Assembly (NCBI GenBank): GCA_902584995.1
Contig: CACICF010000002.1
Coordinates: forward strand, 60,246-124,245
Source: an uncultured Pelagibacteraceae bacterium
GTDB taxonomy: Bacteria > Pseudomonadota > Alphaproteobacteria > Pelagibacterales > Pelagibacteraceae
Direction of reading: 5' to 3'
Length of the DNA: 64,000 bases
How positions within the stretch are numbered: the stretch's first letter is position 1; each line of letters starts with the position of its first letter. Under the pieces are notes generated by a model that was not told where the DNA came from, did no database searches, and was given only the letters and a program-made list of their open reading frames with translations. A program made the translations under genes and the position numbers. This document shows, piece after piece, positions 1 to 64,000 of this stretch.

Positions 1-1
1 A

Positions 2-49
2 TTAGGAGATTGGATGAGAGACACACTTAATCCAAAGCTTAAAAAATGA
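2..49 (+). CDS. C-terminal tail of a peptide/nickel-type ABC permease (partial at window edge)
   Basis: Frame 2 reads LGDWMRDTLNPKLKK*, typical of the DppC-family C-terminus; stop overlaps the next ATG (ATGA). Confidence 0.6.
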   Translation, partial: LGDWMRDTLNPKLKK

Positions 50-1728
50 CCTTTTTAAAAATAAATAACTTAAGCATTGACTACAAAATGAGGAAAGAAA
101 CAGTTAATGCAGCAAAAAATATAAATATAGATATTAATAAAGGTGAAATAGTCGGATTAGTTGGGGAGTCTGGGTCGGGTAAAAGTACTGTTGCTAACGC
201 TATAGTAAATTTGATTGATGAACCAGGTAAAATTTCAAATGGATCAATATTTATGGGTGAAACAAATATAAGTGAAAATCAAGAAACTATCGTTCAATAC
301 AGAGGAAAAAAAATAGGATTGATATTTCAAGATCCACAAACTTCTTTAAATCCAATTCTTACCGTTGGAGAACAGCTCATTGAAACAATACAAACTCATT
401 TAAATATAAATACAGGTGAAGCAAAAAATAGAGCAATCAATTTATTAAAGGAGGTGGGTATAAAAGAGGCAGAGAAAAGATTTAGCAATTATCCTCATCA
501 ATTTTCTGGAGGTATGAGACAAAGAGTTGTTATTTCTTTAGCTTTGTGTTGTGAACCAGAATTATTAATTGCAGACGAACCAACCACAGCACTAGATGTT
601 TCAATACAATCTCAAATTCTTGAATTGATAAAAAAGTTAACAAAGGAGAGAAATTTAGCAGTTATACTTATAACTCATGATATGGGTGTAATTGCAGAAA
701 CTACAGATAGAGTAGCTGTAATGAAAAATGGAGATCTGGTAGAGATTGGTCCAACAAAGCAAGTTTTAGTAGAACCAAAAGAAAAATATACAAAAAGTCT
801 GGTTAGTTCAGTACCACCAACAAATAAAAAAATATCAAGGTTTACAATTATTGAAAAAGAGAATTTAAATTATCAAAATAATAATATCAAAATATTAAAT
901 AGATGGTCTAAAAAAAGTATTGTAGATCAAAACTTAGTCAAAATCCAAAATTTGAGTAAATCTTTCGATGATAGTTTTTTCACAGAAAATACAAAAAATT
1001 CAGTAATGGCAGTAGACAATGTTTCTTTTGATATTAAGGAAGGTAAATCATTTGGTCTAGTTGGAGAGAGTGGTAGTGGTAAAACTACTATAGCAAAAAT
1101 GGTTGTGAATTTATTTAAACCAAGTTCTGGGGATATATTTTTTGATAATATAAATGTTACTAAGATCAAAAAAAATAAAGATTTATTTAAATTTAGAAGA
1201 CAAATTCAGATGATCTTTCAAGACCCATTTTCCTCTTTAAATGGCAGACTCAAAGTAAAAGAAATTATTGCAGAACCGATTAAACTTCATAACCCAAACA
1301 TAAAATCTATTGATTTAGACAATTATATTTACGATTTATTAGAGTCTGTAGAATTAAGTCAACAATCGGCAATAAGATATCCGCATGAGTTTTCTGGTGG
1401 TCAAAGACAAAGAATATCAATTGCAAGAGCATTGGCTACGCAGCCTAGACTTCTTGTTTGTGATGAACCAACTTCAGCCCTTGATGTTAGTATTCAGGCT
1501 CAAATATTAAATTTATTAAAAGATTTACAAGAACAGTTAAATTTAACTATTTTATTTATTAGTCACGATTTACCTGTTGTCCGACAAATGTGTGATAAAA
1601 TAGCTGTACTTAAAGATGGAAAATTATGTGAGGTTTCTGAAACAGAGGAATTGTTTAAAAATCCAAAACATAATTATACAAAGGAACTACTAAAATTAAT
1701 GCCAAAAATTGAGTCAATTTATAACTAA
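46..1728 (+). CDS. Oligo/dipeptide ABC transporter, fused double ATP-binding protein
   Basis: Two Walker A ([18 protein letters not shown]), two ABC signatures (SGGMRQR, SGGQRQR). Confidence 0.93.
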   Translation: MTFLKINNLSIDYKMRKETVNAAKNINIDINKGEIVGLVGESGSGKSTVANAIVNLIDEPGKISNGSIFMGETNISENQETIVQYRGKKIGLIFQDPQTSLNPILTVGEQLIETIQTHLNINTGEAKNRAINLLKEVGIKEAEKRFSNYPHQFSGGMRQRVVISLALCCEPELLIADEPTTALDVSIQSQILELIKKLTKERNLAVILITHDMGVIAETTDRVAVMKNGDLVEIGPTKQVLVEPKEKYTKSLVSSVPPTNKKISRFTIIEKENLNYQNNNIKILNRWSKKSIVDQNLVKIQNLSKSFDDSFFTENTKNSVMAVDNVSFDIKEGKSFGLVGESGSGKTTIAKMVVNLFKPSSGDIFFDNINVTKIKKNKDLFKFRRQIQMIFQDPFSSLNGRLKVKEIIAEPIKLHNPNIKSIDLDNYIYDLLESVELSQQSAIRYPHEFSGGQRQRISIARALATQPRLLVCDEPTSALDVSIQAQILNLLKDLQEQLNLTILFISHDLPVVRQMCDKIAVLKDGKLCEVSETEELFKNPKHNYTKELLKLMPKIESIYN

Positions 1729-1740
1729 AAGGAGAAAATT

Positions 1741-2133
1741 ATGACAGTGTTTAATAAAATATCAGATAAAGAAGCATCTGGAAAAGTAAAAGAAATTTTT
1801 GATGAAATAAAAGAGGCAAGACAAATTACTGAAATTCCAAATTTCTGGAAAACTATGGCTAACAGTCCAGAAACGCTAGAAAGGACTTGGAGATCATTAC
1901 AACAAGTAATGAAAAAAGGAGCTTTAGCGCCAGAGATTAAAGAATTAATTTATGTTGCTGTATCAATAACAAATGCTTGCGAATATTGTATTAAATCTCA
2001 CACATTGGCTGCAAAAAAAAAGGGTGCCACTGATGAGATGATAAATGAAATGATTGCAATAGTTGGAATGGCAAATGAAACAAATCGACTAGTTGAGGGA
2101 TACCAAGTAGAAGTCGATGATTTTCTAAAATAA
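1741..2133 (+). CDS. Carboxymuconolactone decarboxylase/AhpD-like protein
   Basis: CEYCIKSH CxxC-type motif in a 130-aa all-helical protein. Confidence 0.85.
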   Translation: MTVFNKISDKEASGKVKEIFDEIKEARQITEIPNFWKTMANSPETLERTWRSLQQVMKKGALAPEIKELIYVAVSITNACEYCIKSHTLAAKKKGATDEMINEMIAIVGMANETNRLVEGYQVEVDDFLK

Positions 2134-2134
2134 A

Positions 2135-2482
2135 ATGAATTTTGATTTTGTTTACAAAATTTGTACAAAATCTGAATGGAATGATGCAAAAGAAAATAAA
2201 ATTTTCAAAGGCACACCCCTTGATTTAAAAGACGGTTTCATCCATTTTTCTGATATAAATCAGGTAAAACAGACACTTAATAAATTTTATTTAAATCAAT
2301 CTAATTTAGTACTTTTAAAAGTAGATGCACTAAAACTTCAGAAATTAGTTTGGGAACAATCATCTTCTGGAGACATGTTTCCTCATCTATACTCAGATTT
2401 TGATATAGATTGTGTAGTTAAAGAATATTCTTTGGATTTAAAAGAAGATGGCAATCATAAAATACCAAGTGAAATTAAATAA
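2135..2482 (+). CDS. DUF952 family protein
   Basis: DGFIHFSD...FPHLYSDFD pattern. Confidence 0.75.
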   Translation: MNFDFVYKICTKSEWNDAKENKIFKGTPLDLKDGFIHFSDINQVKQTLNKFYLNQSNLVLLKVDALKLQKLVWEQSSSGDMFPHLYSDFDIDCVVKEYSLDLKEDGNHKIPSEIK

Positions 2483-2483
2483 A

Positions 2484-2819
2484 TTAACCTGACTTACCAA
2501 CTAAATTTACAATCAATACTCCTGAAATGATTAGTATTAGACCAATGATTGTAAATAAGTCTGGAATTTGATTAAACTTGTAAATTCCAACTATAGAAGT
2601 TGCAATTATACATAATCCAGCAAATGAAGCATAAGTTATTCCAACCGGTATAGTTTTCATAACTAAGGACAATGTGTACATACAAGCAATTATAGTTATC
2701 GCGGTAAAAACACTTGGTAAAAAAATTGTAAAACCATTCGCCGCTTTAGCAAATCCATTTGCAGCAGTTCCTAAAGCTACTGCAATAATTAAAATTATGT
2801 AAGATGTTATATTACTCAT
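2484..2819 (-). CDS. Small multidrug resistance (SMR/EmrE) family transporter
   Basis: 111 aa, four predicted TM segments, SMR-like C-terminus. Confidence 0.8.
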   Translation of the reverse strand: MSNITSYIILIIAVALGTAANGFAKAANGFTIFLPSVFTAITIIACMYTLSLVMKTIPVGITYASFAGLCIIATSIVGIYKFNQIPDLFTIIGLILIISGVLIVNLVGKSG

Positions 2820-2867
2820 TAAAAAAGAATAATATTATCTAAAATTAATATCTACAAAATTTTGATG

Positions 2868-3365
2868 TTACTCAATTATTATTGGTCCAACCATTCCACT
2901 TTCGTAATGACCAGGAATATTGCAAGCCATTTCCAAAGCTATATCTTTGGAAAATTTCCAAATTATCTCTCCAGTTTTATTAGGCTCTAACATCACGCTA
3001 TTAGCATGTTTATGTCCAAGCGAGTGATCTTTTTTAGACATTTCTTTCATCTTAGCATGATCGATACTATCTCCTAATAGAATATCATGCTCTATTAATC
3101 TTGCCATTTCAGGCTGATGTTTTATATGCATCTCTTTTGTGGCAATATTATATTCATGAACAAGTTCACCCAAATTTTTAACGATTATTTTTACCGTCTC
3201 ACCTTTTTTTACTTTAATTGAACTCGGTTCATAATAATTGTCATACATTTTTACTTCTATTACTCTAGTTACGTCTTTCGGATCTCCTTTGGATCCAATC
3301 ATCTTCATTGAAGCTGCATTTGAATTAAAGGCGATAAAAACAAATAAAAGTATAAGTTTTTTCAT
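2868..3365 (-). CDS. Exported cupredoxin-domain protein
   Basis: Signal peptide; HEYNI and CNIPGHYESGM copper-ligand pattern. Confidence 0.85.
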   Translation of the reverse strand: MKKLILLFVFIAFNSNAASMKMIGSKGDPKDVTRVIEVKMYDNYYEPSSIKVKKGETVKIIVKNLGELVHEYNIATKEMHIKHQPEMARLIEHDILLGDSIDHAKMKEMSKKDHSLGHKHANSVMLEPNKTGEIIWKFSKDIALEMACNIPGHYESGMVGPIIIE

Positions 3366-3685
3366 TATTTTGGCATAGGAGTTGCGCCAGTCTCTAAACT
3401 CATGATTTTTCCATTATCATATTTGTAAACTGCCATTACTGCTTCAACATTACCATCATCAAATGTTACAAACGCATGGTGTACTCCAACCTCATCATTT
3501 TCATAAACAATTCTAGTGTCCCTCTGTTTAATATCTCCACTCATGGCCCATTTGATCACATCAGATTTGCTTAAAGTATTACCTGATTTATGCATTGTAA
3601 ATTTAAAATCATCATGCAAAAGCTCATTCATTGCTGCTTCATCTTTATCTTTTATAGCCGCGCTATATTTTTCTAATATTGACAT
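3365..3685 (-). CDS. NTF2/SnoaL-like small protein (start trimmed to internal ATG)
   Basis: MSILEKYSAAIKDKDEAAMNELLHDDFKF; paralogous to 6177..6503; called ORF extends to 3736. Confidence 0.75.
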   Translation of the reverse strand: MSILEKYSAAIKDKDEAAMNELLHDDFKFTMHKSGNTLSKSDVIKWAMSGDIKQRDTRIVYENDEVGVHHAFVTFDDGNVEAVMAVYKYDNGKIMSLETGATPMPK

Positions 3686-3719
3686 TTTAATCTCCTTAGT
3701 TTTTGTAAAATTATTATAT

Positions 3720-4007
3720 TTAAACTCCTTCAACAATTATAGAATTTGACACAGCATTGTCGTGTCTTATTTGTCTAATTGGTTTATATTCTTCAGAATT
3801 ATACCATTCCATTGCCTTTTCACGAGATGGAAATTTAATAACAATATTTCTTTTGTGAGGCCAATCACCCTCTATAACCGACATTTCTCCCCCTCTTACT
3901 AAATACTCTCCATCAAATTTTTCAACAATGGATTTTACTTTCTCAACGTATTCTTTGTAATTCTCAGGATTATTTACTTTTATATTCGCCAAAAGATATG
4001 CGCTCAT
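3720..4007 (-). CDS. DUF1330-like dimeric alpha/beta-barrel protein
   Basis: YLLANIKVNNPENYKEYVEKV...GGEMSVIEGDWPHKRNIVIKFPSREKAMEWYNSEEYKPI. Confidence 0.85.
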   Translation of the reverse strand: MSAYLLANIKVNNPENYKEYVEKVKSIVEKFDGEYLVRGGEMSVIEGDWPHKRNIVIKFPSREKAMEWYNSEEYKPIRQIRHDNAVSNSIIVEGV

Positions 4008-4038
4008 AATCTTCTCCTTTCAATAAATTAATTATAAT

Positions 4039-4362
4039 TTATTCTGCGGGTTTGACTACTGATTTGGCTGCATCAGCAGCTTTTCCAAATGCTTTATTAT
4101 AATCTATTACCTCATGGATCATTAATTCATCCATAAGTCCTGAATTTAAAAAAGCTACTTTCATTCCAACAACAGTTTCAGCGTCACCTTCAACGCAACA
4201 CATTACATCAAATCTACCACGAACCCACTCATAACTAATCATTTTACCTCCTACAGCTTCAACAACTTTTTTTGTTGAAGCAAATCTGTCAGCTGATGGA
4301 TCTTTCTGCATTCGATGTAAAAGCTCCTTACTTACTTTTCCAATTACATAATATTTTGCCAT
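4039..4362 (-). CDS. GYD-domain-like small protein
   Basis: MAKYYVIGKVS... VEAVGGKMISYEWVRGRFDVMCCVEG; trimmed start. Confidence 0.6.
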   Translation of the reverse strand: MAKYYVIGKVSKELLHRMQKDPSADRFASTKKVVEAVGGKMISYEWVRGRFDVMCCVEGDAETVVGMKVAFLNSGLMDELMIHEVIDYNKAFGKAADAAKSVVKPAE

Positions 4363-4363
4363 A

Positions 4364-4654
4364 TTACATTTCAACTTTAGTCAAATCCCAAGCAGTCATT
4401 TTCTCAACACACTCATCGTAAATTGGCTTTCCGACTGGATGTGTGCCAGATACTAGTTCTTTCATTTTTTCCATATTATGAACAAATACTTTAAACATTA
4501 CACCACTTTTATCTGGCTTTACTGCTCCAATAGTTTTTTCTGGATGAGCTGCTGATTTCCTTACACTCATACCCTCTTCTGATTGCATCCATCCCATAAA
4601 TTTTTCAAGTTTTCCTTCTTTCAAATCTACGATCACTAAAACTTCTTTTTCCAT
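4364..4654 (-). CDS. Small ferredoxin-fold-like protein, unknown function
   Basis: 96-aa ORF within collinear cluster, preceded by aggagg-type SD. Confidence 0.6.
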   Translation of the reverse strand: MEKEVLVIVDLKEGKLEKFMGWMQSEEGMSVRKSAAHPEKTIGAVKPDKSGVMFKVFVHNMEKMKELVSGTHPVGKPIYDECVEKMTAWDLTKVEM

Positions 4655-4663
4655 TTTTTCCTC

Positions 4664-4951
4664 CTATTTGTTAAAATCGAAAACTTCTTCTTTAACCTCA
4701 GTAAATTGGTGAGGTTCAAAAAAATCATTCATCTGAGAAAGCTGTTCATTAATAGCATCAGTACTTTCTGCCATCCAATGACAAAACATTGTCATAGTAT
4801 CACCTGGAGTGTAATATGTCATTTGGCATTTAGCTTTATCGCTAGTGGAAGATTTAATCATATCTTCTCTGGACATGCCGCCTAAAACCTCGTTAAATTT
4901 GTCTTTCATTTCTTTAGATTTAAACGTGTGAGTTACCATATAGTATTTCAT
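4664..4951 (-). CDS. Small DUF3303-like protein
   Basis: MKYYMVTHTFKSKEMKDKFNEVL...MFCHWMAESTDAINEQL. Confidence 0.55.
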   Translation of the reverse strand: MKYYMVTHTFKSKEMKDKFNEVLGGMSREDMIKSSTSDKAKCQMTYYTPGDTMTMFCHWMAESTDAINEQLSQMNDFFEPHQFTEVKEEVFDFNK

Positions 4952-5004
4952 TTTTTTTTCCTTTTTTTTATTTCGTATTTTAAATTAATCTAATGATTAT
5001 TCAA

Positions 5005-5490
5005 TTATTTCATTAAAGAATATCCACCTTTAAAATAAATTGATGAGGCAAATTTATTTTCTTGGGCTGAGTTAATTTGTGTGTAACCTGTTGCGCCACT
5101 ACATTCTATACCTTTATATTTTCCTGTTCCCCCTAAGCATTTAAATGTACCATTCATTGAGTCTCCAAGTGGAATTTCGTAGTATGTAAAAATAGTATCC
5201 CCATCCATTTGATTTATTTTACAGTGTCCCATTTCAAATCCCTTTCCTGGGATTGTACCTGCGCCAATGCAATATTGTGAAGCATTATCCATGAATGTTG
5301 TACCTTCGACTGCCATTAATCCTCCAACTCCATCGTAAGTAAAAGTTAAAAAGTTACCCTCGTTATCAGTAAGAAATTTGTTATCTCCAACAATAAAACC
5401 TTTAAGATCAATTTTTCCTTTATGACCATCTGCAAAACTTGATGTTGTAAATATTAAAAAAAACATAATTACATATATTTTTTTCATCAT
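5005..5490 (-). CDS. Exported small beta-rich protein, unknown function
   Basis: Signal peptide MKKIYVIMFFLIFTTSSFADG, then Gly/Tyr-rich beta-type sequence. Confidence 0.65.
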   Translation of the reverse strand: MMKKIYVIMFFLIFTTSSFADGHKGKIDLKGFIVGDNKFLTDNEGNFLTFTYDGVGGLMAVEGTTFMDNASQYCIGAGTIPGKGFEMGHCKINQMDGDTIFTYYEIPLGDSMNGTFKCLGGTGKYKGIECSGATGYTQINSAQENKFASSIYFKGGYSLMK

Positions 5491-5495
5491 TAGAA

Positions 5496-5789
5496 TTATC
5501 CTTTGTGGTTCATTACAGATTCATCAGTCATCATGGTCATTTTAGATTGGTCCATTATTACTCCAGAATCTATTCTTGCTTGAGTTAGTTCTGCATCTCC
5601 ACCAAAACCTTTTAAGCCCTCGGGTGATTCAAAATGAATAACTACAGTCATAGCATTATCATCTTCTTTATCTGCACCTGCAAAAGCTATTGTCATTCCA
5701 TACTTTTTAAGTTTCTCACTATTTGCAAGCATCATTTCCTTCCAAGAATTAAAACCTTTTAAAAGTTTTTGTTCTATTTTTACAAACAT
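5496..5789 (-). CDS. Small ferredoxin-fold-like protein
   Basis: 97-aa ORF with SD; MTVVIHFESPEGLKGF pattern. Confidence 0.6.
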   Translation of the reverse strand: MFVKIEQKLLKGFNSWKEMMLANSEKLKKYGMTIAFAGADKEDDNAMTVVIHFESPEGLKGFGGDAELTQARIDSGVIMDQSKMTMMTDESVMNHKG

Positions 5790-5815
5790 AATATATCTCC
5801 TTTTTTTTTGTTAAT

Positions 5816-6085
5816 TTAATCAGAGCAAACGCTCATTACTGTTGTCTCTTGTTTATGTCCAGATTCCGCAATTACTTTAGCATTCTCTGGGTTCTGCATA
5901 AATTTTTGCATAGTGTCTGCTGCTGGTGTTTCCATCACAATATGTACTTTATTTGGATTTTCTATTTCATTTCCAACGTAAATAGTTTTAATACCTGCTG
6001 CTTCTCTTGGGCCAGAATGTTCATCAAACATTTTTTTCCAATGAGCCCAGTCTTTTACCTCAAAGTTACCAACCATTTTTACCAT
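5816..6085 (-). CDS. Small ferredoxin-fold-like protein, N-terminus uncertain
   Basis: MVKMVGNFEVKDWAHWKKMFDEHS; called ORF extends to 6142; see frameshift finding. Confidence 0.6.
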   Translation of the reverse strand: MVKMVGNFEVKDWAHWKKMFDEHSGPREAAGIKTIYVGNEIENPNKVHIVMETPAADTMQKFMQNPENAKVIAESGHKQETTVMSVCSD

Positions 6086-6086
6086 T

Positions 6087-6152
6087 TTATTCCCCCCAAA
6101 CCCCAGCAAATTCATATGCTTTATCAAAAGCTTTAAACTCAATGCTGGCCAT
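6087..6152 (-). CDS. 21-aa upstream ORF MASIEFKAFDKAYEFAGVWGE (leader ORF or frameshifted N-terminus of 5816..6085)
   Basis: AAGGAG SD directly upstream of ATG at 6152; ends at TAA next to a G6 run. Confidence 0.45.
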   Translation of the reverse strand: MASIEFKAFDKAYEFAGVWGE

Positions 6153-6176
6153 ATTAACTCCTTTGTAAGTTTATAG

Positions 6177-6503
6177 TTATTTTGGTATTTTTGTTGCTCC
6201 AGTTTCTAATTCAATGATTTTACCGTCTTTAAACTTCCAACAGCACATCAAAGCTTCTGTATTTCCATCTTGATAAGTAACATACGAATGATCAAAACCA
6301 ATTTCATCATTTTCAAAAAGGATCCTGTATTTTGCGGGACTCATCATCCCTTTACTTACGGCTTCAACCATACCTGCCTTACCCATATGCACATATTCTC
6401 CTTTAAGATGGGAAAACATTTTGTAGTCATCGTGCACCAGCTCACCAGCTGCTGCACCATCTTTTTCCATGATTGCTTTATTTAGTTTTTCTAAAATTGA
6501 CAT
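6177..6503 (-). CDS. NTF2/SnoaL-like small protein, paralog of 3365..3685
   Basis: MSILEKLNKAIMEKDGAAAGELVHDDYK...LETGATKIPK. Confidence 0.75.
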   Translation of the reverse strand: MSILEKLNKAIMEKDGAAAGELVHDDYKMFSHLKGEYVHMGKAGMVEAVSKGMMSPAKYRILFENDEIGFDHSYVTYQDGNTEALMCCWKFKDGKIIELETGATKIPK

Positions 6504-6511
6504 ATTGTTCC

Positions 6512-6895
6512 TTACTTCTTCATTGCATTGAACATGCTAAGTGTATCATCAAAAGTCATCATAACTTTAGTTTTTCCCTCATCACTTACTTCAAAATAGT
6601 GACCAAACATAGTATCCATGTTATCTGCAGTTGCATGAACTCTTGCAAAAACTTTATTTCCTTCACTTATCATATCTAAAACTTTTAAATGGAAATTTGG
6701 CCAAGTAGCTGGGATTTTAGACATTGCAGCCATCATAGCTTGTTTTCCTTTGTGAACTCCAGAAAGTGGATGTACACCTTCTTTACCTGGAAAAGTCCAA
6801 ACGATTTCATCATCGATCATATCGTTAAAAAATGTTTCCATATCTCCAGAACCAAAAAGTTCATATGCTTTTTTAGTTTGTTCTTTTACGTCCAT
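6512..6895 (-). CDS. NTF2/SnoaL-like (ketosteroid-isomerase-fold) protein
   Basis: KKAYELFGSGDMETFFNDMIDDEIVWTFPG...HPLSGVHKGKQAM. Confidence 0.85.
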   Translation of the reverse strand: MDVKEQTKKAYELFGSGDMETFFNDMIDDEIVWTFPGKEGVHPLSGVHKGKQAMMAAMSKIPATWPNFHLKVLDMISEGNKVFARVHATADNMDTMFGHYFEVSDEGKTKVMMTFDDTLSMFNAMKK

Positions 6896-6980
6896 AGTTT
6901 CTCCTTTAAATTAATTGACATATTAGAGTTTATTATAAGATAGAAATGTAATGAATTTATTACAGTACTGCTATGCGTGA

Positions 6981-7982
6981 TTATATCCAGTGTGGATAGG
7001 GAAGGCCTTTTTCTTTTAAAAAAGATTTATTAAACATCTTTGAGTTGTATTTATCAGATTTATCACAAAGTATTGTTACAATCGTTTTACCAGGACCTAA
7101 AAGTTTACCCAATCTAATAGCTCCAGCTATATTCACCCCACAACTAGTACCTAAACTAAGACCTTCTTTTTCAATTAAATCGAATAAAACAGGTAAAGAC
7201 TCATGATCACTTATTGAAAATGCTCCATCAATATTTGCTTTTGCAAAATTTGCAGTAACTCTACTAGATCCAATACCTTCGGTTATCGAGCCACCCTCAC
7301 TCTTTAATTCCCCATTTTCAATGTAATTATATAGGGATGAACCAGTTGGATCTGATAAATATATTTTAATGTTTTTATTCTTTTCTTTTAAAAAACTACT
7401 AACTCCAGCAATAGTTCCTCCAGTTCCAGAGGAACAAACAAATCCATCAACTTTTCCCTCAGTTTGTTCCCATATTTCAGGTCCAGTAGTTTCATAATGC
7501 CCTTTCATGTTTGCAGTATTATCGAATTGGTTAGCCCAAACGACACCATGATTATTGCTACTTTTTAATTCTTCAGCTAAACGACCTGCATACTTAACAA
7601 AATTATTTTCATCTTTATATGGTTTTGGTGGTATCAATCTCAAATCAGCACCTATACTTCTTAGTAAATCTTTTTTTTCTTGTGTTTGATTATCATTCAT
7701 TACGATTATAGTTTTGTAACCAATCGAATTTCCTAAAAGACATAAACCAATTCCAGTATTGCCAGCAGTCCCTTCAACAATTATTCCTCCTTTTGAAATT
7801 AGTTTTTTTTCTTCAGCGTCTCTTATCAAAGCTAAAGCTGCTCTATCTTTTACAGAGCCTCCTGGATTAAGGTACTCTGCTTTTCCATAAATATTACAAC
7901 CAGTAATTTCTGATGCGGCCTTTAATTTAAATAAAGGAGTGTTTCCTATTGCTTCGACAAAATTATTTTGTAAAGTTTTCAT
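6981..7982 (-). CDS. cysK: Cysteine synthase
   Basis: [33 protein letters not shown] motifs. Confidence 0.88.
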
Positions 7983-8560
7983 ACATCAAGCTTTGTATCA
8001 CCCCCTGGTGCAACACCATAGGGTTTAAATTCTTCAGATGCAGTTCCAACATTTTTTGCTGGAATTCCAACCATTACTGCATTTTCTGGAACATCTTTTG
8101 TAACAACAGCATTAGCTCCAATTTTTGAATTTTTACCAACTACAACTGGTCCAAGTATTTGTGCGCCAGATCCTACAACTACATTTTCTTTTAGCGTTGG
8201 GTGTCTTTTAATATTTCTTTGATTATCTGAATTAATACTTGGAGCAATACCACCTAATGTTGCCATATGATAAATAGTTACATTATCACCTATATCTGAA
8301 GTTTCACCAATAACTACTCCCATACCATGATCAATAAAAAGATTTTTACCAATTTTTGCGTTTGGATGAATCTCAATACCAGTTAAAAATCTTGAAAATT
8401 GAGAAATTATTCTCGCTAAAAGATGAAATTTTGCTACGGCAAAAAAGTTCGCAATTCTATGAAAAAATACAGCTTTAACACCAGGATAAGTAAGTATTAA
8501 ACTTAACTTTGACCTTGCAGCAGGATCTCTTTTAATTATCGACTCTAAAAAATCATTCAT
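7979..8560 (-). CDS. cysE: Serine O-acetyltransferase
   Basis: Left-handed beta-helix hexapeptides; [29 protein letters not shown]; overlaps cysK by 4 nt. Confidence 0.92.
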
Positions 8561-8588
8561 AAATGTTTAAGATAAATTTTAAATTAAA

Positions 8589-8699
8589 CTACTTATTACA
8601 ACAGCAGTTTTCTGATGATGGTTTGCAATCACAGTTTTTACAAACACATCTGTCACAAGAACAGTTTTTACATTTGCAGTGTGAATTATTGCATACCAT
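8589..8699 (-). CDS. Uncalled 36-aa metallothionein-like peptide MVCNNSHCKCKNCSCDRCVCKNCDCKPSSENCCCNK
   Basis: Manual translation; 12 Cys in 36 aa as CxC, CxxC and CCC; intact ORF between cysE and MBL gene. Confidence 0.7.
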   Translation of the reverse strand: MVCNNSHCKCKNCSCDRCVCKNCDCKPSSENCCCNK

Positions 8700-8753
8700 A
8701 AGTCTTATATAATTCTTAATTTTCTAAAAACAACACTTTTATAAAGCTTGATT

Positions 8754-9446
8754 TTAAAGTTCTTTGAGCGTCAAACCCTTTAAATTCGCTGGAACTGCTA
8801 CATCCATCATTTTTGGATTTGTTAGATTAAGATTATCCATGATTTCAACATACTCCTCTTTTGAGCTAACCTGAAGTCTTGGGTTATTATTTTTTTCATT
8901 ACCTATTGTTGAATTTTTTTTTCCATTATAATCATGGGCAGGGTATACAAGCGTTTCTTCAGGAAGTTTTAACAATTTACCAAACAATGACTCATAAGCC
9001 TGATGAGCACTGCCATTTTGAAAGTCGGTTCTGCCTGTTCCATTAATTAAAAGAGTATCCCCTGTAAAAACTCTGTCTTTCATCAGATAGCTATAAGAAC
9101 AGTCAGTATGACCAGGTGTATAAATAGCTTTAAGGTTAATATTTTCAATACTTACATTTTCTTCATCTTTTAATTTTATATCAATAACTTCAGATTTAGA
9201 ATTTTCACCCATTATACGAGTACAGTTTGTTCTTTTGTTTAACTCGTTTAATCCAGTTACATGATCTGCATGAATATGAGTATCAATTACTTTTACAAGT
9301 TTTAATTCTAAACTTTCTAAAACTTTTATATATTCATCGGTATGTTCAATTACTGGATCTATGATTAGAGCTTCACGTCCTTTTCCACTAGAAATGATAT
9401 AAGTGTATGTTGAGGATTTAGTATCAAAAAGTTGTTCAAAAATCAT
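8754..9446 (-). CDS. MBL-fold hydrolase, persulfide dioxygenase (ETHE1/SdoA)-like
   Basis: THIHADHVTG, YTPGHTDCS, TGDTLLINGTGRTDFQ. Confidence 0.85.
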   Translation of the reverse strand: MIFEQLFDTKSSTYTYIISSGKGREALIIDPVIEHTDEYIKVLESLELKLVKVIDTHIHADHVTGLNELNKRTNCTRIMGENSKSEVIDIKLKDEENVSIENINLKAIYTPGHTDCSYSYLMKDRVFTGDTLLINGTGRTDFQNGSAHQAYESLFGKLLKLPEETLVYPAHDYNGKKNSTIGNEKNNNPRLQVSSKEEYVEIMDNLNLTNPKMMDVAVPANLKGLTLKEL

Positions 9447-9481
9447 AATTATAAAATAATTAAAATTTTATTAAATTGAAA

Positions 9482-10723
9482 CTAATTTTCAATAGCTTTA
9501 TGGTTAGGCTTACTCCATTCTTTTCCTTTAAACATCACGTTCCATTGCAACCAAGGAAAAAGTCTAGATTTCATTTGCCAGTACATTGAACTTGGTTTTG
9601 TAGGATCAAATGGAAAGCTTGGAGTAACTTTTCCTCCATAACAAAATTCAGCTAACATTACTTTTCCATATGCAACCGTCAGAGGACAAGCTCCATATCC
9701 ATCGTAAAGTCTGTATTCTTCAGATGATTTATTAATATCTTTTACAATGTTATGTGCAACTATTGGTGCTTGTTTTCTTACCGCTGCACCTGTTTTTGCA
9801 TTTGGTGCATTCATAACATCACCCAAGCTATAAACATTTTCATATTTAGTATGTTTTAGAGTTCCACCTTTATGATCGACATCAACCCAACCACCTGCAT
9901 CAGCTAATGGACTATTCTTTATAAAGTCGGGTGCAGTTTGAGGTGGTGTAACATGGATAAAATCGAAATTTTTTATTACTTCTTTAGTATTTCCATCTTT
10001 ATCTGATTGTTTGAAAACAGCTTCTTTTGCTTCACCATTAATTGAAATTAAATTATGCTGAAAACTTCTTTTAATTCCATACGAGTCACAAATTTCATTT
10101 AATGGACCTTGAAAATGAGGTACACCGAATATTACAGGTTTTGCGCACAAAAATTCTAAATCACTATCTTTGAGAGCACCTTTTTTTTTCATATGATCTG
10201 CAGCTAAGTAAGCAATTTTTTGTGGAGCACCAGCACATTTAATTGGCATTGGAGGCTCAGTAAATAACAAAGTTCCTCCCTTTAAATTTTTTAGACATTC
10301 CCAAGTATAAACAGCCATGTCTGAACTATAGTTTGTACAAACATTATTTTTTCCCAATGTCTCTTTAAGTCCAGCTACTCCATCAAAATTAATTTTTAAA
10401 CCTGGACAAACTACTAAGTAATCATATGAATATTCACCACCTGAAGTCTTGACTGAATTAGACTCAGGCGAAAAACTTTCTGCATATTCTTTTATCCAAT
10501 TAACATAACTAGGCATTACAGATGACATTGGTTTTATGGTACTGTTTACATCATAAGCCCCTGCACCAACTAATGTCCATGCAGCTTGATACAAAGATTT
10601 TTCCGAAGGTTCTATTATTGATATTGATAAATCAGACTTTAAACTTTTTAGTCTTGAAGCAACAGAGATACCAGCGCATCCACCACCGATAATCAAAATA
10701 TTTGTGTGATTAGAGTTATTCAT
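9482..10723 (-). CDS. Sulfide:quinone oxidoreductase-like FAD protein
   Basis: LIIGGGCAGISVA FAD motif; KCAGAPQKIAYLAADH; start trimmed to MNNSNHTN. Confidence 0.85.
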   Translation of the reverse strand: MNNSNHTNILIIGGGCAGISVASRLKSLKSDLSISIIEPSEKSLYQAAWTLVGAGAYDVNSTIKPMSSVMPSYVNWIKEYAESFSPESNSVKTSGGEYSYDYLVVCPGLKINFDGVAGLKETLGKNNVCTNYSSDMAVYTWECLKNLKGGTLLFTEPPMPIKCAGAPQKIAYLAADHMKKKGALKDSDLEFLCAKPVIFGVPHFQGPLNEICDSYGIKRSFQHNLISINGEAKEAVFKQSDKDGNTKEVIKNFDFIHVTPPQTAPDFIKNSPLADAGGWVDVDHKGGTLKHTKYENVYSLGDVMNAPNAKTGAAVRKQAPIVAHNIVKDINKSSEEYRLYDGYGACPLTVAYGKVMLAEFCYGGKVTPSFPFDPTKPSSMYWQMKSRLFPWLQWNVMFKGKEWSKPNHKAIEN

Positions 10724-10853
10724 ACATAAAAACCTAACACTTATAATCTTAACAAGATACACGTCTTATAAGTTGTTTTTTCAAAGCTAAATATCGTTGA
10801 TAAACCTCATCAATAATTTATAATAGTTCTAATTAATTAAAGGAGAGTAAAGA

Positions 10854-11513
10854 ATGTTAAAAATAAACAGTATGTGTCCTGACTTTCAATGCAAAACAAC
10901 TGAAGGAGATATCTCTTTTCATGAGTGGCTTGGAGATAGTTGGGGTGTTTTGTTTTCTCACCCAAAAGATTTTACACCAGTTTGTACAACAGAATTAGGT
11001 TCATTAGGACAAATGAAAGCTGAGTTTGATGCAAGAAATGTAAAAGTTATTGGACTAAGTGTTGATGGGGTAGAGGATCATAAAAAATGGTTAAATGATA
11101 TTAAAGATGTATCTGGAACAATGCCTGATTATCCTATAATCGCTGACGAAGATTTAAAAGTTGCAAAACTTTTCAATATGTTGGAAGCAGATGCAGGAAC
11201 AACATCAATGGGTCGTACTGCAGTTGATAATGAGACAGTAAGAACTATTTTTGTTGTAAGACCAGATAAAAGAATTGGTCTATATTTAACTTATCCTATG
11301 GCAACAGGTAGAAATTTCCATGAAATTTTAAGAGCTATAGACTCAATGCAACTGACTGCTAAACATAAAGTTGCAACACCAGCTAATTGGAAAAAAGGTG
11401 AAGATGTGGTTATTCTTCCAGCAGTTAAAGATGAAGAGGCTAAGAAAATTTATCCAGATGGTTGGGAAACAGTTAAACCATATTTAAGAAAAGTACCTGA
11501 CCCTTCAAAATAA
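10854..11513 (+). CDS. 1-Cys (Prx6-type) peroxiredoxin
   Basis: SHPKDFTPVCTTELG and long C-terminal domain. Confidence 0.93.
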   Translation: MLKINSMCPDFQCKTTEGDISFHEWLGDSWGVLFSHPKDFTPVCTTELGSLGQMKAEFDARNVKVIGLSVDGVEDHKKWLNDIKDVSGTMPDYPIIADEDLKVAKLFNMLEADAGTTSMGRTAVDNETVRTIFVVRPDKRIGLYLTYPMATGRNFHEILRAIDSMQLTAKHKVATPANWKKGEDVVILPAVKDEEAKKIYPDGWETVKPYLRKVPDPSK

Positions 11514-11528
11514 AGGGTTAAAATAGAT

Positions 11529-11582
11529 ACAATAATCTCAGTTTTAGTTAATGGATACTGAAACTGAGTTATTGTTTTTTTA
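11529..11582 (+). terminator. Rho-independent terminator of the peroxiredoxin gene
   Basis: ACAATAATCTCAGTTT ... AAACTGAGTTATTGT then T run. Confidence 0.8.
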
Positions 11583-12276
11583 ATTTTTTATATTTTTTCA
11601 TTGAAACGATAGCTACAAGAAGATTTGGATCAACAAAAACTTTAGATTGTTTGATTTTTTTAAAAGATTTATAAGCAAAAATTGCAATAGGTAACTCTGT
11701 ACACCCTAAAATGATTTTCTTACATTTGATTTTCATAAGATAATTTACTGCTGGCCTAATTGCTTTTTCAGCTTCTTTAATTTTACCCATTTTAACAAAT
11801 TTAATTGATCTATTTACGGATGATTTTTGAAGACTGGAAGCTGGACTTACTAAATTAAAACTTTTGTCAAAATATCTATTATAAACTTTTGTCTTTAATG
11901 TAGCTTCAGTAGATAATATCCCTATTTTAGAATTTTTTTTACAACTTTTTAGAGTATCTAAGTATACTTCTTTAGGCATACTAAGAATTGGAATTTTAAT
12001 TTTTTTACTTAGATCATCATACCAGTAGTGAGCAGTATTGCATGGCATCACAATAAATTTGCAACCATTTTTTTGTAATCTCTTACAACCTTCAACCAAA
12101 GCATTTAATACATTATAATATTTTTTTATGTTTTCTGGTCGTTTAGGTGTATTAGATTTATTGTATAAAACAAACATTGGGTAGTCTTGATCTAGTTTAC
12201 CTCTGTTTATTTTTGCAAGTTTATTGCAAAAATCTAAACCAGCTTGTGTTCCCATTCCTCCAAGAATACCAATCAT
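11569..12276 (-). CDS. Aspartate/glutamate racemase family protein
   Basis: GILGGMGTQAG, MPCNTAHYW, LGCTELPI. Confidence 0.9.
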   Translation of the reverse strand: MIGILGGMGTQAGLDFCNKLAKINRGKLDQDYPMFVLYNKSNTPKRPENIKKYYNVLNALVEGCKRLQKNGCKFIVMPCNTAHYWYDDLSKKIKIPILSMPKEVYLDTLKSCKKNSKIGILSTEATLKTKVYNRYFDKSFNLVSPASSLQKSSVNRSIKFVKMGKIKEAEKAIRPAVNYLMKIKCKKIILGCTELPIAIFAYKSFKKIKQSKVFVDPNLLVAIVSMKKYKKLKKQ

Positions 12277-12335
12277 AATATTTTTTGAATTTTGTTTTAA
12301 AAGTTACATTATACAACTATATTTTAAAAATAATT

Positions 12336-13094
12336 ATGCAAGAAATTTATACAGATGATATTGGATCAGGATTTCCACTGATTTTAGTACATGGATACCT
12401 TGGGTCTTCAGAAATGTGGAAATTTCAAAAAGATTATTTATGTAAAAATTTTAGAGTTATTTCTCCAGCTTTACCAGGGTTTGGCGAAAGTCATAAAGCA
12501 AAATCTTTTAACAGCATAAACTTAATGGCAAAATTCATTATTAATGAAGTTGATAAAAAGGAAATAGAAAAATTTAATTTAATGGGTCACTCAATGGGAG
12601 GAATGATAGTACAAGAAATTGCAAAATTATGTGGAGAAAGAATAAATAAATTAATTTGTTTTGCTACCGGACCTATTGGTGATATTCCAGGTAGGTTTGA
12701 ACCCATAAATACCTCTATTAAAAAACTTCGAGAAGAGGGGATAAAAGAACAAGTAAAAAGAATACCACCAAAATGGTTTGTCGATGGAGATAAAGATAAA
12801 AATTATTATTTGTGTGAGAATGCAGTCAAACACATAACTGAGGAAACTGCTCATAATGCACTAGTTGCAATGAGAGACTGGAATGGACTAGAAAATTTAA
12901 AAGATATTAAAAATGAAACCCTAGTAATTTGGGGTGACAAGGATAGATCTTATAATTTTGATCAAGTTTCTTTGCTGAATAATAATATTCCAAATTGTAA
13001 AATAGAAATATTTAAAAATTGCTGTCATAACGTACATCTTGAGAAGCCAGAAAAGTTTAATAAAACTGTGCAGAATTTTTTGAATAATACTTGA
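12336..13094 (+). CDS. Alpha/beta hydrolase
   Basis: LVHGYLGSSEMW, GHSMGGMI, C-terminal His; trimmed start MQEIYTDD. Confidence 0.88.
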   Translation: MQEIYTDDIGSGFPLILVHGYLGSSEMWKFQKDYLCKNFRVISPALPGFGESHKAKSFNSINLMAKFIINEVDKKEIEKFNLMGHSMGGMIVQEIAKLCGERINKLICFATGPIGDIPGRFEPINTSIKKLREEGIKEQVKRIPPKWFVDGDKDKNYYLCENAVKHITEETAHNALVAMRDWNGLENLKDIKNETLVIWGDKDRSYNFDQVSLLNNNIPNCKIEIFKNCCHNVHLEKPEKFNKTVQNFLNNT

Positions 13095-13208
13095 TCATTT
13101 TAGGTTTTTGCATATCTGAATTAACATTTTTCAATACTGTAATCATTGACTCTAAAATTAAAAAAAAGTTTAATTTAGGTTTATAAATTAAATAAACCTG
13201 AGGAAAAT

Positions 13209-14171
13209 ATGAATATAATTAAGAAGATACTTGTTGCTGGGGTAATTTCACTATTTCTACCAGCTTCAAGTTTTGCAGAAAAAGTAAAAATTGGTGATCC
13301 AGGATGGACTGGTGCTACTGCAATTGCAAATTTACTTGCAGCAGTTGTTATAGATAAAATGGGTGGTGAAGCAGAATTAGTTCCAGGAAATAATACTGCT
13401 ATCTATGGAGCAATTGATAGAAGTAAAGGTGAGATTGAAGTACATCCTGATATATGGCTTCCAAACCAAGAAGCATACACAAATGATCTAGTACCAAAAG
13501 GAACTCTAAAATTAAGTAAAAATCCTTACGAGGGTAACCAAGGATATTGTGTATCTCAACAATTTGCAAAAAAAATGAATATCACTGCAATAGAAGATTT
13601 AGGTAGACCAGAAGTTGTCAAAGCAATGGATAGTGATGGAAATGGCAAAGGTGAATTTTGGATTGGTGCAGATGGATGGGCTTCAGCAAATGTTAACCAA
13701 GTTAAATTAAGAGACTATAAATTATATGATGCTGGAATTGAACCTATTAGGGCTGCAGAAGCAGTGAAAAATGCTAGAGTTCTAGACTCTATTAAAAAAG
13801 GTGAGGGTTATGCATTTTATTGTTACAAACCACATGCAATTTGGGGAATGGCAGACGTAGTTATGCTTGAAGAACCAGCATATGATCCTGCGAAATATAA
13901 AATGATCCAACCAAAAGCTGACGCTGACTGGTATCAAAAATCATATGTTGCTTCAAAGGATGCTTTGAAACAAATTCAAATAGGATGGGGTACATCTCTA
14001 GAGAGTAAATCTCCAGCAATTGTAGAATTTTTCAAAAACTTCCAAATAACAGCAGATGATGTTTCTTGGATGGCATATGAAGTTTCTGTACAAAAAAGAG
14101 ATCCAGGAGAAGTTGCTAGAGATTGGATGTCTAAAAATAAATCAACAGTTGACGGCTGGTTAGGTTTATAA
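13209..14171 (+). CDS. proX: Glycine betaine/proline-type ABC substrate-binding protein
   Basis: Signal peptide; WTGATAIANL...EVHPDIWLPNQ. Confidence 0.88.
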   Translation: MNIIKKILVAGVISLFLPASSFAEKVKIGDPGWTGATAIANLLAAVVIDKMGGEAELVPGNNTAIYGAIDRSKGEIEVHPDIWLPNQEAYTNDLVPKGTLKLSKNPYEGNQGYCVSQQFAKKMNITAIEDLGRPEVVKAMDSDGNGKGEFWIGADGWASANVNQVKLRDYKLYDAGIEPIRAAEAVKNARVLDSIKKGEGYAFYCYKPHAIWGMADVVMLEEPAYDPAKYKMIQPKADADWYQKSYVASKDALKQIQIGWGTSLESKSPAIVEFFKNFQITADDVSWMAYEVSVQKRDPGEVARDWMSKNKSTVDGWLGL

Positions 14172-14192
14172 TTTAGTTAATAAAAATTAATT

Positions 14193-14219
14193 TACCTGGC
14201 GACCATTGGTTGCCAGGTA
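14193..14219 (+). promoter_or_regulatory. Intra-operon hairpin between proX and proV
   Basis: TACCTGGCGACC-ATT-GGTTGCCAGGTA (12-bp stem, one G:U). Confidence 0.75.
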
Positions 14220-14252
14220 TCATTTTCACTTATTTTAAGTTAAAATATTTTC

Positions 14253-15305
14253 ATGGAAGCAGCTATACAAATTCAAAATGTCTGGAAAATATTTGGCAAT
14301 ACATCACAAGATGCCTTAGATGCAATCCAAAATAAAAAAATTTCAAAACAAGAAGCATTGGAGAAATATAATTCTGTAATTGGTGTTTCGGATGTTTCAT
14401 TTGATGTTAAGAAGGGTGAAATATTTTGCGTAATGGGTTTATCTGGAAGTGGGAAATCAACACTTGTTAGACATATAAATAGATTATTAGAGCCAACATC
14501 TGGAAAAATATTAATAAACAATCAGGATGTAATGCAATTCAATAAGGAAAACCTTCAAGAATTAAGAAACAAAAAGATTGGTATGGTTTTTCAGAATTTT
14601 GCATTAATGCCTCACAGATCAGTTTTAGATAATATAGCTATGCCTTTGGAGATTAGAGGTGTTAGCAAAAATGATAGGTTAGATGCTGCAAATAATATTT
14701 TAAACATTGTTGAATTACAAGGATGGGGAAATAAATATGCTCATGAATTATCTGGAGGAATGCAGCAAAGAGTAGGTCTAGCTAGAGCATTAGCAGCAGA
14801 TCCAGAATTTCTTTTAATGGATGAACCTTTCAGTGCTTTAGACCCTTTAATTAGACGACAACTTCAGAGTGAATTTATAAAACTTTCAAAGCAAATGAAA
14901 AAAACAACGGTATTTATAACTCACGATTTAGATGAAGCAGTAAGAGTAGGGCACAGAATAGCTATAATGAGAGATGGAGAGGTAGTACAAATTGGAACAC
15001 CAGAGGAAATAGTAGTAAATCCATCTGATGAATATGTTGCAGATTTTGTAAAAGGAATTTCAAGATTAAAAGTCGTTCAGGCTAAGACAATTATGCAATC
15101 TATCATAGAATATAAGAAAACTTTTGGAGATAATGTAAGCAATAATGAAAGAGTTAATGAAAACGATATATTAAGCAAACTTATTGAAACGTCAGTATCA
15201 GAAGATAAACCAATAATAGTTACAAATAATGACAACTTAGAAGTTGGTATAATTACACAATCAGATTTGCTGAAAGCAGTTGTTGAAGGGAATGATAGTG
15301 AGTAA
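14253..15305 (+). CDS. proV: Glycine betaine ABC transporter ATP-binding protein (CBS C-terminus)
   Basis: GLSGSGKST, LSGGMQQRVGLARALA; QAT family layout. Confidence 0.93.
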   Translation: MEAAIQIQNVWKIFGNTSQDALDAIQNKKISKQEALEKYNSVIGVSDVSFDVKKGEIFCVMGLSGSGKSTLVRHINRLLEPTSGKILINNQDVMQFNKENLQELRNKKIGMVFQNFALMPHRSVLDNIAMPLEIRGVSKNDRLDAANNILNIVELQGWGNKYAHELSGGMQQRVGLARALAADPEFLLMDEPFSALDPLIRRQLQSEFIKLSKQMKKTTVFITHDLDEAVRVGHRIAIMRDGEVVQIGTPEEIVVNPSDEYVADFVKGISRLKVVQAKTIMQSIIEYKKTFGDNVSNNERVNENDILSKLIETSVSEDKPIIVTNNDNLEVGIITQSDLLKAVVEGNDSE

Positions 15306-16800
15306 AGAAATTAAAAATTTATCTAGATCTGAATTAATAAAAAATTTTGTGATTTCTAATCCAGATTACTACATTGACGAATTTAAAAAAATTGGAAGCA
15401 AACCCTCCTATTCTTTTTCTTTTAATTTATTTGCCGCATTATTTGGGCCAATGTGGTTTGGATTAAGAAATATTTGGAATTATGCGTTAGCATTTTTAAT
15501 AATCGAAACATTTGCTGTTGTTCAAATAATTAGAGGCCTATTTGGAAACATTACTAAAGATGCCTTAGAAAAAATTGATAAAATTCAATCAACTATCGAT
15601 TTTAGATACAAACAATTAGAGGCTGCAAAAGAAAACAACCCAGATAAGGTCGAAGTATACGAGAGGGCAATTAAATCACTCGAAGACGCAATGAAGGAAT
15701 ATGTAGTTGATGTTCAGCAAATTGAGGCTTCAGCAATATGGATTACTATTTCAGGAATTGTATTATTGATTTTTGTAAAATTTATTCAAGGAATATTAGC
15801 AAATACAGTTTTAGAAAAAAGATACTCTGAATGGTTATCAAATAAATCGATTAGTCCTGGAATGAAAACAAAAAATTATTTATTAAGCATTGGTTTTACT
15901 ATAATTATAATGTTTTTTTCAGTAATACATTATAGCTTTCCAGGTTTCTTCTCAATAATGAATGATTTTCCTACTCATCCAGAAATAAGACTTACATCTA
16001 TAAAATGGGTTGAAACGATTTTTGATTATGCAGTTATAAAAGGAGATGCTGTATTTACTGCAATAACAATTGGAATTAGATCTGTTTTAGACTTTTTAGA
16101 ACTTCTGTTTGTAAAAACACCTTGGATTGTGATTATAACTACCATTGTAGTTTTAACTGCTTTATCAGCAGGCATAAGGACTGCAATATACTCAGCAGGA
16201 TTTTTAGCTTACATGGGTTTTTTGGGATTTTGGGTTAAAGCAATGACTACACTTGCCTTACTGGGAACGGCTGCAATTTTAAGTATTGTTATTGGAATAC
16301 CTCTAGGAATTTATTGTGCAAGACGTCAAAGATTTTATTCAATGATAAGACCAATAATGGATTTTATGCAAACAATGCCTGCATTTGTATTTATGATTCC
16401 CGTCATTGCATTTTTTGGAACAGGGAAGGTTGCAGCAGTAATCATTACAATGATTTTTGGAGGTACGCCAGTTGTAAGACTTACTGTTTTAGGATTAAGG
16501 GGTGTTCCTGAAACTATTAGAGAGGCAGCAATAGCTTACGGAGCATCTAAATGGTATCTTCTTAGAAAAGTAGATTTGCCACTTGCAACCCCATCAATAC
16601 TTGCTGGTGTAAATCAAACTGTGATGTTAAGTTTAGCAATGGTTGTTGTAGCCTCACTTATAGGAGCAAAAGGTTTAGGCCAAGACGTGCTAGAGGCACT
16701 TCAATATGCAAATGTTGGACAAGGAATTTTAGCTGGTGTTGCAATACTATTTGTTGCTTTAATATTGGACAGAGTAGTTCAAGGTAAGAAAAGAGTATAA
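15292..16800 (+). CDS. proW: Glycine betaine ABC permease with N-terminal extension
   Basis: EAAIAYGASKWYLLRKVDLPLATPSILAGVNQ; ATG at 15292 preferred over TTG 15280. Confidence 0.9.
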   Translation: MIVSKEIKNLSRSELIKNFVISNPDYYIDEFKKIGSKPSYSFSFNLFAALFGPMWFGLRNIWNYALAFLIIETFAVVQIIRGLFGNITKDALEKIDKIQSTIDFRYKQLEAAKENNPDKVEVYERAIKSLEDAMKEYVVDVQQIEASAIWITISGIVLLIFVKFIQGILANTVLEKRYSEWLSNKSISPGMKTKNYLLSIGFTIIIMFFSVIHYSFPGFFSIMNDFPTHPEIRLTSIKWVETIFDYAVIKGDAVFTAITIGIRSVLDFLELLFVKTPWIVIITTIVVLTALSAGIRTAIYSAGFLAYMGFLGFWVKAMTTLALLGTAAILSIVIGIPLGIYCARRQRFYSMIRPIMDFMQTMPAFVFMIPVIAFFGTGKVAAVIITMIFGGTPVVRLTVLGLRGVPETIREAAIAYGASKWYLLRKVDLPLATPSILAGVNQTVMLSLAMVVVASLIGAKGLGQDVLEALQYANVGQGILAGVAILFVALILDRVVQGKKRV

Positions 16801-16807
16801 TATCTTA

Positions 16808-17977
16808 ATGAACAAAAATGTATGGTTGCTATTTGCAAGCAACGCATTTGCATTTTCTGTTGCACCTGTAACTGTATTTTTAAGTGGAATTATTGGAACT
16901 AGTATCAGTCCAATTAAATCTCTTTCAACATTACCAATGTCATTATCAATTGTGGGTACAGCTATTTTTATTATTGCTGCTTCTAAAATAATGAGTATTA
17001 CCGGAAGAAAAAAAGGATTTATACTTTCATCTATAACAACTTCATTATTTGCATTATTAGCAGCATATTCTGTATATAGGCAAAACTTTATTCTGTATTC
17101 ATTTTCTTGTTTTTGCCTTGGATTTGGAATGGCTTTTGCTCATCAGTATCGTTTTGCTGCAGCTGAGAGTGTTGATAAAGAACTTGCACCAAAGGCTATT
17201 TCCTTATTACTTTTTGCGGGGATTTTGTCAGCTTTATTGGGTCCAAACTTAGCAAATTTAGGAAAAGATATAATTACAGAAAGTTTATATGTTGGTTCTT
17301 ATCTCTGTCTATCTTTATTAACTTTATCCTCTGTTATTTTTTTAATTTTTTATAAAGAAAATAAAGTTATAAATAATAAAAAAACATCAAAGGGTAGAAC
17401 AATTTTAGAATTGATATCTCAGCCAAGATTTTTGCAAGCTCTTGTATCCTCATCTTTTGCTTATGCGGTGATGTCATTTTTAATGACAGCTACTCCTATT
17501 AGTATGCATGTTCATGATAATATGTCCTTAAATAATACAAGTTTTGTAATTCAATTACATATCATTAGCATGTTCCTTCCTGCTTTAGTTACAGGAAATC
17601 TAATAAAAAAATATGGACACAGTAAAATAATATATTTTGGTGTTTTATTTTTTATCTTTACAATTTTACTTAGTTATTTTGATCAAACAGTCATAAATTA
17701 TCTTTTTTCATTAATTTTTTTGGGTCTTGGGTGGAACTTTCTGTTTATATCTGGAACAAGTTTATTAGTTTTAAACTATAAAGAAGAGGAAAGATTTAGA
17801 GCACAAGGTTTTAATGATTTTATAGTTTTTTCAGTTCAAGCTACTGCAAGTTTAACAGCAGGTATTATTTTAAGTTTTACAAGTTGGAAAATAATGAACA
17901 TATTATGTATCCCATTTTTAATAATAATAATTTTCACTACTCTGAGGGCTGATAGATTATTAGATAAAACCGATTAA
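16808..17977 (+). CDS. MFS transporter
   Basis: 12-TM hydrophobic profile, 389 aa. Confidence 0.85.
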   Translation: MNKNVWLLFASNAFAFSVAPVTVFLSGIIGTSISPIKSLSTLPMSLSIVGTAIFIIAASKIMSITGRKKGFILSSITTSLFALLAAYSVYRQNFILYSFSCFCLGFGMAFAHQYRFAAAESVDKELAPKAISLLLFAGILSALLGPNLANLGKDIITESLYVGSYLCLSLLTLSSVIFLIFYKENKVINNKKTSKGRTILELISQPRFLQALVSSSFAYAVMSFLMTATPISMHVHDNMSLNNTSFVIQLHIISMFLPALVTGNLIKKYGHSKIIYFGVLFFIFTILLSYFDQTVINYLFSLIFLGLGWNFLFISGTSLLVLNYKEEERFRAQGFNDFIVFSVQATASLTAGIILSFTSWKIMNILCIPFLIIIIFTTLRADRLLDKTD

Positions 17978-18015
17978 AGACGTGTCAACTTGTTACACCA
18001 TATAGTTATTGTTTA

Positions 18016-18486
18016 TTGACTTTAAAAGAATATATCAGCGCTATGACTAAATATAATAAATTAACAAGTTCATTTATAATATTAATCAGTATATTTTTTA
18101 CGAATATAGCTTTAGGTGCGGATGTAACAGTGGAAATGCTTAATAGGCTTGATAAAGAATCAAATGTTTTTGAGCCTAAAATAGTAAGAGTTAACCCTGG
18201 AGATACAGTTCTTTGGAAGGCAACAGATAAAGGACATAACGTTGAATTCATAAAAAAGGGCGTACCAGATGGAGTTAGTAAGTTTAAATCAAAGTTTAAT
18301 AAGGATGTTGAATACAAGTTCGAGGTCCCAGGAATTTATGCTTACTGGTGTACACCACACAAAAATATGGGAATGATTGGTTTTGTGGTTGTTGGTGACG
18401 ATAAATCTAACCTAGATGCTATTAAAAAGTTAAGATTTTCATCTAAATCTAAGAAATTAGCACCAGGTTTAATAGACCAACTATAA
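18016..18486 (+). CDS. Pseudoazurin-like cupredoxin
   Basis: KGHNVEFI and YWCTPHKNMGMIG copper ligands; signal peptide. Confidence 0.92.
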   Translation: MTLKEYISAMTKYNKLTSSFIILISIFFTNIALGADVTVEMLNRLDKESNVFEPKIVRVNPGDTVLWKATDKGHNVEFIKKGVPDGVSKFKSKFNKDVEYKFEVPGIYAYWCTPHKNMGMIGFVVVGDDKSNLDAIKKLRFSSKSKKLAPGLIDQL

Positions 18487-18540
18487 ATCAGCAAATATTA
18501 TTGAGTTAAGACGTTTAACTTTTATAAATGAATCCTTGTA

Positions 18541-18571
18541 CTTCCCGGAGCGGTGATAATCGCCCGGGAAG
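18541..18571. other. GC-rich structured element (candidate ncRNA or regulatory hairpin)
   Basis: CTTCCCGG-A-GCG-GTGATAAT-CGC-CCGGGAAG, 11 bp with bulged A, no following U tract. Confidence 0.5.
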
Positions 18572-18702
18572 GCAATACATCTAGATTAATAGATTTTATC
18601 ATCATGATGAAAGAAAAATTCGTGAAAATAGGTTACCAATTGATATAATTTATACCTAAAAAAAAATAGGCATAGATATTTTAGAAAAAGTTAAAAGTTG
18701 AA

Positions 18703-19752
18703 ATGGCAAATATAAAATTCACTGGCGTAAATAAATCTTTTGGATCAAACAAAATTATAACTGATTTTAATTTAATAGGGAAAGATGATGAATTTCTTGT
18801 ATTAGTTGGTCCATCTGGTTGTGGAAAGTCAACTTTATTAAGAATGATAGCAGGTTTAGAGAAAATTGATGAGGGTGAAATATTTATAAATGATCAAAAA
18901 ATTAATGATCTTCATCCCTCAAAAAGACAAACAGCGATGGTATTTCAATCCTATGCTCTATATCCACACATGAATGTTTATGAAAATATGTCATTTGGGT
19001 TAAAGATTGAAAAGAAATCTAAGCAAGAAATTGAAACAAAAGTTATGCAAGCAGCTAAAATTTTAAAAATTGAGGAGTTACTTGAAAGAAAACCTAAACA
19101 GTTATCTGGGGGTCAAAGGCAAAGAGTTGCAATTGGACGTGCAATTACTAGAAACCCTAAAATATTTTTATTCGATGAGCCATTATCTAATTTGGATGCA
19201 GCTTTAAGAGCCGAGATGAGAGTAGAAATATCAAAACTTCATAATCAAATTAAAACGAACATGATATATGTTACCCATGATCAAGTTGAGGCAATGACTT
19301 TAGCCGATAGAATTGTAATTCTAAATCATGGAAATATTGAACAAGTTGGAACTCCTGATGAAATTTATAATAATCCATCAAATATTTTTGTAGCACAATT
19401 TATCGGAACGCCAAAAATGAATATTTTACCTATACAAAATGAAAATATAATTTCAGAAAATAAAATAAATTTTTTAGGAAATGAAATAACTTTTGAGAAA
19501 ATTAAATTTAGTAAAAGAAATTATTCTGTTGGTATTAGACCTGAACACTTTAATTCATCAGAGTCATCTGAATTTAAATTTAAACCTAAAATTGAACTTG
19601 TTGAAAATTTAGGAAATGAAAAAATAGTTTACATGAGTAACAATAATTTAGAACTTAGTGCAAAAATATCAAGTCAGGTAGATTTTCAAAACGAACTTAA
19701 ATTTAATTTTAAAGATATTTTTATATTTGATGAAAATGGAAAAAGAATTTAA
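18703..19752 (+). CDS. Orphan UgpC/MsmK-type ABC ATP-binding protein
   Basis: GPSGCGKST, LSGGQRQRVAIGRAI, TOBE-like C-terminus; no permease beside it. Confidence 0.9.
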   Translation: MANIKFTGVNKSFGSNKIITDFNLIGKDDEFLVLVGPSGCGKSTLLRMIAGLEKIDEGEIFINDQKINDLHPSKRQTAMVFQSYALYPHMNVYENMSFGLKIEKKSKQEIETKVMQAAKILKIEELLERKPKQLSGGQRQRVAIGRAITRNPKIFLFDEPLSNLDAALRAEMRVEISKLHNQIKTNMIYVTHDQVEAMTLADRIVILNHGNIEQVGTPDEIYNNPSNIFVAQFIGTPKMNILPIQNENIISENKINFLGNEITFEKIKFSKRNYSVGIRPEHFNSSESSEFKFKPKIELVENLGNEKIVYMSNNNLELSAKISSQVDFQNELKFNFKDIFIFDENGKRI

Positions 19753-19784
19753 ATTTCTTTAAAAATTAAATAAACTTTATCTCA

Positions 19785-20684
19785 ATGAATTGGATTATAG
19801 TTACAATTATTGCTGCTTTTTTTCAAAATTTAAGATCATCATTTCAGAAAAAAATTAATAAAGACGTTTCTACAATTGCTTCAACATATGTAAGATTTTC
19901 CTTTGCCCTACCTTTAGCCTTAATATTATTTTTTGTTTATTTTAGAGAATTCGCAATTATTAAAGAAATACTTATTCAACCTGGTTTTTTAATCAATGTT
20001 ACATTAGCATCAATTTTTCAAGTTATTTTTACATTCGTTTTACTCTACCTTTTTAAATTTTCAAATTTTGTAGTAGGTACGTCACTTAGTAAGACAGAAG
20101 TTGTACAAGTTGCTTTATTTGAATATTTAATACTTAGTGAAAAACTAAATATAATAGGAATAAGTGGAATTATAATTTCAACTCTGGGAGTTATTATTTT
20201 ATCTATAAAAAACTTAAAATTTTTTTTTCAAAATATTTTTTCTAAAACTACATTAATCGGATTAATCTCAGGTTTATTTTTGGCTTTGAGTATTGTTTAT
20301 TTTAGATCTGCAGCGCTATCTTTAAAAAATTTTGAGTCAAATTTTGAAAAAGTCATATCAACACTACTTTTTGGACTTTTAATTCCTACAATAATCTTAA
20401 CTATTTATCTCATAATATTTGAAAAAAAAGAATTTAGAAAACTCTATAATGATAAATATGATTGTATGCTAATCGGCTTAGGTGGTTTTTTTGCATCTTT
20501 ATCATGGTTTTATGCATTCACACTAATTCAAGCATCATTTGTCAGAGCGGTTGGACAAATTGAATTATTATTTAGCTATTTTTCATCAAGATATTTCTTT
20601 CAGGAAAAAGTAAAAGCAACAGAAATAATAGGTATTACAATTTTTGTCCTAGGAGTAACACTTTTGTTATTTTCAAGAGTTTAA
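19785..20684 (+). CDS. EamA/DMT family transporter
   Basis: 10-TM profile with duplicated halves. Confidence 0.82.
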   Translation: MNWIIVTIIAAFFQNLRSSFQKKINKDVSTIASTYVRFSFALPLALILFFVYFREFAIIKEILIQPGFLINVTLASIFQVIFTFVLLYLFKFSNFVVGTSLSKTEVVQVALFEYLILSEKLNIIGISGIIISTLGVIILSIKNLKFFFQNIFSKTTLIGLISGLFLALSIVYFRSAALSLKNFESNFEKVISTLLFGLLIPTIILTIYLIIFEKKEFRKLYNDKYDCMLIGLGGFFASLSWFYAFTLIQASFVRAVGQIELLFSYFSSRYFFQEKVKATEIIGITIFVLGVTLLLFSRV

Positions 20685-20689
20685 TAAAA

Positions 20690-21976
20690 CTAATTTTGAA
20701 ATCCGTACTTTCTTAGCCTCACATCTCCAGTTCTTGCATGAGCCTCCATACCTTCGTACCTTGAAATTCTTGCACATGCTGCACCTACTTCTTTTGTAGA
20801 CTCTTTAGTCATTCTTTGAAAACTCAATGTTTTAATAAATTTTCCAACAAACAAACCACCGGTATATTTTCCTGCACCTTTGGTAGGTAAAATATGGTTT
20901 GTACCAGAACATTTGTCACCATAAGCAACGGTGGTCTCTTCTCCAATAAATAATGATCCATAATTTTTTAATCTGTCATGGAACCATTTAAGATTTTTAG
21001 TTTGAATTTCTAAATGCTCGGGGGCATAGTCATCACTTATTTTAGCCATTTCTTCATCCGTATCGCAAAGAATAACTTCACCATAGTCTCTCCAAGCGGC
21101 ACCAGAGTTTTCTCTTGGTAAATCTGGTAGATCTGCAATAAGCTCCGGAACTCTTTGTATTACATAATCAGCAAGTTTTTTGGAAGTTGTAAATAACCAA
21201 GCTGGAGAATTATATCCATGCTCTGCTTGTCCAACTAAATCAAAAGCTACCAATTCTGGATCAGCTGTATCGTCGGCTATAACTGCTATTTCTGTGGGAC
21301 CTGCAAATAAATCAATCCCAACTTTTCCAAACAGAATTCTTTTTGACTCTGCAACAAATTGATTACCTGGGCCTACAAGCATATCCGCAGGCGCATTTCC
21401 AAAAAGACCATAAGTCATTGCAGCAATTGCTTGAACTCCACCTAAGTTCATTATTACATCTGCGCCACATAAATCCGCAGTATAAACTATCGCAGGATGA
21501 ACACCCACACCTGGTTTTGGAGAACTACAAACAATAATATTTTTTACACCAGCTACCTTTGCTGTTGTTACACTCATCACAGCTGATGCTATGTGAGCAT
21601 ATCTACCTGCAGGAACATAACAACCTGCAGTATTAACTGGAATTAATTTTTGCCCAGCATATAAGCCATCTGATAACTCTACTTCAAAATCCTGACCATA
21701 GTTTTTTAATTGTGCTTCAGCAAATTTTCTTACTCTTTCATGAGAAAATTGAATATCATCTTTAGTCTTAGGATCTAAATTTTTTTTAATTTCTTCAATT
21801 TTTTCTCTAGTAACAATTACTTCACCTTCATATTTATCAAATTTTTTTGATAGTTCGATACATCCTTCTTCTTTAGTTTTTTCAATATCTTTAAGAATAT
21901 TTTCAACAATCTCTCTGGTCTTTGTATCGTCAGTTGATGAAGTTTTTGGTGATTTTTTTAAGTAAGTTATTGCCAT
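20690..21976 (-). CDS. Histidinol dehydrogenase-family protein, possibly sulfopropanediol (DHPS) dehydrogenase HpsN-like
   Basis: HDH fold motifs (GPTEIAVIADDTADPE, DYAPEHLEIQTKN); no other his genes nearby; next to Pta. Confidence 0.8.
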   Translation of the reverse strand: MAITYLKKSPKTSSTDDTKTREIVENILKDIEKTKEEGCIELSKKFDKYEGEVIVTREKIEEIKKNLDPKTKDDIQFSHERVRKFAEAQLKNYGQDFEVELSDGLYAGQKLIPVNTAGCYVPAGRYAHIASAVMSVTTAKVAGVKNIIVCSSPKPGVGVHPAIVYTADLCGADVIMNLGGVQAIAAMTYGLFGNAPADMLVGPGNQFVAESKRILFGKVGIDLFAGPTEIAVIADDTADPELVAFDLVGQAEHGYNSPAWLFTTSKKLADYVIQRVPELIADLPDLPRENSGAAWRDYGEVILCDTDEEMAKISDDYAPEHLEIQTKNLKWFHDRLKNYGSLFIGEETTVAYGDKCSGTNHILPTKGAGKYTGGLFVGKFIKTLSFQRMTKESTKEVGAACARISRYEGMEAHARTGDVRLRKYGFQN

Positions 21977-22018
21977 ATTTAAATTCTAATTTAATTATTA
22001 TTTTTTTTCAATATTCAT

Positions 22019-22930
22019 TTAATCTAAAGCTACCACAGCTGCAGCAATTGAGGCTAGTCTTGCTGTCGCATCATCTGATCTACTTGTTATTACAACAGGG
22101 ACTTTGCCACCAACAACTACACCAGCTGCACAAGCTCCCATAAAATATATCATCATCTTTACTAAAGCGTTTCCAGCCTCTACATTTGGAACTAATAAAA
22201 CATCTGCATCTCCTGCAACTTCATTTTTAATTCCTTTTATAGTTGCCGATTTTTTAGAAACGCTATTATCAAACGCTAGGGGACCAAATATATCTGCATT
22301 AAAATTTTCTTTGCTAGCCAATCTACAAATTTCCTTAGCATCAACAGAACTTTGCATACTATCTAAAACTTCTTCTGTGGCTGACAAAATAGAAACTTTA
22401 GGTCTTGCAATTTTTATTCTGTGACAAAAATCTATAACATTTTTTAAAATATGCATTTTTGTTTTGACATTAGGATTAACATTTAATGCACCATCAGTAA
22501 TAATTAGAGGATCGTCTTCTTTATCCAATGTCATATGCCAAATATGACTTAATCTTGTTTTTCTTATTAAGTTATATTTTCTTAACAAAACTTCTTTCAT
22601 TAACACATCAGTATGTATATGACCTTTGACTATAATCTTCACATCACCATCGCCTGCTAGTTTAGCAGCAACTTTAGCAGTATTATTTTCAATTGGTTCA
22701 TGAACAATTTCATAATCAGAAATATCAAATTTTAATTCTTCAGCTATCTTTTTAATTTCCCCCTCATCGCCGATCAAAACAGGAACTATTAATTTTTCTT
22801 TAACGGCATCCATAACGGAGAGCATTGGTAGTTCCTTACCAGCATTCACAATTGCTGCTTTAATTCCTCTCTTTTGATGAGCAATATCTAATAAATTAAG
22901 CGGACAAACTGTTGATTTATCTGAAAGCAT
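22019..22930 (-). CDS. Phosphate acetyl/butyryltransferase family
   Basis: DGALNVNP, FNADIFGPLAFDNSVS, DVLLVPNVEAGNALVKM; start trimmed to MLSDKST. Confidence 0.85.
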   Translation of the reverse strand: MLSDKSTVCPLNLLDIAHQKRGIKAAIVNAGKELPMLSVMDAVKEKLIVPVLIGDEGEIKKIAEELKFDISDYEIVHEPIENNTAKVAAKLAGDGDVKIIVKGHIHTDVLMKEVLLRKYNLIRKTRLSHIWHMTLDKEDDPLIITDGALNVNPNVKTKMHILKNVIDFCHRIKIARPKVSILSATEEVLDSMQSSVDAKEICRLASKENFNADIFGPLAFDNSVSKKSATIKGIKNEVAGDADVLLVPNVEAGNALVKMMIYFMGACAAGVVVGGKVPVVITSRSDDATARLASIAAAVVALD

Positions 22931-22993
22931 TAAATTTATATATACTAAAATGATTAAAAAACTAATATAACAAATATAGTATAAGGACAAAAA

Positions 22994-23842
22994 GTGGAAA
23001 TAGTTACAAAAATAGCTCCAATCGCTTTAGCACTTATAATGTTAGGTCTAGGGTTAGGTCTAACTGGACGAGACTTTTTAAGGGTAATAAATAATCCTAA
23101 AGACTTTGTAATTGGATTTTTCTGCCAACTGTTACTTTTGCCGATAGTTGCGTATATTTTAATATTAATATTAAATTTGCCTGTTGAGATTGCATTAGGC
23201 ATTATGATTATTGCAGCTGCACCAGGGGGCGTTACTACAAATGTTATGACCAAATTTGCAAATGGTGATGTGGCTTTGTCCATTTCATTAACTGCAATAA
23301 TTAGTTTAATTAGTATAATTTCAGTTCCATTTATTGTTTTAAAATCAGCTGATTTACTTGGTGTTACTAATATCTCAGCAGATATTACTATGACAGCAAT
23401 TACACTTAAGATGGCATTGGTTGTTACTGTGCCAGTAATTTTAGGCATGATTATTAGAAAATTTGCAGATAATTTAATTTCCTCAAATCTTTCGATTGTT
23501 AATAAAATAACAACAGCTTTGTTCGTTATTGTATTTGCTGCAATTTGGATTGAAGAAAGAGAAAATATTTTCAATTACTTAAAACAAGCAGGCTTTGCAG
23601 TATTAGTATTGAATGTTGTGATGATGATACTTGCTTATTATATAGCCAAATTCTTTGCAACCGGAATGAAGCAAAGAAAATGTATTACGATAGAATGTGG
23701 TTTACAAAATGGAACTTTGGCAGTGTTTGTAGCAACACAAATGTTTAATGATATTACTTATATGATACCAACAGCAGCATACGCTCTTATAATGTACTTA
23801 ACTGGCTTCGCTTTAATTTTTATACTTCGAAGAGCTAATTAA
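22994..23842 (+). CDS. Bile acid:sodium symporter (BASS) family transporter
   Basis: AAPGGVTTNVMTKFANGDVALS; GLQNGTLAV; GTG start. Confidence 0.9.
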   Translation: MEIVTKIAPIALALIMLGLGLGLTGRDFLRVINNPKDFVIGFFCQLLLLPIVAYILILILNLPVEIALGIMIIAAAPGGVTTNVMTKFANGDVALSISLTAIISLISIISVPFIVLKSADLLGVTNISADITMTAITLKMALVVTVPVILGMIIRKFADNLISSNLSIVNKITTALFVIVFAAIWIEERENIFNYLKQAGFAVLVLNVVMMILAYYIAKFFATGMKQRKCITIECGLQNGTLAVFVATQMFNDITYMIPTAAYALIMYLTGFALIFILRRAN

Positions 23843-23853
23843 TTTTTACTTTT

Positions 23854-24786
23854 TCAAAATATTTTACAAACTAAATCCGACAAAGAAGAGATATTTTGTT
23901 CTTGAATTTTAATAGTATCACTTAATGCTTGATCCTTCATATTTATAGTGAATTGTTTTTTTTTATTAACGCTAATATATTTATTTTTTAACAAATAATT
24001 CAATTTTCTTACAACTGTAGGTCTTGGAATATGAGTTATCTCAGAAATTGACATAGTATTTACCCCACCTTCTTCAACATTGACCATATCTTTCTCCCAT
24101 TCTGAAAAATTTAAACCAACACCCTCATAAGATTTATTTACTATTGAGTGACATGTTATAACCATGCCTACTGAATAAATTTCAAGATCTCCTAATTGCT
24201 TTTTCCATCTTAAGGTTAAAGTAAAAATAAAAATATAAAAATAGTACCAACAATATGAAAAGTTATCCTTTAAATGCTCTGATACTTCGTCGACATTTAA
24301 AGATTTGTCTATTAAATTTTCTATTTTCAATACTTCAGAAATTTTTGATAATAATGCGCTCAAATTTTTAAGAGTATTTTTAGGTTGTACCAGTTTATAA
24401 GCCGATCTATCTATATAAATTTTTTTTCCAATTTTTTGAAGAACTTTTAGTTTTTCAAGGTCGAGAATTTTTCTTCTAGTACTTTCTTTTGGAATATTTA
24501 AACTTTTTGATATTTCAATTATATTAATTCGATCTAATTCCAAAGATTTATCAAACATAAAAAAATTATCATAGCTCTCTATTTTTTTAATTTGTATGTA
24601 GTGCTCAAAATCTTTGTTTATTAGATAAAGAATTATCCTGTACTTATCTATATCGTTAAAAACTTCATATGAAGAATTCATCCATTCAGATATTAATCTG
24701 TAGTATGTTGGGGCAAGTTTTTCAAAATTTCCTGTGATTAATTTTAGAATATTTTTTTTTATGAGATTATTTAGGATTTTAGTCAT
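23854..24786 (-). CDS. Putative transcription regulator with two winged-helix segments
   Basis: INIIEISKSLNIPKESTRRKILDLEKLKVLQKIGKKIYI and MSISEITHIPRPTVVRKLNYLLKNKYISVNKKKQFTI. Confidence 0.7.
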   Translation of the reverse strand: MTKILNNLIKKNILKLITGNFEKLAPTYYRLISEWMNSSYEVFNDIDKYRIILYLINKDFEHYIQIKKIESYDNFFMFDKSLELDRINIIEISKSLNIPKESTRRKILDLEKLKVLQKIGKKIYIDRSAYKLVQPKNTLKNLSALLSKISEVLKIENLIDKSLNVDEVSEHLKDNFSYCWYYFYIFIFTLTLRWKKQLGDLEIYSVGMVITCHSIVNKSYEGVGLNFSEWEKDMVNVEEGGVNTMSISEITHIPRPTVVRKLNYLLKNKYISVNKKKQFTINMKDQALSDTIKIQEQNISSLSDLVCKIF

Positions 24787-24815
24787 TTTTTACAGATATC
24801 CATTCTATTATTTTA

Positions 24816-24863
24816 AACCCAAAATGGACATAAAATTAATTGTGTACAACCCATTTTGGACAC
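24816..24863. promoter_or_regulatory. Tandem candidate operator sites upstream of the regulator and the divergent gene
   Basis: AACCCAAAATGGACA (24816) and AACCCATTTTGGACA (24848), 32 bp apart. Confidence 0.6.
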
Positions 24864-24907
24864 AGAATTAATTTTTACAAATTAAACATGTGTTTAAATA
24901 AAACCAT

Positions 24908-25120
24908 ATGAGTTATAATAAAGATAGTAGAGCATCTGATATTGAAATTTCTTCTCAATTAACAGGTGACGTAAATATTGATACCCCTCAAAAAGTAAAT
25001 ATCAGTGCTCTCAAACTCAGAATTATTCAAAAAGAAAAAAAAGAAACTTTAAAGAATAGAGTTCTCATTTTAATGTTTTTCATAGTCCTAGGCACTATTG
25101 GATACTATGTGTCTAATTAA
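24908..25120 (+). CDS. Small tail-anchored membrane protein, unknown
   Basis: 70 aa, single C-terminal TM. Confidence 0.6.
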   Translation: MSYNKDSRASDIEISSQLTGDVNIDTPQKVNISALKLRIIQKEKKETLKNRVLILMFFIVLGTIGYYVSN

Positions 25121-25210
25121 GTCTTTTTAGGTTCATAACTTAAATTAAATTCAAGTACTTAAAGGCATATCAACTGTTGTAATAAATAATAATTAGTAAA
25201 TAATAAAGTA

Positions 25211-25546
25211 ATGAAACCATTTACTGGATATCTAATATTAGCTTTAGGAATAACCACAGGAATAGCAGCAAATAGTTTTGCAAAAATTTCTGAAGGATTT
25301 ACAAAACTAACCCCTACAATTGCTTGCTTACTGTTAATGACTGTAACGATGTTTTCCTTAGCAAAAGCAATGTCTGTAATACCTGTTGCTTTTAGTTACT
25401 CTACTTACAGTGGTTTAACAGTAGCCGGAGTAGTAATCTTTGGTATGTTAAAATACAATCAAGTTCCTAATATGTATGGTTTTATTGGAATTTGTCTGAT
25501 TGTGACAGGAGTTATAATGGTAAATTATTTAGGACGAGCTGGCTAA
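25211..25546 (+). CDS. SMR family transporter
   Basis: 111 aa, four TM; related to 2484..2819. Confidence 0.82.
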   Translation: MKPFTGYLILALGITTGIAANSFAKISEGFTKLTPTIACLLLMTVTMFSLAKAMSVIPVAFSYSTYSGLTVAGVVIFGMLKYNQVPNMYGFIGICLIVTGVIMVNYLGRAG

Positions 25547-25554
25547 AATTTTTA

Positions 25555-26559
25555 TTATTTTAAAAGAGTTCGAATATCTTCTTTTATATTTGCTGGAATT
25601 TGGATTTCAGATTTAGAATTTTTTTTAAATCTTCTTAATTTATTTTCTCCTGGGTATAATATTTCTTTTTGTCCTTTTAGTTTAGGAAGTTTCTTTATTC
25701 TTTTAATATTTTCTTTAATTCTTTTTTTAAAATTTGATTGAAATAAATTTGCTTTCATTACTATAAATAAATGACCAATATTTTGTGGCCCAGAAAAATC
25801 GTCGAATGGATCTTTTACTTTTCCACCGTGATTACCCCCAGTATAAACTCCACTTAAAATATCAACCATCCATGCAAGGCCAGAACCTCTAAATCCTGCA
25901 ATAGGAAGTTGAACGCCCTCAAGAGCTTTCATTGCATTGGTGGTAGGGTTACCAAATCTATCTAAAGCAACACCTTCAGGTATTTTTGAATTTGTTCTTG
26001 ATGCAACTCTTATTTTTCCTCTATTGATCATTGAAACAGATGTATCTAATATAAATGGTGCTTTTGATCCTGTTGGTGATCCAAAGCAAATAGGATTTGT
26101 ACCAAATAAAGATTTTATAGCTCCATGCGGAGCTATTGCAGGTGGTGCATTAGTAAAAACTAAAGCCATCATATTTTTCTTTACTGCTTGTTCTGCGTAA
26201 TATCCAGACATTCCATAATGACCGCTATTTTTAACAGCTACTAATCCTATTCCAGTTTTCTTGGCATTTTTTATCGCTTTTTTTATTGCTATATCAGCTG
26301 CAACAAAACCAATGCTATCATCACCATTTATGTGAGCCACAGATTGAGAAATATTTTTAATTTTTATTTTAGGTTTAGGGTTAATTAAATTATGATTTAT
26401 ACGGTCACAGTACATTTTTAGTCTTGATAACCCATGTGTAGGAGCCCCGACTAATTCAGCATTAATTATTGCATCTGCACATATTTTTGAATGACTTCTC
26501 GAGAGTTTATATTTCCTGAATATTTCAACAATGATTTTTTTTAATTTATTTTTTTTCAT
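25555..26559 (-). CDS. Malate/L-lactate (Ldh2/ComC) family dehydrogenase
   Basis: GHYGMSGYYAEQA, GTNPICFGSPTG, DTSVSMINRGKI. Confidence 0.9.
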   Translation of the reverse strand: MKKNKLKKIIVEIFRKYKLSRSHSKICADAIINAELVGAPTHGLSRLKMYCDRINHNLINPKPKIKIKNISQSVAHINGDDSIGFVAADIAIKKAIKNAKKTGIGLVAVKNSGHYGMSGYYAEQAVKKNMMALVFTNAPPAIAPHGAIKSLFGTNPICFGSPTGSKAPFILDTSVSMINRGKIRVASRTNSKIPEGVALDRFGNPTTNAMKALEGVQLPIAGFRGSGLAWMVDILSGVYTGGNHGGKVKDPFDDFSGPQNIGHLFIVMKANLFQSNFKKRIKENIKRIKKLPKLKGQKEILYPGENKLRRFKKNSKSEIQIPANIKEDIRTLLK

Positions 26560-27713
26560 TTTACGTTTTTTAAATCTTTATTAAAAAATGAAAGTATATC
26601 ACTCACTAAATAATCTGGTTCCTCCAAAGCTGCAAAATGACCACCGTTAGGAAACTTCTTCCATCTTTTTATATTAAAAATTCTATTCACGTATGATTTA
26701 GGAGGCCACTCAAGCATTTCTTTTGGAAAAATTGCTATTGCTGTTGGTACATTTATTTTTTTAAAATTTTTTGGAAAAGATCTACCACCTTCTTTTCTTC
26801 TACCAAAATATATCCAGCTAGCAGTGTTAAAACTTTTTGTTATTATATAAATCATTATATTTGATAAAAGTTCGTCTTTTGAGAATGTCTTTTCTATCTT
26901 ACCCATTTTAAGATCAGACCAACCATGAAATTTTTCCAAAATCCATGCAGCTGTACCTACAGGACTATCTATCATTGCATAAGATAAGGTTTGAGGCTTT
27001 GTGGCTTGTTGGGTTCTATATCCCTCTTGCATAATTTGATCAAAGTTAAATTTTTTTTCCCATTTTTTTTCTTTACTATTTTTTGTTCCTTTCGGATGTC
27101 TAAGTGGTAAACAATTAATATGTATTCCTTTACAATTCTTTGAGCTATCAAGACCAATCCATCCGGCAATAGTTGCTCCCCAATCACCACCCTGTACAAA
27201 ATAATTTTTATAGCCTAAGTTTTTAACCATAAATTTATTTAACATTTTTCCAATTTTTCTTGGACCTAAGGCTTTTTTGATTTGAGATGAAAATCCAAAT
27301 CCTGGTAAAGAGGGAGCAATTATGTCAAATCCATCTTCAATTTTTCCTCCATATTTTTCTGGGTGAGCAAGTCTAGGAATGATATCTAAAAATTCTGTTA
27401 TGCTTCCTGGCCATCCATGTAAAAGTAATAATGGTCTAGAATTAGGATTTTTACTTTTTTCAAAAATAAAATGTAAGTTAATATCTTCAACTTTAGTTTT
27501 ATAATTTTTAAATGAATTGATTTTGTTTTCAAATTTTTTCCAATTATACTTTGTAATCCAGTATTTAGATATACTTTTTAGAAAATTTAAGTTGGTTCCA
27601 TACTCCCAACCATTCATATTTTGAGCATCACTCCATGGAAACTTTCTTACTTTTTTATAAATTTCGTTAAGTGTGCTTTTAGGCACACTTATTTTGTATT
27701 CTTTGATCATCAA
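26556..27713 (-). CDS. Epoxide hydrolase-like alpha/beta hydrolase
   Basis: N-terminal EHN domain; LLLHGWPGSITEF, GGDWGA nucleophile. Confidence 0.88.
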   Translation of the reverse strand: MMIKEYKISVPKSTLNEIYKKVRKFPWSDAQNMNGWEYGTNLNFLKSISKYWITKYNWKKFENKINSFKNYKTKVEDINLHFIFEKSKNPNSRPLLLLHGWPGSITEFLDIIPRLAHPEKYGGKIEDGFDIIAPSLPGFGFSSQIKKALGPRKIGKMLNKFMVKNLGYKNYFVQGGDWGATIAGWIGLDSSKNCKGIHINCLPLRHPKGTKNSKEKKWEKKFNFDQIMQEGYRTQQATKPQTLSYAMIDSPVGTAAWILEKFHGWSDLKMGKIEKTFSKDELLSNIMIYIITKSFNTASWIYFGRRKEGGRSFPKNFKKINVPTAIAIFPKEMLEWPPKSYVNRIFNIKRWKKFPNGGHFAALEEPDYLVSDILSFFNKDLKNVK

Positions 27714-29201
27714 TTAATTATGACTTATCCAAATTGTTTTTGTTTGAAGAAACGAATTAAGAGCCTCAGTACCTTGGTCTCTACTTAGTGAGCCTGATTG
27801 TTTATAGCCTCCAAATGGAGTTTTAATATCTCCTTCAGAAAAAGTATTTACTGATACAGTTCCACAAGGCAAACTTTTAGCTAAATGAAACGCTCTATTA
27901 ATGTCCTGTGTAAATACACTAGCATGCAATCCATATTTCGAATTACTGGCAATTTTCAAAGCTTCCTCGTCATTTTTAACTGTCAAAACACCAAGCACTG
28001 GTCCAAATATTTCCTCTTGAGCGATAGTCATATTTTCTTTTAATCCATCAAATAAGGTTGGTTTTGCATAAAAACCTTTTTGGTTTTTACTTGAAACTCC
28101 CCCAGATAAAAGTTTTGCTCCCTCATCTATACCTCTTTGGATGTATCCATCAACAGTTTGCAAATGTCCTTTTGAAATCATAGATCCCATATTTGATTTT
28201 AAATCTAACGGATCTCCTACTTTAAGTTTTTTAACTTTTTTTATAACTTTGTCTAAAAATTCGTCTTTAACTTTTTTATGTACTATCTGTCTCATATTTG
28301 CTGAACAGTTTTGTCCGCCGTTCCAAAATGCAGAATTCATTGCATTATCAATTAAATCATCTGTAATTTTAGCATCTTCTAAAACTATAAATGGACTTTT
28401 ACCTCCCATTTCTAATGCTACAGGCTTTAAATTACTTTCACTTGAGTATTTTAAGAAATAACCACCCACTTCAGTTGATCCTGTAAAAGAAACTGCATCA
28501 ACATCTTTGTGTCTACCTAAGGCCTCTCCAACATCACCATAACCTGGAAGTACATTTAAAACACCATCTGGTATTCCAGCTTCTTTTCCAATTTGAGCAA
28601 CTCTAATTGCTGTAAGTGGTGTATCTTCTGCTGGCTTAATTATAACCGAGCAACCTGCTGCAAGAGCTGGCGCCATCTTCCATACAGCCATCATTAAAGG
28701 AAAGTTCCAAGGAACAATTCCAGCAACAACTCCTATTGGCTCTTTAACAATTAAACTTGTAATGGATGGTTCAGTTGGACCAACTTTCCCAAATACTTTA
28801 TCAATTAATTCTCCATACCATTGAAAATGCATTGGTGCGTCATTTGCAACTTCATTAATGCAGTCTGCTATAAGTTTACCAGTATCTATACATTCTAAAA
28901 CTGAATTTTCATCACCATGTTTTCTAAGCAATTCAGCAAATTTTAATAAAACTTCTTTTCTATGTTCAGGTGAACTCTTAGACCAAACTCCACTATTGAA
29001 AGCTTTTCTTGAAACTTTAACTGCTAAATCAACATCTTTATGATTACATTTTGCAACAGCGCAAAGTTTTTTACCCGTTGCAGGATTGATAGTTTCGAAC
29101 TTATTTCCATCGATTGCGTTTACATATTTTCCATTAATGAATGCTCTTCCTTCAAATTTGAGTTTATTGGCTATTGATTTATATTTATTACCTGAGCTCA
29201 T
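27714..29201 (-). CDS. NAD(P)-dependent aldehyde dehydrogenase
   Basis: VPWNFPLMM, VALEMGGKSPFIV, FWNGGQNCSAN. Confidence 0.95.
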   Translation of the reverse strand: MSSGNKYKSIANKLKFEGRAFINGKYVNAIDGNKFETINPATGKKLCAVAKCNHKDVDLAVKVSRKAFNSGVWSKSSPEHRKEVLLKFAELLRKHGDENSVLECIDTGKLIADCINEVANDAPMHFQWYGELIDKVFGKVGPTEPSITSLIVKEPIGVVAGIVPWNFPLMMAVWKMAPALAAGCSVIIKPAEDTPLTAIRVAQIGKEAGIPDGVLNVLPGYGDVGEALGRHKDVDAVSFTGSTEVGGYFLKYSSESNLKPVALEMGGKSPFIVLEDAKITDDLIDNAMNSAFWNGGQNCSANMRQIVHKKVKDEFLDKVIKKVKKLKVGDPLDLKSNMGSMISKGHLQTVDGYIQRGIDEGAKLLSGGVSSKNQKGFYAKPTLFDGLKENMTIAQEEIFGPVLGVLTVKNDEEALKIASNSKYGLHASVFTQDINRAFHLAKSLPCGTVSVNTFSEGDIKTPFGGYKQSGSLSRDQGTEALNSFLQTKTIWISHN

Positions 29202-29319
29202 AAATTTCTTTCTATAAATTTAATATTATTTTATTTTATTTCTTAATTTTAAATCTAAGGCACCTTTAGACTAAAATAAATAGATTAACTAATAATAATT
29301 AATACAACTTTTGATTGCA

Positions 29320-29344
29320 AACCCATTTTGATAATAAAATTATC
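29320..29344. promoter_or_regulatory. Candidate operator in the divergent ALDH/TRAP intergenic region
   Basis: AACCCATTTT followed by palindrome GATAAT-AAA-ATTATC. Confidence 0.5.
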
Positions 29345-29417
29345 TTTTTTGTTTTACTTCGGTCTCGATTTGAATTTAAATATCAATAATTTAATTAAAT
29401 TATAGGAGATAAATTAT

Positions 29418-30458
29418 ATGTTTATTAAAAAAATTTGTAAGACATTACTCACAGGTTTTGCGATTGCATTTTTTGCTCAAGTTGCTTATGCAGAGATAAC
29501 TCTAAAGCTCGGTACTACTGGTAGATTGGGTATGCCAATTGGTGACGCAATAGATCAGGCGTTAATACCAGCAATGGAGAAAGCATCTGGAGGTAAAATG
29601 AAAATTGAACCTCATTATCAAAGAAGCTTATGTGCAGAGCAAAAATGTGGTGAACAAGCCAATCAAGGACTTATAGCTTTGTGGACTAGCTCTACTGCAA
29701 ATTATGGTAATTTCGGACCAGAGTTAGCAATTTTCGATTTACCATTTATTTTCAAATCACTTGAAGATGCGAAAAGAATCTCAGATGAATGGTTAGCTGA
29801 AAGACAGTGTAAACTCGCTCTTGAAAATGCTGGTCATATTTGCCTTTCAGTTTATTCAAGTGGTGGATTTAGACAACTTGGAAATGCAACCAAACCAGTT
29901 CATGAACCTGATGATATGAAGGGATTGAAATGGCGTACTACTAAGAGTCCGGTTGAATTCATGTTAGTTAAAAATTGGGGTGCAACTCCGACACCTTATG
30001 ACTGGAGTCAATTATATCAAGGTCTTCAATCTGGTGTAGTTGAAGGACAGTATGTTGCAAGTCCATGGCAGCACGTTGCAAAACTTCATGAAGTTGCAAA
30101 GTATTTTACTGAGATCGGCGGAATGTGGTCTGGAAATATTTTAGCGATGGATGCTAAGCAATATAATGCATTGACTGATCAACAAAGAAAATGGTTGCAT
30201 CAAGCAGCCGATGCTTATGGAGAGAAAGTAAACGAGTTAGATAACGCTTGGATTAAGAATGGAGAAGATGCAATTAAAGCATCTGCTAAAGAGTGGTATG
30301 TACCAACAGAAGCGGAAATGACTAAGTGGAGAGCAGGTGCAATTGGTGCCTGGTTAGACGCTAAGGGTACTTTTGAACCTGCGGTAGCTAAAAGAGTACT
30401 TCTAGAACAAGGTATGGATGGATTTGTTGCTCAGTTAGAAGCAGCAGGAGCTCTATAA
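29418..30458 (+). CDS. TRAP transporter substrate-binding protein (DctP family)
   Basis: Signal peptide; GGFRQLGNATKPV, GVVEGQYVASPW. Confidence 0.93.
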   Translation: MFIKKICKTLLTGFAIAFFAQVAYAEITLKLGTTGRLGMPIGDAIDQALIPAMEKASGGKMKIEPHYQRSLCAEQKCGEQANQGLIALWTSSTANYGNFGPELAIFDLPFIFKSLEDAKRISDEWLAERQCKLALENAGHICLSVYSSGGFRQLGNATKPVHEPDDMKGLKWRTTKSPVEFMLVKNWGATPTPYDWSQLYQGLQSGVVEGQYVASPWQHVAKLHEVAKYFTEIGGMWSGNILAMDAKQYNALTDQQRKWLHQAADAYGEKVNELDNAWIKNGEDAIKASAKEWYVPTEAEMTKWRAGAIGAWLDAKGTFEPAVAKRVLLEQGMDGFVAQLEAAGAL

Positions 30459-30477
30459 ATCGTTCGAAAAACTATAT

Positions 30478-30516
30478 AAAGACCATTTAGTTCTTTTTAA
30501 GAATTAGATGGTCTTT
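30478..30516 (+). promoter_or_regulatory. Hairpin downstream of dctP, within the TRAP operon
   Basis: AAAGACCAT ... ATGGTCTTT, with extra pairing inside. Confidence 0.7.
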
Positions 30517-30547
30517 AAAAAAAACAAGTCATAACTTAAAAATATTT

Positions 30548-31831
30548 ATGGAAAGTATTATTTTACTCGTAGTACTCCTTTTTCTAATTTTATTAGGAGC
30601 TCCTATTGGATTTATATTAATACTTATACCATTTGTTTACATTTTAATAACAGACGCTGTTCCTCTTGTTTTAATTCCAAGTCAAATGTTTACTGCTATT
30701 GACTCAGTGCCATTAACAGCAATAGCATTCTTTATGTTGACGGGTGAATTAATGACAAGTGCAACGATTACTGACCGTTTAGTTGCTTTAAGTAGGGCAT
30801 TAATTGGTCGTATTAGAGGAGGGTTGGCTCAAGTAAATGTACTTGTGAGTATGTTTTTTGCTGGAATGAACGGTTCTGTCGTAGCAGATACAGCTACAGT
30901 AGGAGCACTAGTTTTACCAGCAATGAAGAGAGCAGGTTATCCTGCTGCATTTTCAGCTGCAGTTACAGGAGTAAGTTCCACTATAGGAGGAATTATTCCT
31001 CCTAGTATCATGATGATTGTGCTTGCAAATGCAACTGAGATTTCGATTGCATCTTTATTTGCAGCTGGAATTGTTCCAGGGATCTTGATTGGTGTTGTTA
31101 TAATGGTAATCAATCATTACTTTGCTGTTAAACATAACTTTGAGCGAAGCGATGAACCTTTCTCGGTGCGTCGAGCTGGTAAAGAATTATACAGATCTTC
31201 ATTCGCCCTTTTAATACCTCTAGTTTTAGTAGGTTCAGTAATGGGAGGTGTAGCATCTGTTGTTGAGGCAGGAGCCATCACTGCTTTGGTTGCTTTATTT
31301 ACAGGTGTATTTGTTTATCGAACTATTAAATGGAAAGATTGTACAGGTGCTTTCCGACGAGCGTTTCGTAATTCAGCAATGGTTTTTATTATCATAGCTG
31401 CCTCAGGACCTTTTAGTTGGTTACTTACTTCTCTTGGAGCAATTGGTGACCTCGAAACTTGGCTTTTAGGATTAGCAGACTCTCCTATATTGTTTATTTT
31501 GGCTTTGATATTATTCATCTTTCTTCTTGGAACCGTAATGGACTCAGCTGTTAACATTATCATTGTTGGTCCAGTATTAGTAAATGTTATGTCTCAAGCC
31601 GGCTTTCCAGAGGTGCAAGCAGCAATGGTTGTAATAGTTGGCTTCTTGATTGGATCAGTAACACCACCAGTTGGTGTTGCCTACTTTACATCTGCAACAA
31701 TAGCACAAGTCCGTCTTGAAAAAGTTGCAATAGCGTTAATTCCTTATTTGATTGGATTGTTTTTACTTTTATTTTTTATTCTTATTGTACCAGAATTAAC
31801 AATGTTTCTTCCTAACCTATTGAGCAATTAA
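30548..31831 (+). CDS. TRAP transporter large permease (DctM family)
   Basis: GGIIPPSIMMI, IGSVTPPVGVAYF. Confidence 0.95.
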   Translation: MESIILLVVLLFLILLGAPIGFILILIPFVYILITDAVPLVLIPSQMFTAIDSVPLTAIAFFMLTGELMTSATITDRLVALSRALIGRIRGGLAQVNVLVSMFFAGMNGSVVADTATVGALVLPAMKRAGYPAAFSAAVTGVSSTIGGIIPPSIMMIVLANATEISIASLFAAGIVPGILIGVVIMVINHYFAVKHNFERSDEPFSVRRAGKELYRSSFALLIPLVLVGSVMGGVASVVEAGAITALVALFTGVFVYRTIKWKDCTGAFRRAFRNSAMVFIIIAASGPFSWLLTSLGAIGDLETWLLGLADSPILFILALILFIFLLGTVMDSAVNIIIVGPVLVNVMSQAGFPEVQAAMVVIVGFLIGSVTPPVGVAYFTSATIAQVRLEKVAIALIPYLIGLFLLLFFILIVPELTMFLPNLLSN

Positions 31832-31835
31832 TGAA

Positions 31836-32345
31836 ATGTTAAAATTTTTGAACAGTATTGATCGTTTTATCCATCGGATGTTGGAAGCTATGTGCTCACT
31901 CTTGTTGGCTGCTATGGTTGCATTCACTCTTTATAATGTAACTATGCGATATGTTTTTAACAACCCTCCAGTTTGGGGGGATTTGCTAACTGTGTTAAGT
32001 AATATTTGGTTAATGTTTATAGCACTTTCTTTAACAGCAAGAGATAATGAACATGTAGCTTTAAATTTAATTTATGAAAAATTACCTGAGAGAGTTTCTT
32101 TATACATCCGCCAGTTCTGGAAAATTATGATTATGATAATTGGTGTAGTTTTAATTATTTATGGAATTGAACTTGTAGAGGGTATGCGAGGAAAGTACTG
32201 GGAAATGTGGTATTTTGAAATTAGTATGCAAGGTATTGAGTTCAAACCAAATTATATGCCCAAAAAATATGCAGTTGCAATCTTACCTTTAGCTGGATTT
32301 TTGACGACCATTGGTGCTGCAATTGGTTTTTTCAAAAAGGTTTAG
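31836..32345 (+). CDS. TRAP transporter small permease (DctQ family)
   Basis: four TM, NVTMRYVFNNPPVWGDLL. Confidence 0.9.
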   Translation: MLKFLNSIDRFIHRMLEAMCSLLLAAMVAFTLYNVTMRYVFNNPPVWGDLLTVLSNIWLMFIALSLTARDNEHVALNLIYEKLPERVSLYIRQFWKIMIMIIGVVLIIYGIELVEGMRGKYWEMWYFEISMQGIEFKPNYMPKKYAVAILPLAGFLTTIGAAIGFFKKV

Positions 32346-32361
32346 TTCTTAAAATTTATTT

Positions 32362-34287
32362 TTAACCTTTGCCTCTCCAAGGTATAGTTTTGTCTATTAT
32401 TTTTCTTAAGGTCACATCAAACAATAAACCAAGCATACCCATTATAAATATTGTTATCCAAATTACCTCATATTGAAAATATTTTTTTGCAACATTTTCA
32501 ACAAAACCAATACCTGTTGTTCCAGCTAAAAATTCTGCTGCAACTAAAGTTCCCCAACACATTCCTACAGCGACTCTTATTCCAGTAAGAATTTCAGGTA
32601 AAGAATTTGGAAAAATAACATGCCTTAGTATTTGTCTTTTTGATGCCCCAAGCGAATGTGCAGCATGAATTTTAGAAAGTTGTGTCCCAGATGCTCCCGC
32701 TCTAGCTGATATAATCATAATTGATAATGAAACCATAAATAATAAAAATACTTTACCTGTATTATCAATTCCAAGAACAGAAATTATCAAAGGTGCCCAA
32801 GCTAATGGTGGAACAGGTCTGTATAGTTCGATTAAAGGATCAAAGAAACCTTTGGCAAATCTATTTAGTCCCATAAATAAACCCAATGGCACTCCAATAA
32901 TTATTCCAAAAACTAATCCTAAGAATACTCTTAAGAAGGAGTCCCAGATATGACCATAAGGAACAGGTATCTTAAATAATTTAAAATCACCTGTTACAAT
33001 TTTTAATACTTTTCCTTTAAAGTTTTCTTTAACAATCCCCTCACTGGTATGAACAGGATATTCCCCTGGTAAAATATCAGCAATCCAATCTGGTAAAATA
33101 AATCCAATAATTGAGCTAACATCTATCATTTCTATCCAAAGAAGAGGGATATTTTTATAACCTACACTTGGTTTAGACATTAATATAAATTTATTAAAAG
33201 TATCTGAAGGTTTAGGAAGCCATCTTCCTGATCCTTGTTCAGAACAACTTGGTCCACTAGCAACAATTGTTCCAGCTGGAAATAAAAGAATGTCAATTAA
33301 TCTTAGGCCAGCTTGCTCACTTTCCTGAAGGTTATCAAATTCAATAATTGCTTTTTGCATTTCATTTAGAGCATTTGGTGGATAAATACTTGCAAATTCT
33401 ATTCTTCTTGCAATTTTGACAATATTTTTTGCATAATCAGATGCAATTTCTTCAGAGTCATCTAGATTTTTTCTATAAGCTTTTACTTCATCTTTTAATT
33501 GCTTTATAGAATTTTTGAATTGTGGATTGTGATTTCTCAACTTAAAAAATTTATCATTTATGATTTTAAGTTCTTCAGCTGCTGCTTGAAATTTCAATCC
33601 TTTTGCTGTTTCAGCAACAAATGGGACTTCTATTGTATTTTCTATTGATCCTGTTCCAGATCTTACTGTAATTATACCCCATTCACCCTGTTCTGAAATT
33701 GCTTTAAGTCTATCATTTTTTTGATCATTAGTTTCAAATGGATAATCTTGCTTTTTAAAATTAGAACTTAAAAGTCTTATTTCTTTAGTCATCTCATCAA
33801 TTTTTATTTTTGTATCCATTTCAATTAAATCTTCATTTGTTAAAAGAGGTATTAATTGTTTAGTCTTGTTTATAAAACTAACTAAAATTGTTTTTTGTTG
33901 ATTATTTAAATCTTTAGAATTCTGTATTTCAGATGTAATTTTTTTTAGATTTTTGTTCTCGATTTTAATAATTGAGGTACTTTTAAATTCTCTTTCTTCG
34001 ATAGGAAATTGATATTTTAATCCTAATAACGATTCATTTATTTTTGCAACTTGACATAATTCATTTGCAGATTTTGGATAAAACCCTTTTGCAATATCCC
34101 ATGAATAATAAAGCCAAACTAATAATATTGCAGCACTACCAACAATAACCCAGTGTGTTCCTCCTTTGGCTCTTTCTGGATTACCAAATACTGCATCAAC
34201 TTTTTCAGTTTGAATAAGTCTTCTCCCATAAAGTATACATCCAATAATAGATACAAAAATTAGTATTGTTACTATTTGGGTTAACAT
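32362..34287 (-). CDS. TauC/SsuC-type ABC permease with long N-terminal extension
   Basis: C-terminal permease core AAHSLGASKRQILRHVIFPNSLPEILTGIRVAVG; 641 aa in total. Confidence 0.88.
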   Translation of the reverse strand: MLTQIVTILIFVSIIGCILYGRRLIQTEKVDAVFGNPERAKGGTHWVIVGSAAILLVWLYYSWDIAKGFYPKSANELCQVAKINESLLGLKYQFPIEEREFKSTSIIKIENKNLKKITSEIQNSKDLNNQQKTILVSFINKTKQLIPLLTNEDLIEMDTKIKIDEMTKEIRLLSSNFKKQDYPFETNDQKNDRLKAISEQGEWGIITVRSGTGSIENTIEVPFVAETAKGLKFQAAAEELKIINDKFFKLRNHNPQFKNSIKQLKDEVKAYRKNLDDSEEIASDYAKNIVKIARRIEFASIYPPNALNEMQKAIIEFDNLQESEQAGLRLIDILLFPAGTIVASGPSCSEQGSGRWLPKPSDTFNKFILMSKPSVGYKNIPLLWIEMIDVSSIIGFILPDWIADILPGEYPVHTSEGIVKENFKGKVLKIVTGDFKLFKIPVPYGHIWDSFLRVFLGLVFGIIIGVPLGLFMGLNRFAKGFFDPLIELYRPVPPLAWAPLIISVLGIDNTGKVFLLFMVSLSIMIISARAGASGTQLSKIHAAHSLGASKRQILRHVIFPNSLPEILTGIRVAVGMCWGTLVAAEFLAGTTGIGFVENVAKKYFQYEVIWITIFIMGMLGLLFDVTLRKIIDKTIPWRGKG

Positions 34288-35085
34288 TTAATTTTCTTTC
34301 CCCATTATTTCTTCTTCCATGTTCCAAATCATGGATAATATTTCCTCACGTTTAGATGAAAATTCTTTATTCTTTTTAATTTCTCTTAAATCTTCTTTTA
34401 AACCCATTTCTGCAAAAGGAAGATTGTACTCTTTATGTATTCTACCTGGTCTTGGTGCCATTACATATAATCTTTCACCAAGCAGCAATGCCTCCTCCAC
34501 TGAGTGAGTAATTAAAATAATTGTTTTTCCCGTTTCTTTCCAAATCTTAAGAACTAAAGATTGCATTTTTTCTCTTGTCAAAGCATCAAGAGCACCCAAT
34601 GGCTCGTCCATTAATATTAAATCTGGATCGTTTATAAGACATCTTGCAAGTGCAACTCTCTGCTGCATACCTCCTGATAATTGGTATGTAGGAGTATTAC
34701 CAAAACCTTTTAATCCAACAATTTCTAGCCATTCATCAACTCTTTTAGCTGTTTTAATTGGATCTTCTTTTTTCATCCTTAGGCCGAAGTCAACATTTTC
34801 AGCAACCGTTAACCATTCAAATAAAGCTCCCTGTTGGAATACCATTCCTCGTTCTACACCAGGGCCATTAATTTCCTTTCCTCCAAGAACGATAGAACCG
34901 GACGTCGGTCTTAAAAATCCAGCTGCTATATTTAAAAGTGTAGTTTTCCCACAACCCGAAGGTCCTAAAACTGTAAGTAGTTCACCTTTTTTCAGAGTGA
35001 AACTTACATCTTTTAACGCATGAACAGTCTCGCCTTTTGGCGTTTTAAAGATCATATTCAGATCTTGGGAAACTAAGTCACTCAT
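34288..35085 (-). CDS. TauB/SsuB-type ABC ATP-binding protein
   Basis: GPSGCGKTT, LSGGMQQRVALARCL. Confidence 0.93.
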   Translation of the reverse strand: MSDLVSQDLNMIFKTPKGETVHALKDVSFTLKKGELLTVLGPSGCGKTTLLNIAAGFLRPTSGSIVLGGKEINGPGVERGMVFQQGALFEWLTVAENVDFGLRMKKEDPIKTAKRVDEWLEIVGLKGFGNTPTYQLSGGMQQRVALARCLINDPDLILMDEPLGALDALTREKMQSLVLKIWKETGKTIILITHSVEEALLLGERLYVMAPRPGRIHKEYNLPFAEMGLKEDLREIKKNKEFSSKREEILSMIWNMEEEIMGKEN

Positions 35086-35111
35086 AAGATAACTTTATAT
35101 AAAAATTTTGT

Positions 35112-35146
35112 TAAAAAAAATAGGCGCTAATTTTAGTTAGCGCCTA
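35112..35146 (-). terminator. Intra-operon Rho-independent terminator/attenuator between tauA-like and tauB-like genes
   Basis: Minus strand: TAGGCGCTAA-CTAAAA-TTAGCGCCTA followed by T8. Confidence 0.85.
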
Positions 35147-35168
35147 TTAAATATTTCTACTCTTTAAA

Positions 35169-36110
35169 TTATAAAGGTAAGAAACTTGTATCTACATTTC
35201 CACCAGGCGTTCCCATTCCTTTTAAGAATGCATCAAGGTTTCCACTTTCCATAGATTGTTTAGTTTCTTCTGGAGTTAAAAATTTAAATCCACTTAAAGT
35301 TTCTTTCATATCTGCAACTTTCATTTCAGAAGCTTTAGACATAGCATTCATATCACTCTTACCTGCTCTGTATCTGTCATTTGCTTCGTGAGTTACTTCT
35401 ATGAAAGTTCTTAACATTCCAGGGTTTTCCTTCATAAATTTATCAGTTACTGAAGTAATATCTATTCCTAGAATTCCAGCTGCTCTTGCTTCATCTACTG
35501 TTAGTAGTCTCGAACCAACAGCTACTGCTGCTTTGATAGAGTTACCACCAAATAAACATGCCATTACAACATCACCACTTACTAACGCAGCAGCACCTTC
35601 TTCAGGGTCCATTTGAATTATTTCCATTTTACTTCTGTCAGCTCCAACAACTTTCATACTTTCATCAAATACATATTCAGCCATTGTTCCAAGTGGAACT
35701 GCAACTTTTTTACCTTCTAATTCTGTTGCATTTGCTTTTGTAATTCCAGAAGCGTTAGATGTAACACAAGTAGTTCCGCCCATTCCGTATTCCATAGCAA
35801 TATCAACTAACTTGATAGGTGCATTAGATTTTACAGCATTAATAAAAGGCACTAGACCTTGTGAATATGATATATCAATGTCTCCTGCTAGCATTGCATC
35901 TGTCATTGCTCCACCATTTGTGAAGTTCGTCCATTTTACTGGAACTCCAAGAGCTTTAGCAAAATTCTTTTTTTGCATGTCCTCTAGATTTGGACTAGGC
36001 CATTCTAGAAAGTATGCAACCCTAACTTCATTTGCAGCAGCATTTGCAGCTGAAATTGATAGGTTAAGAGCAAATAAACTTCCTAAAATAAAACTAATTA
36101 TTTTCTTCAT
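35169..36110 (-). CDS. TauA/SsuA-type ABC substrate-binding protein
   Basis: Signal peptide; VRVAYFLEWPSPN, GTTCVTSNASGI. Confidence 0.88.
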   Translation of the reverse strand: MKKIISFILGSLFALNLSISAANAAANEVRVAYFLEWPSPNLEDMQKKNFAKALGVPVKWTNFTNGGAMTDAMLAGDIDISYSQGLVPFINAVKSNAPIKLVDIAMEYGMGGTTCVTSNASGITKANATELEGKKVAVPLGTMAEYVFDESMKVVGADRSKMEIIQMDPEEGAAALVSGDVVMACLFGGNSIKAAVAVGSRLLTVDEARAAGILGIDITSVTDKFMKENPGMLRTFIEVTHEANDRYRAGKSDMNAMSKASEMKVADMKETLSGFKFLTPEETKQSMESGNLDAFLKGMGTPGGNVDTSFLPL

Positions 36111-36210
36111 TTTGTCTCCTTAATTAAATTTAATTAGCGTTATTTAAGTTCAATTTTGAATATAAGTAAATGAATTTTGTAGGCATCATAACCACAGGTA
36201 AATGAAGATG

Positions 36211-36226
36211 TCTAAAATGGGTTCAA
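36211..36226. promoter_or_regulatory. Candidate operator in the divergent tauA-like/aminotransferase region
   Basis: Minus strand TTGAACCCATTTTAGA. Confidence 0.5.
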
Positions 36227-36338
36227 TTGTAGGTTGTATCGTATATTACCTAAACACATATTAAATGTGCGCATTAATTATTTTCTATTTTTTTAAATTA
36301 GTCTATGAGAGAGTATAATTAACAATTTTTAAATAATT

Positions 36339-37682
36339 ATGAGTTCTGAAAAACCACAAATACCAAATTCATTAAATGAACATTGGATGCCATTCTCTTC
36401 AAATAGAGATTTTAAAGCAAATCCAAGATTGATAGTAGAGGCAAAAGGAGTTTATTTAAAAAATCATCAAGGACAAACTCAAATAGATGCGAGTTCGGGT
36501 TTATTTTGTAATCCATTAGGCCATGGAAGAGAAGAAATTATTGAGGCTATAACAAAACAATTAAGAACTGTTGATTACGCTCAACCCTTTCAACAAGGCT
36601 TTGGTGGTTCATTTGAACTTGCCACAAGAATTTCAAAACATACACCAGGAAATTTGAATAGAATTTTTTATACTATATGTGGATCAACTGCTGTTGAAAC
36701 AGCAATTAAAATTTCAGTTGCTTATCATAAGGCTAGAGGTGAAGGACAAAGATTTAGATTTGTAGGAAGAGAAAGAGCTTACCACGGTATGAATATTGGT
36801 GCTACCTCAGTTGGTGGAATGATTAATAACGTCAAAACTTTTGCGAGTGTTTTAATGCCAGGAGTTGTTCACATGAGACATACTCATTTACCAGAACATA
36901 AATTTGTTTCTGGACAACCAGAAACTGGAGCTGAGATAGCTGAAGATCTTGAAAGAATTTGTACTAACTTTGGATCTGAAAATATTGCTGCATGCATAGT
37001 TGAACCGATTGCAGGATCAACAGGAACACTTGTTCCTCCAAAAGGATACTTGCAAAGACTTAGAGAGATATGTGACAAACACGGTATTCTTTTAATTTTT
37101 GATGAAGTAATTACAGGGTGGGGAAGAACAGGTTCACCATTTGCATCTCAAGAGTACGGAGTAACACCTGACATAATTACTATGGCTAAGGCTACAACAA
37201 ATGGAATTAGTCCTCTAGGAGCAGTTGCTTGCAAGGAAGAAATTTATGACACAGTAATGGATGGGTCACCAAAAGGTTCAATTGAACTATTTCATGGCTA
37301 TACTTATTCTGGGATACCAGTTTCTGTTGCAGCAGGATTAGCTGTCCAAGATATTTTTGATAAGGAAGACATATTTAATAGAGCAAAAAATTTGGCTCCT
37401 TATTTTCAAGAAGGCTTAATGTCTTTAAAAGATATTGATGTAGTGGATAATATAAGAGGATATGGAATGATGGGTGGAATTGACATTAAAATGGATAAAA
37501 AACCAGGAGCGGCTGGATTTACTTGTTTTAAACATTGTTATGAAGCTGGCGTCAATTTTAAAGCTACTGGAGATTGTTTAATTATTGCTCCAATGTTCAT
37601 TTGTGAAAAGAAACATATTGATGAAATAATCGATAAACTTAGAACAGGAATTACGAATTACTCTAAAAGTAAAAAAAACTAA
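36339..37682 (+). CDS. Class III omega-amino acid:pyruvate aminotransferase (taurine or beta-alanine type)
   Basis: HWMPFSSNRDFKANPRL; LLIFDEVITGWGRTG; MAKATTNG PLP lysine. Confidence 0.9.
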   Translation: MSSEKPQIPNSLNEHWMPFSSNRDFKANPRLIVEAKGVYLKNHQGQTQIDASSGLFCNPLGHGREEIIEAITKQLRTVDYAQPFQQGFGGSFELATRISKHTPGNLNRIFYTICGSTAVETAIKISVAYHKARGEGQRFRFVGRERAYHGMNIGATSVGGMINNVKTFASVLMPGVVHMRHTHLPEHKFVSGQPETGAEIAEDLERICTNFGSENIAACIVEPIAGSTGTLVPPKGYLQRLREICDKHGILLIFDEVITGWGRTGSPFASQEYGVTPDIITMAKATTNGISPLGAVACKEEIYDTVMDGSPKGSIELFHGYTYSGIPVSVAAGLAVQDIFDKEDIFNRAKNLAPYFQEGLMSLKDIDVVDNIRGYGMMGGIDIKMDKKPGAAGFTCFKHCYEAGVNFKATGDCLIIAPMFICEKKHIDEIIDKLRTGITNYSKSKKN

Positions 37683-37691
37683 CTCACTTAT

Positions 37692-38807
37692 ATGAAAATA
37701 GGTGTTCCAAAGGAAATAAAACCTCAAGAAAACAGAGTCGGCTTAACTCCTGAAAGTGTTAAAACCCTTATATCTAATGGTCATGAAGTATTAGTTGAAA
37801 ATAATGGAGGATACGAAGCAGGTTTTGAAAACGATCAATACAAGTCTGCTGGAGCAAAAATAGTTAATCAAGCAGAGGATATATTTAATGATGCGGATGT
37901 AATTGTAAAAGTGAAAGAACCTCTTTCAAATGAAGTCAAAATGATTAAAGAAAATCAAATAGTTTTTACTTACCTGCACTTAGCAGCAGCAAAAGAATTA
38001 ACTAAGGGATTAGTAGATTCAAAATCAATTTGTATAGCTTACGAAACTGTTACAGATGATAATGGGAGACTGCCTCTATTAGCGCCCATGAGCGCTGTTG
38101 CTGGTAGAATGTCAGTACAAGCAGGTGCACATTGTTTAGAAAAAAATCAAAAGGGCAGAGGAATATTGTTAGGAGGTGCTCCTGGTGGAGATCCAGCAGA
38201 AGTAGTTATACTTGGTGGAGGTGTAGTTGGTGAAAATGCTGCAATAATAGCAACTGGAATGAGAGCAAAAGTACATGTTGTTGATAAATCAGAGGCTAGA
38301 TTGAAACAATTGACTGAAATGTTTGGTGATAAGATTATTCCTCAATTAAGTGATAAGACAGACTTGGAAAAATTAATTTCTAAATGTGATCTTTTAGTTG
38401 GTGGAGTTTTAATTCCAGGTGCGGAGGCTCCTAAATTAGTTACTAAGAAAATGATTAAAAATATGAAACGTGGATCAGTTATTGTCGATGTTGCAATTGA
38501 TCAAGGTGGATGTGTTGAAACAAGCAAACCCACAACTCATGCAGAACCAACTTATATTGTTGATGACATTGTACATTATTGTGTTGCAAATATGCCAGGT
38601 GGAGTACCTAGAACTTCAACTTTAGCATTAAATAAAGCAACTTTACCTTTCTTAACAAAACTAGCAAATGATGGATATCATAAAGCATTAAAAGATGATC
38701 ATAATTTTTTAGCTGGACTAAATGTGCATAAAGGACAAATTACATATAAGGCAGTCGCGGACGTTTTTGGATATGATTATTTAACTGCTCGAGATGCGTT
38801 AAATTAA
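37692..38807 (+). CDS. ald: Alanine dehydrogenase
   Basis: MKIGVPKEIKPQENRVGLTPESV; VILGGGVVGENAA; ANMPGGVPRTST. Confidence 0.95.
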   Translation: MKIGVPKEIKPQENRVGLTPESVKTLISNGHEVLVENNGGYEAGFENDQYKSAGAKIVNQAEDIFNDADVIVKVKEPLSNEVKMIKENQIVFTYLHLAAAKELTKGLVDSKSICIAYETVTDDNGRLPLLAPMSAVAGRMSVQAGAHCLEKNQKGRGILLGGAPGGDPAEVVILGGGVVGENAAIIATGMRAKVHVVDKSEARLKQLTEMFGDKIIPQLSDKTDLEKLISKCDLLVGGVLIPGAEAPKLVTKKMIKNMKRGSVIVDVAIDQGGCVETSKPTTHAEPTYIVDDIVHYCVANMPGGVPRTSTLALNKATLPFLTKLANDGYHKALKDDHNFLAGLNVHKGQITYKAVADVFGYDYLTARDALN

Positions 38808-39415
38808 TCAAGAATACTAAGTAGTTTTTTCTCTATATTTTTACTTATTACTATGACACCTTTTTCATTTGGATGCATACCATCATCTAAATTTAAATCA
38901 GGATTTAAAGCAACTCCATCTAGCAAGAAAGGTATAAAATCCATTTCATATTTGACAGACAAACTTTTAAAAATTTTATCAAATTCATTTTTATAATCTT
39001 TTCCATGACTTTCAGGTGCAATCATTCCAGCAATAACTATTTGAATTTTTTTATTTAATATTTTTATTATAATTTGATCTAAATTTTTTTTGGTTTCATT
39101 TGGACTTATTCCACGCAACATATCATTTGCACCAAGGCATAATAAAATTATGTCAATATTCTTTTCACTAATTGTCCAGTCAATCCTGTTTAAACCTCCA
39201 GCAGATGTATCTCCTGATACACTTGCATTGATCACTTTTACTTTTAAGCCTTTTTTATTTAAATTTTTCTCAAGCACATTCGATAAATGATATTTTTTAT
39301 CTAAACCATAACCTGACATAAGGCTATCACCAAATAAGACAACTTTGTAATCGGCTTTGGCTACAAATGCTGGTATTAATAAAACAATTATTTTTATAAT
39401 TAATTTTTTTATCAT
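38804..39415 (-). CDS. GDSL-family arylesterase/acyl-CoA thioesterase I-like
   Basis: LFGDSLMSGYG, LGANDMLRG, DGMHPNEKG. Confidence 0.9.
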   Translation of the reverse strand: MIKKLIIKIIVLLIPAFVAKADYKVVLFGDSLMSGYGLDKKYHLSNVLEKNLNKKGLKVKVINASVSGDTSAGGLNRIDWTISEKNIDIILLCLGANDMLRGISPNETKKNLDQIIIKILNKKIQIVIAGMIAPESHGKDYKNEFDKIFKSLSVKYEMDFIPFLLDGVALNPDLNLDDGMHPNEKGVIVISKNIEKKLLSILD

Positions 39416-40088
39416 GAGTAAACTTTTAAAATTATCTAATGTTAATTTAAATTATACAATAGACAGCAAGTCTATAAATATTTTAAAAAATATTAGTTTC
39501 GAAGCAGATAATAAAGAAACTATTTCAGTAGTTGGGGAAAGTGGTTCAGGCAAAACAAGTTTAATCATGTTGATCGGAGGTCTAGAAAAAGTATCATCAG
39601 GAAATATTTTTTTTAGAGATTCAGAGTTGTCTAAAATGAATGAGGATGAAATTTCTAAAATTAGAAGAAAAAATATAGGAATAGTATTTCAATCCTTTTA
39701 TTTAATACCAAATTATACTGCACTTGAAAATGTTAGCCTATCCTTAGAAATAAATAAATTTGATAATCCAACAGCGAAAGCAAAAGAAATTTTAGATAGG
39801 TTTGGTTTAAGTAATAGATTTAATAATTTTCCAAGCCAACTTTCAGGAGGCGAACAACAGAGGGTTGCCATTGCAAGGTCTGTTGCAATGAAACCAGAGC
39901 TAATTTTAGCGGATGAGCCTACTGGTAACTTAGATAGTGAAAATACAGACAAAATTTCTAGTTTACTTTTTAATTATATTGAAGATGAAAATGCAAGTTT
40001 AATAATGGTTACTCACGACAATAATTTGGCTAATTTAACAAAAAGAAAAATCATTATTAAAGATGGAGTAATAAGTGAAAATAAATGA
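39414..40088 (+). CDS. YbbA/LolD-type ABC ATP-binding protein
   Basis: [24 protein letters not shown]; trimmed start [11 protein letters not shown]. Confidence 0.9.
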
Positions 40089-42600
40089 TTTAAGTCTTTA
40101 CTCTGGATACGCATTTCGAGATTTATCTAGAAGTTACTCAAAAATATTAAGTATTATTATTACATTATTAATAAGCCTATTTATACTTAGTGCCATTCTT
40201 ACTATCGAGGATAGTTTAGAAAATGAACTTGATGAAAATTCAAAAGTTCTTTTAGGAGGTGATTTAGAAATTGATTACAATAATAAAGAAGGTGACAGAA
40301 GTTTAATCAATCAGGTTAGAAGTTTTTCCACAGTATCGCAAATGGTTGAATTCAGCACAATGATTTCAACAACAAAAAAAAAAAATAATAAAACATCATT
40401 TACAAGAATTAAAGCAGTAGATCAAAATTACCCTCTATATGGAGATGTAATTTATGAACCAAGTGGATCATTAAAAAATTTAAATAAAATTGAAAATACC
40501 ATAATGGTAAACGAAAATATATTTAAGAACTTAAAACTTAAAATTAATGATATCGTTAAAGTTCAAAATAAAGAATTTAAAGTTATTGGTATTGTGAAAG
40601 CTCTGCCAGATATTGGTGGAGCTTTTGTTTTTGGTGATTTTGCCCTTACAGGAAAAAAAACATTAGATAATTTAGAACTAAATACTTTGGGAAGCTTTTT
40701 GAATTATGAATACAAAATTAGATTTGATAGTAACGAAAACAAAGATAATAAAATAAATAAAATTATAAATATTTTTAAAGATGATAATAAAGTAAAAATA
40801 AGATATCCAGAAAATTCTGCTGGAGGAATTAAAAGAATTATTGATAATTTTTCACAATTTTTGTCATTGGTATCCATAAGCGCTATGCTTATTGCTGGAA
40901 TAGGAATTGCAAATACCCTTCTTTCATTTATTAATCAAAAAAATTCATCAATTGCAGTTCAAAAAGCAATAGGGATTAATTCTGTAAATATTAAGACCGT
41001 TTATTATTTGCAATTATTTATCATTTTATTTGTTATTTCACTAATTGCTTATGGATTAAGTTTCCTATTGGTGCCAATTGTAGATAAATATATATCAGAT
41101 GGACTTGGATTAAATATTGAGGCCTCTTTTTCATTAACAAATTTATCAATAGTTTTTTTAGTTGGATTATTGGTAATAATAATATTTTCAATCCCAACTG
41201 TTAATTCTATTGACCAAATTAAAGCCTCTAGTTTGTTTAGAAATGTTTTTCAAAGTTTGCAGTTTAAATATTCAAAAAAGTCAATAATATTAAGTCTATT
41301 TCTACTGGCTATTCTAATTAGCTTGTTTGCATTTAGGTCCTCTATCCCATATTACAGCTTGATTTATTTTGCCTCCTTCTTTGTATGTCTAGCTATATTT
41401 TTTTATGTTTCCCGTCTAATAATATTATTACTGAGGAACAATCTAATTAATCTTCGAATATCATCAAAAATAGCTGTTAAAAATATTACTCAATCAAAAA
41501 GCATTACACCAATAACTATTATGTCTCTTGGACTAGGAATGACATTGTTGCTGACATTAGCATTTGTGGGCTCTAACTTTAAAAGAGAAATAGCAAAATC
41601 AATTCCAGACATTGCACCAGATTATTTTTTTTTAGGTATTCAAAATAATCAGAAAGATTTATTTCTAAAAACTATAAATGAAGCAGATAAAGATGCTGAA
41701 ATAGAAATTGTTCCTATGGTGTCGGCAGGAATTGTTAAGATTAATGGAGTAGATCCTAACACCTATATATCAAATACTAATGATAGTTATTGGGTAATTA
41801 TGAATGATAGAAGAGTTTCTTGGACAGATACAATCCCAAAAGATAATCCAATTTTAGAGGGTAGTTGGTGGGACACTTCACAACCTAACAAATTGCAAAT
41901 TTCATTAGATAGCAAAGTTGCAAAAGACTTTGGAGTAAAAATTGGTGATAAGTTTACACTTAGAATTTATGGTAGAGAAATTGAAGGAGAAGTAGTTAAT
42001 TTTAGATTGGTGAATTATCAAGATTTAAGTATTAACTTTGCAATGTTGCTTAATCCACAATTCGCAAAAAATATTCCACATGAGTACCTATCTACAATAA
42101 AATTTAAAGAAACTGAAAATTTCAATGAAGTTAATTTCTTAGACCAATTCCCAAGTGTATCAATAATAAAAATTTCTGATTATTTGTCAAAAGTAACTGA
42201 TGTGCTTAATAAAGTTTTTGTAGCGGTTAGTATAATTTCAGCTGTCACAGTAATTATTGGCTTAGTTGTAATTTCAAGTGCAATTATTGTTCAAGGAAAA
42301 ATTAAAACATTTCAAAATCTTATTTTTAAAATTATAGGTTTTTCAAAAAAAGAAATTTTAATGTCTTCAATTATTGAATTCATAATATCTTTTTTATCTA
42401 TAATATTATTTTCTACTATTTTTTCTGTAATAGCATCAAAGTTTATTATTGAGAATATTTTTCAACTCAATTGGTTATTCGAATTTGATATATTTTTATA
42501 TGTAATAATCGGTGTGGGCTGTACAACACTTGCTCTTATAATATTGACAAACCTTAAATACTTAAGTCCAAAAGTTTATCCACTTGTCAGAAACGAATAA
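40075..42600 (+). CDS. YbbP-type FtsX-domain ABC permease
   Basis: 841 aa, two MacB/FtsX-like halves; follows ABC ATPase. Confidence 0.88.
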   Translation: MKINDLSLYSGYAFRDLSRSYSKILSIIITLLISLFILSAILTIEDSLENELDENSKVLLGGDLEIDYNNKEGDRSLINQVRSFSTVSQMVEFSTMISTTKKKNNKTSFTRIKAVDQNYPLYGDVIYEPSGSLKNLNKIENTIMVNENIFKNLKLKINDIVKVQNKEFKVIGIVKALPDIGGAFVFGDFALTGKKTLDNLELNTLGSFLNYEYKIRFDSNENKDNKINKIINIFKDDNKVKIRYPENSAGGIKRIIDNFSQFLSLVSISAMLIAGIGIANTLLSFINQKNSSIAVQKAIGINSVNIKTVYYLQLFIILFVISLIAYGLSFLLVPIVDKYISDGLGLNIEASFSLTNLSIVFLVGLLVIIIFSIPTVNSIDQIKASSLFRNVFQSLQFKYSKKSIILSLFLLAILISLFAFRSSIPYYSLIYFASFFVCLAIFFYVSRLIILLLRNNLINLRISSKIAVKNITQSKSITPITIMSLGLGMTLLLTLAFVGSNFKREIAKSIPDIAPDYFFLGIQNNQKDLFLKTINEADKDAEIEIVPMVSAGIVKINGVDPNTYISNTNDSYWVIMNDRRVSWTDTIPKDNPILEGSWWDTSQPNKLQISLDSKVAKDFGVKIGDKFTLRIYGREIEGEVVNFRLVNYQDLSINFAMLLNPQFAKNIPHEYLSTIKFKETENFNEVNFLDQFPSVSIIKISDYLSKVTDVLNKVFVAVSIISAVTVIIGLVVISSAIIVQGKIKTFQNLIFKIIGFSKKEILMSSIIEFIISFLSIILFSTIFSVIASKFIIENIFQLNWLFEFDIFLYVIIGVGCTTLALIILTNLKYLSPKVYPLVRNE

Positions 42601-42624
42601 TATTTAATAATTTTAATTATTTTT

Positions 42625-43017
42625 TTAAATTGAAGCTTTTAAAGCCTCATAAATTAAATCTTCTGTAGTTTCGCCGATACTTCTATAAACTTCTTTGCCA
42701 TCCTTGAAAATTAATAGAGTAGTCTGATAAATCACATTGAAAGCATCAGCAATATCTCTATTCATTACATCAAATGAAAAATACTCAATATTATCAAATT
42801 TAATATCTGATAACTCACCTTCTTTTTTCGCTGTTTGTAAAATTTTCATTTGTTTTGCACACGATGAGCAATATTCTATCCAAGAACTAATCACTATAAC
42901 TTTTCCCTCTGATTTAGCTTTGTTAAACAATTCTTGGTCAAATGTTGTTTTCTTTTCCATTGCATTCACATTGAATGCAAACATGCAAATTGTAAGTATT
43001 AAAATTTTTTTAAACAT
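42625..43017 (-). CDS. Exported thioredoxin-fold protein
   Basis: Signal peptide; SSWIEYCSSCAKQMK CxxC. Confidence 0.85.
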   Translation of the reverse strand: MFKKILILTICMFAFNVNAMEKKTTFDQELFNKAKSEGKVIVISSWIEYCSSCAKQMKILQTAKKEGELSDIKFDNIEYFSFDVMNRDIADAFNVIYQTTLLIFKDGKEVYRSIGETTEDLIYEALKASI

Positions 43018-43058
43018 TTCAATAAATTAATTGTTTTTAAAATAAAAAAAATACTTTA

Positions 43059-43134
43059 TATTGACACATGGGGTGCCTATAGGCTGAGAAAAACCCAATG
43101 AACCTGTCCGGTAATTCAGAAAGGGAACAATGGA
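43059..43134 (+). ncRNA. TPP riboswitch (THI element)
   Basis: GGGGTGCC..TAGGCTGAGA..ACCC..GAACCTGTCCGGTAATTC..AGAAAGGGAACA matches the THI-box core. Confidence 0.93.
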
Positions 43135-44560
43135 ACAAATAAATATCATCACTCAATCCTCAGCAATTATATTAACTTTAGCAATTAGTATTCTTTTTTT
43201 AATAATTGGACTTCTTTATTCTAAAAAGTATCAAGGTCTTAATAATTATTTAGTTGCAAGCAGATCTGTTGGTACTTTTTCTTTAACAGCTAGTTTGGTC
43301 GCATCTGCTTTAGGTGCATGGATATTATTTGGTCCTGCATCTGCTGCTACATGGGGAGGTATAGGTGCAGTTATCGGATATTCGTTAGGCACGGCATTTC
43401 CACTTTTTGCTCTTATATACTTAGGAAAAAAATTTAGAGATAAATATCCAAGAGGCAAATCCTTAATTGAGGTTATAAGATATAGATTTGGTTCACAATT
43501 ATTTAAACTGATTTTATTTTTATCCATTTTTTACATGTCCATTTTTTTAACAGCAGAGGTGACAGCTGTTTCTATATTAATTAATTATATATCAGGAACA
43601 AGCTTATGGATAACAGCATCTATAGTGATCATTAGTTCTCTTTTGTATACTTTGTATGGTGGATTAAGAGCTTCAATATTTACAGATAATATTCAGTTTA
43701 TAGTTTTTGGTTTACTTTTGTTAATATCATTTTCGTACTTGATATCTTTAAACTCTAAAGAGTTTAGTCTTGAATTTATCGAGCAAAATAAACCTAATTT
43801 ATTAAGCTTTAACTATTTACCAAATTTTACTGCAGGTCTAACTTTTTTTATAGCTGTTGCAGCGACAAATCTTTTTCATCAAGGTAATTGGCAAAGAGTT
43901 TATGCAGCTAAAGATAGTAGAGTTTTAAAAAGTAGTCTTATTTATTCTTTTTTAATTATTATACCAATTGTATTTTTGATGGGATTCACAGGGCTAATTG
44001 CCATCTCTCAAAATTCAAATGTTATTCCTGATCTAGCGTTTTTTTCTTTGTTACTTAAAGATAATGTTATTTTTCTAACAATTATAATAATAATTTTAGC
44101 TATTTCATTAACAGTAAGCAGTATAGATACTTTGGTAAACGCTATCTCTAGTTTAATAATTGTTGATGGAAATAAAGTTATCAAATTCAAAGGTAATTAT
44201 TTAAAATTATCTAAGCAAATAATAATATTAATATCTTTGATCTCATTCTTTGTGGCATCACAGGGGTTAAGTATTTTGTATTTATTTTTATTAGCTGATT
44301 TATTTTGTTGTGCAGCCGTATTAAGTGTATTTTATGGTTTTTACTGCAAAGAATTTAATGAAAAAAATGCATATGTTTCAATTATAGTTGGCTTGGTTGG
44401 AGGAATACTTTTTTTTCCAAGTCCAGACTTTTCAAAATCAATTTTGGTTGGAATAATATTGCCAATAGACTTTTTGCCTATATTTGTCTCTCAATCCTTA
44501 CTATTTTGTTCTTTTGTTGTTGCAACATTTTTGCCTGTTTTAACTTGGAAACTAAAATAA
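43130..44560 (+). CDS. Sodium:solute symporter, probable thiamine/HMP precursor transporter
   Basis: SSS-family TM profile; directly controlled by the TPP riboswitch. Confidence 0.88.
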   Translation: MEQINIITQSSAIILTLAISILFLIIGLLYSKKYQGLNNYLVASRSVGTFSLTASLVASALGAWILFGPASAATWGGIGAVIGYSLGTAFPLFALIYLGKKFRDKYPRGKSLIEVIRYRFGSQLFKLILFLSIFYMSIFLTAEVTAVSILINYISGTSLWITASIVIISSLLYTLYGGLRASIFTDNIQFIVFGLLLLISFSYLISLNSKEFSLEFIEQNKPNLLSFNYLPNFTAGLTFFIAVAATNLFHQGNWQRVYAAKDSRVLKSSLIYSFLIIIPIVFLMGFTGLIAISQNSNVIPDLAFFSLLLKDNVIFLTIIIIILAISLTVSSIDTLVNAISSLIIVDGNKVIKFKGNYLKLSKQIIILISLISFFVASQGLSILYLFLLADLFCCAAVLSVFYGFYCKEFNEKNAYVSIIVGLVGGILFFPSPDFSKSILVGIILPIDFLPIFVSQSLLFCSFVVATFLPVLTWKLK

Positions 44561-44605
44561 ACCACCATTTACATCTTGCTTATATAAATATATTATAATC
44601 AAGTT

Positions 44606-45712
44606 ATGAGTTTTATATTGCCATTTATTGTTTTGATCGTTGTTGTAGTCTTTATTCATGAATATGGACATTACTATTTTGCAAAAAAATATGGTGTTGG
44701 AGTAACTGACTTTTCTATAGGTTTTGGAAAAGAATTATTTGGTTGGAATGATAAGTCTGGAACAAGATGGAAAATTTGCTGGATACCCCTAGGTGGTTAT
44801 GTTAAATTTTTTGGTGATCGAAATGTTTTTTCCCAGGCTGATCAAGAAGAACTTTTAAAAAAATATAATAAAGAAGATCAAGAAAAGCTTTTTGTTACAA
44901 AACCATTATATCAAAGATCATTAATTGTTGCAGGTGGTCCAATGGCAAACTTTGTTTTAGCAATATTTATTTTTTTATTCATATATATGTTTGCTGGAAA
45001 AGACTTTACCCCAGCAATTATCGATGAAGTTCAAAAAGATAGTCCTGCAGAAATTGCTGGAATGAAAAAAAATGATATAATTCTTGAAATAGATAATAAC
45101 AAAGTAGAGAGTATTCTTGACGTTTCTAAACTAATTTTAATGTCAACATCTGAAATAGTTGATTTTAAAGTTTCTAGATATGATCAAGAATTGTTATTAA
45201 AAGTAAAACCAAAAATTGTTTCTGGAGTTGACAATCTAGGAAATAAAATTAACAAAAGAATTATTGGAATAAAACTTAGTCCATATAACAATGAAATAAA
45301 CCATAAAAAATTAGGACCGGCGAAAGCATTAATTGAGTCTATTAAAGAAGTTTACTTTGTTACCACTTCATCTCTTAAATATATGGGCTCAATAATTACT
45401 GGCTCTGGAGATAGTTCTCAACTAGGAGGGCCAATTAGAATAGCTAAAATTTCAGGTCAAATCGCAGAGTTTGGAATACTCCCATTTATTAGCATGATGG
45501 CTTATATTTCAATTAGTTTAGGTTTAATTAATCTATTTCCCATCCCACTTTTAGACGGTGGTCACTTAATGTTTTATGCTTTCGAAAAAGTATTAGGAAA
45601 ACCGTTAAGCCAAAAAACACAAGAAGGATTTTTTCGAATCGGAATGTTTTTACTGTTAACTTTGATGTTTTTTGCGACTTTTAACGACCTTAAAGATTTA
45701 GGCTTATTTTAA
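44606..45712 (+). CDS. RseP-like site-2 protease
   Basis: HEYGH zinc motif, PDZ domain, NLFPIPLLDGGH. Confidence 0.95.
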   Translation: MSFILPFIVLIVVVVFIHEYGHYYFAKKYGVGVTDFSIGFGKELFGWNDKSGTRWKICWIPLGGYVKFFGDRNVFSQADQEELLKKYNKEDQEKLFVTKPLYQRSLIVAGGPMANFVLAIFIFLFIYMFAGKDFTPAIIDEVQKDSPAEIAGMKKNDIILEIDNNKVESILDVSKLILMSTSEIVDFKVSRYDQELLLKVKPKIVSGVDNLGNKINKRIIGIKLSPYNNEINHKKLGPAKALIESIKEVYFVTTSSLKYMGSIITGSGDSSQLGGPIRIAKISGQIAEFGILPFISMMAYISISLGLINLFPIPLLDGGHLMFYAFEKVLGKPLSQKTQEGFFRIGMFLLLTLMFFATFNDLKDLGLF

Positions 45713-45863
45713 AGGCATTTTTGACAGTTAAAAAAGCTATATAAATCAACGTTTTTTTACAACTATATGTTGTGCCAAAAAATATTTTAGACACAAAAAA
45801 AAAGCTTGAATTATCAATGATTTTGTTAAGTATATAAATATAACCTTTAAAACCGGAGCTAAA

Positions 45864-46139
45864 ATGAACAAAAAACAACTTATAGCGAAACTAGCTGGGT
45901 CGTTAAATCAAAGTAAAGCTGATGCTGAGCGTACTTTTGATACAATTACCAACACTATTTTGGATGCTTTAAAAGGCGACGATAATGTGAAAATTGCTGG
46001 TTTTGGTACATATAAAGTGGCTAAAAGAAAAGCCCGAATTGGCCGTAATCCAAGAACTGGAGAACAAATCCAAATCGCTGCTTCTCAAAAGGTGAAGTTT
46101 TTACCTGCAAAAGCACTTAAAGAAGTTTTCAACAAATAA
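45864..46139 (+). CDS. HU-family DNA-binding protein
   Basis: GFGTYKVAKRKARIGRNPRTGE. Confidence 0.96.
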   Translation: MNKKQLIAKLAGSLNQSKADAERTFDTITNTILDALKGDDNVKIAGFGTYKVAKRKARIGRNPRTGEQIQIAASQKVKFLPAKALKEVFNK

Positions 46140-46148
46140 ACTTTTTTT

Positions 46149-46188
46149 AACAGCCTTTTTTAAGATTAAAAACTTGAAAAAGGCTGTT
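46149..46188. terminator. Inverted repeat downstream of HU gene
   Basis: AACAGCCTTTTT ... AAAAAGGCTGTT; no clear trailing T tract. Confidence 0.5.
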
Positions 46189-46284
46189 ACTACATGCACT
46201 TACTGCATACCTATTTTTCCTAACTATCATTAGTTTTTAAATTTATTAAATTTATAAGAATACCTTTAATTAAACGGAGGTGAA

Positions 46285-47601
46285 ATGGTTAAACATTTAA
46301 AAAAAATAGTCGGACCTTTAGTAAGTATATTTTTCTTACTAAGCATGACTAGCACCGGATATGCTGAAACTACTGTTTCAATAGAGGTAAGTGCCATCTT
46401 AAACTCATTACTATTCCTAATTTGTGGTTTCTTAGTAATGTTTATGGCCGCTGGATTTGCCATGCTCGAATCAGGGATGGTAACGTCAAAAAGTGTATCT
46501 GTAATATGTGCAAAGAATATTGGATTATTTTCAATCGCTGGAATTATGTTTTGGATGGTTGGATATAATTTAGCTTACGGAATTCCAGAAGGTGGATACA
46601 TTGGAAGCTTTACTCCATGGTCAGATGGAAGTGAATTAGATGCAGGTGGTGATAATTATCAATACACAGCAGGTTCAGATTGGTATTTCCAAATGGTATT
46701 CTGTGCAACAACAGTTTCAATTGTATCTGGAACATTAGCTGAAAGAATTAAATTATGGCCGTTCTTTTTATTTGCAGCTATTCTTTCAGGTATCATTTAT
46801 CCAATCGTTATGGGTTGGCAGTGGGGAGGTGGCTGGTTAGCAGCTGCAGGATTCTCTGATTTTGCTGGCTCTACTCTTGTTCACTCAACTGGAGGAGCAG
46901 CAGCTTTAGCTGGGGCGATTCTTTTAGGAGCTAGAACTGGTAGATTTGATAAATCTGGAGCAGCCAAACCTATGAAGCCATTTGCGGCGTCATCTGTACC
47001 ATTGGTAACAGTTGGTGTATTTATTTTATGGCTAGGTTGGTTCGGATTTAACGGTGGATCACAATTAGCTATGGGAACATTTGATGATGCAGTTGCAGTA
47101 TCAAATATTTTCATTAATACAAACTTAGCAGCCTGTGGTGGTGTATTAGCAGCTGGAGCAGTAACTAGATTAATGGCAGGTAAAACTGACGTTATACAAA
47201 TGCTTAACGGAGCAATTGGTGGTCTAGTAGCAATTACAGCTGAGCCATTAATGCCTTCACCGCTAGCAGCAATTCTTATAGGTGCAATTGGTGGACTAAT
47301 AGTTGTGTTCGGAACTAAATTATTATTCTCACTTAAAATCGATGATGTAGTTGGAGCAATTCCAGCTCACTTATTCGCTGGAGTATGGGGTACACTAGCT
47401 GTGCCACTTACAAATGGTGATGCATCATTCGGTGCACAGCTTCTTGGAGTAATATCAATCAATGCGTTTGTATTTATAGTTTCACTAATAGTTTGGGGAA
47501 TTATGAAAGGTACAATGGGTATAAGATTGAGTAAAGAAGCAGAAAGACTTGGAACTGACGTTTCAGAGTCTGGTGTAATTGCATACGCAATAAGAGACTA
47601 A
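46285..47601 (+). CDS. amtB: Ammonium transporter
   Basis: STGGAAALAGA, WLGWFGFNGGS, AHLFAGVWGT. Confidence 0.96.
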   Translation: MVKHLKKIVGPLVSIFFLLSMTSTGYAETTVSIEVSAILNSLLFLICGFLVMFMAAGFAMLESGMVTSKSVSVICAKNIGLFSIAGIMFWMVGYNLAYGIPEGGYIGSFTPWSDGSELDAGGDNYQYTAGSDWYFQMVFCATTVSIVSGTLAERIKLWPFFLFAAILSGIIYPIVMGWQWGGGWLAAAGFSDFAGSTLVHSTGGAAALAGAILLGARTGRFDKSGAAKPMKPFAASSVPLVTVGVFILWLGWFGFNGGSQLAMGTFDDAVAVSNIFINTNLAACGGVLAAGAVTRLMAGKTDVIQMLNGAIGGLVAITAEPLMPSPLAAILIGAIGGLIVVFGTKLLFSLKIDDVVGAIPAHLFAGVWGTLAVPLTNGDASFGAQLLGVISINAFVFIVSLIVWGIMKGTMGIRLSKEAERLGTDVSESGVIAYAIRD

Positions 47602-47631
47602 AGAATAACTATCTCTCTCTCTATAGTTAAG

Positions 47632-47658
47632 AAAAGGCCCCTGAAAAGGGGCCTTTTT
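47632..47658 (+). terminator. Rho-independent terminator after amtB
   Basis: AAAAGGCCCC-TGAAAA-GGGGCCTTTTT. Confidence 0.92.
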
Positions 47659-47659
47659 A

Positions 47660-48118
47660 TTAAGCACTCTTAATAAAATCTAAAACCTCTTGAGCGTGCC
47701 CTGCGGCCTTAACATTTGTCCATTCTTTAATAATTTTATTTTTTTGAATTATAAATGTACTTCTTACAGTTCCCATAAACTCTCTACCCATAAATTTTTT
47801 TTTGGCCCATACTTTGTACCTTTTTAAAGAAACCTTATCTTCATCAGCCAACAACTCAAATTTTAACTTAAGTTTTTTGCTCCATTTTTGATGACTCTCT
47901 GCACTATCTTTAGATATACCAAAAACAGTACATCCAAGTTTTTCAAATTTGCTTAATAGTTTATTAAAGTCATTTGTTTCAATTGTACACCCACTGGTGT
48001 TATCTTTTGGATAAAAGTATATAATAATAAATTTAGATTTTATTTTATCTAATTCTATATTTTTACCAGATGTTGATTTTAGTTTAAAATTTGGTGCTTT
48101 TTTATTCAATAAACTCAT
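47660..48118 (-). CDS. BCP-type peroxiredoxin
   Basis: YPKDNTSGCTIETNDFN; trimmed start MSLLNKKAPNF. Confidence 0.93.
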   Translation of the reverse strand: MSLLNKKAPNFKLKSTSGKNIELDKIKSKFIIIYFYPKDNTSGCTIETNDFNKLLSKFEKLGCTVFGISKDSAESHQKWSKKLKLKFELLADEDKVSLKRYKVWAKKKFMGREFMGTVRSTFIIQKNKIIKEWTNVKAAGHAQEVLDFIKSA

Positions 48119-49136
48119 TTTCACTCCACAATTTATTAAGATTTTCATTTGGTGATATACCATAAATAGAATTAATGTTAGTAAAATGTATAGCTAAGGA
48201 TGGTATTGGACTAAAACAGAACTCATTACTAAAAATGTCATGTAATGGTTTTTCAAATGGGGCATGCTCAAAAGTTGTCATCATTTTTAAATTATCAAAG
48301 TATTTCTGTATCATTTTCTTACTTGTTAAAAAAGTACACAATGTTTGATCAATTCTTCTCCAATGTGATTTATTCCCAAATAAAACATTTGTTTTAGTAG
48401 GATTTATATAAAGGTAAGGATAATCTGTTGGACACAAAAATAATTCATTATTAATGAGACTTGAAAATTTTTCATAAGTAAAAATCATTTCTTCAATTGA
48501 ATTAATTTTATGCAAATAATCATCCTCCACAAAATAGATTAAATCGTCTGAATTTAGAGAAAGGTCCAAAGATTGACTTATATTTGACATATTAGATTTT
48601 TGATTATCAGAAACTTTTTTATTCTCTTGATTAATACTATTTATATTTATCTTATATTTTTCTAATTCTAATTTTTTTATATCGAAATAAAAGAAATGAT
48701 TATTTAAAATTTTTTTATACTTTTCAATTACATCTTTACTAGATTCATGGTCTATTATTGTAATTTTCAGATCTATTGTATTAAACAAATACTTTGAGTG
48801 ATTTAGTGACTTTACAATTGAATTTAAGCTTCTTATTGAATACTCTTTTTTTTCTTCACTAAATATACGTTCTTTTGACTGGCTAAGCATTTTTACAGAT
48901 GCACAACTTCTAAAAATTATATGGAGAGATTTTACTTTTCTTGTAATTTTAAACTCACCTAATGGCAAAGTAGTTGATTGTTCACCAATTATTGACAAAT
49001 TTTCATGACCATATTTTTCAATATCGCTTATTGAATAATTGCTCTGATCGATGATTTCAAAATTAAATAATCTATTAACTTTTATTAATAATTTTTTTAG
49101 AAATGATTTTTTTTTCTTTATTTTTAGCTGTTTCAC
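48102..49136 (-). CDS. Possible glycosyltransferase-like protein
   Basis: YFVEDDYLH DxD-like motif and late conserved-looking aromatic/His segments. Confidence 0.45.
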   Translation of the reverse strand: MKQLKIKKKKSFLKKLLIKVNRLFNFEIIDQSNYSISDIEKYGHENLSIIGEQSTTLPLGEFKITRKVKSLHIIFRSCASVKMLSQSKERIFSEEKKEYSIRSLNSIVKSLNHSKYLFNTIDLKITIIDHESSKDVIEKYKKILNNHFFYFDIKKLELEKYKININSINQENKKVSDNQKSNMSNISQSLDLSLNSDDLIYFVEDDYLHKINSIEEMIFTYEKFSSLINNELFLCPTDYPYLYINPTKTNVLFGNKSHWRRIDQTLCTFLTSKKMIQKYFDNLKMMTTFEHAPFEKPLHDIFSNEFCFSPIPSLAIHFTNINSIYGISPNENLNKLWSENEFIE

Positions 49137-49155
49137 AATATAACATTTAATTTAT

Positions 49156-49542
49156 ATGAATATTAAATCAGCATCAACTTTAGTATCGGAGGCTTTGCAA
49201 GAAATTAGGACGATAACTCCCAAGGAAGCGTTGGAAAAATCTAATAATAATAAATGTAACCTTATTGATATTAGAGATGTTAGGGAATTGGAAAGATTAG
49301 GCAGGATAGAAAATTCCTCACATATACCTAGAGGAATGTTGGAGTTTTGGATGGATCCAGATAGCCAATATTTTAGAGATGGAAAAATCGATATGAATAA
49401 AGAAATAGTACTATTTTGTGCAGGTGGTTTAAGGTCCGCATTAGCAACAAAAACTTTAAAAAATATGGGATTTACAAATGTTTGTCATATAGAAGGTGGG
49501 TTCGGTTCAATGCAAAACTCTGGATTTAAAGTAATTAAATAA
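49156..49542 (+). CDS. Rhodanese-domain protein
   Basis: LIDIRDVRE, CAGGLRSALA active-site loop. Confidence 0.92.
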   Translation: MNIKSASTLVSEALQEIRTITPKEALEKSNNNKCNLIDIRDVRELERLGRIENSSHIPRGMLEFWMDPDSQYFRDGKIDMNKEIVLFCAGGLRSALATKTLKNMGFTNVCHIEGGFGSMQNSGFKVIK

Positions 49543-49551
49543 TCTTTAAAC

Positions 49552-50025
49552 TTAATCTAATAAATTAATTCTCTTAGCGTAAAACATTCTAATGATCCAA
49601 TAAATTACTAAACCAATTGGACCGATGAAATAAGTAATAATTAAAGGTATAAAGACTAAATATTTTGACATGTATAATTTTTGGCTATCTTTCATAATCC
49701 ATGCGCCACAAAATAAATTTACAGCAAGAAAGTGTGTCCAAAACATAATTAAAAAGGCTTCTGTCTCAAATAGATTTCTCAAGTCATACAAACCAAGATA
49801 CAGTGTAAAATTGTAATCAAAATCGTAACCAGAAGTATAAAAATAATACCCTAAATAAGCATAAACAGCTGATAGTATTAAAAAAGGGAAAATTGAAGTT
49901 ACCAATAATCCACAAACTTTAGATTGTGGAAAAATAACTAAAATAAGCCAAAAAGGGATTACACCAATATTTAACCATAAATATATTGTCTCTATATTAA
50001 AAAAAGCTGCCAATTGTTCTAACAT
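49552..50025 (-). CDS. ABA4-like (DUF4281) membrane protein
   Basis: LWLNIGVIPFWLIL; FWTHFLAVNLFCGAWIMKD; YFIGPIGLVIYWI. Confidence 0.75.
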   Translation of the reverse strand: MLEQLAAFFNIETIYLWLNIGVIPFWLILVIFPQSKVCGLLVTSIFPFLILSAVYAYLGYYFYTSGYDFDYNFTLYLGLYDLRNLFETEAFLIMFWTHFLAVNLFCGAWIMKDSQKLYMSKYLVFIPLIITYFIGPIGLVIYWIIRMFYAKRINLLD

Positions 50026-50054
50026 ATTATTTTTATATTATATTAAATAAAAAA

Positions 50055-50618
50055 ATGATTCCCATAAAAAATAAAAAAAAGTCGCTACAAGTCACCGTTG
50101 AAGAGATGACTAATTTCGCACTAAATTATGTTGAAAAATTTGCTCCATCTAAACAACAATTAAGGACGTACCTGTTAAAAAAATATCTCACATCAAAAAC
50201 TCCAAATATTAAAAAAACTGACGTCTCAAATCTTATAGATATTGTTCTTGAAGATCTTGAAAAATCAAAATTTATTAACGATAAATTTTATTCAGAGTCA
50301 AAGGCTAAAAGCTTAATCCAGAGAGGTTCTTCAATAAACAAAATAAGAAATTATTTAATTAATAAGGGTGTGGGTGAAAAATATATAAAAAATACTATCG
50401 AACAAATTAAAGATAAAAATGAAGATCAGGACTTTTTTTCAGCAATAAAAATTTGTAAAAAAAAAAAAATTGGACCATCAAGACATGAAGATAACAGACC
50501 TTTATTTTATAAAAAAGATATAGGAGTATTAGCACGATCAGGTTTTGACTTTGAAGTTTCAAGAAGAGTAATGGATTTAGATAAAGATGAATATTTAAAA
50601 ATTATAAATCTTCTTTAG
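50055..50618 (+). CDS. recX: RecX family regulatory protein
   Basis: RxYLLKKY / SLIQRGSSINKIRNYLINKGV pattern. Confidence 0.75.
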   Translation: MIPIKNKKKSLQVTVEEMTNFALNYVEKFAPSKQQLRTYLLKKYLTSKTPNIKKTDVSNLIDIVLEDLEKSKFINDKFYSESKAKSLIQRGSSINKIRNYLINKGVGEKYIKNTIEQIKDKNEDQDFFSAIKICKKKKIGPSRHEDNRPLFYKKDIGVLARSGFDFEVSRRVMDLDKDEYLKIINLL

Positions 50619-50751
50619 ATTTTTTATTTTTTTCCTCTAAATAATATTGTATTTTATTTTTTATGTAATTTTTGACCATGACAAAAACCACTAGGCCAAA
50701 TATTGAAACTGATACAATGATAATTAAAATTATTCTTAATTGTTCACTCAT
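50602..50751 (-). CDS. Uncalled 49-aa single-TM protein
   Basis: MSEQLRIILIIIVSVSIFGLVVFVMVKNYIKNKIQYYLEEKNKKSKEDL; overlaps recX 3' end. Confidence 0.5.
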   Translation of the reverse strand: MSEQLRIILIIIVSVSIFGLVVFVMVKNYIKNKIQYYLEEKNKKSKEDL

Positions 50752-51524
50752 TTTAATTTATCGCTTCTTTTGATAATCAAACTAGGATTTTTAAAATCTT
50801 TTTTTCCATATCTAATTTCATTACCATCAAAATCTCTAATTATACCACCTGCGTTTTCTAATATAGCATGTCCCGCAGCAATATCCCACTCACACGCTCT
50901 TGGTTCAGCAACATAGCCATCATACTCTCCTGCTGCAATTACGCAGAATTTAAGTGAGCTCTTCATTTTAACGTATTCTGTTACACCAATTTCTTTATGA
51001 ATTATCTCAATTTCAGGTTTTAATACATTTGAATATGAGACAACCTTTACCGAATTTAATGGAGTTAATTTTTTACAATCTAATTTAGTCTTTTTATTGT
51101 TAAATAATTCAAATGATTTATCCTTTCCGTAAGAGTAAAACATCCTTTTTTTCGCTGGCACATTTATTAATCCTGCAACAGCTTTACCATTTAATATCAA
51201 ACCAGCATTTAGAGTAAATTCCTCTTTGTTATTAATATAATCATACGTTCCATCAATAGGGTCGATAAGCCAAAAGTCTTTTAGATCATTTTTAGATTTG
51301 TTGTGTGAAGTTTCTTCAGAGACAATTGGAATTTCAGGTGTTAATTCTAATATTTTTTTTGTAAGAACCTTATTTACCTCAATATCACCATTACTAACTG
51401 GTGTATTATCAGATTTAATTTCCTTTTTTAAACCTTGATTTCTTAGTTTTATAGAGAGATCTCCTGCCATTAAGAAGGTATCTATTAAATTTTCAATAAT
51501 ACCTTTTAATTTATTTTCATCCAT
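50748..51524 (-). CDS. CysQ-like 3'(2'),5'-bisphosphate nucleotidase / inositol monophosphatase family
   Basis: SEETS, WLIDPIDGTYDYI, ACEWDIAAGHAILENAGG. Confidence 0.92.
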   Translation of the reverse strand: MDENKLKGIIENLIDTFLMAGDLSIKLRNQGLKKEIKSDNTPVSNGDIEVNKVLTKKILELTPEIPIVSEETSHNKSKNDLKDFWLIDPIDGTYDYINNKEEFTLNAGLILNGKAVAGLINVPAKKRMFYSYGKDKSFELFNNKKTKLDCKKLTPLNSVKVVSYSNVLKPEIEIIHKEIGVTEYVKMKSSLKFCVIAAGEYDGYVAEPRACEWDIAAGHAILENAGGIIRDFDGNEIRYGKKDFKNPSLIIKRSDKLK

Positions 51525-51693
51525 TTTTATCAATTCTCTCTAGTTCAATATTATTTGCATTTATTACTTTTTTACCCACATTTTCAAAGTTCACAGTTAC
51601 TTTGTCTTTAATTATCGACTGAACTTGACCAATACCCCAACTTTTGTTGGCAGGGTTAATAACTTTGTCACCTGGCTCAAAATCTAAAATCAT
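51517..51693 (-). CDS. Uncalled DUF3553-like 58-aa protein
   Basis: [58 protein letters not shown]; stop overlaps next start. Confidence 0.8.
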
Positions 51694-51734
51694 TTAATTT
51701 AACTTATAATAGAAATAAGTATAAATACCATCAA

Positions 51735-52853
51735 ATGAATTTAGAAACTAACTCTTTAGGATTTAATAAAAAACCATCAGAAACAACAGTTGTTGTTGCA
51801 ATGTCAGGGGGTGTGGACTCCTCAACTGTTGCAGGATTGATGAAAAAAGAAGGTTATAAAGTAATTGGTATAACTTTGAAATTGTATGATGATGGCAAAG
51901 AAGTTGCTGCCTCAAAACAATGTTGCTCAGGTCAAGATATAATGGATGCTAAGAGAGTGGCACATAGATTAGATATAGAACACAAGATACTATATTATCA
52001 AAGTAAATTTAAACAAGGCGTTGTTGATAATTTTGTTGAAAGTTATTTAAAGGGGGAAACACCAATACCTTGTGTGCAATGTAATCAAACAGTCAAATTT
52101 AAAGATTTATTTGATTTTTCAAAAGAGTTAAATGCAGATGCTTTAATTACAGGTCACTATGTCAAGAGTTTGACACAAAATAATAAAACAAACATGTATA
52201 GAGCAATAGATGAGAATAGAGATCAGAGCTATTTTTTATTCAATACTACAAGAGAACAATTGAACTATATCAGATTTCCATTGGGAGGGTTATTTAAAGA
52301 TAAAACAAGAGAAATTGCCAAAGAATTAAATTTAAATGTTGCAGAGAAACCAGATAGCCAAGACATATGCTTTGTTCCTAATGGAGACTATGCTTCGGTA
52401 ATAAAAAAATTTAAACCAGAGTCCTATAAAAAAGGAAATATTAAAAATTTAGATGGAAAAGTTGTTGGTGTACATGATGGAATAGTCAATTTCACAATTG
52501 GTCAAAGAAAAGGAATTAAAGTTTCCAACGAAGAACCATTTTATGTAATTAAAATTGATGCGGAAAAAAATGAAATATTTATAGGACCTAAAGAAAAATT
52601 AGCAAAGACAGAAATTAATTTAAAAAATTTAAATCTTTTGGCAGACAATCAAGAATTTAATCAAAAAATTCTAGTAAAAGTAAGATCCACTGGTAAACTT
52701 TTAGAGGCAAATGTAGATTTTCAGAACAACAATGATGCAAAAGTTAATCTTTTAAGTCCTGAATATGGAATTTCACCAGGCCAAGCTTGTGTATTCTACA
52801 AGAAAGACCAATTTGGTCATAAAGTATTAGGTGGTGGTTGGATTAAAGATTAA
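51735..52853 (+). CDS. mnmA: tRNA-specific 2-thiouridylase
   Basis: [33 protein letters not shown]. Confidence 0.96.
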
Positions 52854-52858
52854 AAATT

Positions 52859-52942
52859 TTATTTCTTTTTATTTTTTTTTCTAGCTCTTCTCTTTTTAGA
52901 GCCCATTTTTCTACGGCCTCTGTGTTTTTTTGGGTATCCCAT
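52859..52942 (-). CDS. Uncalled 27-aa highly basic peptide MGYPKKHRGRRKMGSKKRRARKKNKKK
   Basis: Strong SD (AAGGAGATTATG) and intact ORF between mnmA and metC. Confidence 0.6.
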   Translation of the reverse strand: MGYPKKHRGRRKMGSKKRRARKKNKKK

Positions 52943-53017
52943 AATCTCCTTAGTTTTACTATTTTATTGACTTATTTGGTGGATATAGCATTGTCCAATG
53001 AACATAGCAATTTTTTT

Positions 53018-54193
53018 ATGAGCAAATCGTTTAAGACTTTTTTAAAACATACTGCTAAAGATTTCCATAATCATTCAGTTAATCCGCCAGTAGTACGCGC
53101 ATCTACCATAATATTCAAATCAATGAATGACATAAGACGAACTCAGTCTAAATATAAGAAAGATCCAAGAGGTGGCCATTTTGATTATGGGAGACAAGGA
53201 ACATCAACAACGCATATTTTACAAAAAATTTTAACCAAGCTTGAGGATTCTTATCATGTTTTTTTAACACCAACGGGTTTTGGATCTGTTTTTTTAGCAA
53301 TTTTTAGTGTTGTAAGACCCGGAGATGAAATAGTCGTTGCTGACCCTGTTTACAATCCAACAAGAGTTTTAACTCAAGACTTTTTAAAAGAATTTAATAT
53401 TAAAACAACTTTTTACAATCCTCATGATTTAAAATCTATCAATAAAATAATTAACAAAAAAACTAAATTAATTTTCGTAGAAAACCCTGGTAGTAATTCA
53501 TTTGAGTTTCAAGATCTATCAAAAATAATATCAATTGCTAAAAAAAGGAAAGTATTTACTGCAATTGATAATACTTGGGCAACACCATATTTTTTTAAAC
53601 CAATGAAACTAGGATTTGATATGTCGATAGTTTCAGCAACCAAATATTACTCAGGACACTCGGATGTAATGGGCGGAAGTTTAGCGGTGAATAGAAAAGT
53701 TTTTAAACATGTTGAGAAAGCACAAAAAATTATTGGTTTAAGATTAGGCCCTGATGATGCTTACCTGATAACTCGAGGATTAAGAACATTAGATGTTAGA
53801 TTAGATAAACATCAAGAAAATGCTAGAAAAGTTGCAGAATTTTTATCAAAAAATAAAAAAGTTAAACTTCTATATCCTTATAAAAAAGGATCTCTAAATT
53901 ATAAGTTATGGAAAAAATATTATTCAGGAGCGTCTGGTTTAATGGGTCTAAAAATAAAAACTAAGGATAGAAAATCTGTAATCAAATTTGTTAACTCTCT
54001 CAAATTATTTGGTTATGGATATAGTTGGGGAGGTTTTGAAAGTTTAGCACTTCATCAAAGTAAAGCTGAGAGAGGAAATAGAATTCATTCAGACATTAAA
54101 GAAGACGAAAAAATTGTAAGATTACATATAGGTCTAGAGGATCCAAAAGATTTAATTGAAGATTTGCGAAAATCGCTTAAATTCATTAAATGA
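53018..54193 (+). CDS. metC: Cystathionine beta-lyase
   Basis: Cys/Met PLP family; VSATKYYSGHSDVMGG; trimmed start MSKSFKTF. Confidence 0.92.
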   Translation: MSKSFKTFLKHTAKDFHNHSVNPPVVRASTIIFKSMNDIRRTQSKYKKDPRGGHFDYGRQGTSTTHILQKILTKLEDSYHVFLTPTGFGSVFLAIFSVVRPGDEIVVADPVYNPTRVLTQDFLKEFNIKTTFYNPHDLKSINKIINKKTKLIFVENPGSNSFEFQDLSKIISIAKKRKVFTAIDNTWATPYFFKPMKLGFDMSIVSATKYYSGHSDVMGGSLAVNRKVFKHVEKAQKIIGLRLGPDDAYLITRGLRTLDVRLDKHQENARKVAEFLSKNKKVKLLYPYKKGSLNYKLWKKYYSGASGLMGLKIKTKDRKSVIKFVNSLKLFGYGYSWGGFESLALHQSKAERGNRIHSDIKEDEKIVRLHIGLEDPKDLIEDLRKSLKFIK

Positions 54194-55410
54194 GTTCTGA
54201 AAAATTTTTTACTACAAAAAAAGCATTAATCACACTAATAGCAGCTTCGTTAGTTGTTATTGTATCCCTTGGTATAAGACAGACATTCGGATTATTTTTT
54301 TTTGATTTTAATGCTGATCTAAATATTTCAATTTCTCATTTTGGTTTTGTTATTGGATTACAATTATTGATGTGGGGAGTTTTTAGTCCAATATTTGGTT
54401 TCATAACTGATAGGTATGGCGGGGCAACTGCAATATTCATAGGATTTTTATTTTACTTAGCAGGACTTTTCCTATTTTATTCAGGGCTAAATACAGGTTA
54501 TCTTTTTACTTTGACCATAGGACTTCTAATTGGAATTGGATTAGGTGGAACTGCTATAAGCATTCCAGTTTCAGTAGTTGCAAAGCATTTTCCATCATCT
54601 AATAGAACAATTGCTACTGGCATTGTAACTTGTGCAGGATCATTTGGTTTTTTTGTGTCGCCTTTACTTGTAAGATATTCATTAATTGAAATTGGATGGG
54701 AAATAACGATTTTATATTTTTGTTTTCTTTTAGGAATAGGTCTAATAACAGCTTTATTTATTAGTACACCTAAAACTCCAGTTGGAAATAACGACAATAA
54801 TAACCAAACAGCTAAGGAAGCCTTAATAGAAGCATTTAATAATAAAAGCTTTATATTTTTAACCTTAGGATTTTTTGTTTGCGGTTGGCATATAGCTTTA
54901 GTTGCTACACATATACCAACATACATGATGGATAGAGGTATGCCTGACTGGACAGCAGCTATGATTTTAGCATTAGTAGGTGTGTTTAATATGATAGGAA
55001 CTATGGGAAGTGGTTATCTTGCAACTAAGTTTAGTAAAAAGAAAGTACTAAGTGCAATATATTTGTTAAGAGGTGTTTCGCTAATATATTTTTTATATTT
55101 GCCACCAAGTATATTTAACTCAGTTGTATTTGGAGTTACTTTTGGACTTCTATGGCTTTCAACTGTGCCACCAACAAATGGTTTAGTAGGTCATATATTT
55201 GGAACAAAACATATTGGTCTTCTTTATGGAATAGTTTTTGTAAGTCACCAGATTGGGTCTTTTCTTGGGGCATATTTAGGAGGAGTTTTTTATGAAATGC
55301 ATGGAAATTTTGACTACGCATGGTACGTTTCTATCGCATTATCAATCTTTGCAGGTTTGATACACTTACCAATTAAAGAGAAATCAATTGAAAGAGTTCA
55401 AACAGCATAA
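54190..55410 (+). CDS. MFS transporter
   Basis: 12-TM profile; FGFITDRYGG loop. Confidence 0.9.
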   Translation: MSSEKFFTTKKALITLIAASLVVIVSLGIRQTFGLFFFDFNADLNISISHFGFVIGLQLLMWGVFSPIFGFITDRYGGATAIFIGFLFYLAGLFLFYSGLNTGYLFTLTIGLLIGIGLGGTAISIPVSVVAKHFPSSNRTIATGIVTCAGSFGFFVSPLLVRYSLIEIGWEITILYFCFLLGIGLITALFISTPKTPVGNNDNNNQTAKEALIEAFNNKSFIFLTLGFFVCGWHIALVATHIPTYMMDRGMPDWTAAMILALVGVFNMIGTMGSGYLATKFSKKKVLSAIYLLRGVSLIYFLYLPPSIFNSVVFGVTFGLLWLSTVPPTNGLVGHIFGTKHIGLLYGIVFVSHQIGSFLGAYLGGVFYEMHGNFDYAWYVSIALSIFAGLIHLPIKEKSIERVQTA

Positions 55411-56602
55411 ACTAAAATTTAATCCATTTTTAGAAAATCTTTATCAGTCTAATAAGCCGTTGATAATATACAAAGTTGATGGTGGCTACGATTTATTTAC
55501 TGATTTTTCAAAAAAAATAGTAATTAACAACAGGAATATAGAAAATTTCTTAAATTCATTTTCAACAAAAAAATATAGGAAAGAAACAGATATTTTTATT
55601 GGTTTTTTTGGCTATGAAATACTTTGTAATTTACTAAAAATAAAAATTAAAAATCAAAAAAATATAAAATTTTATAAAGGTGTGTTTTATAAACCAGAAA
55701 CGATTATAAAAATTAGAGATAAAATTAAAATATATTCAACAAAAAAAAATCATAATTTTAATTATCAGTTCCAGAAAACTAATATTTCGAGCCCCTTTAA
55801 GTTAAATATTAGCTACAAAAAGTATAAAAAAATATTTGATATTTTTTCAAAGAAAATACGTGAAGGACAAACTTATCAAATTAAAATATGTACTAAATAT
55901 AAAAATAAATCTGAGATAAATCCTGTTAATTTCTTTTGGAAACTTATGAAAATTAATTCATCCCCAGAGTCATTTATGATTAGAGATAAAGATTATTCAA
56001 TAGTTAGTTGTTCTCCAGAAACATTGATTAATAGAAAAGGTAACACAATCATTACTAAACCAATAGCTGGAACGCTAAAAAAGAGTAAATTTTATAATAA
56101 ATTAAAGGCTTTAAAATATTTTAGAAACAATAATAAAGAAACGAAAGAGCATAATATGATTGTTGATCTTGAAAGAAATGATTTATCAAGAATTTGCAAA
56201 CCTGGAACCGTGGAGATTAAAAAGGAGAAGTATGTTGAAGAATATAAGCATCTTTATCATTATGTAACAAGTATTGCGGGCAGGATAAAAAAAAATATTT
56301 CTGTAAAAGAAATAATAACTTCTATGATGCCTGGTGGATCTGTTATTGGATGTCCAAAAATTAAGACATTACAATTATTAAACTCTCAGGAAAAAGAAGA
56401 CAGAAATATTTTTACTGGGAGTTTTGGTTTTATTAAATTCAACGAGGATATGAGGTTCAATATAATAATAAGATCTATTCTAAACTTTAAAAAACAATCA
56501 GAGATTTCTGCCGCTTCAGGTGTGGTTTTAGACAGTGCGGCAAAAAAAGAATTTAATGAGAATTTTATAAAAGCGAAATCATTATTAGAATTATTTAAAT
56601 GA
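55388..56602 (+). CDS. pabB: Aminodeoxychorismate/anthranilate synthase component I
   Basis: ITKPIAGT, DLERNDLSRIC, PGGSVIGCPK. Confidence 0.88.
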   Translation: MKEFKQHKLKFNPFLENLYQSNKPLIIYKVDGGYDLFTDFSKKIVINNRNIENFLNSFSTKKYRKETDIFIGFFGYEILCNLLKIKIKNQKNIKFYKGVFYKPETIIKIRDKIKIYSTKKNHNFNYQFQKTNISSPFKLNISYKKYKKIFDIFSKKIREGQTYQIKICTKYKNKSEINPVNFFWKLMKINSSPESFMIRDKDYSIVSCSPETLINRKGNTIITKPIAGTLKKSKFYNKLKALKYFRNNNKETKEHNMIVDLERNDLSRICKPGTVEIKKEKYVEEYKHLYHYVTSIAGRIKKNISVKEIITSMMPGGSVIGCPKIKTLQLLNSQEKEDRNIFTGSFGFIKFNEDMRFNIIIRSILNFKKQSEISAASGVVLDSAAKKEFNENFIKAKSLLELFK

Positions 56603-57156
56603 TATATATAATTGATCATCAAGACTCTTTTACTTGGAACGTTGTTCATCAATTTTCCCAATTTGATAAAGTTATTTGCACAAATTATTTTGAATTAGAC
56701 AACAACTTACTTGAAAAATCTGACACAATAGTTCTATCACCAGGTCCAGGATCCCCCAAAGATTATCCAAATACATCAAAGCTTTATAAAAAATTTAAGG
56801 GAAGAAAAAAAATAATAGGAATATGTTTAGGCTATCAACAAATTTTATTTTGTGAAAAAGCAAAAATTATTCAACAAAAAAATATCTTCCACGGATACCA
56901 GTCAGAAGTAAAAGTAACAAATAACAAGTCAATCTTTCAAAAAAATTCAAAATTTAAAGTTGGCAGATATCACTCATTAAAATTAAAAGAGCCATTTTCA
57001 GCTAAAAATTTTGAAATAACAATCAGATGCTCAAACACTGGTATTGCAATGGGTTTTGAAAACATTAAAGATGATGTATATGGATTTCAATTTCACCCAG
57101 AATCTTTTTTAACAAAAAATGGTAAACTACTTATTAAAAAAATCCTATCAGCGTAA
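56599..57156 (+). CDS. pabA: Aminodeoxychorismate/anthranilate synthase glutamine amidotransferase
   Basis: LSPGPGSPKDY, GICLGYQQI, FQFHPES. Confidence 0.9.
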   Translation: MIYIIDHQDSFTWNVVHQFSQFDKVICTNYFELDNNLLEKSDTIVLSPGPGSPKDYPNTSKLYKKFKGRKKIIGICLGYQQILFCEKAKIIQQKNIFHGYQSEVKVTNNKSIFQKNSKFKVGRYHSLKLKEPFSAKNFEITIRCSNTGIAMGFENIKDDVYGFQFHPESFLTKNGKLLIKKILSA

Positions 57157-57889
57157 CACACTTAAAGAGATTAAATTTAATGATCTTTGGAATAAAAATG
57201 GTGTCTTTACTACAATGTGGTTATACAGCAGGCCACCAAAAATTCTTTTTTTTAAATCACATATTCAAAATTTAATCAAATCTTTAAAAGCTTATAAAAT
57301 AAGTGAGGATAATATTAAAAACATTATTTTAAATTTAATTAAAAAGAATGTTAATAGAAAAATTTCTTACAATCATTTACTCAGAGTTGCTTTGAATAAA
57401 AAAATTATATCAGTTTCTATTAGGGAGAGAGTAATACCAAAAAGTAAATTTAGTTTAAAATTAGTAAATTATGAGAGAGTAAAACCTGAGTATAAAAATC
57501 TGAAATATAAAAAAATTTTAGAATTTTTGTCAAAAATGAATACATCAAAACAGGATATCGCTCTATGCGTAAATAATAAAATTCTTGAAACTGGAACTTC
57601 TAATCTTTTGTTTGTTTATAAAAAAAAGATTTATTCGCCAAAATCAAATTATTATAAAGGAACGAATATTAAGTTTTATGAAAAAAAATTTCACATTATC
57701 AAAAAGGATATTTGTCTAAAGGATATTGAGCAGTTCGAAGAAATTATATTAGTTGGATCAGGAAAAGGTGTTGTATCTGTTAATTTTATTGAAGGTTATA
57801 ATTGGAAAAGAAAAAGTAAAGAAACGTTTAATAAAATTTTTAAAACCTTCAAAAGTGAGTTCAGCAAAAATATATATAAATATAACTAA
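57119..57889 (+). CDS. Class IV aminotransferase, probable aminodeoxychorismate lyase
   Basis: ILETGTSNLLFVYK PLP-class IV motif; operon with pabB/pabA. Confidence 0.75.
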   Translation: MVNYLLKKSYQRNTLKEIKFNDLWNKNGVFTTMWLYSRPPKILFFKSHIQNLIKSLKAYKISEDNIKNIILNLIKKNVNRKISYNHLLRVALNKKIISVSIRERVIPKSKFSLKLVNYERVKPEYKNLKYKKILEFLSKMNTSKQDIALCVNNKILETGTSNLLFVYKKKIYSPKSNYYKGTNIKFYEKKFHIIKKDICLKDIEQFEEIILVGSGKGVVSVNFIEGYNWKRKSKETFNKIFKTFKSEFSKNIYKYN

Positions 57890-58287
57890 TGAGAGATCCA
57901 AATAATCCATGTCTTTTTTGTAATGTTCCATCAAGTGAGTACGTATTTGAAAATAATTTAGCCTTTTCTACTTATGATTCTTATCCAGTTTCAAAACATC
58001 ATGCGCTAATTATTCCAAAGAGACATGTTGAAAACTATTTTGATATGTCTGAGGAAGAAATTTTATCCTGCAATAAGCTTTTAAAAAAAATGAAAAATAA
58101 AATCCAAGAGCTTGATCCGACTATAGATGGTTTTAATATTGGCATAAATTCAGGTAAAGAAGCAGGGCAATCAATAATGCATTGCCATATACATTTAATT
58201 CCTAGACGAAAAAACGATGTGGATAACCCGCAAGGAGGTGTAAGGGGAGTTATACCTTCAAAACAGCATTATCAGCGTAAAAAATAA
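57889..58287 (+). CDS. HIT family hydrolase
   Basis: CLFCN...IMHCHIHLIPR (HxHxH). Confidence 0.95.
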   Translation: MRDPNNPCLFCNVPSSEYVFENNLAFSTYDSYPVSKHHALIIPKRHVENYFDMSEEEILSCNKLLKKMKNKIQELDPTIDGFNIGINSGKEAGQSIMHCHIHLIPRRKNDVDNPQGGVRGVIPSKQHYQRKK

Positions 58288-58383
58288 ATTTTTTACAATA
58301 TACCAGTGCTAAAATGTCACTTTATCGTAGTTGATCTATTTTAATAAGTATACTAAGAATTCACTAGCGGAAGGAACATCATA

Positions 58384-59184
58384 ATGATTTCAACAAACCC
58401 ATTTTTTATTTTATCTCAGAGTGTACCATCTATTTTAATGCAATCGTTCGTTATACTTATGGGTATTTTAATACTAGTGGGAACTGTTATGGATATTATC
58501 CATAAAAAAAATGTTAAATATTTTTTTCAAAATGCAAAAAAAGCAAAATTGTCAGCTAAAAAAGAATTAACTACTTCTGAAAGAATATCAGTAATATCAA
58601 AAACTATTGCAAGCGATATAGCAACGACTTCTGAGCTAGGAGCAGGTAAAAGAAGATTGGCACATGTAATGGGAATGTATGGAACAATTCTGTTTTGGGT
58701 TGGATCAGTTGTGATGATATTTTTTTATACTTCACCAAATTCAGTAACACCTGCTTTTTGGCCAATTATTTGGCACGTTGGTGCGGCTTTAACTGTTCTA
58801 GGTGGAGGTTGGTTTTGGTTTTTTTTAAGAGTTGATGTCTACTCCGAAGCTCAACCTTGGTATAGAATTATCCAAGCAGACTTATTTGTTCTTGCATTGA
58901 TTGCATCCTCATTGTTCGGATTAATTTGGTCATATCTTCAATCTTTAAATTTACAAGGCAGATGGGATGATTTTGTATTTTTAGGATTATTTATAGTTGC
59001 AAATTTAGTTTTATTTGGTGGTGTATATTGGTCTAAATTTGCTCATATGTTTTACAAACCAGGTGCCGCTTTACAAAAAAATTTAGCTGAAGCTGATGGA
59101 TCTAGAGATAATCTTCCACCTGAAGCTGACGCTCCTGAGCAATTTGGCCTAGGTATAAAAAGAGAAGAGCCAAAACATTATTAA
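58384..59184 (+). CDS. aprM: AprM-like membrane anchor of APS reductase
   Basis: Multi-TM 266-aa protein directly before aprB-aprA. Confidence 0.8.
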   Translation: MISTNPFFILSQSVPSILMQSFVILMGILILVGTVMDIIHKKNVKYFFQNAKKAKLSAKKELTTSERISVISKTIASDIATTSELGAGKRRLAHVMGMYGTILFWVGSVVMIFFYTSPNSVTPAFWPIIWHVGAALTVLGGGWFWFFLRVDVYSEAQPWYRIIQADLFVLALIASSLFGLIWSYLQSLNLQGRWDDFVFLGLFIVANLVLFGGVYWSKFAHMFYKPGAALQKNLAEADGSRDNLPPEADAPEQFGLGIKREEPKHY

Positions 59185-59218
59185 TATGATAGAGAACTTA
59201 AAGGAGAAAATATAAATT

Positions 59219-59689
59219 ATGTCAACTTTTGTGTACATGACTAGATGTGATGGCTGTGGTCACTGTGTGGATATTTGTCCATCAGACATTATGCATATCG
59301 ATGAAACTATAAGAAGAGCAAAAAATATTGAACCAAACTTTTGTTGGGAATGTTATTCATGTGTTAAAGCATGCCCAAACCATGCAATTGATGTAAGAGG
59401 ATATGCAGATTTTGCTCCAATGGGTCATAGCGTAAGAGTTAGAAGAGAAGAGGAAAAAGGAACTATTTCTTGGAGAATAAAATTTAGAAATGGAACTGAA
59501 AAAAATTTTGTATCGCCGATAACCACTAAACCTTGGGGTAAATTTATTCCAAAATTAGCTGAGGGAGATAAGCCCAATCAAGGAGAAATTAATTCTCAAA
59601 TATTATATTCAGAGCCAGAGGGATTAAATACAAATAAAGAATTACCAAAAGTAGATAAGAGTGCTTTTAAAAAAGGAGTTTATTATTAA
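59219..59689 (+). CDS. aprB: Adenylylsulfate reductase beta subunit
   Basis: CDGCGHCVDICP and CWECYSCVKACP 4Fe-4S motifs. Confidence 0.95.
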   Translation: MSTFVYMTRCDGCGHCVDICPSDIMHIDETIRRAKNIEPNFCWECYSCVKACPNHAIDVRGYADFAPMGHSVRVRREEEKGTISWRIKFRNGTEKNFVSPITTKPWGKFIPKLAEGDKPNQGEINSQILYSEPEGLNTNKELPKVDKSAFKKGVYY

Positions 59690-61545
59690 TGGCTAGAAAA
59701 ACTATAATAGAAAATTGCGATATTTTAGTTGTTGGTGGAGGAATGGCTGGAACTGGTGCGACTTTCGAGGCTAGACATTGGGGTAGAGATCTAAAAATAG
59801 TTTGTGTTGAAAAAGCAAATATAGATAGAAGTGGTGCAGTTGCTCAAGGTTTATATGCAATCAACTGCTACATGGGAATGCAATGGGGTGAAAACCAACC
59901 TGAGGACCATGTAAGATATGCAAGAAATGATTTAATGGGATTGGTCAGAGAAGATTTAGGTTATGACATGGCTCGTCACGTAGATTCGACTGTTCATATG
60001 TTTGATGAATGGGGTTTGCCAATGATGAAAAATAAAGAGACAGGTAGATACCAAAGAGAAGGTAAATGGCAAATAATGATACATGGTGAAAGTTATAAAC
60101 CAATTGTTGCAGAAGCAGCAAAAAAATCAGCAGATAAAATTTACAACAGAATAATGATCACTCATCTATTAATGGACGAAAATAATGAAAATAGAGTTGG
60201 TGGGGCAGTTGGATTTAATATGAGAACCGGTGACTACCACGTGTTTAAATCAAAAACAGTTATTGTTGCCGCTGGAGGAGCTTCACATATTTTCAAACCT
60301 AGAGCTGTGGGTGAAGGTATGGGAAGAACATGGTATGCTCCATGGAGTAATGGATCAGCATATGCATTACCTATTGCTGCTGGAGCTAAAATGACCCAAA
60401 TGGAGAATAGAATTGTTCTCTGTAGATTTAAGGATGGTTATGGTCCAGTTGGTGCGTATTTCTTGCATTTAAAGACATATACTCAAAATGCAAATGGTGA
60501 AAATTATGAAAAAAAATGGTACGAAAAAACAAAAGAATTAGTTGGGGAATATATTGATCACCATCCTACTCCTACATGTTTACGTAACCATGCTTTTATA
60601 CAAGAAACAATGGCTGGTGGTGGACCAATTCATATGGTAACGAAAGAAGCATTTCAAGATCCACACTTAGAAACAGTTGGTTGGGAAAATTTCTTAGGTA
60701 TGACTGTTGGACAAGCAGTTGTATGGGCTTCACAAAATATAGATCCAAAGTATACAAACCCTGAATTAACAACATCGGAGCCTTATGTTATGGGTTCTCA
60801 TGCCACATGTTCAGGAGCATGGGTAAGCGGACCAGAAGATTTATCTCCACCTGAATATTTCTGGGGATATAACAGAATGACAACAATTCAAGGCTTATTC
60901 GGTGCTGGAGATACTGTAGGTGGAAGTGCCCATAAATTCTCATCTGGATCATTTACTGAGGGAAGATTAGCTGCAAAAGCTGCTGTAAAATATATAGAAG
61001 ATCAAAAGGCAAACGATATCAAAGTAAGTGATAAACAATGTGAAGATTTTAAAGAAGTTATTTATAAACCTTTAGAAAATTATACAGTTGGAAGAAATGA
61101 AATAACTGGTGGAACAGTATCACCGAGCTATATTTCCCCAATCCAAGGTTTACAAAGGCTTCAAAAAATAATGGATGAATATGTAGGTGGTATTAGTTAT
61201 AATTACATGACGAACGAAAATACTCTTAAAAAAGGCCTAGAGCTACTTGCATGGCTTGAAGAAGACTTAGAAAATGTAGGAGCTGAAGATTATCATCAAC
61301 TTATGAGAGCTTGGGAGCTAAAACACAGAACAATTACATCTCAATGTGTTACAGAACATACTTTGTTCAGACAAGAAACTCGTTGGCCAGGTTATTATTA
61401 TAGAGGGGATTATATGAAATTAGATGATGAAAATTGGCATTGTCTAACCCTGTCTAGAAGAGACCCTAAAACTGGTAAGTTTACCATGGAAAAGGCACCT
61501 GTTTATCACATAGTTGATGAAAAAGAGAAAAAAGAAGCTTCTTAA
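59689..61545 (+). CDS. aprA: Adenylylsulfate reductase alpha subunit
   Basis: DILVVGGGMAGTGA FAD motif; full-length AprA-type sequence. Confidence 0.96.
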   Translation: MARKTIIENCDILVVGGGMAGTGATFEARHWGRDLKIVCVEKANIDRSGAVAQGLYAINCYMGMQWGENQPEDHVRYARNDLMGLVREDLGYDMARHVDSTVHMFDEWGLPMMKNKETGRYQREGKWQIMIHGESYKPIVAEAAKKSADKIYNRIMITHLLMDENNENRVGGAVGFNMRTGDYHVFKSKTVIVAAGGASHIFKPRAVGEGMGRTWYAPWSNGSAYALPIAAGAKMTQMENRIVLCRFKDGYGPVGAYFLHLKTYTQNANGENYEKKWYEKTKELVGEYIDHHPTPTCLRNHAFIQETMAGGGPIHMVTKEAFQDPHLETVGWENFLGMTVGQAVVWASQNIDPKYTNPELTTSEPYVMGSHATCSGAWVSGPEDLSPPEYFWGYNRMTTIQGLFGAGDTVGGSAHKFSSGSFTEGRLAAKAAVKYIEDQKANDIKVSDKQCEDFKEVIYKPLENYTVGRNEITGGTVSPSYISPIQGLQRLQKIMDEYVGGISYNYMTNENTLKKGLELLAWLEEDLENVGAEDYHQLMRAWELKHRTITSQCVTEHTLFRQETRWPGYYYRGDYMKLDDENWHCLTLSRRDPKTGKFTMEKAPVYHIVDEKEKKEAS

Positions 61546-61562
61546 ACTCAAAAGATCCTAAA

Positions 61563-61913
61563 ATGGCTTTATTAGATAAATCCGATGAGGAAATCATTAA
61601 AATAGCCGAACCTATTTGGGCAAACTTAGTTAAATCATCAAACATAAAAGATTACGGTGGATTTACAAGGGATCTGTCATCACAAATGATGTATGGAGCT
61701 AATGAAGTAGAACTTGGCAAACAATGGGCAGGAAATAAATTGATTTCGAGTTTAACTGAAGGATGTGAAGCAATAGGGTGTCTGAGAAGAGGTTTATATA
61801 TAACTATCTTATATAAACAGACTAGTACTGAGATACCAGGTGACTTTCTTGGAAGATTAGTTCTTGGAGAAGAAGGAGAAGAGGTAAAAGTCTTTGGGGC
61901 AACTATTTTCTAA
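61563..61913 (+). CDS. apr-operon-linked 116-aa protein of unknown function
   Basis: Collinear 17 nt after aprA; no family recognised. Confidence 0.7.
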   Translation: MALLDKSDEEIIKIAEPIWANLVKSSNIKDYGGFTRDLSSQMMYGANEVELGKQWAGNKLISSLTEGCEAIGCLRRGLYITILYKQTSTEIPGDFLGRLVLGEEGEEVKVFGATIF

Positions 61914-61963
61914 ACAGGTAAAATAATATTTGCATTTATCACAACCTGTGGTATTCCGCGAGT

Positions 61964-62110
61964 ATGTTTCAAATAATAAATAATAATTTAAAAAAATTAC
62001 CTTCATTCTTTGAAAATCAATTAAGCAAAATAATTAAATCATTTTTATACCTTTTTATCTTCTTTGCTTGGGGTATTATAATTCTTAGCACAGCCCAAAA
62101 TTTTATCTAA
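61964..62110 (+). CDS. Uncalled 48-aa single-TM protein
   Basis: MFQIINNNLKKLPSFFENQLSKIIKSFLYLFIFFAWGIIILSTAQNFI. Confidence 0.45.
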   Translation: MFQIINNNLKKLPSFFENQLSKIIKSFLYLFIFFAWGIIILSTAQNFI

Positions 62111-62160
62111 AAATATTCATATTTATTGACTTTATATTGTTAGAGGAATAGTTACTTCAT

Positions 62161-63246
62161 ATGGAGTATTTTCTTCCAATAGCACAAGTTGAAATCAATT
62201 TACTTTTTATCTTCGGTTTAAGTTTAGTTGTAGGAATTTTGTCTGGCTTGTTCGGGGTTGGTGGTGGATTTTTAATGACTCCATTTTTAATTTTTTTAGG
62301 TGTTCCACCTATTTATGCTGTTCCTAATGAAGCAAGCAACATTCTCGGGACTTCTGTTTCAGGTTCTACAACGCATTATCTTAAAGGGACACTCGATTAT
62401 AAAATGGGTTTCATGATTGTTATTGGAGGAATAGTTGGAACAATTTTAGGTATTATAACTTTTTCATATTTTAAAGATATTGGAAAAATAAATGTAGTTA
62501 TTTCTCTTGCCTATATGTATATTCTCGCAATTTTGGGAACTTTTATGTTAATTCAAGGTGTTTCTGAGATAGACAAAGCTAGAAAAAAAATAATAGAGAA
62601 AAAAAAATTACACAAGCATTATTGGATACATGGACTCCCTTTAAGAATGCGTTTTAAAAAATCACAACTTTACGAAAGCGCATTTACTCCAATTATAATT
62701 GGTTTAATTGTTGGTTTCATTGCAGCAATTATGGGAATTGGAGGTGCTTTTATTCTTGTTCCAGCAATGATTTATATTATTGGAATGCCCACAAAGTTAA
62801 TACCAGGTACGTCTTTATTTGTGACTATCTTTGTTAGTGCAATTGTAACAATTCTTCATGCATTAAACTATGGAACTATAGACTTGATTTTAGTTTTTGT
62901 TTTAATTTTAGGATCAATAATTGGAGTACAGTTCGGACAAAAAATAGGTGAAAAAATTGATAGTTCAGAATTCAAAACTATTTTAGCAATTCTTTTACTA
63001 TTAGTAGGTATCGCAATTGCTTATGATACTTTTATTAAAGATGAAAATGCAATTAACAATATTGTAATTTCTAGTGATAATTTAGGAGCCTTAAGTCAAT
63101 TTATATTAAACTTTTCTGAAGATATGCCAATATTTTATGGTCTGACATCGGTATTGCTAGCAGTAGTACTCGGAGTTGGAGCTGCTATGATAAGAAAAGT
63201 TTATTCTAATTGGAATGATTCAAGATTAGTTAAACTAAAAAAATAA
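62161..63246 (+). CDS. TauE/SafE family permease, probable sulfite exporter
   Basis: Duplicated GxxxGxxxGVGGGFL and GIGGAF repeats. Confidence 0.9.
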   Translation: MEYFLPIAQVEINLLFIFGLSLVVGILSGLFGVGGGFLMTPFLIFLGVPPIYAVPNEASNILGTSVSGSTTHYLKGTLDYKMGFMIVIGGIVGTILGIITFSYFKDIGKINVVISLAYMYILAILGTFMLIQGVSEIDKARKKIIEKKKLHKHYWIHGLPLRMRFKKSQLYESAFTPIIIGLIVGFIAAIMGIGGAFILVPAMIYIIGMPTKLIPGTSLFVTIFVSAIVTILHALNYGTIDLILVFVLILGSIIGVQFGQKIGEKIDSSEFKTILAILLLLVGIAIAYDTFIKDENAINNIVISSDNLGALSQFILNFSEDMPIFYGLTSVLLAVVLGVGAAMIRKVYSNWNDSRLVKLKK

Positions 63247-64000
63247 TTAGGCGCTTCTATATAATTTAGTCATAACAAATTCTTTGTGACCCAAAGCCTC
63301 TGCACAAGTCAATCTACCATTTGCAACTCTTAAAGTTGATTTAATTAACTCGTCACCAGCTTGACTTAAATTCATCTCTCTGGATAGAATTTTAGATACA
63401 TCAACATCAATATGTTCGCTCATAGTTTTTGCTGTAAGTGGATTAGCGGTTAATTTTATTACTGGCTCAATTGGGTTTCCAATAATATTACCTTGACCGG
63501 TTGGAAATAAATGAATATTAAAACCACCAGCGGCTTGTAATGTAACACATTCTGCTGCTGCTGATGAAGTATCCATAAAGTATAGACCAGCACCTTTTGT
63601 AGGTTCTTCAGCTGGCTCTAAAACATCAATAAATTGACATCCACCAATTTTTTGAAAGTTTCCAAAAGCTTTTTCCTCGATTGTAGTAAGTCCACCTGCT
63701 ATATTACCTGCTGTTGGTTGGCTTTCTGATAAATCGTCCGTTGCCTCTCTAAGAATAAAATCATTATAATCATTCCATGTTTTTTTGAATTTTGCCTGAG
63801 CTTCAGGAGTTTTGCCTCTTTTTTCACACACGGTTTCAGCTCCTGTTAATTCTGAGGTTTCTCCAAAACATAAATGAACACCTAATGGCTCTAATTTATC
63901 CATTAAATTCCCTACTGTTGGATTAGACGCTAGACCAGATGTTGTATCAGACTCACCACACTTGACTGAAATCCATAAATCACTCATTGGACATTCTTCT
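63247..64000 (-). CDS. UxaA/SuyB-family dehydratase or sulfo-lyase large subunit, truncated at window edge
   Basis: [28 protein letters not shown]; frame stays open upstream of the called ATG (EECPMSDLW). Confidence 0.8.

Follow-up and report, generated by a model that had tools for sequence, protein, structure and literature searches.

A cysteine-rich leader gene before cysE-cysK in SAR11 bacteria as a candidate cysteine-responsive attenuator and metallothionein-like peptide gene

Introduction

SAR11 bacteria rank with the most abundant cells on Earth, and they are noted for how little regulation they have and for their dependence on reduced sulfur. In a SAR11 (Pelagibacteraceae) genome segment of 64,000 nucleotides, hereafter the window, an earlier note had pointed to an uncalled minus-strand ORF of 36 amino acids (AAs), 12 of them cysteine, beside the cysteine-biosynthesis genes cysE and cysK, and had proposed that it encodes a metallothionein-like peptide coupled to cysteine supply. 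Our literature search found no paper relevantly linking metallothionein with SAR11. The locus raises a question: is this a genuine gene and, if so, does it act through its peptide product, through the codons and RNA structure that it places in front of cysE, or through both? The relatives named below are single-cell genomes labelled Pelagibacteraceae.

Results

The ORF is genuine and found in a minority of SAR11 genomes

The peptide MVCNNSHCKCKNCSCDRCVCKNCDCKPSSENCCCNK is the exact minus-strand translation of the ORF from its ATG, identical to the one first described (Table 1), and the ORF is the only one of 20–80 AAs in the window with at least 10 cysteines. A chance ORF or a sequencing artefact might be suspected, given that the ORF is shorter than the ORF-length cut-off and that its source is a single-cell genome. 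However, dozens of species keep the ORF with a Cys-codon pN/pS near 0, and comparable ORFs were lacking from all 40 simulated windows (order-2 Markov; 0 ORFs of ≤60 AAs with 10 cysteines, maximum 8). The conservation data and the simulated windows together rule out a chance ORF, and we regard chance or artefact as a scarcely conceivable source of this element.

Table 1. Features of the cysE-cysK leader region, with positions in the window.
Feature	Position	Strand	Evidence or remark
cysK, cysteine synthase A, overlaps cysE	6981..7982	-	NF007989 above cut-off
cysE, serine O-acetyltransferase, presumed regulated gene	7979..8560	-	TIGR01172 above cut-off; partner in nearly all loci
Spacer between peptide and cysE, 28 nt, no promoter called	8561..8588	-	relatives' spacer 25–38 nt
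RNA hairpin AAACTGCT(9-nt loop)AGTAGTTT	8586..8610	-	spans Asn-Cys-Cys-Cys-Asn-Lys-stop codons
Candidate leader gene, 36-AA 12-Cys peptide (CxC core and CCC tail)	8589..8699	-	ORF, conservation, Cys-codon selection
−10-like element TATATA, ends 6 nt 5' of ATG	8706..8711	-	comparison with relatives
−35-like element TTGTTT	8728..8733	-	TTG at −34 to −32 in ~90% of distinct upstream regions
ETHE1/Blh-like MBL-fold protein, upstream neighbour	8754..9446	-	bifunctional Blh and GloB models, below cut-off
SQR-like gene	9482-10723	-	top NCBIfam match type III SQR selenoprotein profile, below cut-off

A profile search recovered the peptide from 79 of 399 genomes of the genus, from 9 of 57 high-quality genomes of the genus, and from one genome of another genus of the family; the element was absent from the single-contig genomes listed in the order-level search. 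Searches at the class level (337 genomes) and at the phylum level (398 genomes) each added one weak hit (E 0.006 and E 0.003, respectively), neither with a Cys-rich gene at the site by our filter, and on that ground these two loci (L212 and L213, E 0.003–0.006) were rejected as homologues beyond SAR11. Peptide lengths range from 36 to 44 AAs, and the 44-AA leader of L129/L210 (G025), MTCNNKSCNCKNCDPKKCKCSSDGNCACNSCKCSPNSTNCCCNN, is an expanded form with an additional Cys block. Most SAR11 genomes have cysE and lack the leader element; in the peptide-less genomes, either a gap of 15–39 nt separates ETHE1 from cysE or a different gene lies upstream of cysE. Where ETHE1 is present and the leader gene is missing in L118, L119, L121, L122 and L128, TATATA stands immediately before the cysE ATG, and cysE itself may be leaderless in these loci.

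cysE is the steady partner

In order of transcription on the minus strand, the genes run SQR-like, ETHE1/Blh-like, peptide, cysE and cysK. The order ETHE1-peptide-cysE was found in 73 of the 74 loci first examined, and the one exception (L095) lacks ETHE1 and retains peptide and cysE at a distance of 27 nt. Further loci agree, including one in the other genus that is without ETHE1 and has cysE 26 nt downstream. Nearly all loci combine a CCC(C) run 0–3 codons from the stop with a cysE start 25–38 nt downstream; at L156 the frame-finder placed the next cysE ATG 271 nt away, and at L200 it did not resolve the downstream frame. SQR, in contrast, is present in about half of the loci. The position first described for the peptide, between cysE-cysK and an ETHE1/SQR pair, is thus true of the window, but its SQR part does not extend to about half of the loci, and cysE is for that reason the consistent partner; the linkage of peptide and cysE persists where ETHE1 and SQR are absent.

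These comparisons bear on whether the peptide might be a sulfur or persulfide carrier that acts with its ETHE1/SQR neighbours. The gene neighbourhood of the window would suit such a role, as would the viral relatives described below, whose neighbours are also sulfur-linked (IscU/IscA). However, about half of the loci have no SQR, and at L095 and L209/L174 the peptide-cysE pair stays in place without ETHE1. We rejected the idea of a persulfide operon because SQR is not a constant partner, and we hold a carrier of this kind to be very improbable.

The surroundings also vary in other respects. Close relatives differ in the presence or absence of the SQR-like gene between ETHE1 and a peroxiredoxin gene. 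Beside cysK, the minus strand of the window carries an array of about 10 small genes (3365-6895; 95–127 AAs each), and the content of this array varies between close relatives in a neighbourhood that is otherwise conserved.

A conserved promoter ends close to the ATG

The relatives share a conserved sigma70-like promoter that ends 4–9 nt 5' of the ATG, with TATAT at −12 to −8 in more than 90% of distinct upstream regions when these are aligned at the ATG. A −35/−10 pair (at least 8/12 matches, ending ≤12 nt from the ATG) was present in 68 of 78 distinct upstream regions vs. 3 of 64 other window genes, a contrast that we offer as a guide and without a p-value because related sequences are not independent. 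This promoter becomes visible only by comparison across relatives, and a standard promoter scan of the window did not call it. From its geometry, transcription is expected to start at or within a few nt of the ATG; the mRNA is therefore probably leaderless, with this ORF as the first on the cysE-cysK transcript.

A covarying hairpin spans the CCC codons and the stop

The last codons of the ORF fold into a hairpin (Table 1), which in relatives takes in Cys-Cys-Cys-Asn-(Asn/Lys)-stop. Across 74 distinct tails, the mean minimum free energy (MFE) was −7.4 kcal/mol vs. −3.8 when the same peptides were re-coded synonymously, with a median rank of 0.01 in the 39-AA forms and 0.02 in the 36-AA forms; the window tail itself reached −7.3 vs. 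−3.5 for its synonymous null (rank 0.00), and the 37- and 38-AA forms have weaker hairpins. Covariation was assessed for a 16-pair helix in 38 sequences from relatives with the 39-AA form. Standard pairs occupied 78% of cells vs. 31–63% when the helix was slid, the covariation score was 0.292 vs. 0.186 ± 0.012 in shuffles (0/500 as high), and double changes in the helix numbered 54 vs. 26.5 in shuffles; RNAalifold independently recovered the inner seven pairs. As in a classical attenuator, then, a conserved hairpin precedes the biosynthetic gene cysE, here overlapping the regulatory codons.

The hairpin resembles an intrinsic terminator in some species. A run of T5–T6 lies directly 3' of the stem in L024, L158, L164, L167, L173, L179, L181 and L183, and the run is weak or absent in many other species; a standard terminator scan of the window found none, and no T-run stands behind the window stem. 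A classical antiterminator pairing, here between codons 2–8 and the CCC arm, gained no support, with a mean rank of 0.39 against the synonymous null. An Rfam search of the locus returned only sub-threshold eukaryotic RNA families, none of them over the element.

Selection preserves the thiols and their spacing

The earlier proposal hinged on an ORF that stays open in relatives and on purifying selection at its Cys codons. The ORF is intact in relatives, and in sets of 44 distinct 36-AA ORFs and 41 distinct 39-AA ORFs the Cys codons outside the hairpin had a pN/pS of 0.08 and 0.01, respectively, while their third positions vary (pS 0.15 in the 36-AA and 0.76 in the 39-AA forms). In the 39-AA forms N5 and N12 are kept almost without exception, even though synonymous changes occur in their codons. 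Constraint on the other non-Cys codons is only mild (0.59 in the 36-AA forms, with a wide interval; 0.70 in the 39-AA forms). Since the Cys codons are constrained while their third positions vary, we conclude that the sequence of the peptide is important, above all its thiols and the distances between them. Isolated losses of one Cys, seen here and there in single-cell genomes, may stem from errors of amplification.

Known families offered no match. The window peptide hit nothing in Pfam or NCBIfam at E≤10, PF02069 and other metallothioneins included, which bears out the earlier remark that it does not fit the SmtA/BmtA pattern; 15 family members likewise had no match in these collections at E≤1. 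A PDB chain search gave no convincing match, and profile hits to mucin-5B in the PDB (E 0.02–0.04) were rejected as matches of Cys composition. The peptide resembles SmtA/BmtA/PmtA (PF02069) in its very high Cys content, and the window form has CxCxxCxC. It differs from these proteins in giving no profile match, in its length (36–39 vs. about 55 AAs), in its CCC tail, in its site before cysE, and in having at most one His (His7 alone in the 36-AA forms and no His in the 39-AA forms) and no zinc-finger segment of the PF02069 type. With these distinctions, the view that the uncalled ORF encodes a real peptide of metallothionein-like kind with a link to cysteine supply is supported, and cysE is its steady partner.

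Marine viruses carry peptides with the same Cys spacing

A profile search led to MCNNEHCKCENCTCDPCVCTAENQCECE, whose gene lies among phage genes on a viral contig; it has a Shine-Dalgarno sequence but neither cysE nor a CCC tail. A pattern scan then matched 61 viral contigs, mostly with peptides like MCNNEECKCENCTCDPCECT...CGC, whose Cys spacing is that of the 39-AA SAR11 form. Because this first pattern imposed K9, N12 and D16, a second scan imposed the Cys spacing alone; the matches listed were mostly low-complexity frames with at least a handful of ATG-started short ORFs, and among these listed ORFs every one had N5 and the majority had N12 and D16. Terminase, DNA polymerase and clamp-loader genes mark at least some of the viruses as T4-like. 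An IscU-like (PF01592) or IscA-like (PF01521) gene lay within 3 kb on the same strand in 28 of 51 viral loci, not all of them independent, vs. 0 of 112 unmatched control contigs; examples are L257:471-1864, L292, L299, L301 and L345, among others.

The marine T4-like viral peptides have in common with the 39-AA SAR11 form the spacing C-[NED]-N-x2-C-x-C-x2-C-x4-C-x-C-x5-C-x-C, together with N5 and mostly N12 and D16. They differ in their Shine-Dalgarno sequences, acidic tails and frequent IscU/IscA neighbours, and in having no CCC tail or cysE. Judged from a short Cys-rich alignment, the viral and SAR11 cores are likely homologous. The viral family is widespread and unnamed, its members 22–50 AAs long, either of the form MCNNEECKCENCTCDPCECT...CGC with an acidic tail or of a shorter form, MSCGECKCENCKCDPCEC; members in IMG/VR include L214/L247, L245-L307, L345, L353, L362, L375, L379, L407, L413 and L416. 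The viral peptides tested matched no family in Pfam or PHROGs. In tblastn searches of named phages, a 28-AA viral peptide gave only weak partial hits (E 5–6) and a 35-AA one none, in a search whose low-complexity filter may hide such peptides.

Because these virus homologues keep the Cys spacing without cysE, we reasoned that the peptide itself does something. It could be all that matters: a metallothionein-like peptide kept for metal or sulfur buffering, with a hairpin that acts as a partial terminator or mRNA 3'-end stabiliser and determines how much peptide there is relative to cysE-cysK mRNA while sensing no cysteine. The retention of Cys spacing and of N5/N12 at the AA level, the CxC-patterned cysteines throughout the ORF, the virus homologues that have neither cysE nor a CCC tail, and the Fe-S assembly genes near 28 of the 51 viral loci all argue for it. 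However, the SAR11 copies practically never occur apart from cysE, the Cys run and the stop codon make up the hairpin, and two natural forms that have lost the core, described next, retain the remaining elements. We consider a role confined to the peptide unlikely, if well short of negligible.

Two lineages have lost the CxC core

In one genome each, the CxC core has been lost in frame, leaving MACNISNCKFKQASENCCC (G072) and MVCNNPKCECMPSKATCCCKK (G174). These mini-leaders (L218:1453-1512 and L237:1537-1602) have 19 and 21 AAs with 5–6 cysteines. Both genomes retain promoter, CCC codons and cysE, and both still have the hairpin, with 10 pairs in G072 and as a stem with T4 in G174. They fall in separate clades of the cysE tree, each beside full-length forms, and on this sequence evidence two lineages deleted the core independently. 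The cis part (promoter, Cys run and hairpin) is therefore separable from a core that can be dispensed with.

Such forms invite the opposite simplification, a purely regulatory leader: only the Cys codons and the hairpin would count, the peptide would be broken down, and its CxC pattern would be incidental. The 19- and 21-AA mini-forms fit it, as do the linkage to cysE, the covariation of the hairpin, the mild constraint on most non-Cys codons and the mycobacterial precedent discussed below. Yet the Cys spacing is invariant over saturated synonymous divergence, N5 and N12 are conserved, and virus homologues share the core without cysE; we therefore find a purely regulatory leader improbable.

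Discussion

We read the locus as a bifunctional SAR11 leader gene for cysE-cysK, a cysteine-responsive cis attenuator that is also the gene of a metallothionein-like peptide, and we hold the chances of this reading to be evenly balanced. Its cis-RNA part is well supported by the comparisons made here, and the cis features speak for a regulatory leader peptide no less strongly than for buffering; the direction of control, the binding of metal and a possible part for persulfide are what we infer. The cis part is taken for a cysteine-responsive attenuator because its regulatory codons are Cys and the genes that follow make Cys, and because those codons lie inside a conserved hairpin before cysE in an ORF that is probably first on the transcript. 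The peptide itself we take for a metallothionein-like thiol peptide, for which metals, persulfide and Fe-S protection are indistinguishable in these data.

Under this bifunctional reading, when charged Cys-tRNA is scarce, ribosomes would slow on the Cys codons and occupy the 5' arm of the hairpin; because the slowed ribosomes sit on that arm, the hairpin could not form, and cysE-cysK would be transcribed or translated. With plenty of cysteine, ribosomes would complete the ORF and leave, the hairpin would form and cysE-cysK would be limited, by intrinsic termination in those species with a T-run after the stem. The peptide product would bind soft metals or sulfur via its CxC core. The model has a weak point: as Cys codons occur from codon 3 on, severe starvation would halt the ribosome long before it reaches the hairpin, an unwanted outcome for a simple attenuator. 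Also counting against the model are the lack of a T-run in many species and in the window, the unsupported antiterminator pairing, the SAR11 majority that has cysE but no such element, and the proteome result cited below.

For cys genes in Actinobacteria, leader peptides whose Cys runs lie close to the stop have been predicted (PMC1262725), and leaderless polycysteine attenuators have been experimentally shown in mycobacteria (Canestrari 2020, as cited in PMC9094748 and PMC13236596). These mycobacterial polycysteine uORF attenuators are the closest precedent for the SAR11 element, in layout and with no claim of sequence homology: in each, a short ORF, leaderless in mycobacteria and predicted to be so in SAR11, carries consecutive Cys codons close to its stop just 5' of cysteine-biosynthesis genes. 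In contrast, the SAR11 element is alphaproteobacterial, has Cys across the whole ORF in CxC spacing and has virus homologues; and whereas the mycobacterial regions are reported to lack conserved terminator hairpins (PMC1262725), it has a covarying hairpin over the CCC codons and the stop. With the his, trp and leu attenuators it shares a leader peptide rich in the operon's amino acid and a hairpin before the first gene. It differs from them in that its hairpin overlaps the regulatory codons and the stop, no antiterminator is supported, and a T-run follows in only some species.

In a proteome study of a cultured Pelagibacter, CysK and CysE were unresponsive to sulfur limitation (PMC5069961), in a strain that may or may not carry the element, and an earlier Pelagibacter RNA survey makes no mention of cysE or cysK (PMC2704228).

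A bolder version, which we think doubtful, is that a metallothionein serves as the sensor of its own operon through a hairpin over its last Cys codons, with a core shared with T4-like viruses, in which it travels with Fe-S assembly genes. The ribosome, in reading the nascent Cys-rich peptide, would gauge the cysteine supply and perhaps the metal or sulfur load too.

If the bifunctional reading is true, the locus would be a case of amino-acid attenuation in a streamlined alphaproteobacterium, extending a mechanism known from mycobacteria. Since the peptides match nothing in Pfam, NCBIfam or PHROGs and their viral relatives are often found near Fe-S assembly genes, they also provide a testable virus-host lead, and the family may thereby offer a way into how viruses and their hosts handle metal and sulfur in the open ocean.
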